Part shown: piece by piece, positions 1 through 64,000 of the stretch | How positions within the stretch are numbered: the stretch's first letter is position 1 | Layout: every line of letters starts with the position of its first letter | Assembly (NCBI RefSeq): GCF_030813695.1 | Contig: NZ_JAUSVA010000002.1 | Location: forward strand, 2,480,001 to 2,544,000 | Length of the DNA: 64,000 bases | Source: Kitasatospora herbaricolor | GTDB lineage: Bacteria > Actinomycetota > Actinomycetes > Streptomycetales > Streptomycetaceae | Direction: 5' to 3' | The notes under the pieces: model-generated | Databases searched by the model: none | What the model was told of the DNA's origin: nothing | The model's input: only the letters and a program-made list of their open reading frames with translations | Position numbers and translations under genes: made by a program

Positions 1-56
1 CCCGCCCGACGGCACCCACGAGCGACCACCAGCAGCGGACCCAGGAGAAGCAGCCG

Positions 57-761
57 ATGCAGACCACCCCTTCGAAGGCGACGCTCACCGCGTACGAGCC
101 GCCGCCCAAGCCCGGGGCCCCGCCGGGGGGCCGGCTCGGTCCGGAGATCAGGTTCCAGTTCAATCCGAACACGCTGTCGCTGAGCAAGGGCGCGCAGTGG
201 CGGCAGAACCTGATCCGGGGCGGCGAGGAGACCGGCGTGCCGGAGTTCATGGGCGCCCAGCCGCGGCAGTTGACCGTGGAGCTGTTCCTGGACGCGACCG
301 CCACCCGGGACGACAGCGTGGCCAAGTCGGTGGAGACGCTGCTGGGTTGGTGCGCCCCGACGCCGGCGAGCATCGCCGCGAAGGCGCCGAGCGCGCCCCG
401 GGTGATGTTCGCCTGGGGGTCCTTCGAGAGCGTGAAGTTCTTCGGGTACCTGGGCCAGGTGAGCGCGACGTACTCGCTGTTCGATCCGAGCGGGCGGCCG
501 CTGCGGGCCACCTGCCAGGTGCAGGTGACGGAGTCCGGGGAGCCGACGCCGGGGCAGAACCCGACCTCGGGGGCGCTGAACGCGCGGCGGGTGCACCGCC
601 TGGTGGCGGGCGACAGCCTGGAGCTGCTGGCGTACCAGGAGTACGGCGACGCGACGGCCTGGCGACGGATCGCGGAGGCCAACGGCATCGACGACCCGAT
701 GCGGCTGCGGCCGGGGGCGGAGCTGCTGGTGCCGGCGGCGGCCGAGTCGAGGGCGGGGTAG
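57..761 (+). CDS. CIS tube-associated LysM protein (Afp7/Cis7-like)
   Basis: Structural protein of a contractile injection system. In related systems the LysM protein joins the end of the inner tube to the spike. Residues about 25-165 look like the CIS tube/gp54-type domain (FQFNPNTLSLSKGAQW near the start). The C-terminal ~50 residues are a LysM-like module (HRLVAGDSLELLAYQEYGD, then WRRIAEANGI and LRPGAELLVP). An AGGAG at 43-47 supports the ATG at 57, but the frame stays open to the window edge, so an upstream start is possible. It is followed 6 nt later by the spike gene. The sheath, tube and ATPase genes expected upstream would lie left of the window. Confidence 0.85.
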   Translation: MQTTPSKATLTAYEPPPKPGAPPGGRLGPEIRFQFNPNTLSLSKGAQWRQNLIRGGEETGVPEFMGAQPRQLTVELFLDATATRDDSVAKSVETLLGWCAPTPASIAAKAPSAPRVMFAWGSFESVKFFGYLGQVSATYSLFDPSGRPLRATCQVQVTESGEPTPGQNPTSGALNARRVHRLVAGDSLELLAYQEYGDATAWRRIAEANGIDDPMRLRPGAELLVPAAAESRAG

Positions 762-767
762 CGGGCG

Positions 768-2543
768 ATGTCGCTGGGTGCGAACACCAACGCGTTCGTG
801 ATCGGCTGCCCCGGGCCGCTGCCCGCGCCGTGGCCGGGGATGCCGATGGAGGTGCAGGTCCAGGAGAGCGGGGGGCTGCCGGCGGTCGCCGTGGTGCGGT
901 TCCTCGATCCGGGCCGTGACCTGCTGGCGCAGACCGGCATCACGGTCGGCGGGAAGTTCACCGTCCAGGTGAAGCCCGGCGACGAGACCGCGCTGCTGCC
1001 GCTGTTCACCGGCGAGGTGGTCTCCCTGGAGGCCGAGTTCGACGGGGCGGGCAGCTTCACCACGGTACGGGCGCTGGACGTCTCGCACCGGCTGCAGCGG
1101 GGCCGGCGGATCGCCGGCTACCGCAACAGCACCGCGTCCGAGGTGGCCGTGCAGCTGGCCTCGGCGGCGGGCGTGCCGCTCGGCACGGTGGACGCGACCC
1201 GGACGGTGTACGAGTACCTGACCCAGCCGAACGTCTCGGACTGGGAGTTCCTGCGCACGCTGGCCGTGGAGAACGGCCGTGAACTGGTGGTCGCGGACGG
1301 CCTGCTGCACTTCCGCGACCCGGTGCCGGCCACCTCGGCGCCGGGGCTCGCCACCCGGCCGGAGCAGAGCCCGTTCGTGCTGGAGCTCGGCCGGAACGTG
1401 CTGGCCGTCCGGGCGGCGGTGTCCTCGGTGGGGCAGGTGTCCACGGTGGAGGTGCGCGGCTGGGACGTCGCCCGCAAGGCGGCGGTGGTCGCGGACACGC
1501 CCGTCACCCCGAGCACGGAGCTGCAGCTGGGCCTCACCCCGCAGCAGGCGGTGGCGGCCTTCCCGCCCGCCCGGCTGCTGGTGGCGGACGTCCCGTACCG
1601 GACGGCGGCGGAGGCGACGGCGGTGTCCGCAGCGCTGGCGGCCGACACCGCGGCGGCGCTCGGCGAGCTGGAGATCACCGTGCGCGGCAACCCGCACCTG
1701 CGGGTGGGTGTCCCCGTGACGCTGAGCCGGGCGGGCGCGCCCTTCGACGGCAAGTACACCATCACGGCGGCGGTGCACGCGGACCTGCGCGGCCTGGGCT
1801 ACGAGACCCGGCTGACGGTCAGCGGCCGCCAGGACCGCAGCTGGTACGGGCTCGCCTCGGGCGCCTCGGCGGCGGCCCGCCCGGCCCGGATCCCCTCGGT
1901 GGCCACGGGCGTGGTGGTGGACATCATGAAGCCCGGTGAGACGCCGCTCTCCGGCTACCGGGGCCAGGAGAAGCAGGCCTGGGTGAAGCTGAAGTTCCCC
2001 TGGCTGTCGGACAGTTCGGGCGGCGGCGAGGCGTACGTCAGCGACTGGGCCCGGACGGTTCAGCTGGGCGGGGTGCGCGGCGGCGGGCTCATCTGCCCGG
2101 AGATCGGCGACGAGGTGCTGGTCGCCTTCGAACAGGGGCTGCTGGACCGCCCGTACGTGATCGGCGGCCTCTACAACGGCGCCGACCTGCCCTCGCCCGA
2201 CGCCACCCCGCTGACCGACGGCCTCGGGCGGGTCAACCGGCGTTCGCTGGCCTCCCGCAGCGGGGACCGCCTGGAGCTGCTGGACGGCGCGTACGCCGAG
2301 CAGGGCGTGCGGCTGCGCAGCGGCGACGACCGGCTGACCGTCCACCTGGACCGGCAGCGGACCGAGATCACCGTGCACAGCGACGGGACGGTGACGGTGA
2401 CGGCCGGCAAGCAGGTCACCGTGCGGGGTGAGGGGATCACCCTGGACGCCGGCGGCGGGGAGCTGAAGCTCACCGGGCGCAGCGTCTCGGTGCGGGGCAC
2501 CACCGACGTCACGGTCAAGGCCGCGACGATCCATCTGAACTGA
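768..2543 (+). CDS. VgrG-like spike protein of the CIS
   Basis: 591-residue spike homologue (Afp8-like) that should sit at the tip of the tube and pierce the target. The N-terminal two thirds resemble the gpD/gp27-type late-control fold. Residues about 375-470 carry a gp5/Phage_base_V OB-type domain (IMKPGETPLSGYRG, then EIGDEVLVAFEQGLLDRPYV). The C-terminus ends in short beta-strand repeats (TVTAGKQVTVRGEGITL, TTDVTVKAATIHLN) like the beta-helix needle. No extra enzymatic C-terminal domain is visible, so it is not an evolved VgrG with a fused toxin. ATG lies 6 nt after the LysM gene stop, which suggests co-transcription. Confidence 0.9.
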   Translation: MSLGANTNAFVIGCPGPLPAPWPGMPMEVQVQESGGLPAVAVVRFLDPGRDLLAQTGITVGGKFTVQVKPGDETALLPLFTGEVVSLEAEFDGAGSFTTVRALDVSHRLQRGRRIAGYRNSTASEVAVQLASAAGVPLGTVDATRTVYEYLTQPNVSDWEFLRTLAVENGRELVVADGLLHFRDPVPATSAPGLATRPEQSPFVLELGRNVLAVRAAVSSVGQVSTVEVRGWDVARKAAVVADTPVTPSTELQLGLTPQQAVAAFPPARLLVADVPYRTAAEATAVSAALAADTAAALGELEITVRGNPHLRVGVPVTLSRAGAPFDGKYTITAAVHADLRGLGYETRLTVSGRQDRSWYGLASGASAAARPARIPSVATGVVVDIMKPGETPLSGYRGQEKQAWVKLKFPWLSDSSGGGEAYVSDWARTVQLGGVRGGGLICPEIGDEVLVAFEQGLLDRPYVIGGLYNGADLPSPDATPLTDGLGRVNRRSLASRSGDRLELLDGAYAEQGVRLRSGDDRLTVHLDRQRTEITVHSDGTVTVTAGKQVTVRGEGITLDAGGGELKLTGRSVSVRGTTDVTVKAATIHLN

Positions 2544-2591
2544 AGGCCGGCCGTCGTGACGGCCGGCCAGAGCGAGAGAACCGAGGACCGG

Positions 2592-2975
2592 ATGCCGCAG
2601 GCGGCGAGGCTGGGAGACACCACCAGCCACACGTACACCCCCGTGGTGCCCGGGGTTCCCACCGGCACCGTGGGCCCGCCCGGCGGGCAGGCGCTGCCCG
2701 CGCTGCCGGTGGATCCCGGGCCGTTGCTGGGCGTCACCTCGGTACGGATCGGCGGGCAGCCGGCGGCCGTGGTGGGCACGGTGCACACCTGCACCCTGCA
2801 CATGCCGATGACGCTGACCCTGACCAATCTGGCGCTGCCGGCCGTGCCCCCGCCGCCGCCGGCCGCCGGCCGGGTGCTGATCGGCGGGTTCCCGGCGGCC
2901 CGCAAGGGTGACCGGCTGAGCTGCCAGGCGTCGGTAAGCAGCGGCGCGCCGACCGTGTTCGTCGGGGGGCGGTGA
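2592..2975 (+). CDS. PAAR-domain tip protein of the CIS
   Basis: 127-residue PAAR protein that would cap the spike and may carry cargo. It begins MPQAARLGDTTSH, the usual PAAR opening. It repeats the pattern with VRIGGQPAAVVG and VLIGGFPAARKGDRLSC; the histidines and cysteines in these segments are the likely metal ligands. An open frame extends upstream to a GTG at 2556, but the family normally begins at MPxAARxGD, so the ATG at 2592 is preferred. A hydrophobic, proline-rich stretch (LPAVPPPPPAAG) separates the two halves. The next gene starts after one base, so translation is probably coupled. No toxin domain is fused to it. Confidence 0.85.
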   Translation: MPQAARLGDTTSHTYTPVVPGVPTGTVGPPGGQALPALPVDPGPLLGVTSVRIGGQPAAVVGTVHTCTLHMPMTLTLTNLALPAVPPPPPAAGRVLIGGFPAARKGDRLSCQASVSSGAPTVFVGGR

Positions 2976-2976
2976 G

Positions 2977-3420
2977 ATGCCCGAGCAGTTCGTCGGGGCG
3001 GGCTGGGCCTTCCCGCTGCGGACCGACGCCACCGGCTCGATCGCGCTGGTCGACCGGGACCGGGAGATCAGCGAGTCGATCCGGCTGGTGCTGGGGACGG
3101 CGCCGGGAGAGCGGCCGATGCGGCCGGAGTTCGGCTGCGGCATCCACGGGTACGTCTTCGCGACGGCGGACGCCGACACCGCGGGGCGGATCTCGTACGA
3201 GGTGCGGCGGGCGCTGGACCGCTGGGAGCCGCGGATCCTGGTGGACCGGGTGGAGGTGGCGCTGGACTCCTCGGACAGCGGCACCCTCTACATCGAGATC
3301 CGCTACACCGTGCGGGGCACCAACAACCCGCGCAGCCTGGTCTTCCCGTTCTACGTGATTCCCGCGCACGAGCCGTCGCCCGCCGGCGGCACGCAGTCCG
3401 TTCAGGAGAGTTCCCGCTGA
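2977..3420 (+). CDS. gp25-family baseplate wedge protein
   Basis: 147-residue GPW/gp25 family protein (Afp9-like), a baseplate component that also templates sheath assembly in related machines. The family core is clear: SIRLVLGTAPGERPMRPEFG, then GRISYEVRRALDRWEPRI and the beta strands VEVALDSS and IEIRYTVRGTNNPRSLVFPF. In phage gp25 the EPR-type region contacts the sheath; here the equivalent is GERPMRPEFG. The ATG is one base after the PAAR stop and is preceded by a G-rich Shine-Dalgarno-like run. Its stop codon overlaps the next start by one base (TGATG). Confidence 0.9.
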   Translation: MPEQFVGAGWAFPLRTDATGSIALVDRDREISESIRLVLGTAPGERPMRPEFGCGIHGYVFATADADTAGRISYEVRRALDRWEPRILVDRVEVALDSSDSGTLYIEIRYTVRGTNNPRSLVFPFYVIPAHEPSPAGGTQSVQESSR

Positions 3421-5369
3421 TGGTCCTGCCCTCCCCCAATCTCGACGACCGCCGGTTCCAGCAGCTGGTGGACGAGGCGAAACGGTTCATCCAGCAGCGT
3501 TGCCCGGAGTGGTCGGACCACAACGTCTCCGACCCGGGGGTGACGCTGGTCGAGGCCTTCGCCCACATGACGGATCAGCTGCTGTACCGGCTCAACCGGG
3601 TGCCGGAGAAGAGCTACCTGGCCTTCCTGGACCTGGTCGGGGTGGAGTTGTTCCCGGCGGCGGCGGCCCGCGCCGAGGTGACCTTCTGGCTGTCCGCGCC
3701 GCAGCCGGTCCAGCTGCGACTGCGGGCCGGCACCGAGGTGTCCACCCTCAGCAGCGGCCACGAGGACCGGATCGTCTTCGCCACCACCGACGAACTCGCC
3801 GTCAACCCGTGCGAGTTCGGTTTCCTGCTGACCCGGCCGGCGGACGGCCGCCCGGTCGACCGGACGGAGGAGCTGCAGGCCGGTCAGGATGTCGGCTGCT
3901 TCGCCGACGTCCCGCAGGCGGGTGACCAGTTGCTGGTCGGGCTGACCGCGGCGGTCCCGCACTGCGCGGTGCTGCTGCGCCTGGACAGCCGGGTCGAGGG
4001 CGTCGGTGTGGACCCGCGCCAGCCGCCGCTGGTCTGGGAGGCGTACGACGGGGACGGCTGGCTGCCGTGCGAGGTGGACAGCGACGGGACCGGCGGCCTG
4101 AACCGCCCCGGCGAGGTGGTGCTGCACGTACCGGGCGGGCACGCGCTGGCCACCGTGGCCGGCCAGCGGGCCGGCTGGCTGCGCTGCCGGACGGTGCCGG
4201 CCAGGCCCGGGCAGCCGTTCTACGCGGCCTCGCCGACCGTGCGGGCGGTCACCGCCGCCACCGTCGGCGGCACCGTGCGGGCGGTCAACGCGCAGAGCGT
4301 GGACGGGGAGTTCATCGGCGACTCGGAAGGCACGCCGGGCCAGCGCTTCGCCGTGGCGCACCCCCCGATGCTGGGCGGCGACGGCCCGCTGACCGTCGAG
4401 GTGTCCTCGGAGGACGGCTGGCGCGACTGGCGCGAGGTGGAGACCTTCGCCGACCGGGGGCCGCTGGACCGCTGCTTCACCGTCGACCGCACCGGCGGCG
4501 AGGTGGCGTTGGGCCCGGCCGTGCGGGAGCCCGACGGCTCGCTGCGCCAGTACGGCGCGGTGCCGCCCAAGGGGGCCCGGATCCGGGTGGCGCGCTACCG
4601 CACCGGCGGCGGCCGGCGGGGCAACGTGGCGCGCGGGGCGCTGTCGGTGGTCCGCAGTTCGGTGCCGTACGTGGCCCGGGTGGAGAACCGGGAGGCGGCG
4701 TCCGGCGGGGTGGACGGCGAGACGGTGCAGGGCGCGATGGCGCGCGGGCCGCTCCACCTGCGCACCCAGGACCGCGCGGTGACCGCGGCCGACTACGAAC
4801 TGCTGGCCCGGCGGGCGGCCCCCTCGGCGGCCCGGATCCTGGCGCTGCCGGCGGGCCGCGGCGCGGAGGAGGGCGGGGTGCGGGTGCTGGTGGTGCCGGC
4901 GGCCGTCGCGGACAGCGGCGACCGGCTGCGCTTCGAGCAGATGGTGCCGCCGGACGACATGCTGGCGGGCATCGCCCGGTACCTGGACGAACGCCGCCCG
5001 ATCGGCGCCCGGCTGGTGGTCGAGCCGCCGTTCTACCAGGGCGTCACGGTGGTGGCCCGGCTGATGGCCCGGCGCGGCACCGCGACCGGCCAGGTCCGCG
5101 AGCGGGCCCTGGACGCGCTCCACCGGTACCTCAACCCGCTGACCGGCGGCGCCGACGGCACGGGCTGGCCGTTCGGCCGCCCGGTCCAGGCGGGCGAGGC
5201 GTACGCGGTGCTCCAGCGCCTGCCCGGGGTCGAACTCGTCGACGACGTGAAGCTGTTCCCGGCGAACCCGTTGACGGGTGAGCGGGGCGCTCCGGGCGAC
5301 CGGGTCGACCTGGACCGCAACGCGCTGGTGTTCTCGTACCAGCACCAGGTCCGGGTGGAGGAGCTGTGA
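3420..5369 (+). CDS. Baseplate J/gp47-like assembly protein (Cis11-like)
   Basis: 649-residue putative baseplate assembly protein of the type found in CIS and P2-like tails (Afp11/gpJ-related). It forms the wedge linking hub and periphery of the baseplate. Visible features are the N-terminal LDDRRFQQLVDEAKRFIQQR and SDPGVTLVEAFAHMTDQLLY, which are characteristic of this family. The C-terminal region has ARGPLHLRTQDRAVTAADYE and YLDERRPIGARLVVEPPFYQ. Length is normal for actinobacterial members. It starts on the last base of the gp25 stop and overlaps the next gene by 4 nt, so the six genes behave as one operon. Confidence 0.88.
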   Translation: MVLPSPNLDDRRFQQLVDEAKRFIQQRCPEWSDHNVSDPGVTLVEAFAHMTDQLLYRLNRVPEKSYLAFLDLVGVELFPAAAARAEVTFWLSAPQPVQLRLRAGTEVSTLSSGHEDRIVFATTDELAVNPCEFGFLLTRPADGRPVDRTEELQAGQDVGCFADVPQAGDQLLVGLTAAVPHCAVLLRLDSRVEGVGVDPRQPPLVWEAYDGDGWLPCEVDSDGTGGLNRPGEVVLHVPGGHALATVAGQRAGWLRCRTVPARPGQPFYAASPTVRAVTAATVGGTVRAVNAQSVDGEFIGDSEGTPGQRFAVAHPPMLGGDGPLTVEVSSEDGWRDWREVETFADRGPLDRCFTVDRTGGEVALGPAVREPDGSLRQYGAVPPKGARIRVARYRTGGGRRGNVARGALSVVRSSVPYVARVENREAASGGVDGETVQGAMARGPLHLRTQDRAVTAADYELLARRAAPSAARILALPAGRGAEEGGVRVLVVPAAVADSGDRLRFEQMVPPDDMLAGIARYLDERRPIGARLVVEPPFYQGVTVVARLMARRGTATGQVRERALDALHRYLNPLTGGADGTGWPFGRPVQAGEAYAVLQRLPGVELVDDVKLFPANPLTGERGAPGDRVDLDRNALVFSYQHQVRVEEL

Positions 5370-5953
5370 GGGGGGGCACCGGGCCGCAGCGGCCCGGCGG
5401 GGACGGCGCGCGGTACGCCGTGGACGGCCTGGCCTCGCCCCGGCCGTTCGCCGCCCGGCTGCCCGAGGTGTACGCGGACGGGGAGTTCGGCGGGCGCTTC
5501 GTGGCGGCCTTCGACGACGTGCTGGCGCCGGTCTTCGCCGTGCTGGACTGCCTGGACGCCTACTGGGACCCGCGGTTGGCGCCGCCGGACTTCCTCGCCT
5601 GGCTGGCCGGCTGGGTCGCCGCCGACACCGCGGCCGGGCAGCCGGTCGAGCGGCTGCGGCCGGCGGTGGGCGAGGCCGTCCGGGTGCACCGGCTGCGCGG
5701 CACCGTGCCCGGCCTGACCGAACAACTGCGGCTGCTGGGCGTCGAGGCGGAGGTCACGGACAACGGCGGGGCGCACTGGTCGGCGACGCCGAACGGGCCG
5801 CTGCCGGGCTCGCCACGACAGTCGCTGCTGGTGCGGGTGGCCGTCCCGGTGGAGGAGGGTGATCCGGCGGCGCTGCTGCGCCGGGTCGAGGCGCTGGTGG
5901 AGGAGCACCGCCCGGCCCATGTGGGGTACCGGGTCGAGGCGGCGCAGCGGTAG
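5366..5953 (+). CDS. Phage tail protein I-like baseplate protein
   Basis: 195-residue protein of the phage-tail-protein (P2 gpI/TIGR02242-type) family, the usual partner of the gpJ-like wedge (Afp12-related position). The core LPEVYADGEFGGRFVAAFDD, then DPRLAPPDFLAWLAGWV and VHRLRGTVPGLTEQLRLLG, is diagnostic. It starts with a GTG inside the end of the preceding gene (GTGA overlap). This is the last gene of the CIS operon. No tail-fibre or receptor-binding gene follows, unlike Afp or PVC clusters. That agrees with the fibre-poor CIS known from Streptomyces, although a fibre gene could lie elsewhere. Confidence 0.85.
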   Translation: MRGGTGPQRPGGDGARYAVDGLASPRPFAARLPEVYADGEFGGRFVAAFDDVLAPVFAVLDCLDAYWDPRLAPPDFLAWLAGWVAADTAAGQPVERLRPAVGEAVRVHRLRGTVPGLTEQLRLLGVEAEVTDNGGAHWSATPNGPLPGSPRQSLLVRVAVPVEEGDPAALLRRVEALVEEHRPAHVGYRVEAAQR

Positions 5954-5968
5954 GGGCGTCCTGACGAC

Positions 5969-6018
5969 GACGACGGCGGCGGCCGGGGGCACCTCCTCCC
6001 CCGGCCGCCGCCGTCGTC
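5969..6018. terminator. Strong bidirectional terminator hairpin
   Basis: Perfect 21-bp inverted repeat (5969-5989 with 5998-6018) and an 8-nt loop. It lies 15 nt after the last CIS gene and about 100 nt from the 3' end of the convergent membrane-protein gene. It should stop transcripts from both sides. Confidence 0.85.
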
Positions 6019-6117
6019 CTTGCTGTCCGCCGCAGTCGCCGATGCTGGACGCGCCGCCCCGCAGCGCCCGAGGGGCGGCCGGCGACGGGTCGGGGCCCGT
6101 CGCCGGCGGCCCGGACG

Positions 6118-7776
6118 CTACGGCTTGGGCCAGCTGGTGGGCTGCACCACGCCGGGCGCCGCCTGGTCCTTCACCCAGCCGGAGATCAGCGCGAGCAGGG
6201 CGGTGCTGACGCCGCCCGCCGCCGCCGGCTGGTCGCCCTGGTACTTCGGGATCGCCGTCGCCAGCTTGGCGTCGTCGTACGAGGCGGTCGGCAGGGCCGC
6301 CTTGCTGCTCCAACTGGCGAGCAGCTTGCGGACGTTGTCCTCGTCCGCGGCCAGGTCGGCGGCGCTCAGCTCGCTCTGGTCGGCCCAGCGCAGCGCGGCC
6401 CTGGTGGCGAACACCTCCCAGGTGGTTCTGCCGGGGCCGACCTTGGAGCCGTCGCCGATGACGTCCCACATCCACAGCGCGGACATCGTCGCGCGGCCGA
6501 GGTTGCCGGACTTGTCGGTCGCCAGCAGGGTGCCCGGCGGGGTCCGCTTGTGGTCGTCGGTGGCCTTCTGGAAGCAGGCGATCTTCTCCACCGTCGGCGC
6601 GTCCATCTGGCCGGCCGTGACGGCCTTGGTCAGCCGGCAGTCGTTGGTGGCGTCCAGGCGCTTCAGCCGTTCCTGGGCGAAGAGGACGAAGAGGTTGGGC
6701 GTCCTGTCACCCGCCTTGATCGGCAGCGCGGCCCGGGCCGGACCCGCCGGGGCCGGCGGCACGGCCGGCGCGGGCGCGGGCGCGGCTGCGCCACCGCCGC
6801 CGGAGGCCGTACCGCCGCCGCCACCTCCACCACCGCCGGAGGAGCCGCCCGAGGAGCCGCCCGAGGAGCCGCCGGCGCTGCCGGCGGCCGGCTGGCCCGG
6901 GAGCGGGTCGGGCGCGCCGGGCACCACCGGGGCCGGCGCGGTGGGCTCGGGCGCGAGCGGCACCGGCTCGGGGGCGATCGGCGCGCCGGCCCCGGCCGGC
7001 TGGGCCGCGAGCGGGGCTGCGGGCTTCGCCCGGCTGGCCACCGAGGGGCTGGCGGTCAGCCAGAGCGCCAGGCAGCCGAGCAGCACCGCCGCCAGCACAC
7101 CGAGCAGGCCGGCCGCCCAGCGGGGCAGCACCGCCCGGTTGAGGTAACTGCCCTCCAGGGTCAGCGGCTCGGCGCCGGCCCGCTGGACGGCCAGGGTGAC
7201 GGGCAGGCTCTCGCTGCCGCCGCTCCAGCGGATCCGGCGCGGCTTCACCGACACCTTGCTGAACACGGCCCGGCCGGGGGCGATCTGCACCGAGGAGGGG
7301 TGCGGGTCGAAGTCGAGCTGGTCGCCGGTGTCCCGCCCGGCCAGCACGGCGGTGACCGGGGTGTTGCCCAGGTTGTCCACGGCCAGGTGCAGACGGCCCC
7401 GGAACCGGCCCCGGGTGACCGGCGGCACCAGTTCGGCGTGCAGTTCGGTGAACGGCGCGACCGATACGACGCCCTCGACCACCGTGGTGGCCGAGCGCTG
7501 CTCGGCGGGGGTGACCTGCAGGGCGTAGGGGTGCGGCCCGGCGGCGGCCTCCGGGGAGCGCGGCGGGGAGAAGACCAGCTCCACCGTGCCGGTGGTGCCC
7601 GGGTAGAGCGTCAGGGCGGCCGGTTCGATCCGCAGCCACAGCGCCGGGCCGCCCAGCGGCGCGACGCGGTACTCCTCGACGACGTCACCGGTGTTGCGCA
7701 CCCGCAGGGTGACGGTGGTGGTGCCGCCCGCGTCCACGGTGGCCGATGCGGGTTCTAGGGAAGTCCAGATGCTCAC
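6118..7776 (-). CDS. Ig-like / TM / peptidoglycan-binding-like membrane protein, CIS-linked
   Basis: 552 residues, GTG start, no signal peptide. Residues 1-105 and 106-205 look like two Ig-like (NEW3/CARDB-type) beta domains (TVDAGGTTTVTLRVRNTGDV; LHLAVDNLGNTPVTAVLAG). One TM helix lies at about 219-241. A Pro/Ala then Gly/Ser linker (245-350, with GGSS repeats) leads to a C-terminal domain at 351-552. Its APTVEKIACFQKATD and GNLGRATMSALW resemble the peptidoglycan-binding-1 pattern. Predicted topology is N-in/C-out. Its position beside the CIS operon suggests a role in anchoring or triggering the particle at membrane and wall. From memory, a Streptomyces membrane protein called CisA has such a role; whether this is its orthologue cannot be decided here. 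Confidence 0.6.
   Translation of the reverse strand: MSIWTSLEPASATVDAGGTTTVTLRVRNTGDVVEEYRVAPLGGPALWLRIEPAALTLYPGTTGTVELVFSPPRSPEAAAGPHPYALQVTPAEQRSATTVVEGVVSVAPFTELHAELVPPVTRGRFRGRLHLAVDNLGNTPVTAVLAGRDTGDQLDFDPHPSSVQIAPGRAVFSKVSVKPRRIRWSGGSESLPVTLAVQRAGAEPLTLEGSYLNRAVLPRWAAGLLGVLAAVLLGCLALWLTASPSVASRAKPAAPLAAQPAGAGAPIAPEPVPLAPEPTAPAPVVPGAPDPLPGQPAAGSAGGSSGGSSGGSSGGGGGGGGGTASGGGGAAAPAPAPAVPPAPAGPARAALPIKAGDRTPNLFVLFAQERLKRLDATNDCRLTKAVTAGQMDAPTVEKIACFQKATDDHKRTPPGTLLATDKSGNLGRATMSALWMWDVIGDGSKVGPGRTTWEVFATRAALRWADQSELSAADLAADEDNVRKLLASWSSKAALPTASYDDAKLATAIPKYQGDQPAAAGGVSTALLALISGWVKDQAAPGVVQPTSWPKP
6841..6874. repeat. 12-bp tandem repeat (2.8 copies) in linker
   Basis: GGAGCCGCCCGA repeated at 6841, 6853 and 6865 (last copy 10 nt). 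It encodes the GGSS linker repeats of the membrane protein and could vary in copy number by slippage. Confidence 0.8.
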
Positions 7777-7967
7777 CGCCGGACTCTAGGCGGCGTCCGG
7801 ACGCTCTGTCAGCGGCCGGCGGGGCCGTCCCGGGGGCAGCGGCGGCTGCCCTTGGGGGCAACCGGCGCGGGCGGCCGGACCCGGCCCCGCCGTCACCGCA
7901 CCGCGCCGGTCCGCCGCCCGCCCCGTCCGCGCAAGGTGGGCGCCGGGTGGCCCGGGGTGGACGCCGG

Positions 7968-10900
7968 CTACTCCTCGGCCGGTTCGGCCGACTCGAAGCC
8001 GGCCGCAAGTTCGGCCCGCCGCCGGATGCCCAACTTCCGGAAGCTGTTGGTCAGATGGGTCTCCACCGTGCGGACCGCCAGGTGCAGCAGGCCGGCGATC
8101 TCGGCGTTGGAGTGGCCGGCCGCGGCGAGCCGGCAGATCCGCTGCTCGCTGCTGGTCAGCGCGGGTGCGCCGGTGTGCCGCTGGGTGGTCAGCCGGGCCC
8201 CGGACTCCTGGAGCAGACCGACGGCGACCGTCCGCAGCCGGACCGCGCCGAGGCGTTCGGCCCGGGCCGCCGCCTCCCGCAGGGTCCGCCGGGCGGCGGC
8301 CCGCCGGCCGGCGGCTCCGAGCAGCTGCCCGAAGGTGATCAGGGCCGGGATCAGCTCGGTCGCCACCTCCGCCTCCGTCAGCAGCTCGACCGCCTCCTCC
8401 GCGGTCGCGAGGCCCTGCCGTCCGCCGGTGGCCGCGGCCAGCGCCCGCATCGCCCGGCCGACGGTGCGGGGCGTGCCCCAGACCCGGGCCAGCCGCAGTT
8501 CCTCGGCGGCCAGCTCCACGGCCTGTCCCGGCAGCCCCAGCAGCACCTGGCAGTCGGCGGCGGCCGACCGCCACGGGGTCACGATCGGGCTCTCCACCTG
8601 CCGCTCGCGCTGGCGGCGGCCGCACTCCAGCAGGTCCGCCAGCGCGGTCGCGGGCCGGCCGGAGGCGAGCTGCAGGAGCCCCCGGGCGTACAGGTACTCG
8701 TTCCACTCCCAGGAGCCGTGCGTCCCGCCCGCCTCGGCCGACCGGGACAGCTCGTGCGCCTCGTCCAGCCGGCCGGTCTCGGTCAGTGCGATCACGGCCT
8801 GGGCCACCAGGTGGGCGTTGCCCAGGGAGAGCAGGCCCTGGTGGCCCGGGTCGCCGTCCGGCCCGGCCGGGCCGCCCTCCCGGGCCGGCGCCCGGCACTC
8901 CTCCAGCAGCTGCCGGTACTCCCCCCGCATCACCCGGCTCTCCGCGCGGACGCTGAGCAGGCACTGGTACCCGGGGTGCAGCAGCGGGCCGCGGTAGGCG
9001 GCCATGCTCTGCTCCACCAGCCGGTCGGCCACCGGCAGCAGGTCGGCCCACTGGGCCAGGGTGGCGGCGGAGGCGGTGACGTACGACTGCGAGAACGGGT
9101 CCTGCGGGGCCTCGGTCAGCTCGCGCACCCGCTCGGCCACCTCGGCGGCGGACAGCAGGCCGCTGGTCGAGTCGAACTCGGTGAGCAGCGCCCGGGCGGC
9201 CGGTGCGATCCGCACGGGGGTCCGGGCCGCGATCCGGCGCAGTCCCTCGACCACCTGCAGCCAGCTGTGGCCGTCGTGCGAGGAGATCAGTGCGGCGGCG
9301 GCCTGGACGGCGCGGGCGAGGTCCTCCCGGTCGGCGAAGCGGTCGGCGAGTTCCTCCAGCACCTCCAGCGCGGCGGCGGTCTCGCCGCGGGCGGCGAGCG
9401 CCGCGCCGAGGGCGTTGGCCGCCGTGAAGACGCCCTCGTCGGACTGCTGCAGGTGCACGGCCTCGGCCAGGTGCCGGATGCCGGCCGCGTGCCCGGTGCC
9501 GCCCAGGGAGACCTCCAGGCAGCCGAGTTCGGTGAGGGTGGCGCCCCGGCGGCGGGCGGACAGCGGCTCGGCCAGGGCACGCCGCAGCAGCGCGGCGGCG
9601 AGCGACTGCCGGCCGTCCCGCAGGGCCGAGCGGGCCGCCCGGTGCAGGACGTCGGAGGCCCAGCGCTCGCCCGGGCCGGGGACGAGCAGCAGGTGCTGGG
9701 CGATCTGTTCGTCGGGGTCGCCGCGGCGGTGCAGCAGTGCGGCGGCGGCCCGGTGCACCTCCGCCCGGCGGGCGGCGTCCCAGCCGGCCAGGACGGCTTC
9801 GCGCAGCAGCGGGTGCGCGAAGCGGGGCCGACCGGCGTCCGGGGCCGGGCCGAGCAGTCCCTGAGCCGTCAGTCCGGCCAGCCAGCCGGCCAGCCGGAGC
9901 GGGTCGGCGCCGGTGAGTTCGGCGAGTTCGGCGGCGACCGCGGCGTGGCCGCCGGGTTCGACCGGGGCCGGGAGGAGCGGATCCGGATGCGGCGGCGCCG
10001 GGAGGGGCGGGGAAGGCGGGAGGTCCGGCCGGCCGGACCGGTCGGACGGTGCCGGGGCCGACGCCCGCTCGTCGCCCGCCCCCGGCTGCGGGCCGGCCGG
10101 CTCCAGGGGGCGGCTGTCCAGCTGGGCCAGGGTCCGGGCGGCGGTGGCGGCCTCGGGGCCGGAGCTGTTGAGCCAGTGGTCGACCGCGTCGACGAAGGCC
10201 GCCGGCGCGGGCCCCCGGCCGGCGGCGGTCTGCCGGGCCCGGTCCCGGGGCAGCGCGGCGAGGTCGGTGAGCAGGGCGTCCAGCAGCAGCGGGTTGCCGC
10301 CGGTCGCCTGTAGGCAGTCGTCCACCAGGGCGTCGTCCACCAGGGCGTCGTCCACCGGGGCGTCCACCGGCGTCCTGGCCGCGTCCGGCGCCCCGGCCGT
10401 GCGTGCGGAGGCGGTGCCGGGAAGGGTTCCGGCAACGACGCCGGGGGTGCTGCCGGGCGGTCGTCCGGCGCCGAGCCGGCGGGCGGCGAGTTCGGCGACC
10501 GCGGCACGGCCGAGCGGTGCCAGCAGGCAGGTCTGCGCCGGCGGCGAGGTCAGGGTGCGGCCGAAGCCGGCCGCCGGGGAGCCGAGTTCCGGCCGGCGCC
10601 GCTCGGTGACGACCAGCAGGACGGGCAGCCGGTCGATCCGGCGGCAGAGCTGGTGCAGCCACTGCCGCGAGGGGGCGTCGGCCAGCTGGATGTCGTCCAC
10701 CGCCAGCAGCAGCGGGCGGTGCGAGGCGTGCAGGAGCAGCAGGTCCCAGAGGTCGGCCTCCGGATCGCCCGGCGGCTGCGGCCCGGCCCGGCCGACCGCG
10801 CCCGGGGTCCGGGTGGCCAGGCCGCGGGAGCGGGCGCCCGGGTTGAACAGCTGCCGGGCGGCCGCGTACGCGCTGTGCGACTCCTCGGCCGAACAGCGGG

Positions 10901-11231
10901 CGCGCAGGACCCCGAGACCGGCCGCCGCCGGGCCGGCCGCGACGGCCGCGAGCAGGGCGGTGCGGCCGGTGCCGGCGGCGCCGGCGAGCAGCAGGACGCC
11001 TCCCGAGCCGTGCCGGGCCCGCTCCGCCATCTCCCCGGCGCGGGCGAGGGCCTCGGTGCGCTCGGCCAGCCACGGGCGCAGGGCGTCCGGCCGCGGCCCG
11101 GCGGACCGGGGCGCCGGGATCCGGTCCGCGCCGGGGAGGCCGGTCCGGGCGGCGCTCGTCCTCGTGGTGCTCCCACCCGTTCTCGTGGTCGTGGTCTTCG
11201 TACCCGTACTCGTGGTCGCGCTGCTGGTCAT
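7968..11231 (-). CDS. LAL-type giant LuxR transcriptional regulator
   Basis: 1087-residue ATP-binding LuxR-family (LAL) regulator. An AAA-type domain has Walker A GAAGTGRT (about residues 84-91) and Walker B LLLAVDDIQLAD (about 180). A long helical TPR-like middle follows, then a LuxR HTH at the C-terminus (LTSSEQRICRLAAAGHSNAE, then EIAGLLHLAVRTVETHLTNS). The ATG at 11231 is chosen because GAGAGGA lies 5 nt upstream; a GTG at 11261 would add 10 residues. The first ~25 residues are Thr/Ser-rich. I saw no TTA codon. It is upstream of, and on the same strand as, the CIS-linked membrane protein, and divergent from the next regulator. A large LuxR regulator beside the CIS cluster is also seen in other streptomycetes, so control of the CIS is a reasonable inference. 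Confidence 0.85.
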   Translation of the reverse strand: MTSSATTSTGTKTTTTRTGGSTTRTSAARTGLPGADRIPAPRSAGPRPDALRPWLAERTEALARAGEMAERARHGSGGVLLLAGAAGTGRTALLAAVAAGPAAAGLGVLRARCSAEESHSAYAAARQLFNPGARSRGLATRTPGAVGRAGPQPPGDPEADLWDLLLLHASHRPLLLAVDDIQLADAPSRQWLHQLCRRIDRLPVLLVVTERRRPELGSPAAGFGRTLTSPPAQTCLLAPLGRAAVAELAARRLGAGRPPGSTPGVVAGTLPGTASARTAGAPDAARTPVDAPVDDALVDDALVDDCLQATGGNPLLLDALLTDLAALPRDRARQTAAGRGPAPAAFVDAVDHWLNSSGPEAATAARTLAQLDSRPLEPAGPQPGAGDERASAPAPSDRSGRPDLPPSPPLPAPPHPDPLLPAPVEPGGHAAVAAELAELTGADPLRLAGWLAGLTAQGLLGPAPDAGRPRFAHPLLREAVLAGWDAARRAEVHRAAAALLHRRGDPDEQIAQHLLLVPGPGERWASDVLHRAARSALRDGRQSLAAALLRRALAEPLSARRRGATLTELGCLEVSLGGTGHAAGIRHLAEAVHLQQSDEGVFTAANALGAALAARGETAAALEVLEELADRFADREDLARAVQAAAALISSHDGHSWLQVVEGLRRIAARTPVRIAPAARALLTEFDSTSGLLSAAEVAERVRELTEAPQDPFSQSYVTASAATLAQWADLLPVADRLVEQSMAAYRGPLLHPGYQCLLSVRAESRVMRGEYRQLLEECRAPAREGGPAGPDGDPGHQGLLSLGNAHLVAQAVIALTETGRLDEAHELSRSAEAGGTHGSWEWNEYLYARGLLQLASGRPATALADLLECGRRQRERQVESPIVTPWRSAAADCQVLLGLPGQAVELAAEELRLARVWGTPRTVGRAMRALAAATGGRQGLATAEEAVELLTEAEVATELIPALITFGQLLGAAGRRAAARRTLREAAARAERLGAVRLRTVAVGLLQESGARLTTQRHTGAPALTSSEQRICRLAAAGHSNAEIAGLLHLAVRTVETHLTNSFRKLGIRRRAELAAGFESAEPAEE
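10317..10361. repeat. 15-bp tandem repeat, 3 copies
   Basis: Three 15-nt copies (one mismatch in the third) inside the LAL gene, coding a VDDAL-type repeat (DAPVDDALVDDALVDDC). It is in frame, so copy-number change would not break the gene. Confidence 0.8.
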
Positions 11232-11377
11232 CGTGGTCCTCTCGGCCGAGGACCCGGACACGCCGGGCCGAACGGGTTGCTACTCCGTTCACGCAGCCCG
11301 GGGCCCTGACGCTGCATCAGCGAGGCCCCGGAGGGCTGTGAGCTTCGTCGCACGGCTCCCGGGCCGGCCGCCCGATC

Positions 11378-11393
11378 TCGTGGTGCACCACGA
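11378..11393. promoter_or_regulatory. Perfect 16-bp palindrome between divergent regulators
   Basis: TCGTGGTGCACCACGA is a perfect inverted repeat in the 332-bp gap (11232-11563) between the divergent LAL and LuxR-type genes. It lies about 147 bp from the LAL start and 171 bp from the other start. A smaller dyad CGCTG-CAT-CAGCG lies nearby (about 11308-11320). It is a good candidate operator for one of the two regulators. I could not place convincing -10/-35 boxes. Nothing else gene-like is seen in the gap. Confidence 0.5.
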
Positions 11394-11563
11394 TGGCCGG
11401 TGCGGCCCGTCCCCGGGGAGCATGGGTGTACGGGGGTCGGGGCGATGCCGATCGGCCTCCTTTCCACATCGTGGGCCCTTCCCGCTGTCAGGCACATGCG
11501 GACCATGCTCTCAGCGTGCACACCGCCGGGCAGTGGCGGGCCCGGCATCCAGGAGGGGGAGCC

Positions 11564-12247
11564 ATGACTGTCCTGCAGGCCGACGGAGCCGTCCGGTCCG
11601 GGGTCCGACCGGGAGTACGGGCCGGGGTGCGGATCCCCGTGGTGGTCCACGCGGCGGACCCGATCTCACGGGCCGGCGCGGTGAGCCAGCTCAAGCAGTG
11701 CGCCACGCTGGAACTCGTCGAGGAGCAGCACGCGGCGGCCGGCGCGGTCGCCGTGATGCTGGCGGAGACGGTGGACGCGACGGTGACGGCGGCGCTGCGG
11801 CGGATGGTGCGCGGCGGGGAGGTCCGGGTCGTCCTGGTGGTCGAGCGGATGCGCGAGGCCGAGCTGCTGGAGGCCGTCGAGTGCGGGGTGGCGGCGATCC
11901 TGTGGCGCCGGGAGGCCACCGCGCCGCGGCTGGGCCAGGCGGTGCTGGCGGCCGCCCGGGGCGACGGGGACCTGCCGGCCGACCTGCTGGGCCGGCTGAT
12001 CGTGCAGATGGGGCGGCTGCAGCGGAGCGTGCAGGGGATGCCCGGGTTCACGCCGCCGGGGATCTCGGAGCGCGAGTCGGACATCCTGCGGCTGGTCGCG
12101 GAGGGCTGGGACACCGCCGAGATCGCCGCGAAGCTGTCGTACTCGGAGCGGACGGTGAAGAACGTCCTGCACGGGCTGACCACGCGTCTGCACCTGCGCA
12201 ACCGGGCCCACGCGGTCGCGTACGCGCTGCGCGAGGGCTACATCTGA
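11564..12247 (+). CDS. LuxR/NarL-type DNA-binding regulator
   Basis: 227-residue regulator. The N-terminal ~125 residues look like a degenerate receiver: hydrophobic strands VVVHAADPISRAGA and VRVVLVVERM are present, but the usual phospho-acceptor aspartate context is not evident. The C-terminal ~65 residues are a typical LuxR/NarL HTH (ISERESDILRLVAEGWDTAE, then EIAAKLSYSERTVKNVLHGL). The ATG at 11564 has GGAGGGGGAG just upstream and is preferred over the upstream in-frame start at 11393. It is divergent from the LAL gene, with a perfect palindrome between them. A role in CIS or developmental control is inferred from position only. Confidence 0.8.
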   Translation: MTVLQADGAVRSGVRPGVRAGVRIPVVVHAADPISRAGAVSQLKQCATLELVEEQHAAAGAVAVMLAETVDATVTAALRRMVRGGEVRVVLVVERMREAELLEAVECGVAAILWRREATAPRLGQAVLAAARGDGDLPADLLGRLIVQMGRLQRSVQGMPGFTPPGISERESDILRLVAEGWDTAEIAAKLSYSERTVKNVLHGLTTRLHLRNRAHAVAYALREGYI

Positions 12248-12447
12248 CGGGCCCGCGCGGGCCGCACCCGGCCGGACCGGGGCCGCAGTCGACCGGCGGG
12301 CGGTCGGCGGACGGGGGGCGGACGGACGGGGGAAGGGAGCCGGAGGGCGGGAGGCCGCACCCGGCCGCCGTCATTCCGGAGTCGCCAAGATCTCACCTGT
12401 TGGAAACGTCCGGGGGCTATCGGCGCGGGGCCGTGGCGGGGCAGACT

Positions 12448-12472
12448 TCTACGCGCGTTCCTCTACGCGCGT
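12448..12472. promoter_or_regulatory. Spaced direct repeat upstream of 5'-nucleotidase
   Basis: TCTACGCGCGT occurs at 12448-12458 and 12462-12472 (14-nt period), about 47 bp before the nucleotidase ATG. Tandem half-sites like this can bind activators. The period does not fit the 11-bp PHO box of Streptomyces, so PhoP control is not claimed. The rest of the 12248-12518 gap shows nothing clear. Confidence 0.35.
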
Positions 12473-12518
12473 CACCACCCTTTGACGGTCCGTCCACAGT
12501 CCCCACCTGGAGTCGTTG

Positions 12519-14342
12519 ATGCCCCTGAACCGCCGTGACTTCGTCGCCCGCTCCGCCGCGACCGCCGCCGGCGCGGCCCTGGCCGGCGGCGTCTCGGTCG
12601 CCGCCGCCGCCCCCGCCGCGGCCAAGGGCGCCGAGCCGCAGGAGAAGAAGGGTCCCAAGAAGCAGGCCTTCACCGTGATGGGCACCACCGACCTGCACGG
12701 CCGGGTGCTCAACTGGGACTACTTCACCGACGCCGTCTACGCCGACAAGGCGCACAACGAGGTCGGCCTCGCCAAGATCTCCACGCTGGCCAAGCAGGTC
12801 CGCGAGGACAAGGGCTGGGACCGCACCCTGCTGATCGACGCCGGCGACACCATCCAGGGCACCCAGCTGACCTACTACTACGCCCGGGTCGACCCGATCG
12901 CCACCGATGCCGACACCGCGCCCGAGCACCCGATGGCGCTCGCCATGAACACCATGGAGTACACCGCCGCGGCGCTCGGCAACCACGAGTTCAACTACGG
13001 CATCGACACCCTGCGGGCCTACGAGGAGCAGCTGGACTTCCCGCTGCTGGGCGCCAACGCGCTGCACGCGAAGAACGACAAGCCGGCCTTCCCGCCGTAC
13101 GTGATCCGCAAGATCAAGCTCCCCGGCGGCCCGGCGCTCAAGGTCGGCATCCTCGGCCTGACCAACCCCGGCATCGCCATCTGGGACAAGGCGAACGTGG
13201 CCGGCAAGATGACCTTCCCCGGCATCGTGGAGACCGCGCGGACCTGGCTGCCGAAGCTGAAGGCGGCCGGCGCGGACGTCGTCGTGGTGGCCTGCCACTC
13301 CGGCATGGACGAGGCGACCTCCTACGGCGACCAGCTGCCCTGGGGCGAGAACGTCTCGGTCGCGCTGGCCGAGCAGGTCGCGGGCATCGACGCCGTCCTG
13401 GTGGGCCACGCGCACAAGGAGATCCCGCAGCGGCTGGTCGTCAACAAGGAGACCGGGAAGACCGTCGTGCTCTCCGAGCCGCTCTGCTGGGGCCAGCGGC
13501 TGACCTGCTTCGACTTCGAGGTCGAGCTGGACAACGGCGCCTGGAAGGTCACCTCGCTCTCCGCCCGCGTCCTGAACTCCAACACGGTGCCGGAGGACCC
13601 GGAGATCGTGAACCTGATGACCGCCCAGCACAAGAAGGTCGTCGAGTACGTCAACCAGGTCATCGGCACCGCGAAGATCGAACTGTCGATCGCCGAGGCG
13701 CCGTTCCAGGACACCCCGATCATCGACCTGATCGGCAAGGTCCAGGTGGACGTGGTCAAGGCGGCGCTGGCCTCCACCGCGTACGCCACCCTGCCGGTGC
13801 TGGCCCAGGCCGCGCCGTTCAACCGCACCGCGAAGATCCCGGCCGGGCAGGTCAAGCTGCGCGACGCCGCCGGGCTGTACATCTACGAGAACACCCTGGA
13901 GGCGCGGATCCTGACCGGCGCCCAGATCAAGGACTACCTGGAGTTCTCCGCGAAGTACTACAACCAGCTCGCCCCGGGTGCGGCGGTCGACAAGGCCACC
14001 CTGACCAACGCGCAGAACATCCCGGACTACAACTACGACTCCGTCTACGGCGTCTCCTACGACATCGACATCGCCCAGCCGGCCGGCTCGCGGATCGTCA
14101 ACCTGTCCTTCGACGGCAAGCCGATCGACCCGGCCGCCCAGTTCGTGCTGGCCGTCAACAACTACCGCGCCAACGGCGGCGGCAACTTCCCGCACGTGGC
14201 CGCCGCCACCAAGGTGTGGGCGAACTCGGACGAGATCCGCAACGCGATGATCGGCTGGGTGAAGGAGAAGGGCGTCATCGACCCGGCCGACTTCGCCTCG
14301 GTCTCCTGGCGCCTGGTCCGGGCCGGCGTCCCGGTCTTCTAG
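12519..14342 (+). CDS. Tat-exported bifunctional metallophosphatase/5'-nucleotidase
   Basis: 607-residue secreted phosphoesterase that releases phosphate and nucleosides from extracellular nucleotides. It has a twin-arginine signal (NRRDFVARSAATAAGAALAG). The dimetal phosphatase motifs are in order: TTDLHGRVLNWD, DAGDTIQG, GNHEFNYG, ACHSGMDE and VGHAHKEIP. The 5'-nucleotidase C-terminal substrate domain follows (from about residue 385, with YIYENTLEARILTG and NYRANGGGNFPH). The ATG at 12519 has a GGAG at 12509-12512; the TTG one codon upstream is less likely. Two direct repeats lie upstream. Its own terminator has been split by the IS30 element. Confidence 0.88.
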   Translation: MPLNRRDFVARSAATAAGAALAGGVSVAAAAPAAAKGAEPQEKKGPKKQAFTVMGTTDLHGRVLNWDYFTDAVYADKAHNEVGLAKISTLAKQVREDKGWDRTLLIDAGDTIQGTQLTYYYARVDPIATDADTAPEHPMALAMNTMEYTAAALGNHEFNYGIDTLRAYEEQLDFPLLGANALHAKNDKPAFPPYVIRKIKLPGGPALKVGILGLTNPGIAIWDKANVAGKMTFPGIVETARTWLPKLKAAGADVVVVACHSGMDEATSYGDQLPWGENVSVALAEQVAGIDAVLVGHAHKEIPQRLVVNKETGKTVVLSEPLCWGQRLTCFDFEVELDNGAWKVTSLSARVLNSNTVPEDPEIVNLMTAQHKKVVEYVNQVIGTAKIELSIAEAPFQDTPIIDLIGKVQVDVVKAALASTAYATLPVLAQAAPFNRTAKIPAGQVKLRDAAGLYIYENTLEARILTGAQIKDYLEFSAKYYNQLAPGAAVDKATLTNAQNIPDYNYDSVYGVSYDIDIAQPAGSRIVNLSFDGKPIDPAAQFVLAVNNYRANGGGNFPHVAAATKVWANSDEIRNAMIGWVKEKGVIDPADFASVSWRLVRAGVPVF

Positions 14343-14391
14343 GCCCGGCACGCGCCCGCACACCCGGGGCCCCGGCCCGGAGCGACCGCTC

Positions 14392-14419
14392 CTTGGGTTC
14401 TAACGGTCCTCGCAACACC
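14392..14419 (+). repeat. Left terminal inverted repeat of the IS
   Basis: 28-nt end, identical to the reverse complement of 15846-15873. It begins CTTGGGTTCTAACGG. Confidence 0.9.
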
Positions 14420-14447
14420 CATGATCAATGGGAGTTGCGAGGACCGT
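14403..14447 (+). promoter_or_regulatory. Hairpin covering the transposase start codon
   Basis: 20-nt arms (14403-14422 and 14428-14447) pair at 19 of 20 positions around a GATCA loop. The transposase ATG (14428-14430) is the first codon of the right arm. In read-through RNA entering from outside, the start codon and any ribosome site would be locked in the stem. Many IS use such hairpins to limit expression by external promoters; that function is inferred here. Confidence 0.6.
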
Positions 14448-15837
14448 GGGCGTTGAGCGTGGTGGTCTCGCAGGGTTGAGGGAGCGGTTCCTTGCGCGGT
14501 TGGATGCCGTGGGGAACGTGACTGTGGTGGCGCGTGAGCTGGGCGTGAACCGGAACACTGCCTTCGGCTGGGCCCGGAAGGCGGGGCGGGGTTCGGTGCG
14601 CGTATCGCGGCGGCATCCGGGACGGCGTGAGTACGAGCGGCTCCGAGCCGGTGGGGTCGCACGTCGCGAGGCGGCCCGGCGGGTCGGTGTGAACGAGCGC
14701 ACGGCCAAGGACTGGGACCGGGGCGTCAAGAAGAGCGGCACCGCACGGACCTATCCCGACGGCCGCCGTGTCGACTACGCGGCGGGGACCGTCACGATGT
14801 GCGGTGTGACCACAGCACCGGTGGGCCTGGCCGCCCTGGACAAGCAGCTCCACCCGAGGTTCCTGACGCTGTCCGAGCGCGAGCGGATCCGCGATCTGCG
14901 CGCGTCGGGCCACTCGTTGCGGGCGATCGGACGGGCCCTGGGCCGGCCGGCGAGCACGATCAAGCGGGAGCTCGACGCGAACTCCGGCAGCGAGGGCTAC
15001 CACCCCTACGCGGCCCACCGGGCGGCCGCCGCACGCCGGCCCCGACCCAAGGAACGCAAACTGCTGCGCGAGGGCCGACTGCGCCGCTTCGTCGGGGACG
15101 CACTGCGCAGACGCTGGTCACCCGAGCAGATCTGCCACGCTCTGCTCAGGGAGCATCCCAACGACGAGAGCATGCGGGTGAGCGTGGAGACCATCTACCA
15201 GGCGCTGTATTTCCAGGCCCGTGGCGGCCTGAAACGCGAGGTCCAGGCCGCGGTCCGCTCCGGCCGCACCCGCCGCAAGCCGCACCGCGACCCCGACCGG
15301 CGCACCCCGCGCTTCACCGATCCGATGCTGATGATCAGCGAGCGCCCCGCCGGCATCGAGGACCGGGCGGTGCCCGGCCACTGGGAAGGCGACCTGATCA
15401 TCGGCGCGAACGGCCGCTCCGCGATCGCCACCCTGGTCGAACGCACCACGCGCTACACGATGCTCGTCCATCTGCCCGGCGCAGCCCACGACGCCGAAAC
15501 CGTCCGCGACGGCCTCGTCCGCACCGTCCAGACCCTGCCCGCACACCTACGCGGCTCCCTCACCTGGGACCAGGGCAGCGAAATGGCACGCCACAAGCAG
15601 TTCACCATGGCCACCGGCATGCCCGTCTACTTCTGCGACCCCGCCTCGCCCTGGCAACGCGGCTCCAACGAGAACACCAACGGACTCCTGCGCCAGTACT
15701 TCCCCAAAGGCACAGACCTGAGCATCCACAGCCCCGAAGACCTCGAACACGTCGCCCAGGAACTCAACGGCCGCCCACGCAAGACGCTCGACTGGGACAA
15801 CCCAGCCGAGCGCCTACGTGATCTACTCACCACCTAA
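14428..15837 (+). CDS. IS30-family transposase
   Basis: 469-residue DDE transposase, somewhat longer than many IS30 enzymes. The N-terminus holds helix-turn-helix segments (TVVARELGVNRNTAFGWARK; GVARREAARRVGVNERTAKD). The IS30-type HTH follows (LTLSERERIRDLRASGHSLR, then AIGRALGRPASTIKREL). The catalytic core shows the three acidic positions in context: GHWEGDLIIGANGRSA, LTWDQGSEMARHK and WQRGSNENTNGLLRQYFPKG. The frame is intact with a normal stop 8 nt before the right inverted repeat. ATG 14428 is the first good start but lies in the hairpin arm and has no clear Shine-Dalgarno. Confidence 0.93.
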   Translation: MGVARTVGVERGGLAGLRERFLARLDAVGNVTVVARELGVNRNTAFGWARKAGRGSVRVSRRHPGRREYERLRAGGVARREAARRVGVNERTAKDWDRGVKKSGTARTYPDGRRVDYAAGTVTMCGVTTAPVGLAALDKQLHPRFLTLSERERIRDLRASGHSLRAIGRALGRPASTIKRELDANSGSEGYHPYAAHRAAAARRPRPKERKLLREGRLRRFVGDALRRRWSPEQICHALLREHPNDESMRVSVETIYQALYFQARGGLKREVQAAVRSGRTRRKPHRDPDRRTPRFTDPMLMISERPAGIEDRAVPGHWEGDLIIGANGRSAIATLVERTTRYTMLVHLPGAAHDAETVRDGLVRTVQTLPAHLRGSLTWDQGSEMARHKQFTMATGMPVYFCDPASPWQRGSNENTNGLLRQYFPKGTDLSIHSPEDLEHVAQELNGRPRKTLDWDNPAERLRDLLTT

Positions 15838-15845
15838 AACCGGGC

Positions 15846-15873
15846 GGTGTTGCGAGGACCGTTAGAACCCAAG
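15846..15873 (+). repeat. Right terminal inverted repeat of the IS
   Basis: 28-nt end, exact reverse complement of the left end, immediately followed by the CTC target duplication. Confidence 0.9.
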
Positions 15874-15989
15874 CTCCGGGCCGGGGCCCTTCGTACGCCG
15901 ACCGCGACGCGCGCCACCCCCGGCGCAGGGGCGGGACACGCGCCGAAAGGCGGTGGCGGGCCGCGACGGCACCCGGGCAGCATGGACGG

Positions 15990-16985
15990 ATGACCGAGAC
16001 GATCACGCCCCGCCCGCTGTACACCAGCACCGCCGTCCGCCCGCAGTGGACGGATCTGCCGCCGTGGGTGCGGGAGCTGATCGGGCGGCGGCTCGGCGGG
16101 CCGGTGGCGGCGGGGTCCAGCGCCGGCGGCGGCTTCACCCCGGGCTTCGCGGCCCTGGTGCGCGGTCCGGCCGGAGCGGAGTTCGTCAAGGCGGTCGACG
16201 CCGTGACGCACCCGGACATCGCGGACTGCTACCGGCGGGAGGCCGCGATCAACCGGGCGCTGCCGGCCGGTGTGCCCGCGCCCGCGCTGCGCTGGGTCGA
16301 GGAGAGCGCCGGCTGGGTGGTGCTCGGCTTCGACCCGGTGCCGGGGGCCCGGATGCCCGCCGACCCCTGGCACCCCGAGGAGCTGGCCGCGGCGCTGGAC
16401 GCCTGCGCCGCCCTGGCCGAGGCGCTGGCAGGCCCCTCGCCGGACCTGCTGGCCCTCGGCCTGAAACCGCTGCGGCCCGAGCCCGGGGAGGACGACTTCG
16501 ACGACTGGCGCAGGCTGGCCGGCGGCGCTCCCGGCGCCGAGCTGCTGCCCGGCTGGTTCCCGGCCGGGCTGATCGAGCCGCTGGCCGCCCTGGAGGAGCA
16601 CTGGATCGCGGCGACCGCCGGCGACGCCGTCCTGCACGAGGACCTGCGCCGGGACAACATCGTCCTGGACGCCGACGGGCGGGCCTGGATCTGTGACTGG
16701 AACTGGCCCCGGCTGGGCGCGAGCTGGTTCGACCTGACGCTGCTGCTGGCCACCGCCCGCGCCGACGGCCACGACGCCGACCGGCTGTTCGCCGCGCACC
16801 CCGCCGCCCGGGACGCGGCGCCGGACCAGCTGGACTCCGCATTGGCCGCCCTGACCGGGTACTTCCTGCGGTCGGGCGGGCAGCCCGACCCGCCGTCCGG
16901 GTCCCGGATGCTGCGCCGCCACCAGACCTGGAGCGGCGAGGTCACCCTGCGCTGGCTGGCCGAGCGCCGCGGCTGGCGGGTCTGA
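15990..16985 (+). CDS. Aminoglycoside phosphotransferase-like kinase
   Basis: 331-residue protein of the APH/choline-kinase-like fold. The glycine-rich N-lobe segment SSAGGGFTPGFAALVRG replaces the P-loop of protein kinases. EFVKAVDA supplies the ATP-binding lysine. The Brenner catalytic motif is VLHEDLRRDNIVLD, and the metal-binding aspartate is in WICDWNWPRLG. Family members phosphorylate drugs or small metabolites; the substrate cannot be read from sequence, so resistance should not be assumed. It starts 116 nt after the IS element, so an IS-borne promoter could affect it. It converges on the lipoprotein gene. Confidence 0.75.
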   Translation: MTETITPRPLYTSTAVRPQWTDLPPWVRELIGRRLGGPVAAGSSAGGGFTPGFAALVRGPAGAEFVKAVDAVTHPDIADCYRREAAINRALPAGVPAPALRWVEESAGWVVLGFDPVPGARMPADPWHPEELAAALDACAALAEALAGPSPDLLALGLKPLRPEPGEDDFDDWRRLAGGAPGAELLPGWFPAGLIEPLAALEEHWIAATAGDAVLHEDLRRDNIVLDADGRAWICDWNWPRLGASWFDLTLLLATARADGHDADRLFAAHPAARDAAPDQLDSALAALTGYFLRSGGQPDPPSGSRMLRRHQTWSGEVTLRWLAERRGWRV

Positions 16986-17022
16986 CCGGGCGCCCCCGGA
17001 CGCGACCGGTGGTCCCGGTCAG
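16982..17022. terminator. Hairpin between convergent genes
   Basis: 9-bp inverted repeat CTGACCGGG/CCCGGTCAG (16982-16990 with 17014-17022) that includes both stop codons. It has a long loop, so efficiency is uncertain. Confidence 0.4.
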
Positions 17023-17798
17023 CCGCCGGCGGGAGCGGTGAAGGTCTCGACCGGCCCGAACTCACCGAAGAAGACCTTGTTGACGACCGGCACCCCCTGG
17101 ACGTCCATCCGCTGCTCGAAGCGAACGGTGCGGCCCTGGCCGTCGATCCACAGGTCGCAGTCGAAGTCGGTGACGCCCTTCGCCTTCATCGTGCGCAGGA
17201 CGCCCGGGTCGACGGTGGCCACCTGGTCGAGGCCGAGGTGCCCGGCGAGGTGCTGGGCGGGCGCCCCGCCCTCGTTCTCCATGCCCTTGCGGGCGGAGGG
17301 CCCGGTGGCGAGCAGGAGCTTGGCGTACCCCGCGTAGTTCGCCTGGCCGGCCATGTCGTCGGTCCGGGCGGCCTTGGTCCACGCACTGCCGGCCTTCACG
17401 CGGTTGCGGACGAAGACGGCGTCGGCCGTGGTGACGGTCTCCAGCCAGACGGCCTGGTCGGCCGGGACCTCGCCGGTGCTGCGCATCTCGACCCGGCCGG
17501 TGAACAGGGTGTTGACGTTGATCCGCCCGGTCGTCGTCAGCACGGCCGTGCCCGAGTACGCGGTGCTGGTAGTCATGGTCGTCGCGTAGGGCGTCTCCTC
17601 CGCGACGGCGACGGCCTGTTCGGGGGCGAACCCTCCGTCGGCGACCGGGGCGGGCGCAGCCGCGGCCGGCGGCGTGGTGGCGCTGCCGGAGACCTGGGAC
17701 GGCGCCGGGGCCGCCGTACCGCCCGGGTTGTCCTGGCAGCCCGCGAGCGCGGTCATGGCGGCCGCCACGAGGACGGTGAGAGCGGTGGCGCGGCGCAT
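17019..17798 (-). CDS. Secreted lipoprotein (LppX/LprG-like)
   Basis: 259-residue lipoprotein. The ATG at 17798 follows a GGGGGGAG Shine-Dalgarno and begins a lipoprotein signal peptide with lipobox LAGC (Cys about residue 21). A longer open frame upstream lacks a signal and is rejected. The body contains a Pro/Ala/Ser linker, then TTGRINVNTLFTGRVEMRST and GVTDFDCDLWIDGQGRTVRF, the beta-rich pattern of the LppX/LprA/LprF/LprG family or the related DUF for lipid-carrier lipoproteins. It would sit on the outer face of the membrane. It is 44 nt downstream of the MFS gene and on the same strand, so it may be co-transcribed. Confidence 0.65.
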   Translation of the reverse strand: MRRATALTVLVAAAMTALAGCQDNPGGTAAPAPSQVSGSATTPPAAAAPAPVADGGFAPEQAVAVAEETPYATTMTTSTAYSGTAVLTTTGRINVNTLFTGRVEMRSTGEVPADQAVWLETVTTADAVFVRNRVKAGSAWTKAARTDDMAGQANYAGYAKLLLATGPSARKGMENEGGAPAQHLAGHLGLDQVATVDPGVLRTMKAKGVTDFDCDLWIDGQGRTVRFEQRMDVQGVPVVNKVFFGEFGPVETFTAPAGG

Positions 17799-17842
17799 GG
17801 CGGGTCTCCCCCCGGAGTAGGTGATCATCTCCGTTGAGCCTC

Positions 17843-19207
17843 TCATGCGGACGGCATCGTTCCGGAACCGGCCTTCGATCCCGCCGGACACCCAGCGCGG
17901 CGAGCCCCGCCGGCTCCGCCGACGGGAGGTCGGCTCGCCCCGGCCGGAGCCACGAGGCGGCCGGCGGGTGCGACCAGGCGCTCCAGCAGCAGCAACGCCG
18001 GCACCGCGGCCACCGCCAGGGCCGCGAGGAAGGCCCACGGCCAGAGCGTCCCCCGGACGAGCAGCAGGGTGAGCAGCCCGGGGGCGAGCGCCTGGCCGGT
18101 GTTCCAGGACAGCTGGTAGACGGCGAGGTAGCGGCCTCGCAGGGCGGGGTCGGCCAGGCCGACGCTGAGGTCCTCGGCGAACGGGGTGGCCATCGTCTCG
18201 GCCGCGTTGAAGAGGAACATCGCGGCGTGCAGGCCGGCCAGGACGGCCCAGCCGGGTGCCGAGGCCATCAGGGCGAACAGGGCGAAGGCCACCGCGTTGA
18301 CCAGCGACGCGGCGGCCAGTACCCGGGTGGGCCGGAACCGCTCCAGCCGGCGGGCCACCACGCTCTGGGTGAGGACCACCTGGACGCCGTTCATCACCAG
18401 CAGCGAGCCGGCCACCCAGGCCTGCTGGTGCAGGCCCTCGGTGAGGTAGACGGCCAGCAGCATGCTGATGATCATCGAGCCGAAGACCGAGCAGAGGTTG
18501 ATCCCGACCAGCAGGACGTAGCGGCCGTCCCGCAGCACCCGGCGGTAGCCGCCGGCCGCCGGCGCGGCACCGGCCGGGGCGGGCGCGGCAGGGCCGCCGG
18601 GCACCGCGGCCGGGCGCCAGCCGGCCAGCAGGACGGTCGCGCCGGCGTAGCTCAGGGCGTTCAGCAGCACCAGCAGTCGCAGGCCGCCCGTGCCGCTGCC
18701 GACCACCACCAGCGAGCCGAGCGCCCCGCCGATCCCGAGCCCGGCGTTGCGCAGGGTCTGCACCAGTGCGAACCAGCGGGTGCGCTCGCCCCCGGCGGCG
18801 GCCAGCACCACCAGGCCGGTGCTGGACGTCCAGTAGGCGACCGCGCCGGCCTGGGCGAGCAGGCTGACCAGGACGATCTGCCAGGCATGGTGGGCCAGCA
18901 GGAAGCCGCCGTAGGCGACGGCCGAGAGCGCGTTGCCGCAGGCCGCGACCTGCCGGGCGCCGTAGCGGTCGATCAGCGGGCCGGTGAGGATCGCGGTGGG
19001 CAGGGCGAGCAGCCGGGCGAGGGTGATGGCGGCGCCGACGGCGGCCACGCCGAGGCCGGTCGTGCGGGTGAAGAAGAGGACGGTGAAGGCGAGCAGGAGT
19101 CCGGTGCCGAGGCTGTCGACGAGGTGGGCGCCGACGAGCCGGCGCCGGCCGGTGGTGTCCGGGAGGCCGAGGCGGTCCTGGACGGATACGGGGACGGTGC
19201 TGGTCAT
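17843..19207 (-). CDS. MFS transporter (probable drug exporter)
   Basis: 454-residue major facilitator protein with about 12 hydrophobic segments. The family A-loop between TM2 and TM3 is visible as GPLIDRYGARQVAACGN. A proline/alanine-rich central loop separates the two six-helix halves, and TPFAEDLSVGLADPALRGRY lies in the second half. It ends in a variable, Gly/Ala-rich cytosolic tail. The ATG at 19207 lies 72 bp from the start of a divergent ArsR-type regulator, which probably controls it. The substrate is unknown; regulator-linked efflux pumps of this layout usually export small toxic compounds. Confidence 0.8.
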   Translation of the reverse strand: MTSTVPVSVQDRLGLPDTTGRRRLVGAHLVDSLGTGLLLAFTVLFFTRTTGLGVAAVGAAITLARLLALPTAILTGPLIDRYGARQVAACGNALSAVAYGGFLLAHHAWQIVLVSLLAQAGAVAYWTSSTGLVVLAAAGGERTRWFALVQTLRNAGLGIGGALGSLVVVGSGTGGLRLLVLLNALSYAGATVLLAGWRPAAVPGGPAAPAPAGAAPAAGGYRRVLRDGRYVLLVGINLCSVFGSMIISMLLAVYLTEGLHQQAWVAGSLLVMNGVQVVLTQSVVARRLERFRPTRVLAAASLVNAVAFALFALMASAPGWAVLAGLHAAMFLFNAAETMATPFAEDLSVGLADPALRGRYLAVYQLSWNTGQALAPGLLTLLLVRGTLWPWAFLAALAVAAVPALLLLERLVAPAGRLVAPAGASRPPVGGAGGARRAGCPAGSKAGSGTMPSA

Positions 19208-19245
19208 GGACCGAGCCTTGCGGCGATGATCGGGTGGGCCCAGAG

Positions 19246-19263
19246 ATTTCGTCCTGGTCGAAT
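19246..19263. promoter_or_regulatory. Imperfect dyad between MFS gene and regulator
   Basis: ATT(T)CG-N7-CGAAT in the 72-bp divergent gap, a symmetric pair of 5-nt half-sites with one bulged T. It is a weak candidate for the ArsR-type operator. Confidence 0.25.
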
Positions 19264-19279
19264 CCTCGAAGGGGAAGAC

Positions 19280-20260
19280 GTGCTCACGCTGCGGTTCTCG
19301 GCCCAGGACGTGGCGGCCACCCGGTTCGCCTGCTCGCGCCTGCTGGAGGTGGTGACGAGCGTTCAGGTGCTCAAGGACCCGGGGTCGCGGGCGGTGCACC
19401 TGCCCTGGGTCCGGCGGGCCCGGGCGGATCTCGCCCGGGCGGGGGTGGAGTACGAGCTGCTGTCGCAGCTGGTGCCGATGCCGGCCTGGCACCTGCCGGA
19501 CTTCCTGACCCCGGTGCCGGCCGCCACCGCGCCCGGGATGGACGAGGAACTGGCGGAGCTGGCCGCCACCGCGCCCGGGACCGTCCGTGCCGACCTGGCG
19601 CCGGTCGACCGGCCGCTGCCCCCGCTGGTGGCCGCCCTGCACGCGGACCCGGTGTCGGGGCTGGCCCGGCTGACCGCGGAGGTGCGGGCCTACTGGACGG
19701 TGGCCGTCGAGCCGTACTGGCCCCGGATCGCCCGGCTGGCGGAGGGCGAGATCCTGCACCGGGCACGGCAGATGGCGGCCGGCGGCCCGGCCGCGCTGTT
19801 CGAGGGCCTGCACCCGAAGGTCAGCTGGCAGGGCGGGCGGATGACGGTGTCCCAGCGCCGTTACGACATCGAGGAGTCGCTGGACGGCGGGCGCGGGCTG
19901 GTGCTGGTCCCGTCGGTCTTCGTATGGCCGGGTTGTGTCCTGCAGACGGGCCCGCAGGCGCAGCCCGGGGTGGTGTACCCGCCGCGCGGGGTGGCCACCC
20001 TCTGGGAGGGCGGCGCGGCGACCCCGGACGCGCTGGCCGGGGTGCTGGGCCGGGCCCGGGCCGGGCTGCTGGCGGAACTGGAGTCACCGGGCTCCACCAC
20101 CGCTCTGGCGCAGCGGACCGGACTGTCGGCTCCCAACGTCTCGCACCACCTGACGGCGTTGCACGCGGCCGGCCTGGTGGCGCGCCACCGGACCGGCCGC
20201 GAGGTGCTGTACCTGCTGACGGCGCTCGGCCAGGCCCTGCTGGAGGGCGGCGCGCCCTGA
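19280..20260 (+). CDS. ArsR-type winged-helix regulator with N-terminal DUF5937-like domain
   Basis: 326-residue protein. The N-terminal ~235 residues (LTLRFSAQDVAATRFACSRL onward) match the actinobacterial domain commonly annotated DUF5937, found in front of ArsR HTHs. The C-terminal ~75 residues are the winged helix, with recognition helix GLSAPNVSHHLTALHAAGLV and wing RTGREVLYLLTALG. The GTG at 19280 follows GAAGGGGAAG, and the family normally begins at this point; an ATG at 19226 would add 18 residues. It is divergent from the MFS gene and is the likely repressor or sensor for it. No clear metal-binding cysteine pair is seen. Confidence 0.75.
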   Translation: MLTLRFSAQDVAATRFACSRLLEVVTSVQVLKDPGSRAVHLPWVRRARADLARAGVEYELLSQLVPMPAWHLPDFLTPVPAATAPGMDEELAELAATAPGTVRADLAPVDRPLPPLVAALHADPVSGLARLTAEVRAYWTVAVEPYWPRIARLAEGEILHRARQMAAGGPAALFEGLHPKVSWQGGRMTVSQRRYDIEESLDGGRGLVLVPSVFVWPGCVLQTGPQAQPGVVYPPRGVATLWEGGAATPDALAGVLGRARAGLLAELESPGSTTALAQRTGLSAPNVSHHLTALHAAGLVARHRTGREVLYLLTALGQALLEGGAP

Positions 20261-20290
20261 GCCTCCGGACCGCGGGAGAGCGGTCTTCGG

Positions 20291-20340
20291 GCCCCGGCGG
20301 TGCCCGCCGCCGCCGGGGCGGGGTCGGCGGGCACCGGGGC
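20291..20340. terminator. Hairpin between convergent ArsR and ALDH genes
   Basis: 11-bp perfect stem (20299-20309 with 20325-20335) that extends outward with a GCCCC/GGGGC pairing across a small bulge. It occupies the 81-bp gap between two gene ends. Confidence 0.5.
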
Positions 20341-20341
20341 G

Positions 20342-21799
20342 TCAGAACGGGAAGCGGCTGCGCCCGTGCTGGATCGAGATCCACTTCACGGTGGTGAAGG
20401 CCTCGACCGTGGCCTCGCCGTTGAGGCGCCCTACGCCCGAGTTCTTCTCCCCGCCGAACGGCACGACGGGCTCGTCGTGGATGGTGCCGTCGTTGATGTG
20501 GATCATGCCGGTCTCGATCCGCTGCGCCAGCCGGACGCCGCGCTCCACGTCGCCCGTGTGGACGGCGCCGCTGAGGCCGAACGGCGTGTCGTTGGCGATC
20601 CGGACGGCCTCGTCCTCCCCGTCGAAGGGCACCACCAGGACGACCGGGCCGAAGAGTTCGCGCTGCAGGATCGGCGCGTCGGCGGGGATCCCGCCCAGCA
20701 CGACCGGATCCATCAGCGTCCCGACGGTCTGCCCGCGCAGCAGCTCGGTGGCGCCGGCCTCGACCGCCCGGTCGACCTCGGCGGTCAGCGACTCGGCCTG
20801 GTTGGCGTTGATCAGCGGGCCGATCTGGGTGGCCGGGTCCTTGGGGTCGCCGACCTTCAGCGAGGCGACCTTGGCCACGAAGCGCCGGGTGAACTCGTCG
20901 GCGACGCCGCGGTCGACCAGCACCCGGTTGGCCGCCATGCAGACCTGACCCTGGTGGGCGAAGCGGCTGAACACGGCGGCGTCCACCGCGTAGTCGAGGT
21001 CGGCGTCGTCGAGCACGATCAGCGCGCTGTTGCCGCCGAGCTCCAGCACCGTCCGCTTGAAGTGGCTCGCGGCCACGGTGGCGACGTGCCGGCCGACCGT
21101 GTCGGAGCCGGTGAAGGAGATCACCTTGGGCACGGGGTGCTCGATGAAGGCGTCGCCGATCTCGGCGATGTCGGTGACCAGCACGTTGAGCAGGCCGCCG
21201 GGGAGGCCCGCCTCCTCGAAGATCCTGGCGATCAGGGTGCCGCCGACGATCGGGGTGTTCTGGTGCGGCTTGAGGACGACGCCGTTGCCCAGGGCCAGCG
21301 CCGGGGCGACCGCCTTCAACGACAGGAACAGCGGGAAGTTGAACGGGCTGATCACCCCGACCACGCCGACCGGCAGGCGGTAGAGGCGGTTCTCCTTGCC
21401 GTCCACCGGCGAGGGCAGGATCCGGCCCTCGGCGCGCAGCGAGAGCTGCATCGCCTCGCGGAGCACGTCCTTGGAGAGCGAGAGTTCGAAGGCCGCCTTG
21501 AGGGCGGTGCCGCCGAGTTCGGAGACGATCGCCTCGGTGATCTCCTGCTCTCGCTCCTCGATCACCCGCAGGGCCCGCTCGAAGACCAGCCGCCGCGTGT
21601 ACGGGTTGACCCGGCTCCAGGCCCGCTGGGCGCGCTCGGCGGCGCGGTAGGCGTCGTCGACCTCGGCGGCCGTTGCGACGGTGATGGCGGCGAGCTTGTC
21701 CCCGCTGTACGGGTCGATGTCGACGATGTCCCAGGAGCCGGAGCCCGTACGCCATTCACCGTCGATGTACTGACGCGACAGTTCCGAAAACCAGGACAT
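20342..21799 (-). CDS. NAD(P)-dependent aldehyde dehydrogenase
   Basis: 485-residue ALDH-superfamily enzyme oxidising an aldehyde to its acid. The cofactor-binding and oxyanion asparagine is in ISPFNFPLFLS, the NAD-site lysine in VVLKPHQNTP, the general-base glutamate in VLELGGNSALI, and the catalytic cysteine in HQGQVCMAANR. The ELFGPV motif and C-terminal PFGGEKNSGVGRLNGE are also present. It resembles benzaldehyde/vanillin-type dehydrogenases, but the substrate is not certain. ATG 21799 has GAGAGGGA just upstream and is preferred over 21817. It is 67 nt downstream of the XRE gene on the same strand. Confidence 0.88.
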   Translation of the reverse strand: MSWFSELSRQYIDGEWRTGSGSWDIVDIDPYSGDKLAAITVATAAEVDDAYRAAERAQRAWSRVNPYTRRLVFERALRVIEEREQEITEAIVSELGGTALKAAFELSLSKDVLREAMQLSLRAEGRILPSPVDGKENRLYRLPVGVVGVISPFNFPLFLSLKAVAPALALGNGVVLKPHQNTPIVGGTLIARIFEEAGLPGGLLNVLVTDIAEIGDAFIEHPVPKVISFTGSDTVGRHVATVAASHFKRTVLELGGNSALIVLDDADLDYAVDAAVFSRFAHQGQVCMAANRVLVDRGVADEFTRRFVAKVASLKVGDPKDPATQIGPLINANQAESLTAEVDRAVEAGATELLRGQTVGTLMDPVVLGGIPADAPILQRELFGPVVLVVPFDGEDEAVRIANDTPFGLSGAVHTGDVERGVRLAQRIETGMIHINDGTIHDEPVVPFGGEKNSGVGRLNGEATVEAFTTVKWISIQHGRSRFPF

Positions 21800-21866
21800 C
21801 TGATCCCTCTCACCCACGAAGCCGGAGTCAGCAGATTATCTGACTCCTCATCATCATGGGTACGGG

Positions 21867-22733
21867 TCACAGCTCCTGACGGACCGCCGCCAGCAGCTTC
21901 AACGTCTCCTCGGGGCCCAGGCTGTCGGCCACCAGCCGGTCCATCGCCCGGCCGTACTCGGCGACCTGGTCCGGCTTGTCCAGGTACAGCGCGCTGGTGA
22001 ACTGCTCCAGGTACACCACGTCCGCCAGATCCGGCTCGGGGAAGCCCAGCAGCGAGAAGGCCCCCGCCTCCGCCCGGACCCCGCCCACCCCCAGCGGCAT
22101 CACCCGCAGGTCGACCCTCGGCAGCTCGGCGAACTCGGCCAGCCGGTCGATCTGGTCCCGCATCACCTCCGGACCGCCCCAGGAGCGGCGCAGCGCCGCT
22201 TCGTCGATGACGGCCAGCAGGCTCGGCCCCCGCTCGGCCGTGAGCAACCGCCGGCGGCGCGTCCGCACCTCCACCCGGCGCTCGATCTCCGCCGGCTCCG
22301 CCGCCGGGTTGCCGCGCGTGAAGACGGCCCGCGCGTAGCCGGCGGTCTGCAGCAGCCCGGGGATGAACTGCACCTCGTAGCTGCGGATCCCGGAGGCGGC
22401 CTCCTCCAGCCCCAGATAGGTCTGGAACCAGACCGGCAGCACATCGCCGTACCCGTGCCACCAGGACGGCGCGTTGGCCTCCCCGACCAGCCCGAGCACC
22501 GCCGTCCGCTCCCCGTCCGCACGGATCCCGTACAGGGTGAGCAGGTCGGCGACGTCCCGCTCCTTGAAACTCACCCGCCCCAGTTCCATCCGGCTGATCT
22601 TCGACTCGGACGCCCGGATCGAGTACCCCGCCTGCTCGCGCGAGACACCACTGGCCTCCCGCAGCCGGCGCAGCTGGGACCCCAGCATCAAGCGCCGCAC
22701 CGTCGTCCCGCCACCGGTCTGCGTTGTGCCCAT
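21867..22733 (-). CDS. XRE-family regulator with DUF5753 (Scr1-type)
   Basis: 288-residue regulator of the type expanded in Streptomyces. An N-terminal XRE HTH (LRRLREASGVSREQAGYSIR, then ASESKISRMELGR) is followed from about residue 100 by DUF5753 (YLGLEEAASGIRSYEVQFIP, then GLLQTAGYARAVF). These proteins are usually paired with a small DUF397 protein, sometimes with an RsbW-like kinase. Neither is found next to it here, so it looks like an orphan. Start ATG 22733 fits the family N-terminus (TVRRLMLGSQLRRLRE). The target genes are unknown; the downstream ALDH gene on the same strand is possible. Confidence 0.85.
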   Translation of the reverse strand: MGTTQTGGGTTVRRLMLGSQLRRLREASGVSREQAGYSIRASESKISRMELGRVSFKERDVADLLTLYGIRADGERTAVLGLVGEANAPSWWHGYGDVLPVWFQTYLGLEEAASGIRSYEVQFIPGLLQTAGYARAVFTRGNPAAEPAEIERRVEVRTRRRRLLTAERGPSLLAVIDEAALRRSWGGPEVMRDQIDRLAEFAELPRVDLRVMPLGVGGVRAEAGAFSLLGFPEPDLADVVYLEQFTSALYLDKPDQVAEYGRAMDRLVADSLGPEETLKLLAAVRQEL

Positions 22734-23176
22734 CCTGCGAACCTCCGCCTCTCACGCGCCCGCCCAGGCCTACCGCCGCAGTCTGCCACCTAGCACTGAC
22801 ATTCGGCGCCCAAACCAACGGACGATACACAACTGTGGTACGCAGAAAGGCCCGTGAGACCAACCGACACCAATGCGGCGCCCCCGCCCCGGCCCGCATC
22901 ACGCACATTCCGCACCCCGGAGAGCACACCGCCGGCGCCCGAAGGAAGGGGCGCGGGAGAAGGCGGAGCGACCGACCACCCCGCGCACCTCTCGAACCCA
23001 CCCCGACTCCACCCCGCCCGCCCTGACCCCGACCCACAACGGCCGCGCCCCGAGCCGAAGGGGCGCGCCGGTGCCGAAAGGGAGAGAGCGAGGGAGCGAC
23101 CGACGAAGGAGGGAGAGAGGGAGCGACGACCGTCGGCGCCGGCGCGCCCCGGAGGCGAGCGGGCGCACAAAGAAGA
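22734..23176. other. Long intergenic region with purine-rich tract
   Basis: Between the XRE start and the gltBD terminator I see no credible gene. It holds a stretch (about 23076-23128) that is almost all G and A, with AGGGAGCGAC repeated at 23091-23100 and 23118-23127. Open frames here have shifting, unlikely compositions (for example Arg/Leu runs). The XRE promoter should be in the left part; no clear boxes were assigned. Confidence 0.5.
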
Positions 23177-23220
23177 ACAGCACCTGCCCCCAACTTGGTC
23201 GGGGAGGGGGCAGGTGCTGT
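23177..23220 (-). terminator. Rho-independent terminator of gltBD
   Basis: Perfect 15-bp stem (23177-23191 with 23206-23220), 14-nt loop. On the - strand it is followed by a T-rich tail (TTCTTCTTT). It lies 86 nt after the gltD stop. Confidence 0.85.
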
Positions 23221-23306
23221 CATGACCGCATAGGCCCGGCGGCTCTGGCGGGTCCGCGGTTGGTGCAGCCCGGCGATGCGGCACCGGGCGGTTCGGGTCG
23301 ATCCGG

Positions 23307-24759
23307 TCAGACCACCAGGGGGCGGTCGGTCGGGCGGATCGGGGCGGGCAGCGCGGTCTTGCCGCCCAGGTACTTGTCCACCGCGGCGGCGGCGGAGCGC
23401 CCCTCGGCGATGGCCCAGACGATCAGCGACTGGCCGCGGCCGGCGTCGCCGCAGACGTACACGCCGTCCACGTTGGTGGCGAAGGCGCCGTCGCGGTTGA
23501 TGTTGCCGCGGGCGTCGAGGTCGACGCCCAGCTGCTCCACCAGGCCGTTGGCGGTGTCGGTGCCGGTGAAGCCCATGGCGAGGGTGACGAGCTGGGCCGG
23601 GATGGACCGCTCGGTGCCCTCGACCGGCTGGAACCGGCCGTCCTTGAACTCGACCTCGACGAGGTGGAGCTCCTGGACGTTGCCGTCCTCGTCGCCGGTG
23701 AAGTGGGTGGTGTTCACGCTGTACACGCGCTCACCGCCCTCCTCGTGGGCGGAGGTGACCTTGTAGAGCATCGGCATGGTCGGCCACGGCTGGCCGGTGG
23801 GCCGGTCGTCGCCGGGGCGCGGCATGATCTCCAGCTGGGTGACCGAGGCCGCCCCCTGGCGCAGCGCGGTGCCGAGGCAGTCGGCGCCGGTGTCGCCGCC
23901 GCCGATGACGACGACGTGCTTGCCCTTGGCGCTGATGGGCGTCTCGACGAAGTCGCCCTCCTGCACCTTGTTGGCGAGCGGCAGGTACTCCATCGCCTGG
24001 TGGATGCCCTTGAGCTCCCGGCCGGGGACGGGCAGGTCGCGGGCGGTGGTGGCACCGGCGGCGACGACGACCGCGTCGAAGCGCTCGCGCAGCTGCTGGC
24101 CGGTGATGTCCTCGCCGACGCTGACGCCGGTGCGGAAGCGCGTACCCTCCGCGCGCATCTGCTCGACGCGGCGGTTGATGTGGCGCTTCTCCATCTTGAA
24201 CTCGGGGATGCCGTAGCGCAGCAGGCCGCCGATGCGGTCGGCGCGCTCGTACACCACCACCGTGTGCCCGGCCCGGGTGAGCTGCTGGGCGACGGCGAGG
24301 CCGGCCGGGCCGGAGCCGACGACGGCCACGGTCTTGCCGGACAGGCGCTCCGGGACCTGCGGCGTGACGCCGCCGTTGTCCCAGGCCTTGTCGATGATGG
24401 TGACCTCGACGTTCTTGATGGTCACCGCGTCCTGGTTGATCCCGAGCACGCACGCCGACTCGCAGGGAGCCGGGCAGAGGCGGCCGGTGAACTCCGGGAA
24501 GTTGTTGGTCGCGTGCAGGCGCTCGATGGCGCCGGACCAGTCGTCCCGGTAGGCCAGGTCGTTCCACTCGGGGATGAGGTTCCCGAGCGGACAGCCGTTG
24601 TGGCAGAACGGGATGCCGCAGTCCATGCAGCGGCCGGCCTGCTTGGTGATGATCGGAAGGAGGCTGCGCTCGACGTAGACCTCGTTCCAGTCCCGGATCC
24701 GGACGTCGACCGGCCGGCGCTCGGCGAGCTGCTTGGGCGTGGTCAGGAAGCCCTTGGGG

Positions 24760-24767
<8 letters not shown>
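23307..24767 (-). CDS. gltD: Glutamate synthase small subunit
   Basis: 486-residue beta subunit of NADPH-GOGAT. It feeds electrons from NADPH through FAD and iron-sulfur clusters to the large subunit for making glutamate from 2-oxoglutarate and glutamine. The N-terminal cluster cysteines are in [20 protein letters not shown] and [15 protein letters not shown] binding is shown by [15 protein letters not shown], the second nucleotide site by [17 protein letters not shown], and the C-terminal FAD contact by [17 protein letters not shown]. Length is normal. Its ATG lies within the end of gltB (8-nt overlap), so the two are translated together. A strong terminator follows. Confidence 0.95.
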
Positions 24768-29388
<4,621 letters not shown>

Positions 29389-29483
29389 CGGCTCTCCCGT
29401 CGTCGTCTTGGTTTTGGGGGCCCGCGTCCGGCCGGGGGCCTGGAGCGGACTCTGTGCAACAGGGACGACGTTGGCCCTCTGCG

Positions 29484-29499
29484 ATTTCGTGCAGGTTAC
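29484..29499 (-). promoter_or_regulatory. GlnR-box-like element upstream of gltB
   Basis: Read on the - strand, GTAAC-N6-GAAAT fits the actinobacterial GlnR half-box pair gTnAc-n6-GaAAc at nearly every fixed position. It lies about 96-111 nt upstream of the gltB ATG. Only one a/b pair is evident; strong GlnR sites usually have two. Nitrogen control of GOGAT is a reasonable inference. Confidence 0.45.
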
Positions 29500-29967
29500 A
29501 TGATGCCCGACATCCCGGGAAGTGGACATTGGCGTCCACATGGCGGACGCAAACCCCAGGTCAGGGCCTATTACCCACCGGTAGCACCGGCCGGGGGAGG
29601 CGAACACTCGTCCGCACGCTCCCACCAGTGTGCCCGCATGCCGCAAACCTGAAACAGCGGCGAAACGCCCCGGAACCAAGATCGCTCCGGGGCGGCCTGC
29701 GATTCTCACCCCGGGGTCGTCCCGGGGTTTGGAATCCTCGGGCCGACGGGCTCGAAGGCGATGCTAGGACAACCGAGCACCCCGCTCCCATGTGCGGAAC
29801 GTCACGCAACCCGGGGCATAACCATGCATCGGACTGTGCCATCGCACGACAGCGCGGACGGGGTGCGGGCCGACCTGCCCCGCCACCCCGCCCGCACCCT
29901 CCGAACAGGCCGTTCTCCCCGGCCGCCCGCCCGACCCGGCGAGCCCTCCGGCCGGGGCCGCCGCCGA

Positions 29968-30015
29968 GTCACCACCGGCCCGGGTCACCACCGGCCCGGG
30001 TCACCTCCGGCCCGG
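29968..30015. repeat. 16-bp tandem repeat, 3 copies
   Basis: GTCACCACCGGCCCGG repeated at 29968, 29984 and 30000 (one mismatch in the last copy), just beyond the VIT gene's 3' end. Apart from this and the GlnR-like box I see no gene in 29389-30030; frames there are proline/arginine-rich shadows. Confidence 0.8.
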
Positions 30016-30030
30016 CCACCGCCGCCGGCG

Positions 30031-30777
30031 TCAGCCGACCGCGCCGCCGATCAGGCGGCCCAGCAGGAAGGTCACGCCGGCCGCGGCCCCGCCCAGCACC
30101 AGCTGGCGCGTCCCGCTGAACCACCAGCTGCGGGCGGTCACCCGGGCGACCACCGCGCCGCAGGCGAACAGCCCGGCCAGCGAGAGCAGCAGGGCCGGCA
30201 GCAGCGAGGTCGCGCCGAGCAGGTACGGCAGCAGCGGCAGCAGCGCGCCCAGGGCGAAGCAGACGAACGAGGAGGCCGCCGCGACCACCGGCGAGGGGAG
30301 GTCGTTCGGGTCGATGCCGAGCTCCTCCCGGGCGTGGATCTCCAGCGTCCGGTCCGGGTCCGCCGAGAGCTGGCGGGCCACCTCCAGCGCGAGCTCCGGG
30401 TCGACCCCGCGCGAGGCGTACAGCTCGGCCAGCTCGGCCAGCTCGCCGTGCGGGTTGCGGCTCAGTTCCAGCCGCTCGGCCTCGATCTCGGCCTGCACCA
30501 GCTCACGCTGCGAGGCGACCGAGGTGTACTCCCCCGCCGCCATCGAGCAGGCGCCGGCGGCCAGGCCGGCCAGGCCGGTGAGGACGACCGTGCTGCTGGG
30601 GACCGCGCCGCCGACCACACCGGTCATCAGTGCGAAGTTGGAGACCAGCCCGTCCATCGCCCCGAACACCGCGGGCCGAAGCCAGCCGCCGTTCACGTCG
30701 CGGTGGTGGCCCTCGGCGGGGATCCGCGGCTTGGGGTGCTGGTCGTCGGTCAGGCGCTCGATGATGGTCGCGGTCAT
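30031..30777 (-). CDS. VIT1/CCC1-family transporter
   Basis: 248-residue membrane protein of the vacuolar iron transporter family, which moves Fe2+ or Mn2+ across membranes. Landmarks are NGGWLRPAVFGAMDGLVSN and the TM1-TM2 region with AGACSMAAGEYTSVASQREL. A charged cytosolic helical region rich in Glu follows (QAEIEAERLELSRNPHGE; YASRGVDPELALEVARQLSA), which in the family binds metal. Three C-terminal TM segments complete the protein (SFVCFALGALLPLLPYL onward). ATG 30777 has GGAGGA upstream; the longer upstream frame has no family match. Confidence 0.85.
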   Translation of the reverse strand: MTATIIERLTDDQHPKPRIPAEGHHRDVNGGWLRPAVFGAMDGLVSNFALMTGVVGGAVPSSTVVLTGLAGLAAGACSMAAGEYTSVASQRELVQAEIEAERLELSRNPHGELAELAELYASRGVDPELALEVARQLSADPDRTLEIHAREELGIDPNDLPSPVVAAASSFVCFALGALLPLLPYLLGATSLLPALLLSLAGLFACGAVVARVTARSWWFSGTRQLVLGGAAAGVTFLLGRLIGGAVG

Positions 30778-30982
30778 GTGGTCGGTCCTCCGTCGGTGCA
30801 CTCCCCCAGCCCGGATGCGGGCACGGCGAAGAGCCGTGAGAAAGGCTGCCCGCGGGGCTCTCACAGCACTGAACGTAGTCCGATGATCAGGTGTTTTCCA
30901 GCAAAGTAAGGCTGTCCGAACAGCACTCCGACCGCCCGCCACCTGGTCGGCGGGGGCGGCCGGAGCCTGGGGAACGTGCAGG

Positions 30983-32041
30983 TCAGGGGGTCTTCTTCGG
31001 CTCCGCCCGGTGCGGGTCCGCGGCCGCGTCGTCGGCCCGGGAGGCCTCCTCGGCACGGCCTGCCCCGTCCGTCCCGTCGATCACGCCGGCCCCGTCGACG
31101 GCGTCCGTCCCGGCTGCCCGGTCCGCCTCGTCCGTCCCGTCCGTCCCGTCCGTCCCGTCGGCCGGCCCCTCGCCGGCGGCGGCCGCAGCCGCGGCGGCGG
31201 CCCGCTCGTCCCGGGAGACCGGGTCGATCGAGTCCGGGTCCTCGCGGCCGGGCCGCTTCTTCCCCACGATCACCAGGTAGGCGACGGCGCCGAGGAAGAC
31301 GACGATCGCCGTCCAGTCGTTCAGGCGCAGGCCGAAGAACCGGTGCGCCTCGTCGATCCGCAGCGCCTCGATCCAGAACCGGCCCACCGTGTAGGCGGCC
31401 ACGTACAGCGCGAACGCCCGGCCGTGGCCGAGGGTGAAGCGGCGGTCCGCCCAGATCACCAGCAGCGCCACGCCGACGCACCAGAGCGACTCGTAGAGGA
31501 AGGTCGGGTGGTAGATCCCCTGGACGATCTCGCCGTCCGGCAGGGTCTTGTCGATCTCCAGACCCCAGGGGAGGGTGGTCTCCTTGCCGTAGAGCTCCTG
31601 GTTGAACCAGTTGCCCCAGCGGCCGCAGGCCTGGGCGAGCGCGATGCCCGGCGCCAGGGCGTCGGCCCACGGCGGCAGCGGCACACCGCGGCGGCGGGCG
31701 CCGATCCAGGCGCCGACCGCGCCGAGCGCGATCGCGCCCCAGATGCCCAGGCCGCCCTCCCAGATCTTGAAGGCGTTCCAGGGGTTCCTGCCGTCCCCGA
31801 AGTACAGCTGGTGGTCGGTGATCACGTGGTAGAGGCGGCCGCCGACCAGCCCGAACGGGACGGCCCAGACGGCGATGTCACCCACCGTGTGCTTGGCGCC
31901 GCCGCGGGCGACCCAGCGCTTGCTGCCGAGCCAGACGGCCACGACGACACCGATGATGATGCAGAAGGCGTACGCGCGCAGCGGGACCGGTCCCAGGTAC
32001 AGGACGCCCCGCGACGGGCTCGGAATGTAAGCGATATTCAT
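30983..32041 (-). CDS. lgt: Prolipoprotein diacylglyceryl transferase
   Basis: 352-residue integral membrane enzyme that transfers diacylglycerol to the lipobox cysteine of lipoproteins. The Lgt signatures are present: YHVITDHQLYFGDGRNPW, the catalytic-region motif GRWGNWFNQELYGKETTLPW, and YHPTFLYESLW. About seven TM segments end near residue 265. The last ~85 residues are an added, acidic, low-complexity cytosolic tail (GTD and AD repeats), encoded partly by a 9-bp tandem repeat. ATG 32041 (MNIAYIPSPSRG) fits the family start. The trpA-to-lgt neighbourhood is common in actinobacteria. Confidence 0.93.
   Translation of the reverse strand: MNIAYIPSPSRGVLYLGPVPLRAYAFCIIIGVVVAVWLGSKRWVARGGAKHTVGDIAVWAVPFGLVGGRLYHVITDHQLYFGDGRNPWNAFKIWEGGLGIWGAIALGAVGAWIGARRRGVPLPPWADALAPGIALAQACGRWGNWFNQELYGKETTLPWGLEIDKTLPDGEIVQGIYHPTFLYESLWCVGVALLVIWADRRFTLGHGRAFALYVAAYTVGRFWIEALRIDEAHRFFGLRLNDWTAIVVFLGAVAYLVIVGKKRPGREDPDSIDPVSRDERAAAAAAAAAGEGPADGTDGTDGTDEADRAAGTDAVDGAGVIDGTDGAGRAEEASRADDAAADPHRAEPKKTP
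31130..31156. repeat. 9-bp tandem repeat, 3 copies, in lgt tail
   Basis: GTCCGTCCC repeated exactly three times; on the - strand it codes GTD-GTD-GTD in the Lgt C-terminal tail. Confidence 0.8.
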
Positions 32042-32240
32042 GGCAGGGTCGACGCTACCGTGTCGACGGGCCCGATCGGCCACCGGCGAGGGTCACAGAT
32101 CGCACTCGGTCCGCGCGGCCGGTCCCGGGCGAAGGCCCAGGCCCGGGCCCGGACGCGGGCGGAGCCGGACGAGGGCCGGCGCGGCACCCGGCCCCGGGCC
32201 CGTCCGTGCGGCCGCGCCGGCCGCGCGGACGGCTCGGGGC

Positions 32241-33107
32241 TCAGCCGCCGGTGCCGGGGGACGGGTTGTTGGTCTCCGAGGCGGTGCTGGTCGGGGCCGG
32301 GCTCTGGCCGTTGGTCCCGGGGGTGCCGAGCGGCTTGCCCTGGTTGGCCGCGTCGACCCACTTCACCAGGTTCGCCGGGGTGATCTCCTCGGTGCCCATC
32401 TTCGGGTAGACCGGCCCGCCGTTGAGCAGCACGGTCGGCGTGGACTTGAAGTTGGACTTGTCGAAGTCCTGCTGCACGGCCGACACCCAGCCGCTGAACG
32501 CGTTGTCGTTGACGCAGGCCTGGAAGGCCGGGGTGTCCAGGCCCGGGATCGGCTTGGCCAGCGCGATCAGGGTGGCCTTGTTGCCGAAGGCGTCGTTGGT
32601 CTCGTCCGGCTGGTTGCGGTACAGCACGTCGTGGTAGTCGCGGAAGTGGCCGGCGTCCTGGGCGCAGCCCAGGGCGTTGGCACCGTACCGGGAGCCCTTG
32701 CCGGGCACGGCCCGGTCGATGAACGAGACGATGTGGTAGTTGACGAAGAGCTTGCCCTGGTCCTCCAGCTGGTCGATGGTCGGGCCGAACTCGCGCTCGA
32801 AGGCGCCGCAGGCCGGGCAGCGCGGGTCCTCGTAGACGGTGAGGGTGGAGGGGGCGTTCGCCGAGCCGACCGGGATCACCAGGTTCTTGTCGCCGATGGT
32901 GCCGGCCGGGGCGGCCACCGGGGTCTCCGGCTTGGAGCGGTTGTTCTGCACCATCACACCCACCACCGCCGCGACCGCGATCACCGCCAGCACCGATCCG
33001 CCGACGATCAGCTTCTTGTTGCGCCTGGCCTTGGCCTCCTGCGCGGCCCGCTCCTCCTGCATCCGCTCGCGGGCGGTGCGCTTGCCATCTCGGTTCTTCT
33101 CGCTCAT
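32241..33107 (-). CDS. Membrane-anchored DsbA-like thioredoxin-fold protein
   Basis: 288-residue extracytoplasmic disulfide oxidoreductase of the DsbA/Thioredoxin_4 family. A basic N-terminus (KRTARERMQEERAAQEAKAR) precedes one TM helix at about 35-55, then the thioredoxin fold with CPAC active site (YEDPRCPACGAFEREFG) and cis-proline loop (FKSTPTVLLNGGPV). The C-terminal tail is Pro/Ser/Thr-rich. The start is uncertain: ATG 33107 (MSEKNRDG) fits relatives, and an ATG at 33119 adds four residues; neither has a strong Shine-Dalgarno. It is next to a MauE-like gene, its probable electron-transfer partner. Confidence 0.83.
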   Translation of the reverse strand: MSEKNRDGKRTARERMQEERAAQEAKARRNKKLIVGGSVLAVIAVAAVVGVMVQNNRSKPETPVAAPAGTIGDKNLVIPVGSANAPSTLTVYEDPRCPACGAFEREFGPTIDQLEDQGKLFVNYHIVSFIDRAVPGKGSRYGANALGCAQDAGHFRDYHDVLYRNQPDETNDAFGNKATLIALAKPIPGLDTPAFQACVNDNAFSGWVSAVQQDFDKSNFKSTPTVLLNGGPVYPKMGTEEITPANLVKWVDAANQGKPLGTPGTNGQSPAPTSTASETNNPSPGTGG

Positions 33108-33202
33108 GTGACTGGACATCCAGGGTCGGGGCCGGGCCGGGGCCGGCCGGTGGAGGTGGGCCCGGCCCGGCCCGGGGCTGACCGGGCCGGGGCGGGGGTG
33201 GC

Positions 33203-33739
33203 TCAGGCCGCCAGCCAGGCGTCGGCGGAGAGCCTGGTCCGGGGCCGGTAGACCAGCCAGGCGGCCAGCAGCAGGAACCCGGTGTCCCGCAGGATCTCCT
33301 GCAGGTACTCGGTCTGCGAGGCGTCGACGGTGCCGCCGCCGCCGAAGCAGCCGCAGTCGATCGAGATGCCGCGCACCCAGGCCGAGGTGATGCCGGCGAT
33401 GAAGGTGAGCAGCAGCAGCGCGGAGACCACCGCGACGACCCGCACGCCGAGCCCGATCAGCAGCAGGACGGCGAGCGCCACCTCCAGGAAGGGCAGCGCG
33501 TAGCCGACCGGTTTGACCAGCGACTCGGGGAGGATCTCGTACGCCCGGACGGCCTGCGCGGCCTCCGCCGGGTCGGAGATCTTGGCCAGGCCGGCCCAGC
33601 CCCAGACCACGGCCAGGGCGAGCCGGACCACGGTGCCGATCCACTCCCCCGCCGGGCCGTCGGCCACCCTTCGCAGTGCGCCGCCGACCGGCCGGGTGGC
33701 GGTGTGCGGGTGCGACGGGGCGTCCTGCTGACCGGCCAT
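33203..33739 (-). CDS. MauE/DoxX-like membrane protein
   Basis: 178-residue protein with four TM segments of the MauE/DoxX group. MauE-type proteins are thought to cooperate with DsbA-like oxidoreductases in disulfide handling. Visible features are VVRLALAVVWGWAGLAKISD, the second helix LPFLEVALAVLLLIGLGVR and the conserved cysteine pair loop SIDCGCFGGGG between TM3 and TM4. ATG 33739 is preferred because AGGGGG lies upstream; a GTG at 33814 would add 25 residues. It is transcribed towards the DsbA-like gene with an 95-nt GC-rich gap. Confidence 0.8.
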   Translation of the reverse strand: MAGQQDAPSHPHTATRPVGGALRRVADGPAGEWIGTVVRLALAVVWGWAGLAKISDPAEAAQAVRAYEILPESLVKPVGYALPFLEVALAVLLLIGLGVRVVAVVSALLLLTFIAGITSAWVRGISIDCGCFGGGGTVDASQTEYLQEILRDTGFLLLAAWLVYRPRTRLSADAWLAA

Positions 33740-33910
33740 CGGAACCCCCTCGGGAATCGCCTGCCGGCCCTCTGCGGGCGCGGCCTCACGCGGATCTGCC
33801 GTGGTGTCACCCACGCTTTCCTGGTGAACCGTAGGGGATGGGTGGTGGTTCCTCCATATTCGACCGTTAAGCCGAAAGAGTGAGTTTTGTGCTGTTCCGT
33901 CCGGCCCGTG

Positions 33911-34168
33911 CTACCGTCCCGCGCCCCCGCAGCCGACCGGGCGGGCGGGCCCCTCCAGGGGCGGGCGGCCCTGCGTCCCGGACCGGGCCGCCCGGGCCAC
34001 GGCACCCGGCCGGGCCACCTCCGCGCACTCCCAGGCCTGCCGCTCGGCGCGCTCCGCACCCCGCCTGGCCAGCGCGTGTCCGACGGCGGTGTCCGCCCCG
34101 GCCGCGAGGCCGAGGGCCAGCGCGGCGGCGGCCGCCCGGAGCAGGACGGCTCGTTGGAGACCCGGCAC
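33911..34168 (-). CDS. Possible small exported protein, unknown
   Basis: Open frame of 85 codons from a GTG with AAGGAG-type Shine-Dalgarno nearby. The N-terminus has a signal-like hydrophobic segment (AVLLRAAAAALALGLAAGAD), and codons have high GC at third positions as in real genes here. I recognise no family. The start of this protein recalls DUF2993/LmeA-type signal regions, but the body is too short, so it may be a fragment. No strong support beyond composition. Confidence 0.3.
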   Translation of the reverse strand: MPGLQRAVLLRAAAAALALGLAAGADTAVGHALARRGAERAERQAWECAEVARPGAVARAARSGTQGRPPLEGPARPVGCGGAGR

Positions 34169-34394
34169 CGGCAGGCTCCTTCCTTCACCCGGACGGCTGA
34201 GCTGTGCACGAACGACGGACGGCGGACGGCACCGTCGAGTCGTCCCTCCACTCAACGCGGGTCAACCGCGGCTGATGCGCGGCGCCCGCACTCTTCACTC
34301 GTTCGGGTGCATGACGGCGATCGGCGCCCGGCTGCCGCCCCACGGCGCCGCCGGCGGACCGCCGTTCGACTCCCCGGCTCCGGGCGGCGCACGA

Positions 34395-34440
34395 CGGACG
34401 GCCCGCCAGCTCCCCCGCGGGGGAGCTGACGGGCCGTCCG
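34395..34440 (-). terminator. Terminator after trpA
   Basis: Nearly perfect palindrome of 23-bp arms centred at 34417/34418 with one mismatch (34406 against 34429), 22 nt beyond the trpA stop. No T-run follows, which is usual for streptomycete terminators. Confidence 0.7.
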
Positions 34441-34461
34441 GATGCTGCGGTGCGGGGGCGC

Positions 34462-35274
34462 CTACCGGCGGCGGACACCCTCCGCGAGCTCGCCGGCCAG
34501 GGTGCGGACGGCGGCCAGGGCGGCCTCCTCGTCCCCGGCGGCGTCCAGGATCCGCTGGACGAAGGCGGAGCCGACGATCACGCCGTCGGCGAAGCCCGCC
34601 ACCTGGGCGGCCTGGTCGGCGGTCGAGACGCCGAGGCCGACGCAGACCGGCAGGTCGGTGGTGGCCCGGGTGCGGGCGACCAGGTCCTCGGCGAGGGTGC
34701 CGACCTCGGCCCGGGAGCCGGTCACGCCCATCACCGCGGCGGCGTAGACGAAGCCGGTGCCGGCCGCGGTGACCTCGGCCAGCCGCGGGTCCTTGCTGCT
34801 CGGGGCGACCACGAAGACGGTGTCCAGACCGTGCTCCCCGGCGGCCTTGCGCCACTCCTCGGACTCCTCGACCGGCAGGTCGGGCAGGATGCAGCCCGCT
34901 CCCCCGGCGGCCGCCAGGTCGGCGGCGAACCGGGCGGTGCCGTAGCGGTCGACCGGGTTCCAGTACGTCATGACCAGCACCGGGGCGTCGGTGGCCGCGG
35001 CCACCTCGCGCACGGTGCGCAGCACGTCCTTGATCTTCACGCCGCCGCGCAGCGCGATGTCGTCGGCGGTCTGGATGGTCGGGCCGTCCAGCACCGGGTC
35101 GGAGTGCGGCAGGCCGACCTCGACGATGTCGCAGCCGCCGTCGATCAGCGCGCGGACGGCCTTGATGCCGCCCTCGACACTGGGGAAGCCGGCCGGCAGG
35201 TAGCCGATCAGGGCCGCCCGGCCCTCGGCCTTGGCGGCGGCCAGGGTCTCACTGAGCTTGGAAGCCACGGTCAC
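34462..35274 (-). CDS. trpA: Tryptophan synthase alpha chain
   Basis: 270-residue alpha subunit that cleaves indole-3-glycerol phosphate to indole. Motifs in order are [15 protein letters not shown] (with the catalytic glutamate normally near [17 protein letters not shown]), [26 protein letters not shown] and [14 protein letters not shown]. The GTG start overlaps the trpB stop by 4 nt (GTGA), so expression is coupled to trpB. A long hairpin terminator follows. Confidence 0.95.
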
Positions 35275-36503
35275 TTACCGCCCTTGTCGTCGTAGAGGCC
35301 GAAGTACTGGGCGGCCGTGTGCATGTCCTTGTCGCCGCGCCCGGAGAGGCTGACCAGGATGGTGGCCTCCGGGCCGAGCTCGCGGCCCAGCTCCAGGGCG
35401 CCGGCCAGGGCGTGGGCGCTCTCGATGGCCGGGATGATGCCCTCGGTGCGGGACAGCAGGCGCAGCGCCTGCATCGCCTGGTCGTCGGTCACCGGGCGGT
35501 ACTCGGCGCGTCCGGTGTCCTTGAGCCAGGCGTGCTCCGGGCCGATGCCGGGGTAGTCCAGGCCCGCCGAGATGGAGTGGCTCTCGATGGTCTGGCCGTC
35601 CTCGTCCTGGAGGACGTAGCTGCGGGCGCCGTGCAGCACGCCGGGCTCGCCCTTGGTGAGGGTGGCCGCGTGGCGCGGGGTGTCGACGCCCTCGCCGGCC
35701 GCCTCGCAGCCGATCAGCCGCACGCCGGCGTCCGGGATGAACTCGTGGAAGATGCCCATCGCGTTGGAGCCGCCGCCGACGCAGGCGACGACCGCGTCGG
35801 GCAGCTTGCCGGTGCGCTCGATCACCTGCTCGCGGGCCTCGACGCCGATCACCCGGTGGAAGTCGCGGACCATCATCGGGAACGGGTGCGGGCCGGCCAC
35901 CGTGCCGAACAGGTAGTGGGTGCTGTCGACGTTGGCGACCCAGTCCCGGAACGCCTCGTTGATGGCGTCCTTGAGGGTGCGGCTGCCGGACTTCACGGCG
36001 ACGACCTCGGCGCCGAGCATCCGCATCCGGGCGACGTTGAGCGCCTGGCGCTCGGTGTCGACCTCGCCCATGTAGATGGTGCAGTCGAAGCCGAACAGCG
36101 CGCAGGCGGTGGCGGTGGCGACGCCGTGCTGGCCGGCGCCGGTCTCCGCGATGATCCGGGTCTTGCCCATCCGGCGGGTCAGCAGGGCCTGGCCCAGCAC
36201 GTTGTTGATCTTGTGCGAGCCGGTGTGGTTGAGGTCCTCGCGCTTGAGCAGGATGCGCGCGCCGCCCGCCTCGGCGGAGAAGCGGTGGACGTCGGTGAGC
36301 GGGCTGGGACGGCCGGTGTAGTCCTTCAGCAGCGCGTCCAGCTCGGCGGTGAACGCCGGGTCGGCCTTGGCCTTCTCGTACTCCTCGGCGACCTGCTCGA
36401 CGGCGGCGACCAGCGCCTCCGGGATGAAGCGGCCGCCGTACGCGCCGAAGTAGCCGCGGGCGTCGGGCACCTGGGCGCCCGGCAGGTAGTCCTTCTCGGA
36501 CAT
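35271..36503 (-). CDS. trpB: Tryptophan synthase beta chain
   Basis: 410-residue PLP enzyme joining indole to serine. It opens [20 protein letters not shown]. The PLP lysine is in [20 protein letters not shown], the phosphate-binding loop is [15 protein letters not shown], and [20 protein letters not shown] is the family motif. ATG 36503 has GAAGGA upstream. It lies 48 nt after the small trpM gene and is coupled to trpA by overlap. Confidence 0.96.
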
Positions 36504-36551
36504 GGTGAAGTCCTTCTCGGTGATGACTGCAGTGACGTTGCGGGGCTGTGC

Positions 36552-36809
36552 TCAGCCGTACGTCCTGCGCCATCGGCGCCCCTGCACCTGCCCGGGCTCG
36601 CAGCCGATCACGTAGCGCACCCGCCGCCCCAGCACCCGGCGCGCGGGCGCGCGGCAGCCGCGCGGGCGGCAGCCGATCCGGAGCGCGCCGCCGAGCCGCA
36701 GCGGGGGGTGGGGGTCACGACCCAGGAAGGAGGTCGTGGCACCCGGCCGCGGCGGGATCGGGGCGGTGCCCGGCCCCTGGGGCGGGGCAGGGCGGGTGGC
36801 GGGTGGCAT
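36552..36809 (-). CDS. trpM: Tryptophan biosynthesis modulator TrpM-like
   Basis: 85-residue, Arg/Pro/Cys-rich small protein between trpC and trpB, the place where streptomycetes carry trpM, a small protein reported to tune tryptophan synthesis and development. The C-terminal half (CRPRGCRAPARRVLGRRVRY, then VIGCEPGQVQGRRWRRTYG) is the part I recognise as TrpM-like. The N-terminal half is proline-rich. The ATG is 9 nt after the trpC stop, which suggests translational coupling; the Shine-Dalgarno is weak, so the true start could be internal. It ends with a tryptophan-arginine-rich tail. Confidence 0.6.
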   Translation of the reverse strand: MPPATRPAPPQGPGTAPIPPRPGATTSFLGRDPHPPLRLGGALRIGCRPRGCRAPARRVLGRRVRYVIGCEPGQVQGRRWRRTYG

Positions 36810-36818
36810 GGCTGCGGG

Positions 36819-37631
36819 TCAGCCCCGGCCGGTGTTGCGCAGCGCGGGGTGGGCGCCGGCCGCGACCAGGTCGGCGACGGCCGCCTTCGGGTCCTTGCCG
36901 GTCACCAGGGACTCGCCGACCAGCACCGCGTCGGCGCCGAGGTTGGCGTACGCGATCAGGTCGTGCGGACCGCGGACGCCCGACTCGGCCACCTTGACGA
37001 TGTGCGCCGGGATGCTGTCCACGACGTTGCCGAAGGTGTTGCGGTCGACCTCGAGGGTCTTGAGGTTGCGGGCGTTGACGCCGATGATCTTCGCGCCGGC
37101 GTCGACCGCGCGGGCGATCTCCTCCTCGTCGTGCACCTCGACCAGCGGGGTCAGGCCGATCGACTCGGCGCGCTCGATCAGCGACACCAGGGCCGGCTGG
37201 TCGAGGGCGGCGACGATCAGCAGCGCGAGGTCGGCGCCGTGGGCGCGGGCCTCCCAGAGCTGGTACGCGGTGACGATGAAGTCCTTGCGCAGCAGCGGGG
37301 TGTCGACCGCCGCCCGGACGCTGTCCAGGTCGGCGAGCGAACCGCCGAAGCGGCGCTGCTCGGTCAGCACACTGATCGCGGCGGCGCCGCCGGCCGCGTA
37401 GTCGAGCGCCAGGGCCGCCGGGTCCGCGATCGCGGCCAGAGCGCCCTTGGAGGGGCTGGAGCGCTTGACCTCGCAGATCACCCGCACCCCGTCGCCGCGC
37501 AGGGCGGCCACGCCGTCCTTGGCGACGGGAGCCTTGGCGGCGAGCTCCTTGAGCTGGTCCAGGGAGACCTGGGCCTGCCGCTCCGCGAGGTCCGCACGGA
37601 CCCCGTCGATGATCTCGTCGAGCACACTCAC
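36819..37631 (-). CDS. trpC: Indole-3-glycerol phosphate synthase
   Basis: 270-residue TIM-barrel enzyme closing the indole ring. Motifs are [15 protein letters not shown] (catalytic lysine), [51 protein letters not shown] and [11 protein letters not shown]. It starts with GTG 37631, preceded by GGGGGCG. It heads the trpC-trpM-trpB-trpA set. A 35-codon upstream open frame lies in its leader. TrpF is not encoded nearby, as expected where PriA (in the his operon here) supplies that step. Confidence 0.94.
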
Positions 37632-37652
37632 GCGGGCGCCCCCATCATTCTG

Positions 37653-37760
37653 CTAGTTCTGCGAGCTAGGAGCCGGGTGACCCGCGGGTCCTCCCGGCCT
37701 GGCAGTCCAGTCGAGCCGACGGCTGCGGTTCACACAGATCGGTGAGGATTCTGTGCTCAT
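37653..37760 (-). CDS. Possible upstream ORF in trpC leader
   Basis: 35-codon open frame from ATG 37760 to a TAG 22 nt before trpC, with GGGGGC four bases upstream of the ATG. It contains only one Trp codon (RLDWTARPGG), so it is not a classical Trp-rich leader. No terminator/antiterminator pair was identified. It may be chance; the rest of 37632-37887 shows nothing else. Confidence 0.2.
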   Translation of the reverse strand: MSTESSPICVNRSRRLDWTARPGGPAGHPAPSSQN

Positions 37761-37887
37761 GTGCCCCCGTTGGCACTTCGATGGTATCGGCACCGGGGAG
37801 CGCGGGGCGCATCCGCCCGGCGCGCGTCTCGCGGAGCGGACCGCCCCGCCCGCATCGCGGGCACCCCCGGCGCCTCCCGGCGACCGC

Positions 37888-38331
37888 TCAGACCCCCGGG
37901 GGTGCCAGTCCGGCCCCCACCGGCAGGTTCCGCAGCGCCATGAAGACCACCAGCAGCAGCCCCAGCAGGACCGCGCGCCGGCCGTCGAGCACCACCGCGG
38001 GGGCCCGGCCGCCGGTCAGCGCGGCCCACACCCAGCGCAGCCAGAGCACGGTCAGCACTCCGGCCAGCGCGACCACCAGGACGTTGTCGTGCGCGGCGGT
38101 CAGCAGGTCCCCGTGGCTGAGCGCGTGCACGCTGCGCAGCCCCCCGCAGCCGGGGCACCACCAGCCGGTGGCCTGCAGCAGCGGGCAGGTCGGGTAGTGG
38201 CCCGGGGCGTTCGGGTCCACCGAGGCCACGTACAGGGTGGGGGCGGCCAGCGCGGCCAGCGCGCCCAGCGGGCGGCCGAGACGGCGCAGCACGGAGGGCC
38301 GCGGCGCGGGGGCGGCGGGAGCGGCGTTCAC
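37888..38331 (-). CDS. DUF2752 membrane protein
   Basis: 147-residue membrane protein of the DUF2752 family. The signature is YPTCPLLQATGWWCPGCGGL followed by RSVHALSHGDLLTAAHDN, with a CxxC-type motif after the first TM helix and two further TM segments. Function is unknown. GTG 38331 follows a strong hairpin, so it probably has its own promoter, or reads into the trpC unit 256 nt downstream. Presence inside the trp region is conserved in relatives but does not prove a role in tryptophan synthesis. Confidence 0.8.
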   Translation of the reverse strand: MNAAPAAPAPRPSVLRRLGRPLGALAALAAPTLYVASVDPNAPGHYPTCPLLQATGWWCPGCGGLRSVHALSHGDLLTAAHDNVLVVALAGVLTVLWLRWVWAALTGGRAPAVVLDGRRAVLLGLLLVVFMALRNLPVGAGLAPPGV

Positions 38332-38340
38332 CCGGACGAT

Positions 38341-38372
38341 TCTGCCCCCGTCGGGCGTCCGACGGGGGCAGA
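38341..38372 (-). terminator. Perfect hairpin upstream of DUF2752 gene
   Basis: 14-bp perfect stem (38341-38354 with 38359-38372) with a GCGT loop, between the HGxxPAAW gene and the DUF2752 gene. It is likely to separate their transcripts. Confidence 0.7.
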
Positions 38373-38424
38373 GCGGCGGCGGGCGTGGCGCGCCCGCCGG
38401 GCCGCCGATGTCTGCGGTGTTGCC

Positions 38425-38682
38425 TCAGGCGGCGACGGCGGTCTTCTTCTTGGAGGCGACGGCCGCCGGGGCGTCCTCGTAGTGCGGGCTGGGCTGGCGG
38501 CCCATGCCGGCGATCGACATCGCCTTGCCGACCACGCCGCCGAGCAGGACGACCACGAGGCCGGCCCAGACCAGGAGCACGTTCGGGATGATCATCGCGA
38601 CGCCGCTGACCGTGAAGCCGATGAAGGCGATGGTCACGCCGGTCCAGGCGGCGGGGGTGTGGCCGTGTGCTGCTGCCGACAT
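38425..38682 (-). CDS. HGxxPAAW family small membrane protein
   Basis: 85-residue protein with the family motif HGHTPAAW near the N-terminus and two TM helices (about 15-35 and 40-60), then a basic and Ala-rich tail. The ATG at 38682 has AAGGAG about 10 nt upstream; the longer frame upstream is rejected. The family is restricted to actinobacteria, sits in the trp neighbourhood and has no known function. Confidence 0.85.
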   Translation of the reverse strand: MSAAAHGHTPAAWTGVTIAFIGFTVSGVAMIIPNVLLVWAGLVVVLLGGVVGKAMSIAGMGRQPSPHYEDAPAAVASKKKTAVAA

Positions 38683-38907
38683 CTGATGCTGCTCCTTGGT
38701 TCTCCGGGGTCCGGCCGGGACTGCGGTGTCGTGGCAGGCCCGGGGGCTCCTGGCGGGTTGTCGTAGTCCATTGTGCCGGGCGGCCGCGCCCCGCCCCAAA
38801 GGGGGGCGGTTGTCTATCGGCTCACAGTCCCCGCGGTCCGGCCGCCGCCGGTCCGGCCCCGACGGCGCCCGGGCGGACGGCCCCGACGGCGCCCGGGCGG
38901 GCCGGGC

Positions 38908-39609
38908 TCAGCCCGCCGTCGGGTCCTCGCCGCGGTCCAGCGCCTTCCACAGGTCGGCGGGGGTGTCGCCGGCCTTGGCGGGCGCCTTGCGGGTGGGGGC
39001 GTCGTAGCGGCTGCCCATACCGGGCCAGTCCCGGCCGAAGCGGACGGTCAGCAGCCCGGCCAGCGCGATCAGCAGGCCGCCGGCGAGCGCGATCCAGGGC
39101 CAGACGCTGTGGCCGACCTGCTCGGCCTGCGCGCCGGCCAGCGCCAGCTTGCGGGCCGCCTCGGTGTGCAGCGCGGTGGCGTCGCCGGCGTTCGCGGCGG
39201 CGCCGGCCGCCACGCCCAGCCCGGCCAGCGCTATCAGCGCGCCCACCGCGATCCGCCCGGCGCCGCGCACCGCGAAGACGGCGACGGCGGCGGCCAGCGC
39301 GGCCAGCGCCAGGCCGGTCGGCAGGCCCGACACGGTGCTGCCGGTCACCGAGACGTCCAGGGTGCCCCCGGTGACGCCGGCCACCTTGCCGGTGGCCCAG
39401 ACCCGGCTGACGGCGGTCAGCACCAGGACGGCGCCGAGCACGGTCAGCAGCAGCATCGGCCCGAGGGTGCGCCGGCCGCGCGCCGCGGGCCGCCCGGCGG
39501 GGGCGCCGGGGCGGGGTCCTTCGGTGCCGGGCTCGGAGGTCCCGGGCCGGGCAGTCCTGGGCTCGGCAGTCCTCGGCTCGGCCGTCCTGGGTTCAGGGAG
39601 TGCGCTCAC
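38908..39609 (-). CDS. TIGR02234 Trp-region-associated membrane protein
   Basis: 233-residue protein of the family named for its place in actinobacterial trp operons. A Pro/Arg/Thr-rich N-terminal segment is encoded by a 15-bp tandem repeat. Four TM helices follow (LLLTVLGAVLVLTAVSRVW; GLALAALAAAVAVFAVRG; VGALIALAGLGVAAGAAA; VWPWIALAGGLLIALAGLL). The C-terminus has RYDAPTRKAPAKAGDTPADL. The GTG at 39609 is preferred over longer frames because the protein begins cleanly there. Function is unknown. Confidence 0.82.
   Translation of the reverse strand: MSALPEPRTAEPRTAEPRTARPGTSEPGTEGPRPGAPAGRPAARGRRTLGPMLLLTVLGAVLVLTAVSRVWATGKVAGVTGGTLDVSVTGSTVSGLPTGLALAALAAAVAVFAVRGAGRIAVGALIALAGLGVAAGAAANAGDATALHTEAARKLALAGAQAEQVGHSVWPWIALAGGLLIALAGLLTVRFGRDWPGMGSRYDAPTRKAPAKAGDTPADLWKALDRGEDPTAG
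39547..39591. repeat. 15-bp imperfect tandem repeat, 3 copies
   Basis: Units at 39547, 39562 and 39577 code for the repeated AEPRT segment at the N-terminus of the TIGR02234 protein. Confidence 0.7.
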
Positions 39610-39638
39610 CCGACCAGTGTCCCCCGGCCCCGAACCGC

Positions 39639-40154
39639 TCAGGCCCCCGGGGTCGGCCCGGGCCGGGCGCCCTCGACCGGGAACCCGGTGGTCTCGATCA
39701 CCAGCGTGCGGTCCGCCAGCGGCAGGTACAGGTCGTTCCCGAACGGCACCCGCTCGGCCTCCCGGTAGGCCCCGGTGCGCTGCGGGTCGCTGTGCACCGT
39801 GCAGACCGCCTCGACCGGGTCGACGACGACGTACAACGGGATGCCGCACTCCGCGTGCGCCCGGAGCGTCCTGGCGAACTCGTCGCCCTGGTCGGCCCTG
39901 GGCACTACGTCGAGGACGGCCTCCAGGTCGCGCCCGCGGTAGCGGCCGCGCCGGTCGGGCCCGGCCCCCGGGGCCACCACCGCCAGCGCGGGGGCCAGGC
40001 CGCCGGGGACGGACGGCAGGTCGACCGCGACGTCCGAGAGGATCTCCCCCCGGCCGGCCAGCTGCGCCTCGATCTGCGGCGCCGCCCTGAGGACCACCTT
40101 CCACCGGCTGATGCCCTGAGGCGCCATGATGATCTTCCCGTCCGTGGTCTGCAC
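39639..40154 (-). CDS. Uma2-family (DUF820) nuclease-like protein
   Basis: 171-residue protein resembling the Uma2 family, a PD-(D/E)XK-like fold expanded in Streptomyces. Recognisable parts are QTTDGKIIMAPQGISRWKV, the central YRGRDLEAVLDVVPRADQGD and LRAHAECGIPLYVVVDPVEA with a following strand. In the family an Asp and Glu-x-Lys form the presumed active site; the context here is divergent (LAVVAPG in place of the usual EV-SP), so activity is doubtful. It starts with GTG and lacks the usual first 20-30 residues, so it may be 5'-truncated or mis-started. It lies between trpE and the Trp-associated membrane protein. Confidence 0.5.
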   Translation of the reverse strand: MQTTDGKIIMAPQGISRWKVVLRAAPQIEAQLAGRGEILSDVAVDLPSVPGGLAPALAVVAPGAGPDRRGRYRGRDLEAVLDVVPRADQGDEFARTLRAHAECGIPLYVVVDPVEAVCTVHSDPQRTGAYREAERVPFGNDLYLPLADRTLVIETTGFPVEGARPGPTPGA

Positions 40155-40262
40155 CTGGTGGCCGCGGCGGAGCCGGCGCCCGCCGGCGCCTCCCGGGCAC
40201 GCCCCGCGGTCAGCGCGGCCGGGCCCGACCTCTCCCGGTGCGGCTCGACGTCCCCGCGCCTC

Positions 40263-41774
40263 TCACGATAGCGGCGCGCGCAGGGTGTTGGCGGTGGCCA
40301 CGGCGCGCAGCACGGCGGCGGCCTTGTTGCGGCACTCGGTGTCCTCGCTGTGCGGGTCGGAGTCGGCCACCACGCCGGCCCCGGCCTGCACGTAGGCGGT
40401 GCCGTCGCGGAGCACCGCGGTGCGGATCGCGATCGCGGTGTCGGAGTCCCCGGCGAAGTCCAGGTAGCCGACGCAGCCGCCGTACAGCCCGCGGCGGGTG
40501 GGCTCCAGCTCCTCGATGATCCGCATCGCCCGCGGCTTGGGCGCGCCCGACAGGGTGCCGGCCGGGAAGCAGGCGGTGAGCACGTCGAAGGCGGTCCGGC
40601 CGGGGGCGACCTCACCGGTCACGGTGGACACGATGTGCATCACGTGGCTGTACCGCTCGACCGACATGAAGTCCACCACCTCGACGCTGCCCGGCGCGCA
40701 GACCCGGCCGAGGTCGTTGCGGCCGAGGTCCACCAGCATCAGGTGCTCGGCCCGCTCCTTGGGGTCGGCGAGCAGCTCGGCCGCCAGGTCGGCGTCCTCC
40801 TGCGGGGTGGCGCCGCGGTGCCGGGTACCGGCGATCGGGTGCACCATCGCCCGGCCCTCGGTGACCTTCACCAGCGCCTCCGGGCTGGAGCCGACCACGT
40901 CGAAGCCGCCCTCGGCGCCGCCGTCCGGGCCGGGGAACCGGAAGAGGTACATGTACGGGCTGGGGTTGGTGGTCCGCAGCACCCGGTAGACGTCCAGGGC
41001 GGAGGCCGGGCAGGGCGCCTCGAAGCGCTGGGAGGGCACCACCTGGAAGGCCTCGCCGGCCCGGATCCGCTCCTTGATCTCCTCGACGGCGGCCCGGTAG
41101 GGCGCCCCGCCGAACGGCGAGACGGCCTCGGCGGCGGTCGGGGTGAAGGTCGCCAGGCCCGGGTCGACCGGCTTGAGCAGCTCGGCCTCCATCGCGTCCA
41201 GCCGGGCCACCGCGTCCGCGTAGGCCTCGTCGGCGCCGCTGGCCAGGTCGTTGTGGTTGACCGCGTTGGCGATCAGCAGCACCGTGCCGTCGGAGTGGTC
41301 GAGCACCGCGAGGTCGGTGGCGAGCAGCATGGTGAGCTCGGGCAGCTTCAGGTCGTCCGGGGTGAGCTCCGGCAGCTTCTCCAGCCGGCGGACCACGTCG
41401 TAGCCGAGGTAGCCGACCAGTCCGCCGGTGAGCGGCGGCAGGCCCTCGGCGTGCCGGGGGGTGTGCAGGGCCTCGACGCTCGCGCGCAGCACCTGGAGCG
41501 GGTCGCCGGTGGTCGGGATGCCGACCGGAACCTCGCCGTGCCAGCGGGCCTCGCCGTCCGGGCCGGCGGTGAGGGTGGCGGCGCTGCGCACGCCCACGAA
41601 GGACCAGCGGGACCAGCTGCCCTGTTCCGCGGACTCCAGCAGGAAGGTGCCGGGGCGCTCGCCCGCCAGGCTGCGGTAGAGCCCGATCGGGGTGAGGCCG
41701 TCCGCCAGGAGCCGGCGGGTGACCGGGATGACCCGCGTGTCTACGGCGAGCTTGCGGAAGGCGTCGAGGTCCAT
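40263..41774 (-). CDS. trpE: Anthranilate synthase component I
   Basis: 503-residue chorismate-using subunit of anthranilate synthase. The feedback site LLES is present ([20 protein letters not shown]). The catalytic domain shows [51 protein letters not shown] and [23 protein letters not shown] 41774 fits the family N-terminus ([20 protein letters not shown]). No glutaminase (TrpG) partner is encoded in the window. The 200-nt leader contains tandem repeats but no Trp-rich leader peptide that I can see. Confidence 0.94.
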
Positions 41775-41849
41775 GGGCGGCGGCACCGGTTCCTGTGTGG
41801 CGCCCTGCGGGCGCGGACGGAGAGGCGAGGCGGGGCGGGGTGGGGCTGT

Positions 41850-41879
41850 GGGTCGGGCTGGGTCGGGCTGGGTCGGGAC
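41850..41879. repeat. 10-bp tandem repeat, 3 copies, upstream of trpE
   Basis: GGGTCGGGCT at 41850, 41860 and 41870 (last copy ends AC) in the hisI-trpE gap, about 76-105 nt before the trpE start. Confidence 0.75.
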
Positions 41880-41973
41880 TGTGGGACGGGGGGCGCGCCA
41901 CGGCCGGGCGCGCCGGGGGCCGCCGGGTACGGCGGGCAGCACCGGGCCCCGCGGGCCACGGGCTGGGGAAAGG

Positions 41974-42348
41974 TTAGCGAGTGACCGGCAGCACGTCGGC
42001 GTCGAAGCAGGTCCGCTCGCCGGTGTGGCAGGCCGCGCCGACCTGGTCGACCTTGACCAGCAGGGTGTCGCCGTCGCAGTCCAGGGCCACCGACCGGACG
42101 TGCTGGAAGTGCCCGGAGGTGTCGCCCTTGACCCAGTACTCGCTGCGGCTGCGGCTCCAGTAGGTGCAGCGGCCGGTGGTGAGGGTGCGGTGCAGCGCCT
42201 CGTCGTCCATCCACCCGAGCATCAGCACCTCGCCGGTGTCGTACTGCTGCGCGATGGCCGGCAGCAGGCCGTCGGCGGTGCGCTTGAGGCGGGCGGCGAT
42301 GTCGGTGGCCAGGGCGGTGCTGCCGGGGGCGGCGGGTGTGGTGGACAT
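41974..42348 (-). CDS. hisI: Phosphoribosyl-AMP cyclohydrolase
   Basis: 124-residue Zn-dependent enzyme of histidine synthesis. Family motifs are [40 protein letters not shown], the metal-site aspartates in [16 protein letters not shown] and the zinc cysteines in [12 protein letters not shown]. It is monofunctional: no HisE domain follows. ATG 42348 is preferred; an ATG three codons upstream (42357) is possible. It is separated from the main his operon by about 2.4 kb and instead leads into trpE, 199 nt away. Confidence 0.93.
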
Positions 42349-42407
42349 GGTCCCCATTCTGTCAGCCCGCCTGCCGGGGCCCCGGGCAGCACCGCCCGGA
42401 CGACGGG

Positions 42408-42878
42408 TCAGGCGGGCGCCTCGCAGCCCGCGGGCCAGATCTCGTGGACGTACAGGCCGGCCCGGCGGGCCAGGGCGGCCACCCGGGCGGGTTCGGTGCC
42501 GGGCGCTCCGTCCCAGACCGCGATCACCTCGTCGACCATGCCGACCAGGGCGGTGGCGGTGTCGTCCCCCAGCCCGCCGTGCGCGACCGGGGCCAGCCGG
42601 TGGACGGCGTTGGCCTCGTTCATCAGCCGCAGCCGGGTGCTGCGGTGGCTGTCGCCGACCGTCGCGAAGACCGAACTCCCGCCGGGGACGATCACTTCCA
42701 GCTTGCCGCCGTGGTCCAGGACGCACTGCGCGAACCAGCTCTCCGGCCCTTCTCCCGCACAGCTGACACCGACCAGTTCGTACGGGCCGAAGGTGGTGAC
42801 CAGCTTCCAGAGGTCGCCGCGTACGAGCATTTCGGTGATGCCCGAAAGCCCTTGGTACCCGGTGATTCCGACGCGCAT
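42408..42878 (-). CDS. SLOG-like nucleotide-binding-fold protein
   Basis: 156-residue protein that looks like a Rossmann-type SLOG/DprA-LOG relative. It opens [20 protein letters not shown], followed by [30 protein letters not shown] and a C-terminal [13 protein letters not shown] strand. SLOG proteins bind nucleotides or nucleotide sugars; the ligand here is unknown. ATG 42878 has AGGAG 7 nt upstream and is preferred over a TTG two codons earlier. It lies just upstream of hisI on the same strand with a 59-nt gap and may share its transcript. Confidence 0.6.
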
Positions 42879-43033
42879 CCACAACTCCTGGGAACGTGCC
42901 GTGCCGCGGCCAGCCTATGCCACCGCGGCGGGCCGCCGGTACGGGCGGAACATGCTCCCGCGGCGGGCCGCCGGTCCGGACGATTTGTGCGAACCGCCTG
43001 CCGGGAGGAGCTCCGGTGGGCCATTCTCGGGGC

Positions 43034-43597
43034 ATGAGCACCGAGCCGCCGCCCGCCGCCTCCCGACCGCCCCGGGGCCTGGTCCTCGCCGTCGCCGCCG
43101 TCCTGGTGCTGCTGCTCGGGGTGACCGCCACCGTGCTGCTGTGGCCCGAGCACCGGCCGGTGGCCCTGCCGCCGCCGGCCCCCTCCCCCACGGTCAGCAC
43201 GCCCGCCCCCACCCCGACCCCCACCCCGACGCCCAGCAAGGTGCTGCCGTACCCGTTCTTCCCGGTCGGCACCTGCCTGGACCACCCGCAGCTGAGCAAG
43301 GCGATCACCAAGTCCGAGGCGCGGCCCTGCGAGGGGTCGCACGACGCCGAGTCGATCGCCACCGTCCTGCTGCCGGAGGGCCTGACCAGCGACAGCCAGA
43401 TCGGCCGGGCGCTGCGCGAGGCCTGCGCGACGGCGGTGGACGCGGCGGAGAAGCGGCAGGGCGGCGGCGGTCCGTACTACGGGTTCCCGCTGGGGCCGTA
43501 CCTGGCCTACTACCAGCAGGGCATGCGGGACGCCACCTGCACCCTGGCGGTCAGCAACAAGCAGGGCGGCACCAAGCTGACGGGGCAGCTGCGTTGA
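43034..43597 (+). CDS. Membrane-anchored septum-formation-like domain protein
   Basis: 187 residues. A short cytosolic N-terminus is followed by one TM helix ([20 protein letters not shown], about 17-37) and a Pro/Thr spacer ([10 protein letters not shown]). The extracytoplasmic domain has [38 protein letters not shown] and RDATCTLAV, four cysteines in the arrangement seen in the Septum_form-type domain. Role unknown. It is divergent from the SLOG gene and followed by another + strand gene. Confidence 0.6.
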
Positions 43598-43693
43598 CCG
43601 GACGCCGGCCCGGCGAAGGCCCCGGCCGGCGAACCGGCGGCGGACCCGGCGGGGACGCTCCGGCGGCGGCCGCCCCGGCGTAGGGTGAGCGCC

Positions 43694-44353
43694 ATGTCGA
43701 ACCACGCCCGTACCGAACGCCTGCGCCTGGCGGAGCTGCTGACGGCGGCCGGCCCGGACGCGCCGACGCTGTGCGCCGGCTGGACCACCCGGGACCTCGC
43801 CGCCCACCTGGTGCTGCGCGAGCGGCGGATGGACGCGGCGGCGGGCATCCGGCTGCGGGCGCTGGCCGGCTGGACGGCCCGGGTCCAGGAAGGCCTGGCC
43901 CGGCGGCCGTACGAGGAGCTGGTGCGGATGTTCCGGGCCGGGCCGCCGCGGCTGTCGCCGTTCGCGCTGCCGGGGGCCGACGAGGCGGCCAACACGGTCG
44001 AGTACTTCGTGCACGCGGAGGACGTCCGCCGGGCGGGCCCCTGGGAGCCGCGCGAGGTCTCCGCCGCCCTGTCCGCGGCGCTCTGGCGGCGGCTGCCGAT
44101 GGTGGCCCGGCTGGAGACGGCCCCGCGCTCGCCGGTGCGGCTGGGGCTGCGCTCGGTCGGCCAGGGCCGGATCGAGGTCGGCCCGACCGGTGGCGACTAC
44201 GTCGAAGTGATCGGCGAGCCGGGCGAGCTGGTGCTGTTCGCGGGCGGCCGCGGGGCCCGCGCCGAAGTCGAGGTGGAGGGCTCGGAGGAGGCGGTGGAGG
44301 CCCTCACGAAGGCCCTTCCGCTGCCGCCCGGTGCGGTCGGCGGCTGCCGCTGA
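43694..44353 (+). CDS. TIGR03085-type (DinB-like) metal-binding protein
   Basis: 219-residue protein of the mycothiol-dependent maleylpyruvate isomerase N-terminal/TIGR03085 group. The four-helix N-domain has CAGWTTRDLAAHLVLRERRM (a His for metal binding) and NTVEYFVHAEDVRRAGP (His). The C-terminal ~65 residues are a small alpha/beta domain (YVEVIGEPGELVLFAGGRGA). Substrate is unknown; such proteins often detoxify via mycothiol. ATG 43694 is chosen; a GTG at 43685 would add three residues. Confidence 0.8.
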   Translation: MSNHARTERLRLAELLTAAGPDAPTLCAGWTTRDLAAHLVLRERRMDAAAGIRLRALAGWTARVQEGLARRPYEELVRMFRAGPPRLSPFALPGADEAANTVEYFVHAEDVRRAGPWEPREVSAALSAALWRRLPMVARLETAPRSPVRLGLRSVGQGRIEVGPTGGDYVEVIGEPGELVLFAGGRGARAEVEVEGSEEAVEALTKALPLPPGAVGGCR

Positions 44354-44459
44354 CCACCGGAAGGCCGCCGGCCCGGCCGTGACGCACTGTCACAGCCCCG
44401 TGGCACACTCGTGCGCCGGTGCGCCTCCCGGTGCGCCGCTCTCGATCACGGGGGCTTCC

Positions 44460-44786
44460 ATGGGCACGGTCATGTCGTTCACACCTTTGACGCCGCAGCA
44501 GCTGGCGCGGGCCACCGAGGCCCCGGACCGGGCCGAGGAGTTACTCGACGCCTCCTACGACCACGACGGTGAGGACGGCATCGAGCCGGAGGCCTTCGAC
44601 GGGTACCTGGACGCAGTTCGGCTGAGCGGTCGGCCCCGGCGGGGCGGTGCGGCGCCGAGGTGCCGCACCGCAGCCGCCGGGGCGGACCGGGGCCCTCGCC
44701 GTGGCCGGGCCCTACGGCCGTCCGCGGCGCCCGCGCTCAGTGCGCCTGGCGGACGGGGTGCCCGGCCTCCCGCAACGCGTCCTTGA
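44460..44786 (+). pseudogene. DUF1877-like gene fragment
   Basis: The first ~55 codons (MSFTPLTPQQLARATEAPDR, AEELLDASYDHDG, EPEAFDGYLD) look like the N-terminus of a DUF1877/YfbM-type protein. The frame then runs into Arg/Gly/Pro-rich text through the hisF terminator and over the hisF 3' end, with no family core. It also contains an in-frame TTA codon (44541-44543), rare in streptomycetes. Probably a decayed or 3'-deleted gene; a short functional protein cannot be excluded. Confidence 0.45.
44633..44683. terminator. Terminator downstream of hisF
   Basis: Two stacked perfect stems, 10 bp (44633-44642 with 44674-44683) and 8 bp (44646-44653 with 44662-44669), separated by a small internal loop. 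It lies 53 nt after the hisF stop. Confidence 0.65.
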
Positions 44787-45516
44787 CCTGGCCGATCCGC
44801 AGGTCGCCGAAGTGGAAGACGCTGGCGGCCAGCACCGCGTCGGCCCCGGCCTCGACGGCGGGGGCGAAGTCGGCGAGCTTGCCGGCGCCGCCGGAGGCGA
44901 TCACCGGGACGGCGACGGTCTTGCGGACGGCCGCGATCATCTCCAGGTCGTAGCCGTCCTTGGTGCCGTCGGCGTCCATCGAGTTGAGCAGGATCTCGCC
45001 GGCACCCAGCTCGGCCGCCCGGCCGGCCCACTCGACGGCGTCCAGGCCGGTGCCCCGGCGCCCGCCGTGGGTGGTGACCTCGAAGCCGGAGGCGGTCTCG
45101 GTGCCCTCCGGGCAGCGGCGGGCGTCCACCGATAGCACCAGCACCTGGCGGCCGAAGCGCTGCGCGATCTCGCGGATCAGCTCGGGGCGGGCGATCGCGG
45201 CGGTGTTGACGCCGATCTTGTCGGCGCCGGCCCGCAGCAGCTTGTCGACGTCCTCGACGGCGCGGATGCCGCCACCGACGGTCAGCGGGATGAACACCTG
45301 CTCGGCGGTGCGGCGCACCACGTCGTAGGTGGTCTCCCGGGAGCCGGAGGAGGCGGTGATGTCGAGGAAGGTGAGTTCGTCGGCGCCCTCGGCGTCGTAG
45401 AGCTTGGCCATCTCGACCGGGTCACCGGCGTCGCGCAGGTTCTGGAAGTTGACGCCCTTGACCACCCGGCCCGCGTCGACGTCCAGGCAGGGGATCACAC
45501 GTACAGCGAGGGTCAC
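44737..45516 (-). CDS. hisF: Imidazole glycerol phosphate synthase cyclase subunit
   Basis: 259-residue TIM-barrel partner of HisH. It makes imidazole glycerol phosphate and AICAR. Motifs are [20 protein letters not shown] (catalytic Asp), [41 protein letters not shown], the second Asp in [15 protein letters not shown] and [13 protein letters not shown]. It starts with GTG inside the end of the RidA gene (4-nt overlap). It is the last gene of the his operon and is followed by a terminator. Confidence 0.95.
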
Positions 45517-45944
45517 GGCTGTTTGCCTTCCAAAGTGCTTGCGAGCCCGGCGCGGTAGGCCTCCAGCTCGATCTCGACCATCATCCGGGAGTCGATCAGG
45601 CCCTCGACCACGACCATGGTGGCGACCGGGCGGGCGGCGTCGAAGAGCTTCTTGTGGGCCCGGCCCACCTCGTCGGCGTCGCGCACGTGCGTGATGTACA
45701 TCCGGGTGCGGACGACGTCGTCCGCCGTCAGACCGTACGCGGCGAGGGCGGCGAGGCCCACGCCGAAGGCGGCGAGCGTCTGGTGGTACGGGTCGCCCTC
45801 GTGCTCGATCTTCCCGTTCACCCAGGCGGTGGTGCCGGCCACCAGGACCGTGTCGCCCGCCGCCACCGCCCGCGAGTAGCCGAAGTCGTCCTCCCAGGGG
45901 GAGGCTCCGGCCAGCTTGCCGCGTACGATCTGACGATCTGTCAT
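45513..45944 (-). CDS. RidA-family enamine/imine deaminase
   Basis: 143-residue RidA/YjgF protein inserted between priA and hisF, with 4-nt overlaps on both sides, so it is a true operon member. Recognisable strands are [73 protein letters not shown] and [14 protein letters not shown]. The family arginine (ARP-type) that binds the imine carboxylate is present as ARPVATM. RidA removes reactive enamines released by PLP enzymes; a protective role in this operon, which includes PLP-dependent HisC, is inferred. Confidence 0.88.
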
Positions 45945-46666
45945 GACACGGCCTCCAGGGCCTCTTCGAGGGTGAACTTCTGCTCGTAGAGTGCCTTGCC
46001 CACGATGGCGCCCTCGACACCTTCGGGGACGAGCGTGGCGATGGCCAGCAGGTCCGCCAGCGAGGACACCCCGCCGGAGGCGACCACCGGGCGGTCGGTG
46101 GCGGCGCAGACGTCGCGCAGCAGCTGGAGGTTGGGGCCGGTGAGGGTGCCGTCGCGGTTGACGTCGGTGACCACGTAGCGGGCGCAGCCCTCGGCGTCCA
46201 GGCGGGCGAGCACCTCGTAGAGGTCGCCGCCGTCCTTCGTCCAGCCGCGGCCCTTCAGGGTGGTGCCGACCACGTCCAGGCCGACCGCGATCCTGTCGCC
46301 GTGCTCGGCGATGACCTTGGCGACCCACTCCGGGGTCTCCAGCGCGGCGGTGCCCAGGTTGACCCGGCGGCAGCCGGTGGCCAGTGCGGCGGCCAGGGTG
46401 GCGTCGTCGCGGATGCCGCCGGAGAGCTCGACCTTGATGTCGAGGCGCTCGGTGACCTCGCGGACCAGGGCGCGGTTGTCACCGGTGCCGAAGGCGGCGT
46501 CCAGGTCGACCAGGTGCAGCCACTCGGCGCCGGCGCTCTGCCAGGCCAGCGCGGCGGCGAGCGGCTCGCCGAAGGAGGTCTCGCTGCCGGAGGCGCCCTT
46601 GACCAGGCGGACGGCCTGGCCGTCGCGGACGTCGACGGCGGGGAGGAGTTCGAGGCGGTTGCTCAT
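45941..46666 (-). CDS. priA: Bifunctional phosphoribosyl isomerase A (HisA/TrpF)
   Basis: 241-residue (beta-alpha)8 isomerase. Motifs are [20 protein letters not shown] (catalytic Asp), [37 protein letters not shown], the second Asp in [15 protein letters not shown] and [13 protein letters not shown]. In actinomycetes this protein also does the TrpF step. The window holds trpA, trpB, trpC and trpE but no trpF, which supports the dual role by context. ATG 46666; the stop overlaps the RidA start. Confidence 0.93.
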
Positions 46667-46687
46667 GGAGTTGCAACTCTCCGGATG

Positions 46688-47323
46688 TCAGAGGGTGTTG
46701 ACCCAGTTGGTCAGCAGGGCGGCGCCGGCGTCGCCGGACTTCTCGGGGTGGAACTGGGTGGCCCAGAGCGGGCCGTTCTCGACCGCCGCGACGAACGGCT
46801 GCCCGTGGGTGGCCCAGGTGACCAGCGGGGCGGCGATGTTGTCGTTGGTGACCTGGAGCTCCCAGTGGCGCACGCCGTAGGAGTGCACGAAGTAGAAGCG
46901 GCTGTCCGGGTCCAGGCCGGCGAACAGCCGGCTGCCCTCGGGGACGTCCACGGTGTTCCAGCCCATGTGCGGGACGATCGGCGCGTCCAGCGGCTCGACG
47001 GTGCCGGGCCACTCGTCGCAGCCGGCGCTCTCCACGCCGTGCTCGACGCCGTGCTCGAACAGGATCTGCATGCCGACGCAGATGCCGAGCACCGGGCGGC
47101 CGCCGGCCAGCCGGCGGCCGATGATCACGTCACCGCGCACCGCCTTCAGCCCGCGCATGCAGGCCTCGAAGGCGCCGACGCCGGGGACGAGCAGGCCGTC
47201 CGCGTCCAGGGCGGTCTGAAAGTCCGAGGTCACGGTGACGTTCGCACCGGTGCGCTCGACGGCCCGCTGCGCGGAGCGGAGGTTGCCCGACCCGTAGTCG
47301 AGGACCACCACGTTCTTGGCCAT
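46688..47323 (-). CDS. hisH: Imidazole glycerol phosphate synthase glutaminase subunit
   Basis: 211-residue class-I glutamine amidotransferase that supplies ammonia to HisF. The catalytic cysteine is in [13 protein letters not shown], and His and Glu are in [13 protein letters not shown]. The N-terminus is [23 protein letters not shown] 47323 ([11 protein letters not shown]) fits the family; the longer frame upstream is rejected. It lies 21 nt before priA. Confidence 0.95.
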
Positions 47324-47342
47324 GAGGGATGTCTTCCAGTCT

Positions 47343-47495
47343 CTAGAGGCGCATGACGCCGGAAACGAGGCACAGCGCCGCACCGATCGCGAGGACCGCG
47401 ACCAGGCTCTTGGACTGCTTCTGCTTCCAGAACGAGTACACGCCGCCGGACAGGAAGAGCCCGGCGATGATCAGAAGTGTTGCGGCCTTGCTCAC
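47343..47495 (-). CDS. Small membrane protein in the his operon
   Basis: 50-residue protein with two hydrophobic segments ([35 protein letters not shown]) joined by a basic KQKQSK loop, predicted as a hairpin in the membrane. The GTG start overlaps the hisB stop by 4 nt, and hisH follows after 19 nt, so it is translated as part of the operon. I recall similar small proteins at this spot in other streptomycetes. Function unknown. Confidence 0.75.
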
Positions 47496-48103
47496 AGTGC
47501 GCCCTTGGTCGAGGGGAGGATGCCGGCCGCGCGCGGGTCGCGCTCGGAGGCGTAGCGCAGGGCACGCGCGAGGGCCTTGAACTGGCACTCGACGATGTGG
47601 TGCGCGTTGCGACCGTACGGGACGTGGATGTGCAGGGCCACCTGCGCCTGGGCCACGAAGGACTCGAAGATGTGCCGGGTCATCGTGGTGTCGTAGCTGC
47701 CGATCATCGGCGCCATCGACTCCGGCTCGGTGTGCACCAGGTACGGACGGCCGGAGAGGTCGACGGTGACCTGGGCCAGCGACTCGTCCAGCGGGACGGT
47801 GCAGTTGCCGAAGCGGTAGATGCCGACCTTGTCGCCGAGCGCCTGCTTGAAGGCGGCGCCGAGCGCGAGGGCGGTGTCCTCGATGGTGTGGTGGGTGTCG
47901 ATGTGCAGGTCGCCGGTGGTCTTCACGGTCAGGTCGAAGAGGCCGTGGCGGCCGAGCTGGTCGAGCATGTGGTCGTAGAACCCGACGCCCGTGGAGATGT
48001 CGGTCTTCCCGGTGCCGTCGAGGTTGATCTCGACCAGGACCGAGGTCTCCTTGGTGGTGCGCTCGACCCGGCCGGTGCGGGCACCGTCGTTCTTCGCGGA
48101 CAT
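47492..48103 (-). CDS. hisB: Imidazoleglycerol-phosphate dehydratase
   Basis: 203-residue Mn-dependent dehydratase. The metal-binding histidine motifs are FYDHMLDQLGRHGLFD, DTHHTIEDTALALG and NAHHIVECQFKALARAL, and the family sequence RVERTTKETSVLVEINLDG opens the domain. It is monofunctional, without the phosphatase domain of enterobacterial HisB. ATG 48103 follows the hisC stop by 5 nt. Confidence 0.95.
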   Translation of the reverse strand: MSAKNDGARTGRVERTTKETSVLVEINLDGTGKTDISTGVGFYDHMLDQLGRHGLFDLTVKTTGDLHIDTHHTIEDTALALGAAFKQALGDKVGIYRFGNCTVPLDESLAQVTVDLSGRPYLVHTEPESMAPMIGSYDTTMTRHIFESFVAQAQVALHIHVPYGRNAHHIVECQFKALARALRYASERDPRAAGILPSTKGAL

Positions 48104-48108
48104 AGGGT

Positions 48109-49206
48109 TCAAAGCTCCTTGGTGACGGTGCGGACGGCGTCCAGGAAGGCGTCGTTCTCGGCGGGGGTGCCGGCGGTGACGCGCAGCTGCCCGGGGACGC
48201 CGTTGTCGCGGATCAGGACGCCGAGGTCGAGGATCGCCCGCCAGACGGCGTGCTGGTCCTCGAAGGTGCCGAACTGGATGAAGTTGGAGTCGGAGTCGGT
48301 GACGTCCAGGCCGAGCGCGCGCAGCGCGTCGACCACCCGGTCCCGCTCGGCCTTGAGCCGCTCGACGTACCCGAGCAGGGTGTCGGTGTGCTCCAGGCAG
48401 GCCAGCGCGGTGGCCTGGGTGACGGCCGACAGGTGGTAGGGCAGCCGGACCAGCTGCACGGCGTCCACCACCGCCGGGTCGGCGGCCAGGTAGCCGAGCC
48501 GCAGGCCGGCCGCGCCGAAGGCCTTGGACATGGTCCGGGTGACCACCAGCAGCGGGCGGCCGGCCAGCAGCGGCAGCAGCGACTCCCGGTGCGAGAACTC
48601 GACGTACGCCTCGTCGACGATCACCATGGTCGGCTTGACGGCCTGGGCGGCGTCGTGGAGCGCGAGCACGGTGGCGGCGTCGACGGCGGTGCCGGTCGGG
48701 TTGTTCGGCGAGCAGATGAACAGCACGTCCGGGCGGTGCTCGGCGAGCGCGGCGACGGCCGCGTCCACGTCGATGGTGAAGTCGGCGCGGCGCGGCCCGG
48801 CGATCCAGCGGGTGCCGGTGCCGCGCGAGATCAGCTCGTGCATCTGGTAGGAGGGCTCGAAGCCGAGTGCGCTGCGGCCGGGCCCGCCGAAGGTCTGCAG
48901 CAGCTGCTGGATGATCTCGTTGGAGCCGTTGGCCGCCCAGACCTGCTCCGGGGTGCGCTCGAAGCCGGTGGTGCGGGTCAGGTAGCGGGCCAGCTCGGTG
49001 CGCAGCTCGACGGCGTCGCGGTCCGGGTAGCGGTTGAGGTTGCGGGCCGCCTCGGCGACCCGCTCGGCGATCCGGGCCACCAGCGGCTCGGGCAGCTGGT
49101 ACGGGTTCTCGTTGGTGTTCAGCTGGACGGGGACGTCGAGCTGCGGCGCGCCGTACGGGGACTGGCCGCGCAGTTCGTCCCGTACGGGCAGGTCGTCGAT
49201 CTTCAC
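48109..49206 (-). CDS. hisC: Histidinol-phosphate aminotransferase
   Basis: 365-residue PLP aminotransferase. Visible motifs are [61 protein letters not shown] and the PLP lysine in [20 protein letters not shown]. The GTG start ([13 protein letters not shown]) overlaps the hisD stop by 4 nt. Normal length. Confidence 0.94.
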
Positions 49207-50513
49207 GAGGCGTTCGGTACCGTCCAGTCGAAGCGGGCACGGATGGCGTCGCCGTGACCGGGCAGGTCCTCGGCGTTCGCGAGGTTCACCACGTGGGCGG
49301 CGACGTCCGCCAGCGCCTCGCGGGAGTAGTCCACGACGTGGATGCCGCGCAGGAAGGACTGCACGGACAGGCCCGAGGAGTGGCAGGCGCAGCCGCCCGT
49401 GGGCAGCACGTGGTTGGAGCCGGCCGCGTAGTCGCCGAGCGAGACCGGCGCGTACGGGCCGATGAAGACCGCGCCGGCGTTGCGGACCCGGGCGGCGACC
49501 GCGCGGGCGTCCCTGGTCTGGATCTCCAGGTGCTCGGCGGCGTAGGCGTTGACCACGGCGAGGCCCTGCTCGACGTCGTCGACCAGCACGATGCCGGACT
49601 GCCGGCCGGCCAGCGCCTCGGTGACCCGCTCGCGGTGCTTGGTGTTCGCGACCTGGGCCTTCAGCTCGGTCTCGACGGCGTCGGCGAGCGCGAGGGAGTC
49701 GGTGACCAGCACCGACGCGGCCATCGGGTCGTGCTCGGCCTGGCTGATCAGGTCGGCGGCGACGTCGCGCGGGGAGGCGCTGTCGTCGGCGAGGACGGCG
49801 ATCTCGGTCGGTCCGGCCTCGGCGTCGATGCCGATCCGGCCCTTGAGCAGGCGCTTGGCGGCGGCCACGTAGATGTTGCCGGGGCCGGTCACCAGGTTGA
49901 CCGGGCGGCACTCCTCGGTGCCGTAGGCGAACATCGCGACCGCCTGGGCGCCGCCGACGGAGTACACCTCGGTGACGCCGAGCAGCGCGCAGGCCGCCAG
50001 GATGGTCGGGTGGACCGCACCACCGAAGTCCTTCTGCGGCGGCGAGGTGACGGCGATGCCCCGCACCCCGGCCTCCTGCGCCGGGACGACGTTCATCACC
50101 ACGGAGGACGGGTAGACGGCGAGGCCTCCCGGCACGTACAGGCCGACCCGGTCGACCGGCACCCAGCGCTCGGTCACCGTCCCGCCGGGGACCACCTGGA
50201 CGGTGTGGTCGGTACGGCGCTGCTCGCGGTGCACCAGCCGGGCGCGGCGGATCGACTCCTCCAGCGCGGCGCGGACCTTCGGGTCCAGGGTCTCCAGCGC
50301 GGCGGTGATGTCCGCCTCGGGCACCCGGGTGGAGGCCAGCGTCACGCCGTCGAAGCGCTCGGTGATCTCGATCAGCGCCGCGACCCCGCGATGGCGTACG
50401 TCCTCGCAGATCGGCCGCACCTTCTCCAGGGCGGCCTCCACGTCGAACTCGGCACGGGGCAGCAGGTCACGCGGGTCCTCAAGGGAGCCGCGGAGGTCGA
50501 TTCGAGAGATCAC
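49203..50513 (-). CDS. hisD: Histidinol dehydrogenase
   Basis: 436-residue Zn enzyme for the last two oxidations of histidine synthesis and first gene of the operon. Motifs are [79 protein letters not shown], the Zn/catalytic region [18 protein letters not shown] and [12 protein letters not shown] 50513 ([10 protein letters not shown]) has GGGTGG upstream; longer frames are rejected. It is divergent from the next gene with a 95-bp gap that should hold both promoters. Confidence 0.95.
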
Positions 50514-50608
50514 GCCACCCAGTGTAAGGAGTGGCCGGAACAGGCGGCCGCGCATTTCAGTCCGTGATACGAAAGCCGAGACGGCCGGGGATCTTGGGGG
50601 GACGCATC

Positions 50609-52231
50609 GTGGAACAGGCGCCGGAGGACTGGACACCGGTGGAACGGGGGCTGTGGGAGGCGTTCCGGCAGGGCGTGGTCTACGACCTCGCGGCCCGGAC
50701 CGGGGAGCGCCTCGGCGCGCCGGGGACCAACCAGGAGCTGGACCGCACCGACGAGCGGGACGACGTCTTCGGCGACACCCCCTGGGGCCCGGAGCGGACG
50801 GTCCGCGCCGAGGTGATCGCCCGGCTGCTGCTGGACGGCCCGGCCCCGATACCCGGCCGGGTGGCCGCCCTGAAACTGACCGGCGCCCAGGTCACCGGGC
50901 CGCTGGTGCTGGCCGGCGGCACCATCACGCACTACGTCGAGATGCACGACTGCCGGTTCGCGAACAAGCTGCTGATGTCCGAGGCCCGGGCCGGCACGCT
51001 GCGCTTCGTCACCTGCCTCGTCCCGCGGATCGAGGCCTCCCGGCTGGCCACCGAGGGCGACCTGCACCTCGCCCGCTGCCGGGTCCCGGACGGCATCCGG
51101 CTGACCGACGCCCGGATCGGCACCGACCTGCTGCTGAACCAGGCCGTGGTCGGCGCCGACCGCTTCGGCCGTTCGCTCTCCGCCGACGGCATGAGCGTCC
51201 ACCAGGACTTCGAGGCCGACCGGCTGGAGTCCACCGGCGAGCTGAGCCTGCGCACCGCCCGGGTCGGCGGACGGCTCTCGCTGCGCGGCGCCCAGCTGCG
51301 CAGCACGCCGCAGAGCTCCACCTGCCTGAACGCGGTGCGCCTGACCGTCGGCCACACCCTCTACCTGACCAGCTCGGCGGACGGCGGCTGGTACGGCTCC
51401 CGCACCTACTACGGCTCCGGCTACGGCGAGAGCCCGCCGCCCGGCGCGCCGAGCACGCCGTTCCGCGCGTACGGCAAGGTCCGGCTCTCCGACGCCCGGT
51501 TCGAGAGCGCCTGCCTGATATCCGGCGAGTTCCACCTCGGGGCGGAGGACGAGCTGTCGCTGCGCCGGATCCAGACCCCCGAGCTGCGTTTCGCCTGCCG
51601 GATGCGGCCCACCGGCACCGTCTCGCTCTCCCGCGCCCGGGTCGGCAACCTGGTGGACGCCCCGGCCAGCTGGCCGGCGGGCAAGCACCTGGGCCTGACC
51701 GGCTTCACCTACGAGGTGCTGCGCCCGCTGGCGCCGTTCGGCGTCCAGGAGCGGATCGCCTGGCTGGAGAGCGCCTCCGTCGACTTCCAGCCGGAGTCCT
51801 ACGAACAGCTCGCCGCCGCGCTGCGCCGGGACGGCGCGGACGACGACGCGCGCGAGGTGCTCTACGCCAGGCAGCGCCGGCGGTACGCCACCCTGCCGCT
51901 GCCCAGCCGGATCTGGGGGCACCTCCAGGAGGCCACCGTCGGGTACGGCTACCGGCCCGGTCGGGCGGCGCTCTGGCTGCTGCTGGCCTGGCTGCTCGGC
52001 ACCCTGTTCTTCCAGCAGCACCCGCCGGAACCGCTCAAGGCCGACGAACGGCCGCACTGGAACGCCGCGCTCTACACCCTCGGACACCTGCTGCCGGTGG
52101 TCGACCTCGGGCAGAACGGCTGGAACCCGGCGGGGGCCGGCCAGTGGGTCGCCGCCGGGCTGGTACTGGTGGGCTGGGTACTGGCGACCACGGTGGTGGC
52201 GGGCGCGACCAGGCTGCTGCAACGCGGCTGA
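50609..52231 (+). CDS. Membrane protein with repetitive beta region, unknown role
   Basis: 540-residue protein. Residues about 75-380 contain recurring short strands ([50 protein letters not shown]) like a pentapeptide/bactofilin-style beta-solenoid. The C-terminal ~120 residues hold two TM segments ([35 protein letters not shown]). Streptomyces homologues are often named membrane-associated oxidoreductase, but I see no cofactor motif. GTG 50609 follows a GGGGGGAC Shine-Dalgarno. It is divergent from hisD. Confidence 0.65.
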
Positions 52232-52303
52232 ACGGCGGTCACGGGGGCGCGCGCCCGGTAACCCGGGCGCGCGTGGCACCCTCGGGCAACTACGCTGAGC
52301 GCC

Positions 52304-53032
52304 GTGACAGAACGGCTGCCGCTCTTCCCGCTCAACTCGGTCCTCTACCCGGGCCTGGTGCTGCCCCTCAACGTCTTCGAGGAGCGCTACCGCCGTCTCG
52401 TCGCCGACCTGCTGGCGCTGCCCGAGGACCAGCCCCGCCGGTTCGGGGTGCTCGCGATCAAGGACGGCCGGGAGGTCTCCCCGGTCCGCGAGAGCGACGG
52501 CCCGGCCGGGCCGCTGGACGGCCTGGGCACCGTCACCGGCGACCCGCTGGAGGCCCTGCACCACATCGGCTGCGTCGCGGACGTGGCCTCCGTCCAGCCG
52601 CAGCCGGACGGCCGGTACGAGCTGCTGGTCACCGGCACCACCCGGTTCTGGCTGCGCAGCGTCGACACCGGCGGGCCGTACCTGACCGGCGAGATCGAGA
52701 CGATCGAGGAGGACCAGGGCGAGGGCGCCGGGGCCCTCGCCGCGGGCGTGGAGCGGGCCTTCCGCACGTACCAGAAGCGGCTGGCGGGCGCCCGGGAGGC
52801 GAGCATCGCCGGCGAGCAGGAGCTGCCGGCCGACCCGCAGGTGCTCTCGTACCTGGTGGCGGCGGCCTCCGTCTTCGACACCCCGGTCAAGCAGCGCCTG
52901 CTGGCCTGCCCGGACACCGCCCAGCGGCTGACCGCCGAGCTTGAGCTGCTGCGCCGCGAGGCCGCGGTGCTCGCCTGGCTGCCCTCGCTGCCGGCGGTGG
53001 ACCTGACCCGGCAGTCCTTCAGCCCGAACTGA
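52304..53032 (+). CDS. LON substrate-binding-domain protein
   Basis: 242-residue stand-alone N-terminal LON domain without ATPase or protease parts. It opens LPLFPLNSVLYPGLVLPLNV followed by FEERYRRLVADLLALP. FGVLAIKDGREV and HHIGCVADVASVQPQPDGRY are typical, with a C-terminal helical bundle (VLSYLVAAASVFDTPVKQRL). Role unknown; such proteins may act as peptide-binding adaptors. It starts with GTG 52304. A repeat-rich 176-nt gap separates it from the YbaK-type gene. Confidence 0.85.
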   Translation: MTERLPLFPLNSVLYPGLVLPLNVFEERYRRLVADLLALPEDQPRRFGVLAIKDGREVSPVRESDGPAGPLDGLGTVTGDPLEALHHIGCVADVASVQPQPDGRYELLVTGTTRFWLRSVDTGGPYLTGEIETIEEDQGEGAGALAAGVERAFRTYQKRLAGAREASIAGEQELPADPQVLSYLVAAASVFDTPVKQRLLACPDTAQRLTAELELLRREAAVLAWLPSLPAVDLTRQSFSPN

Positions 53033-53097
53033 CCGGGCCGCCGGGGCGGTACCCGGACGGGTGGGCCGGTGCCGGGCCGGTGCAGGGCCGGCGCCGC

Positions 53098-53148
53098 GAC
53101 CGGGCTGACCGGGCTGACCGGGCTGACCGGGCGCCCAGGTGCCCAGGT
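53098..53148. repeat. Adjacent 9-bp and 8-bp tandem repeats
   Basis: GACCGGGCT in 3 full copies plus 8/9 of a fourth (53098-53132), then GCCCAGGT twice (53133-53148), in the gap between two + strand genes. Confidence 0.85.
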
Positions 53149-53208
53149 GCCCGAGAACGACCCGGAACCACCACAAGGCCCGGAACGACCGCGAAGGGGA
53201 GGGCCGCG

Positions 53209-53703
53209 ATGGCCAAGAAGGCGAAGAAGGGCGGGCAGGGGACGCCCGCGACGGTGGCCCTGGAGAGCGCCGGAGTGCCGTTCACCGTGCACGCCTACGA
53301 GCACGACCCGGCCGCCGCCACCTACGGCGGCGAGGCGGCCGAGCTGCTGGGCGTCCCGGCGGAGCGGGTCTTCAAGACGCTGGTCGCCGATGTCGACGGC
53401 ACCCTCACCGTGGGGGTCGTGCCCGTCTCCGGGAAGCTCGACCTGAAGGCGCTGGCCGCAGCCGTCGGCGGCAAGCGCGCCGCGATGGCCGACCCGGCCG
53501 CCGCCGAGCGCAGCAGCGGCTACGTGCTGGGCGGCATCTCCCCGCTGGGCCAGCGGCGCCCGCTGCGCACCGTGCTGGACGACACCGTCCTGGCCCACCC
53601 GACGGTCTACGTCTCGGCGGGCCGGCGCGGGCTGGAGGTCGAACTCGCCCCGGCCGACCTGGTGGCGCTGACGAAGGCACTGACGGCACCGATCGGCCGG
53701 TAG
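53209..53703 (+). CDS. ybaK: YbaK-type Cys-tRNA(Pro)/Cys-tRNA(Cys) deacylase
   Basis: 164-residue YbaK/ProX-family editing enzyme that removes cysteine mis-attached to tRNA-Pro. A basic start (MAKKAKKGG) precedes ALESAGVPFTVHAYEHDPAA, ELLGVPAERVFKTLVADVDG (with the conserved Lys), VVPVSGKLDLKALAAAVGGK, GYVLGGISPLGQRRPLRTVL and VYVSAGRRGLEVELAPADL. ATG 53209 has GGGGAGGG upstream. Repeats lie directly upstream; a hairpin follows the gene. Confidence 0.88.
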   Translation: MAKKAKKGGQGTPATVALESAGVPFTVHAYEHDPAAATYGGEAAELLGVPAERVFKTLVADVDGTLTVGVVPVSGKLDLKALAAAVGGKRAAMADPAAAERSSGYVLGGISPLGQRRPLRTVLDDTVLAHPTVYVSAGRRGLEVELAPADLVALTKALTAPIGR

Positions 53704-53752
53704 GCCGCGGCGGGCCCCCACCCCCCACGCCCCGCGCGCCCCTGGACGCGCG

Positions 53753-53793
53753 GACGGCCCCCGGCCGCCAGGGGCGGGCGGTCAGGGGCCGTC
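53753..53793. terminator. Hairpin after ybaK-type gene
   Basis: 9-bp outer stem GACGGCCCC/GGGGCCGTC (53753-53761 with 53785-53793) and an inner CCGCC/GGCGG pairing, between two convergent genes. Confidence 0.5.
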
Positions 53794-53835
53794 GTGCGGT
53801 GCGGGCCTCGGGTGCCCCGGGCCGGTGCCGGCGGG

Positions 53836-54756
53836 TCAGGCCGGCGGGGCCGGCCGCTCGTGCCGCTCGGCCGGCGCCTGGTCGGCGACCGGCCTGCCCG
53901 CGGGCTTCTCGAACGACGGGGGAGCCGGCGCGTCCGCCGGCGGCGGAGTGTCCGGACCCGCGGGCGCGTCGAAGGGCGCGTGCCCGGGGGCCGGTGTGAC
54001 GCCGTCCGCCGGGGGCGCGTAGTGGGGCTCGGACCCGGGCCGGTGGCCCCCCTCCCAGTACGGCGGCGGGTCCTGCTCGCGCTTGCCGAACGCCGCCGAG
54101 AGGGCCAGCAGCAGCACCATCGCCGTCATCGGCCAGACCAGCAGCGCACCCTTGGCCCCCAGCCGGAGGGCGTCGGTGAACCGGTGACCGTCACCCACCT
54201 GCCGGGCGTGCGCGATCACGTCGGCGGTCGGGCCGAGCCGGATGCCCAGCCGCCAGGCGATCAGCGAACCGGCCAGGCCGCCGACGGTCAGGCCCACCGC
54301 GACCGCGATCCCGCCGCCCCGGCGCCGGGTCAGCAGGAAGGCGCCCAGCGCGGTGACCACGCCCGCGCCCAGGCCGATCAGGGCGAAGACGGCGTCGGCC
54401 CCGGCGCGCTGCTCGCCCTCGGGGTCGGCGTACAGGATCCGGTTGCCCTTGACGAGCAGCGGCACCTGCGGGGCCAGCCAGACCCAGAGCCCGGCCATCA
54501 CGAAGCCGAGCAGGAGGCAGACGAGTACCGTCAGCGCCCCGATCCGCAGCTCCGGCGGCAGCGGTCGCCTGGGCGCCCGCTCGGCCTTCTCCAGGACCGG
54601 CAGCGCCCCGTAGGGGTACGCGGCCGGGGCGGGGGTCTGGCCGGCGGTGCCCTGGAGCGCGGGCGTCGCGGCGCTCCCGGCGGCGTCCGCGGCGGGGCTC
54701 GCGAGCTCCCCGGCGGGGACCTTGCCGGGATCCGGAGGTGTGTTCGGTACGGTCAC
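53836..54756 (-). CDS. Four-TM membrane protein, DUF2567-like
   Basis: 306-residue protein. A disordered Pro/Ala-rich N-terminus (1-65) is followed by four TM segments (IGALTVLVCLLLGFVMAGLW; VFALIGLGAGVVTALGAFLL; IAVAVGLTVGGLAGSLIAW; WPMTAMVLLLALSAAFG). A ~80-residue Pro-rich C-terminal tail completes it. The loop PLLVKGNRILYADPEGEQRA and the RLGPTADVIAHARQVGDG region resemble the actinobacterial DUF2567 group, but I am not certain. GTG 54756. It is convergent with the ybaK-type gene. Confidence 0.6.
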   Translation of the reverse strand: MTVPNTPPDPGKVPAGELASPAADAAGSAATPALQGTAGQTPAPAAYPYGALPVLEKAERAPRRPLPPELRIGALTVLVCLLLGFVMAGLWVWLAPQVPLLVKGNRILYADPEGEQRAGADAVFALIGLGAGVVTALGAFLLTRRRGGGIAVAVGLTVGGLAGSLIAWRLGIRLGPTADVIAHARQVGDGHRFTDALRLGAKGALLVWPMTAMVLLLALSAAFGKREQDPPPYWEGGHRPGSEPHYAPPADGVTPAPGHAPFDAPAGPDTPPPADAPAPPSFEKPAGRPVADQAPAERHERPAPPA

Positions 54757-54857
54757 CCGGCCATCGTTTCACGATCGGCCGCGCGGAGGGGGTGCGGCCT
54801 ACGCCCCGGGCGGGCCGCCGGCGCGCACCAGGGTCACCCGCACGCCCCCCGGCCGGG

Positions 54858-55922
54858 TCACTCCCCCGGGAAGGCGACGCCCAGGTCATGACGAACGCCG
54901 TCCAGGACCTGCATGATGCGCAGGGTCTCGGCGAGCGGCATCAGGTCGGACTCCAGGCGCCCGGCGCTGATGCAGCGAGCCGCTTCGGCGGCCTGGTAGC
55001 ACAGGCCCCCGACGCGCTGCGGGGGGACGAACACGTCGATCGGCTCGTTGTCCCGACCTACGAGACGGACCTCGGCCGGTCCGTAGAAGGGGCCCTCGAT
55101 CTCCAGGCGGGCGTGCGTCCCCGAGATCGACGCCGTGGTCGGGGTGCGGGCGAAGAGGGTCGTGTTCAGCACGCCGTGGGCCCCGGCCCCGGTGGTGACC
55201 ACGATCGACGCCTGGCCGTCGACGCCGGTGAAGGCCTTCGTGCCCACCGCCGTGACCGAGGCGAACGGCCCCAGCACCATCGAGGCGAAGGAGACCGGGT
55301 AGACACCGAGGTCCAGGAGGGCCCCGCCCGCCAGCTCGGGTGCGAAGAGGCGGTTCGCCGGGTCGGGGTCCATCTGCTGGCCGTGGTCGGCCGTCACGGT
55401 GTGCACCTCGCCGAGCAGACCGGAGTCGAGCACCTGGCGGACCACGTCGATGTGCGGCAGGAACCGCGTCCACATCGCCTCCATCAGGAACACCCCGCGC
55501 TTGCGGGCGGCTTCGATCAACTGCTCGGCCTCGCGGGCGTTGCGGGTGAAGGCCTTCTCCACCAGGACGTGCCGGCCCGCCTCGACCGCCTGCATGGCCT
55601 GCTCGAAGTGGCCCGAGTGCGGCGACGCGACGTAGACGATGTCCACGTCGTCGTCCTCGACGAGTTCGGCGTAGCTCCCGTAGGCCTTCGGGACGGCGAA
55701 CCGGTCGGCGAAGGCGCGGGCCCGGCCGGCGTCGCGCGAGCCGACCGCCACGACCCTCTGCGCGGTGTGCTTCTGCAGGGCCTCCACGAACTGGGCCGCG
55801 ATCCAGCCCGGTGCCACCACCCCCCAGTTCAGCGCGGGCGCCTCACGCGGGGAGGGAGTTCGCGGCGCGGGCAGCACCGTGCCCGCGGCCTCGTCTGCGA
55901 TGACCGGCCAGTCCTGCGTCAT
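54858..55922 (-). CDS. Gfo/Idh/MocA-family oxidoreductase
   Basis: 354-residue NAD(P)-dependent sugar-type dehydrogenase. The Rossmann start is ALNWGVVAPGWIAAQFVEAL. The usual EKP motif appears as HVLVEKAFTRN, a substitution of Ala for Pro. The catalytic-domain motif is GGALLDLGVYPVSFASMV. Family members act on myo-inositol, glucose-6-phosphate derivatives or trans-dihydrodiols; the substrate is unknown. ATG 55922 has GAGAGGAA upstream. The 434-nt gap to the LacI gene holds a promoter with a LacI-type operator, so it is likely repressed by the neighbouring LacI protein. Confidence 0.85.
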   Translation of the reverse strand: MTQDWPVIADEAAGTVLPAPRTPSPREAPALNWGVVAPGWIAAQFVEALQKHTAQRVVAVGSRDAGRARAFADRFAVPKAYGSYAELVEDDDVDIVYVASPHSGHFEQAMQAVEAGRHVLVEKAFTRNAREAEQLIEAARKRGVFLMEAMWTRFLPHIDVVRQVLDSGLLGEVHTVTADHGQQMDPDPANRLFAPELAGGALLDLGVYPVSFASMVLGPFASVTAVGTKAFTGVDGQASIVVTTGAGAHGVLNTTLFARTPTTASISGTHARLEIEGPFYGPAEVRLVGRDNEPIDVFVPPQRVGGLCYQAAEAARCISAGRLESDLMPLAETLRIMQVLDGVRHDLGVAFPGE

Positions 55923-56124
55923 GGGATTCCTCTCGGTCGACCTGCCAAGGCGATGCGCGCGGGAACGGCGGCGGAGCTCCGGGCCCGCCGTGGGCGGCCC
56001 CGGTCCGTTGGGGGAACACCTCGTGCCCGGTCCGTGGAAGGCCCCGCGGGAGCGGGCCGGAGCCGGGCCCTCCCCGACGGCGGACGACCGCCCGAGGAGA
56101 CTGCCGGTCACCGTCGTTCCCGTC

Positions 56125-56140
56125 GCGCAATCGATTGCGC
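56125..56140. promoter_or_regulatory. LacI-family operator 1 (oxidoreductase promoter)
   Basis: Perfect 16-bp palindrome GCGCAATCGATTGCGC with a central CG, typical of LacI/GalR operators. It shares the core GCAATCGATTGC with the site at 57446-57461. It lies just downstream of the predicted -10 box. Confidence 0.8.
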
Positions 56141-56143
56141 AAC

Positions 56144-56172
56144 GGTACGACGAGAGTGCCACAGCCTGTCAA
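56144..56172 (-). promoter_or_regulatory. Predicted promoter of the oxidoreductase gene
   Basis: On the - strand, -35 TTGACA (56172-56167), 17-nt spacer, -10 CGTACC (56149-56144). The -35 is perfect and the -10 is poor. The operator begins 4 nt further on, where a bound repressor would block initiation. It is about 220 nt from the start codon, implying a long leader. Confidence 0.5.
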
Positions 56173-56356
56173 GCCGGTCTCGTCGTCGCGGCTCGCCGCA
56201 CCACCCCGTCGGACCGGGCCGAGGAGCCCGCCCCGTCGCCCGTCCTCCACCCGGCCCGCCCGGCGGGCGCCACGGCCGCCGACCGGCGGCCACCGGTGAC
56301 CTGCGGCGGCGCGGACCGTGCCCGTGGGTCGGACCGGGTCGGACCGTCCCCGCAGG

Positions 56357-57352
56357 TCAGCTGGTTTCGCGCAGGACGAGCTGCGTGCGCAGGGCGACCT
56401 GCGAGGTGCTGCTCCGGCCTCCGATCCGCTCCAGCAGCAGGCGCCCGCAGGTCGCTCCCACCTCGTAGGCCGGATAGCGGATCGTGGAGAGCCTCGGGCG
56501 CACCAGGGAGGCGATCTCGATGTCGTCGTGCCCGATCAGCGCCAGGTCGGACGGGACCGCGAGGCCCAGCTGCTCCGCGGCCTCCAGCGCGCCGACGGCC
56601 GTGCGGTCGTTGACGCAGGCGATCGCCGTGGGCGGTTTCCTGCGGCTCATCAGCCTGCGCAGTCCTTCGGCGCCGGCTTCGCGGGTGTGCTTCCCCCGGA
56701 CGATCAGCCCGGCCGGCAGGTCCAGCCCGTACCGTCCGGCGGCGGCGCGGTACAGCTCAAGACGGGGGTCGCCGGCGGGTGCGCCCGCCGGCCCCGCCAG
56801 CATGCCGAGCCGCTCGTGCCCCTGCCGGGCGAGGTGGGCGACCGCCTGGTCGACGGCCTCCTGGGAGTCGGCGCGCACCAGGTCCAGGTCGCCCGGCCCG
56901 GCGTCGGAGCTGACCACGACCGGGACGCCCGCCGCCCGGACGGCGTCGAAGTCCTCCGGGACCAGCCACTGCGGCGTGATCACCACGCCGTCGAGCCGGC
57001 GCTGCACCACGTCGTCCAGGCAGAGCAGTTCCTCGGCCCGGTCCGCGTTCGTGTTGCAGACGACGACCTGGTACCGCCCCGGGCGCATCGCGTCCTGCAG
57101 CCCGCGGGCCAGCTGCGCGTAGAACGGGTTGGCGATGTCCGGGACGATCAGCGCCACGGTGCTGGAACGCCTGGTGCGCAGGCTCTGGGCCACGGTGTTC
57201 AGCCGGAACCCCAGCTCGGCGACGGCCTGCCGCACCGCCGCCCGCTTCTCGGGGGCCACCGCCCGCTTGCCGCTCAGCACGTAGGAGACGGTGGTGACCG
57301 ACACCCCCGCGGCGCGAGCGACATCGCTCATCGTCACCGACTGCTGATCCAT
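56357..57352 (-). CDS. LacI-family transcriptional repressor
   Basis: 331-residue repressor. The HTH and hinge are textbook: TMSDVARAAGVSVTTVSYVL, then SGKRAVAPEKRAAV and the hinge NTVAQSLRTRRSSTVALIVP. A periplasmic-binding-protein-like ligand domain follows (IANPFYAQLARGLQDAMRPG; AIACVNDRTAVGALEAAEQL; LALIGHDDIEIASLVRPRLS; LLLERIGG). Ligand unknown, probably a sugar or derivative. ATG 57352 has GGAGGAGG upstream; the longer frame is rejected. One operator is about 94 nt upstream, inside the end of the hydrolase gene, and a second controls the oxidoreductase. Confidence 0.92.
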   Translation of the reverse strand: MDQQSVTMSDVARAAGVSVTTVSYVLSGKRAVAPEKRAAVRQAVAELGFRLNTVAQSLRTRRSSTVALIVPDIANPFYAQLARGLQDAMRPGRYQVVVCNTNADRAEELLCLDDVVQRRLDGVVITPQWLVPEDFDAVRAAGVPVVVSSDAGPGDLDLVRADSQEAVDQAVAHLARQGHERLGMLAGPAGAPAGDPRLELYRAAAGRYGLDLPAGLIVRGKHTREAGAEGLRRLMSRRKPPTAIACVNDRTAVGALEAAEQLGLAVPSDLALIGHDDIEIASLVRPRLSTIRYPAYEVGATCGRLLLERIGGRSSTSQVALRTQLVLRETS

Positions 57353-57428
57353 TCGGGGTCCTCCTCCCGCGACCGGGCACCGCCGGCCCTGCCTGCCCTG
57401 CCTGCCCTGCCGAAGGCATCGGCGGGCG

Positions 57429-58271
57429 TCACAGGCTACGAGCTGGTGCAATCGATTGCACATCCTCCACGGCCGACGTCCCGGCCCGACCCCCCTCGTG
57501 CCGCATCCCCCAGGACCCGATCCCCGGCGCCGGGGCGATCCCGGCCGCCTCGGCCAGCAGGGCGGCGGCCCGCCGCCCGGCCCGCACGGCGTGGTCCGCG
57601 GCGCTGGGCACGCAGCGGCCGAGCTTCGGGGCGTAGGCCGTCATCACGACGCCCGCGTGGTCGCTGTCCACCTCGTCCAGGGTGACCGGCCAGCCCCGGG
57701 CGACCAGGGCGGCGTGCAGCTCGCGCGAGCGCCCGGCGTCCACCACCTGGTCGGCGGTGCCGTGCAGCAGCCGGACCGGTACCGGGGCCGGCCAGTCGGC
57801 CCGGCCGCTGCCGAGGTCCTCGATCGGCGCGGTACCGGTGATCGGCGCGGCGGTGCCGTACGCGCCGGCGATGCCCACCACGGCCGTGGGCCGCCGGCCG
57901 TCGAGGGCGGCGGGGTCGAGGGCGGCGGCCACCGCGGCCTTGGCACCCATCGACCAGCCGGCCAGCACGAAGGTCCGGATGTCCCCGCCGAAGTCCGCGG
58001 CGTTGCGGCGGGCGAAGTCCTCCGACTCCCGCAGGTGCGCCCGGCCGCCGTCGGGAGCGTCCGAGCGCCAGTCCGGGACCAGCACGACCAGGCCCAGCCC
58101 CGCGGCCGCCCGGGCGAGCGGCGCGAGGACGTCCCGCTCGTCGGACCCCCGGCCGTGCCAGAGCAGCACCACCGGCGCGGGCCCCGGCGCGACGGCCGGG
58201 CGGTACACGTCCAGTTGCTGGCCGCTCCCGCCGTAGCGCAGCCCGGTCCTCACATCGATGTCCGTGGTCAC
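57429..58271 (-). CDS. Alpha/beta-hydrolase (dienelactone hydrolase-like)
   Basis: 280-residue serine hydrolase. The oxyanion region is VVLLWHGRGSDERDV, the nucleophile elbow is LAGWSMGAKAAVA, the acid is probably in LLHGTADQVVDAG and the histidine in VDSDHAGVVM. No signal peptide is seen, so it is cytosolic. GTG 58271 (VTTDIDVRTG) has GGGGGCGG upstream and is preferred over a GTG at 58298. Its last codons (VQSIA) are encoded by the LacI operator, so the 3' end of this gene doubles as the control region of the next gene on the same strand. Confidence 0.75.
   Translation of the reverse strand: MTTDIDVRTGLRYGGSGQQLDVYRPAVAPGPAPVVLLWHGRGSDERDVLAPLARAAAGLGLVVLVPDWRSDAPDGGRAHLRESEDFARRNAADFGGDIRTFVLAGWSMGAKAAVAAALDPAALDGRRPTAVVGIAGAYGTAAPITGTAPIEDLGSGRADWPAPVPVRLLHGTADQVVDAGRSRELHAALVARGWPVTLDEVDSDHAGVVMTAYAPKLGRCVPSAADHAVRAGRRAAALLAEAAGIAPAPGIGSWGMRHEGGRAGTSAVEDVQSIAPARSL
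57446..57461. promoter_or_regulatory. LacI-family operator 2 (autoregulation site)
   Basis: Perfect 16-bp palindrome GTGCAATCGATTGCAC inside the 3' end of the hydrolase coding region, about 94 nt upstream of the lacI-type start. Its 12-bp core is identical to operator 1. Confidence 0.8.
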
Positions 58272-58420
58272 GGCACCGCCCCCGTTCGTCCTCGTCACCG
58301 GCGCGCTGCGCGCCCGGGGCGCACCCCACGCCCCCGGTGCAGCACGCTACCCGCCGGTGTGCGGCCCGCCGGGCGGGGGGCCGTCCAGCGGCCCGGGGGC
58401 CTTCGGGCGCCGCGCCGCGA

Positions 58421-59236
58421 CTAGCGGGTGGTCGCCCGGCGGTAGGCCAGGGTCGCGGCGGCCAGCGAGACCAGGCCGACGCCCGCGCAGACCGCGAGGT
58501 CCCCGGCCACCGCCGCCCAGTCCGGGCTCGCGCTGAAGGTCCGGGCGAAGGCCTCCACCCCGTACGTCGAGGGCAGCAGGTCACGCAGCCAGAGCACCGG
58601 CTGCGGCAGGCGCTCCACCGGCAGCACGCCGAGCAGCAGCGCGGCCGACATGCCGAGCTGGCCGAGCAGGGTGGCGATCTCCTGGCGCGGCGCGAGCAGC
58701 CCGCAGACCGCGCCGAGGCCGGACAGCGCCGCCCCGGCCAGCGGCACCACCAGCAGCAGCACCCAGAGGTGGCCCGCCGGCAGGGCGAACATCCAGGCCC
58801 CCACGCCGGCGGTGACCAGCGCACCCGGCAGCGTGAACGAGGCGTACGCGGCGGCGGCGCCGAGCACCACCGAGGCGGCCGGCACCGGCAGCGTCGCGTA
58901 GTGGTCCAGCCCGCCGGTGGCCCGCAGCCGTCCGAAGTACTGGGAGAGCAGGTTGAGTGCGACGAAGGCGACCACCAGCACGCTGGAGCCGGCCACCACG
59001 GTGTGCGCGGCGGCGTTGTCCCCGGGGTCGACGACGCCGCGCATCATCACCAGGATGCCGAGCGACTGGAAGGTCGCGACGAAGAGCAGCGGGATCCGCG
59101 CCACCTTGGCCCGGGCCAGCTGGGCCCGGTAGACGGCGGCCAGCGCGGGCAGCAGCCGGGCGGCGGGCGCCAGCGGGGCCGGCGCGGCGGGCGGCGGGCC
59201 GGCGGTGGTCTGCGGCGGGGCGGACAGCAGGGTCAC
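58421..59236 (-). CDS. ABC-2-type transporter permease
   Basis: 271-residue permease with about six TM segments. It has a Pro/Ala-rich cytosolic start, then IPLLFVATFQSLGILVMMRG, SSVLVVAFVALNLLSQYFG, LPGALVTAGVGAWMFALP, LWVLLLVVPLAGAALSGLGA and a C-terminal segment. The GTG start overlaps the ATPase stop by 4 nt, so the two form one transporter. Typical of drug, polymer or lipid exporters of the DrrB/NodJ group; the substrate is unknown. Confidence 0.85.
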   Translation of the reverse strand: MTLLSAPPQTTAGPPPAAPAPLAPAARLLPALAAVYRAQLARAKVARIPLLFVATFQSLGILVMMRGVVDPGDNAAAHTVVAGSSVLVVAFVALNLLSQYFGRLRATGGLDHYATLPVPAASVVLGAAAAYASFTLPGALVTAGVGAWMFALPAGHLWVLLLVVPLAGAALSGLGAVCGLLAPRQEIATLLGQLGMSAALLLGVLPVERLPQPVLWLRDLLPSTYGVEAFARTFSASPDWAAVAGDLAVCAGVGLVSLAAATLAYRRATTR

Positions 59237-60264
59237 TTGGCCAGGCCTCCGTGACGGCCGCCCAGCTTGAGGTACGCGTCCTCAAGGCTCGGGGTGGCCA
59301 GGGTGAAGTCGTCCAGGGCGGCGAAGGCCGGGCCGGTGGTGACGGCGGCGACCAGTTCGCGGGCCTGCTCGGGGCTGGTGCGCACGGTCCAGCGCCGGCC
59401 GGTGCGCTCGGCCCGTTCGGCCAGCCGGGCGACGGCCGGCACCTCCAGCGGCGCCTCGGTGCGCCAGACCAGGTCCAGCCGGACGTCGCCGTCGACCAGG
59501 GCCTTGAGACCGCCGGGCGTGTCGCAGGCGATCACCCGGCCCTCGTCCACCACCGCGACGCGGTCGAGCACGGTCTCCGCCTCGATCACGTTGTGGGTGA
59601 CCAGCAGGACGGTGACGCCGTGCTCGGCCCGCCGGCGGTCCACCGCGGACCAGACGGCGCGCCGGGCCACCGGGTCCATGCCGGTGGTCGGCTCGTCCAG
59701 CACGAGCAGCGGACGCTCCCCGACCAGGGCCGCGGCGAAGCAGGCCAGCCGGCGCTGGCCGCCCGAGAGCTTGGCGAGCGGCCGGCCTGCGATGCCCTCC
59801 AGGCCCAGTTCGGTGAGCACGTCGGCCGCCTGGGAGCGTGCCTGCGAGCGGCTGAGACCGCGCAGCCGGCCGGTGGTCTCGGCGGCCAGCGAGACGGTCA
59901 GCTCGTCGAGCGCGCTGGACTCCTGGCCGAGGTAGGCGAGCAGCCGGGCGGCCCGTTCGGGGTGGCGCACCACGTCGTGGCCGAGGATCTCGACGCTGCC
60001 GCTGTCCGGGCGCAGCAGCCCGGTGAGCTGGCGGACCAGGGTGGACTTGCCGGCGCCGTTCGGCCCGAGCAGTCCGAAGACCTCGCCCTGGCGGACGTCC
60101 AGGCTGATGCCGTCGTTGGCGCGGATCGCTCCGGCGCCCCGGCCGGCGGGGTACGTCTTCACCAGGTCGCGCACGGCACAGCACTGCCCGGCACGCCTTC
60201 CCGGCGTACCGGCGGCCTCGCCCTGGGGCGCGGCGCGTGGTGCCCGCCGGTCGGTCTCGCTCAC
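59233..60264 (-). CDS. ABC transporter ATP-binding protein
   Basis: 343-residue ATPase of an ABC-2 exporter (DrrA-like). It has Walker A LLGPNGAGKSTLVRQL, Q-loop LGQESSALDELTV, signature LSGGQRRLACFAAAL, Walker B LLVLDEPTTGMDP and H-loop VLLVTHNVIEAE. The ~90-residue C-terminal extension (LVWRTEAPLEVPAVARLAER) is the regulatory domain seen in DrrA-type proteins. GTG start. It overlaps the permease gene; a 168-nt repeat-rich gap separates it from the NYN gene upstream. Confidence 0.93.
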   Translation of the reverse strand: MSETDRRAPRAAPQGEAAGTPGRRAGQCCAVRDLVKTYPAGRGAGAIRANDGISLDVRQGEVFGLLGPNGAGKSTLVRQLTGLLRPDSGSVEILGHDVVRHPERAARLLAYLGQESSALDELTVSLAAETTGRLRGLSRSQARSQAADVLTELGLEGIAGRPLAKLSGGQRRLACFAAALVGERPLLVLDEPTTGMDPVARRAVWSAVDRRRAEHGVTVLLVTHNVIEAETVLDRVAVVDEGRVIACDTPGGLKALVDGDVRLDLVWRTEAPLEVPAVARLAERAERTGRRWTVRTSPEQARELVAAVTTGPAFAALDDFTLATPSLEDAYLKLGGRHGGLAK

Positions 60265-60432
60265 GAGCGAAGACTCTACGCGCTGGGGGGCCAGAACCGG
60301 ACAAGGGGGCCCGATCCGGCGGAGGCCGGGCGGGCGCGCCGGGGCAGCTGCGGGCCAGCTGCGAGGCAGCGCCAGGGCAACTGCGGGGCGAGGGCTGCGC
60401 AGGCCGGCCGGGTGCCGGCGGGCCCGGCGGGA

Positions 60433-61725
60433 TCAGTCGTCGACGACGATCAGGTCCCCGCCGGGGACCCGGGTGGCGAGCTCCTTCCAGAAGCCGGCCC
60501 GGATCGCGTACCGGTCGTGCTCGTCGATCTGGTCGTCCTTGTGGGCCAGCAGGCCGAAGCGGGCGGCGTAGCGGAGCAGCTCGCCGTCCACCCGGTGCGG
60601 GATGCGCGGGTAGTCGGGCCACAGGACGGTGAGCCGTTCGGCGTCGCCGAGGCGTTCCGTCCAGCGGCGGGCGAAGACCTGGCCGACCTCGTGGGCATCG
60701 CCGCCGATGGTGGTGATGTCCTCCTCGCGGTCGGCCCAGCGCTGCTCGGCGGTGGTCAGCTGGGCGAGGGTGGGCAGGGCGTCGCCGGGGGTGGCGCTGT
60801 CCCCGCCGGGGCGGTCGACCCAGCCCCGGTCGGAGGACCAGCGCAGCACCGGGCCGCCGTGCGGCTGGGCGGGCGTGGTGGCGGGCGAGGCGGCGGCGGG
60901 CGCCCGGCCCGCCAGGTCCTTGGGGGTGGGGACGACCCTGAGGCCGTTCACTGCCATCGCCTGCCCGGCGACGGCCGGCCCGGGGATGCCGGGGCCCGCC
61001 GGCCGCCGGCCCGCCGGCCCGGAGCCGGCCAGGCCCGGGCCCGCCATCGCGGCGGCCGGCCGCGGGCGGGCCGGCTCGGGCGGCGCGGCGGCCGGCGGCC
61101 GGACGGCAGCGGGCGGCGCGGCGAGGATCTTGGCGATCTCCGGCCGGGGCCCGGGGGCGGGGAAGGCGGGCACCGTCTCCCGGGGGCTGACCCAGCGTTC
61201 GATCCATTCGCGGTCCAGCACCCGCCGCTCGTCGGCCTCGCCGACCAGGTCCTCGGACTGGTTGAAGTCCCCGTCGGCGGCCTGCAGCGCCCAGAGGTGC
61301 ACCACCACGCCGTGCTCCTTGGCGGACATCATGCCCGGCAGCAGGTCGCCGTCGCCGGTGATCAGCACGACGTCGGCGCAGGCCCGGTTGCGGGCAAGTT
61401 CGGAGAGTTCGGCGTGCATCGCGGCGTCCACGCCCTTCTGCACCCAGCGGCCCTCGGCCCGGGTCAGCGCCCCCAGCCGGACGGTGACCCTGGGCAGCAC
61501 CCGAAGCCGGCGGTGCTCGGGCATCGGGCGGCGGTCGGGGGCGGCGTCGAACCAGTAGATGCGCAGCAGCGGCAGCCCGGTCTCCTCCTCGGCGCGTTCG
61601 CGCAGCGCGGCGATCAGGGCGGTGTGGTCCACCGTCACCCGCGAGCGGGACGGGTCCCCGGCGAGCAGGCTGGCGGCGGCGCCCAGCAGGTATCCGGCAT
61701 CCACCAGGACGACACAGCGGTCCAC
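60433..61725 (-). CDS. NYN-domain (PIN-like) protein
   Basis: 430 residues. The N-terminal ~180 form a NYN/LabA-like PIN-fold domain with the acidic metal-binding residues in context: CVVLVDAGYLLGAAASLL, EGRWVQKGVDAAMHAELSEL, and ADVVLITGDGDLLPGMMSAK. A long Pro/Ala-rich linker (about 205-330) leads to a C-terminal helical domain (GQVFARRWTERLGDAERLTV; RVDGELLRYAARFGLLAHKD). NYN proteins are generally RNases; the target here is unknown. GTG 61725 has AAGAGGTG upstream. Confidence 0.75.
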   Translation of the reverse strand: MDRCVVLVDAGYLLGAAASLLAGDPSRSRVTVDHTALIAALRERAEEETGLPLLRIYWFDAAPDRRPMPEHRRLRVLPRVTVRLGALTRAEGRWVQKGVDAAMHAELSELARNRACADVVLITGDGDLLPGMMSAKEHGVVVHLWALQAADGDFNQSEDLVGEADERRVLDREWIERWVSPRETVPAFPAPGPRPEIAKILAAPPAAVRPPAAAPPEPARPRPAAAMAGPGLAGSGPAGRRPAGPGIPGPAVAGQAMAVNGLRVVPTPKDLAGRAPAAASPATTPAQPHGGPVLRWSSDRGWVDRPGGDSATPGDALPTLAQLTTAEQRWADREEDITTIGGDAHEVGQVFARRWTERLGDAERLTVLWPDYPRIPHRVDGELLRYAARFGLLAHKDDQIDEHDRYAIRAGFWKELATRVPGGDLIVVDD

Positions 61726-62011
61726 GTCCGCACCTCTTTCCGGTCGGCCCCGGGTACGGCGCCGCCGGGCCGGCAGCACCTGGCGGGCGCGGTCCGCCCA
61801 GCGCTCGGGCGGCGGGCCCGGCGCGCGGCGTAGGGAGCAGTCTGCCCGACCGGCCCGGCCCGGATACCCCGAACCACGCCGATCGCCCGACCGGCCGCCT
61901 CCCTGCCCGCCCGATCGTTGGGGACTCCTTTACCCAGGCTTCGGACGGTGAACCTCCGCCGTCCACGGGCCGCCCCGCCCGCCCGCGCTCCGCGGCCCGG
62001 CACGGCGCACG
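61726..62011. other. Intergenic region upstream of the NYN gene
   Basis: No gene is visible. It should hold the NYN-gene promoter on the - strand, but no clear boxes were assigned; the text is GC-rich with one slightly AT-richer spot near 61918-61940. Confidence 0.4.
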
Positions 62012-62031
62012 GCTCCGGCGCACGCCGGAGC
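62012..62031 (-). terminator. Short hairpin after the small conserved gene
   Basis: 8-bp stem GCTCCGGC/GCCGGAGC with a GCAC loop, 3 nt after the stop codon of the gene at 62035-62436. Confidence 0.55.
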
Positions 62032-62034
62032 GTC

Positions 62035-62436
62035 TCAGCGTCCCCGCAGGTAGCCGCCCCCGGCGCCGTCCACGTGCACGATGTGCACCCCGACGCGTAC
62101 GACCTGGCAGTCCCCCGCCCGCCAGGAGCCCGCCGGCCCGGCGCTGTCCGGCAGCGGGGTCCAGACCTCGCGGAAGGTGCTGCCGTCCGGGTTGGTCCCG
62201 GTCTCCACCAGGTCGGCGCCGTCCCGCCGCAGCACCCCTTGGTCGTGTCCGGGCTCCCCCACCTGGTGGTGGAAGGTGACCAGCCCGCCGTCGTACGAGG
62301 TGACCCCGGCGAACCCCCGGCTGTCGGCGTAGTACTCCCCCGCCTGCAGCCAGACGACGTGCTCCCGCTCGACCAGCGGCCCGCCGTCGCGGCTGATGCC
62401 CCGGCGCAGCCAGGCGCCGTGCTCGGGGGGTCTCAT
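62035..62436 (-). CDS. Conserved small protein, unknown function
   Basis: 133-residue soluble protein with no signal or TM helix. It is predicted beta-rich with many Trp, Tyr and Gly (VVWLQAGEYYADSRGFAG; GGLVTFHHQVG; FREVWTPLPD; CQVVRVGVHIVHVDGAGGGY), which suggests a small barrel like lipocalin/HRI-type folds. I recognise no named family with confidence. ATG 62436 has GGAGGACGGGAG upstream. It is isolated, between the NYN gene and asd on the same strand. Confidence 0.65.
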   Translation of the reverse strand: MRPPEHGAWLRRGISRDGGPLVEREHVVWLQAGEYYADSRGFAGVTSYDGGLVTFHHQVGEPGHDQGVLRRDGADLVETGTNPDGSTFREVWTPLPDSAGPAGSWRAGDCQVVRVGVHIVHVDGAGGGYLRGR

Positions 62437-62586
62437 GGGCTCTCCCGTCCTCCGCCGTCCACTCGTGTCCCCTCCCGGCTGCCGGACCCGGCCGCCCGGG
62501 CCGGTGGCGCCACCCCAGTGAGGCACGGGCGGCGCCCGCCGGCCACCGGACGCCCGACCGGGACGACCGGCACAGCCGCGGGAACG

Positions 62587-62623
62587 ACCGCGCCCGCCCC
62601 GGGACGACCGGGACGGGCGCGGT
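62587..62623 (-). terminator. Terminator after asd
   Basis: 10-bp perfect stem (62587-62596 with 62614-62623), 17-nt loop, 15 nt beyond the asd stop. Confidence 0.55.
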
Positions 62624-62638
62624 GGTTCGCGGCGGGGC

Positions 62639-63697
<1,059 letters not shown>

Positions 63698-63780
63698 TCA
63701 CAGCCGCACTCCGCCCATCATGCCTTGAACCCCGGCCGGGGCCGCCAGGTATTCCAAGGTGTGAACGGCGGGCGGTGTCC

Positions 63781-64000
63781 TCACCGGGTCAGGCGGTCCG
63801 TTCCGGCCAGTGCGACGGCGGTCTCCACCGGGCCTGCGGGCAGCAGCGGGAGCCGGACGTCCGGGGTGGGGATCCGGCCCTGGGCGTGCAGCACGGCCTT
63901 GACCACCGTCGGGTTGGGGCCGGCGAAGGCCGCCTTGGCGAGGGCCGCGAGCTGGTGGCCGAGGTCACGGGCCCGGGCCGCCTCGCCGGCCTGCCAGGCG
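63781..64000 (-). CDS. dapA: 4-hydroxy-tetrahydrodipicolinate synthase-like protein, 3' end only
   Basis: The last 73 codons of a gene that enters from the right window edge. The translated end (ARDLGHQLAALAKAAFAGPN, then PTVVKAVLHAQGRIPTPDVR and LPLLPAGPVETAVAL) matches the C-terminal helical region of DapA-family aldolases. The Schiff-base lysine and other active-site residues lie outside the window, so a non-lysine member of the family is possible, but the neighbouring asd supports DapA. Stop TGA at 63783-63781. Confidence 0.7.
   Translation of the reverse strand, partial: AWQAGEAARARDLGHQLAALAKAAFAGPNPTVVKAVLHAQGRIPTPDVRLPLLPAGPVETAVALAGTDRLTR

What the first reader, a model, noticed from the sequence alone, without database searches (positions are those of the whole stretch)
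6118..7776. Candidate membrane/wall dock for the CIS particle
The gene beside the CIS operon encodes predicted cytosolic Ig-like domains, one TM helix, a ~100-residue flexible linker and an outer domain resembling a peptidoglycan-binding fold. This N-in/C-out layout could link a cytosolic CIS to the membrane and wall. It may correspond to the reported CisA, but equivalence is not shown.
Basis: inference. Interest (0 to 1): 0.78.

Follow-up and report, generated by a model that had tools for sequence, protein, structure and literature searches.

The report
Sco4256-type membrane protein of a CIS
A gene beside a bacterial molecular syringe encodes a membrane-spanning partner of that syringe with an outer cell-wall-binding-like end; it fits a known family of syringe-associated 'effectors' and is not the membrane adaptor CisA, which sits elsewhere in the same gene cluster.

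Summary
The gene is real: 552 aa, minus strand, convergent with the last baseplate gene. It has two Ig-like domains (1-212), one TM helix (about 219-243), a Gly/Pro/Ala linker and a 202-residue C-domain related to PG_binding_1. The genome's own CisA-type protein (zinc ribbons, TM, 150-residue C-domain) lies about 10 kb before the window; in 6 genomes of the target's type the two genes have swapped ends of the cluster. The target fits the family of Sco4256-4258, published as CIS-associated effectors: conserved N-module plus TM, exchangeable C-domains (PG-binding-like, ricin, ChW, one unassigned type). The N-module is in 110 of 200 family genomes, 108 of them with a sheath gene, and in 2 of 72 without; in the phylum sample 19 of 22 have a sheath. 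Published glycoproteomics lists Sco4256 as a membrane O-glycoprotein, which favours N-in/C-out and sits awkwardly with pure tube cargo. Fired cargo or pre-installed envelope partner: open and testable. No direct alignment with Sco4256 or Sco4242 was possible; structure prediction failed.

The parts
6118..7776 (-). target gene, 552 aa, Sco4256-type bitopic protein
7141..7776 (-). N-module, residues 1-212: two Ig-like (ASH/HYDIN-type) domains; the part conserved across the family
   Evidence: residues 1-245 in 110 of 200 family genomes
7048..7122 (-). transmembrane helix, about residues 219-243
   Evidence: helix 219-242 in both low-confidence models
6727..7047 (-). flexible Gly/Pro/Ala-rich linker, residues 244-350
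6121..6726 (-). C-domain, residues 351-552, PG_binding_1-related, two Cys (380, 401) invariant in 11 aligned proteins
7783..7788 (-). -10-like hexamer TAGAGT, 6 nt before the GTG start (leaderless transcript inferred)
   Evidence: TA...T invariant in 21 aligned sequences, target included
7807..7812 (-). -35-like CTGACA, 18 nt before the -10
   Evidence: CTGAC at this place in 13 of 21 by my reading
57..761 (+). Cis7-type tube-associated protein (CIS_tube + LysM)
768..2543 (+). VgrG-related spike (Cis8)
2556..2975 (+). PAAR-like tip (by eye and position only)
   Evidence: no HMM run
2977..3420 (+). gp25-like baseplate gene by position (not tested)
3420..5369 (+). baseplate J / Cis11
5366..5953 (+). 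Tail_P2_I / Cis12; convergent with the target
7968..11261 (-). LuxR-family ATPase regulator next to the target

Best explanation
The gene encodes a Sco4256-type CIS-associated bitopic membrane protein whose C-domain is of a PG-binding-like type. Shown here: a conserved Ig-like N-module plus TM, joined by a low-complexity linker to exchangeable C-domains that mostly resemble envelope- or sugar-binding modules, nearly confined to genomes with a contractile sheath gene and usually encoded beside it. Inferred: it inserts N-in/C-out; the Ig module, the only part conserved across the family, is the part that meets the CIS in the cytosol; the linker lets the outer domain reach the wall; and it works with the CIS in host cell killing or envelope damage, alongside CisA, the separate adaptor that the same cluster encodes. 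The odds given are for family plus topology; the odds of the first two rivals concern its role and do not exclude it.
For: N-module in 110 and sheath in 128 of 200 family genomes, both in 108 (Fisher 9e-33, not corrected for relatedness); phylum 22 and 26 of 246, both in 19. 113 of 139 typed N-module matches lie within 40 kb of a sheath gene, 92 of them divergent upstream of it. C-domain in 16 of 200 genomes, in 15 of them directly after an N-module match; 9 of these genes besides the target, and one plasmid gene, were aligned as single ORFs. C-terminal swapping with ricin and ChW, as described for Sco4257/4258 (RICIN). Own CisA-type protein elsewhere in the cluster. Sco4256 listed as a membrane O-glycoprotein with 1 TM and no signal peptide (PMC6593405); its transcript depends on bldA together with CIS genes (PMC2000904). 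At least 2 Cys after the TM in 16 of 16 aligned proteins, none before it in 9 of 16.
Against: No direct alignment to Sco4256-4258 was possible; membership rests on architecture, C-terminal types, gene place and the 'hydrolytic protein' label on a relative. Positive-inside counts at the TM flanks are undecided (target +2/-2 before, +2/-0 after); 7 of 16 proteins do have Cys before the TM. Casu et al. report empty tube lumens in the triple mutant, which fits tube cargo. The glycoprotein list also holds three very likely intracellular proteins. 26 of 139 matches are not within 40 kb of a typed sheath match; G289, G352, G381, G131 and G018 have the N-module but no sheath match (G131 is in 1260 contigs, G018's match is weak, E 6.5e-5). 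In G148 the C-domain holds an in-frame TGA.
Confidence: 0.7

Rival explanations
1. It is a tube-loaded effector: the protein is packed in the CIS particle in the cytosol and reaches the membrane only when the particle fires; the TM and C-domain then damage the envelope.
For: Sco4256-4258: lumen about 97% filled in wild type against about 85% empty in the triple mutant, toxic in E. coli, mutant phenocopies CIS loss (PMC10066040); Sco4256 found in all three particle purifications (PMC10020575); about one third of Sco4256 homologues are reported to have a C-domain similar to toxins and hemolytic lectins.
Against: Sco4256 listed as a membrane O-glycoprotein. Toxicity in E. coli is not specific, since CisA is toxic too, and CisA was also found in CIS preparations. 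S. lividans particles are reported to carry another, tape-measure-like cargo, Sle1 (PMC13277306 passages). No C-terminus of the 27 sampled matched a Pfam enzyme family at the thresholds used, though CDtoxinA (a lectin-type subunit, recalled) matched three of the ricin ones and six C-termini matched nothing.
Confidence: 0.4
2. It is a passive dock or trans-envelope tether that holds the CIS to membrane and wall, parallel to CisA.
For: Layout, wall-binding-like C-domain, exchangeable envelope- or sugar-binding-like C-domains, sheath linkage; glycosylated Sco4256.
Against: The cluster has its own CisA-type protein; contraction in S. coelicolor hyphae already depends on CisA; no interaction data; particles are reported free-floating in the cytoplasm.
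Confidence: 0.25
3. It is the CisA orthologue of this cluster.
For: It lies just after cis12, where cisA lies in S. coelicolor, though on the opposite strand; single TM.
Against: No Cys before the TM, C-domain of another type, no similarity to the CisA-type protein of the same genome; that protein matches the S. clavuligerus gene directly after cis12 (45% over 293 aa).
Confidence: 0.02
4. An unrelated wall protein that merely sits beside the CIS.
For: Separate strand and own promoter-like sequence; copies away from any sheath.
Against: Genome-level co-occurrence with the sheath in family and phylum.
Confidence: 0.03

Closest known systems
Sco4256/Sco4257/Sco4258 of S. coelicolor (CIS-associated effectors)
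   Same: Conserved N-terminal part reported as pilus-chaperone-like (an Ig-type fold, recalled), single TM, variable C-terminus, CIS cluster
   Different: C-domain here is PG-binding-like rather than ricin or toxin/lectin-like; the gene lies convergent after cis12, whereas most relatives found here lie divergent upstream of the sheath
CisA (Sco4242)
   Same: CIS-linked bitopic membrane protein (CisA: N-in/C-out by reporter assay in E. coli); gene next to cis12
   Different: CisA has a Cys-rich zinc-type domain, a largely unstructured N-terminus and a 150-residue C-domain; the target has none of these, and the genome has a separate CisA-type gene
PG_binding_1 (PF01471)
   Same: 9 of 11 C-domains, target included, match at E up to 1
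   Different: Target itself below Pfam's cut-off; the domain is longer (202 aa) and in 15 of 16 genomes follows the N-module

Membership tests
Sco4256-type CIS effector | conserved N-terminal module followed by a single TM | tested here: met
Sco4256-type CIS effector | N-module with chaperone/Ig-like fold | tested here: inconclusive
   weak Pfam Ig hits for the target, stronger in relatives; models too poor
Sco4256-type CIS effector | variable C-terminus, RICIN in some members | tested here: met
   of 27 sampled: 11 PG-like, 7 ricin, 3 ChW, 6 unassigned (sample not random)
Sco4256-type CIS effector | linked to CIS loci, rare elsewhere | tested here: met
Sco4256-type CIS effector | direct sequence similarity to Sco4256 | not tested
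   no named S. coelicolor sequence came up in the collections used
Sco4256-type CIS effector | needed for a filled tube lumen / CIS-dependent death | not testable with these tools
   -
CisA | Cys-rich zinc-type region before the TM | tested here: not met
   no Cys before the TM in the target
CisA | about 150-residue CisA C-domain after the TM | tested here: not met
   no similarity to the genome's CisA-type protein; C-domain of another type
CisA | gene directly downstream of the baseplate genes | tested here: met
   5366-5953 (+) then 6118-7776, but on the opposite strand
PG_binding_1 | score above Pfam gathering threshold | tested here: not met
   target 15.4 against 23 bits; one relative 26.5
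PG_binding_1 | binds peptidoglycan | not testable with these tools
   -

The most novel reading that the evidence does not exclude
The Sco4256-type proteins are not fired cargo but pre-installed, glycosylated trans-envelope receptors of intracellular CIS. The Ig module catches the particle inside, and a plug-in outer domain (PG-, ricin- or ChW-type) reads or grips the wall, so that each lineage sets where or when its CIS fires by swapping that domain. The target is a PG-binding-like version whose gene has traded places with the cisA-type gene.
Probability: 0.3. Interest if true: 0.75.

Novelty: new variant of a known kind. Interest (0 to 1): 0.45.

Why it matters
How a cytosolic phage-tail-like machine in a Gram-positive cell meets its own membrane and kills is unsettled. 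The family to which this gene belongs is as widespread as the CisA type (matches at E up to 0.001 in 110 and 108 of 200 family genomes). Its published reading as tube cargo sits awkwardly with an independent glycoproteomics listing that implies an outer part of Sco4256, and a topology experiment with and without the sheath would decide. The exchangeable, binding-type outer domains are the observation to explain.

Tried and rejected
Rejected: CisA identity. Phage origin of the N-module found no support: no match in phage records at E up to 0.01, no relative in two viral-contig scans. Tried without gain: AlphaFold of the whole protein without an alignment (mean pLDDT 38.8; a poor use of one of two jobs) and of residues 1-245 with one relative (48.2), so no fold search was run; PDB sequence searches with the whole protein (119 matches up to E 10; the 60 shown are mostly to the Gly/Ala/Pro linker) and with the N- and C-profiles (one match each, E 0.54 and 0.46, not credible); NCBIfam (nothing above cut-off for the target or the 11 aligned proteins); positive-inside counts (undecided). 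Several frames scanned (for example 7786-11292 and 3402-5345, both minus) are not the coding frame and gave nothing. Literature was searched. Of the ten papers opened I saw: outline, passages and sections 7 and 9 of PMC12237407; passages and section 11 of PMC10020575; passages and section 7 part 1 of PMC6593405; passages only of PMC10066040, PMC13277306, PMC11126660, PMC12923769, PMC12998442, PMC2000904 and PMC12402492. What I saw describes no PG-binding-type member of the family; one occurrence of 'peptidoglycan-binding' in PMC11126660 was not read.

Full report
Observation. Window 6118-7776 (-) is a real gene of 552 aa starting with GTG. Its codon-position G+C (0.73, 0.61, 0.95) is that of a coding frame, and three same-genus genomes carry orthologues (N-module 95, 95, 84%; C-domain 96, 95, 78%). 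It runs against the CIS operon: cis7, VgrG, a PAAR-like gene (by eye), a gp25-position gene (untested), baseplate J and Tail_P2_I lie on the plus strand. The sheath, two tube proteins and an AAA ATPase lie upstream of the window.

Anatomy. Residues 1-212 are read as two Ig-like domains. The evidence for the fold is weak for the target (Pfam E 0.013 at best) and better for relatives (best E 7.4e-8; a distant one passes a cut-off). The only strongly hydrophobic segment is at about 219-243 and no signal-peptide-like stretch precedes it. Residues 246-350 are Ala/Gly/Pro-rich. Residues 351-552 form a domain with two cysteines invariant in 11 aligned proteins; 9 of these 11 C-domains, target included, match PG_binding_1 at E up to 1, the target itself with 15.4 against a cut-off of 23 bits. 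AlphaFold did not help.

Not CisA. Section 11 of PMC10020575 describes Sco4242/CisA as a Cys-rich, possibly zinc-binding region of about 50 residues, then a TM, then about 150 conserved residues. The abstract and sections 7 and 9 of PMC12237407 give a bitopic protein with a cytosolic, largely unstructured N-terminus. That layout is found in another gene of this genome, L002:6293-7567 = C2:2468293-2469567 (start codon assumed), about 10 kb before the window. It has two zinc ribbons, a TM and a C-domain very weakly like F5/8 type C (E 0.13). It is 45% identical over 293 aa to the S. clavuligerus gene that directly follows cis12. The target and this protein show no similarity (best E 1.6). The CisA type is in 108 of 200 family genomes at E up to 0.001 (a few matches weak), 105 of them with the N-module. 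In six genomes (G000, G093, G191, G129, G193, G165) the CisA-type gene lies 4-12 kb upstream of the sheath and the N-module gene 12-15 kb downstream; in nine other genomes picked for comparison it is the reverse.

What it is. [quoted passage not shown] it reports homologues in 47 of 94 CIS-bearing Streptomyces strains. PMC10020575 (section 11) reports relatives in 90% of 105 Streptomyces type IId CIS. The target's relatives show the same plan. Of 27 proteins sampled (target included), 11 have the PG-binding-like C-domain, 7 ricin, 3 ChW (one weak, E 0.003) and 6 an unassigned domain. The sample is not random: it was picked by similarity to the target's N- and C-parts. On plasmids 25 records match the N-module; of the 20 listed, 13 matches are annotated 'hydrolase' and one 'hydrolytic protein', the rest carry no annotation. 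Of four plasmid loci opened one has no annotation, two lie inside or beside CIS clusters, and one shows no CIS gene within 14 kb (incomplete gene table). The Streptacidiphilus copy L005 showed no CIS domain in the nine ORFs scanned there. A direct comparison with Sco4256 was not possible.

Linkage to CIS. N-module in 110 and sheath in 128 of 200 family genomes, both in 108, neither in 70 (Fisher 9e-33, not corrected for relatedness). The 20 sheath-only genomes all have sheath matches of E 8e-21 or worse, perhaps other sheath types; some genomes with both also have weak ones. In the phylum sample, 22 and 26 of 246, both in 19, 15 of these outside the family; three N-module genomes there have no sheath match. 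Of 139 typed matches, 113 lie within 40 kb of a sheath gene and 92 are divergent upstream of it (11 short or weak rows left out). Of the 26 others, 9 are further copies in genomes that also have a linked one and 17 lie on contigs without a typed sheath match.

Topology and role. The lack of a signal peptide, at least two cysteines after the TM in 16 of 16 aligned proteins against none before it in 9 of 16, and the binding-type C-domains favour N-in/C-out; the flank charges are undecided. PMC6593405 (section 7 part 1 and passages) lists SCO4256 among 37 new glycoproteins found through glycopeptides from the membrane fraction, with 1 TM and no signal peptide. Because Pmt glycosylation is thought to act outside the membrane, this supports an outer part; the same list contains three very likely intracellular proteins. 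Against a pre-installed membrane protein stands the empty tube lumen of the triple mutant. S. lividans particles are reported to carry a different cargo, Sle1 (passages). I hold the family and the topology as likely and leave cargo against pre-installed receptor open, with cargo or effector somewhat ahead.

Regulation. Upstream of the conserved start, the 21 aligned sequences (target included) keep a TANNNT hexamer 6-8 nt before the start codon, and 13 of 21 by my reading keep CTGAC 17-18 nt further up. This suggests a leaderless transcript from its own promoter (inference). SCO4256 transcription depends on bldA together with CIS genes (PMC2000904 passages).

Verdict. The description is right, the CisA equivalence is wrong, and the gene is a PG-binding-like variant of a known CIS-associated family whose mode of action is not settled by the published data.

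Noticed in passing
window 7765-7836: Promoter-like TAGAGT/CTGACA directly before the GTG start; the TANNNT hexamer is kept in 21 aligned family members at nearly fixed spacing: probable leaderless mRNA
   Followed up: partly
L002:13905-17402: Large 1165-aa low-complexity frame with recurrent VQR motifs between the two tube genes, upstream of the baseplate genes, about where tape-measure-like CIS effectors (Tme) are reported; coding frame not verified
   Followed up: no
L002:3710-5356: Solute-binding plus VWA protein upstream of the CisA-type gene
   Followed up: no
window 7968-11261: Large LuxR-family ATPase regulator beside the target; a LuxR regulator gene, SCO4263, controls CIS genes in S. 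coelicolor
   Followed up: no
L055, L057, L059, L061, L063, L009 C-termini: Unassigned C-terminal domain with a shared pattern (VP..GITDIV..., TIKFG, ETFRNQDYHW in most), no Pfam match to it, seen in the distant branch of the family
   Followed up: partly
L005:10737-11516: Ricin-type copy in Streptacidiphilus sp. 4-A2, read in several frames (draft frameshifts or decay), about 6 Mb from that genome's sheath match (taken as G074 by equal contig length)
   Followed up: partly
L009:15702-16355: GPP34 (GOLPH3-like) gene directly after a family member beside a CIS cluster
   Followed up: no
tally (records not listed): Four Deinococcus plasmid records match the N-module, far outside the Actinomycetota; not opened
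   Followed up: no
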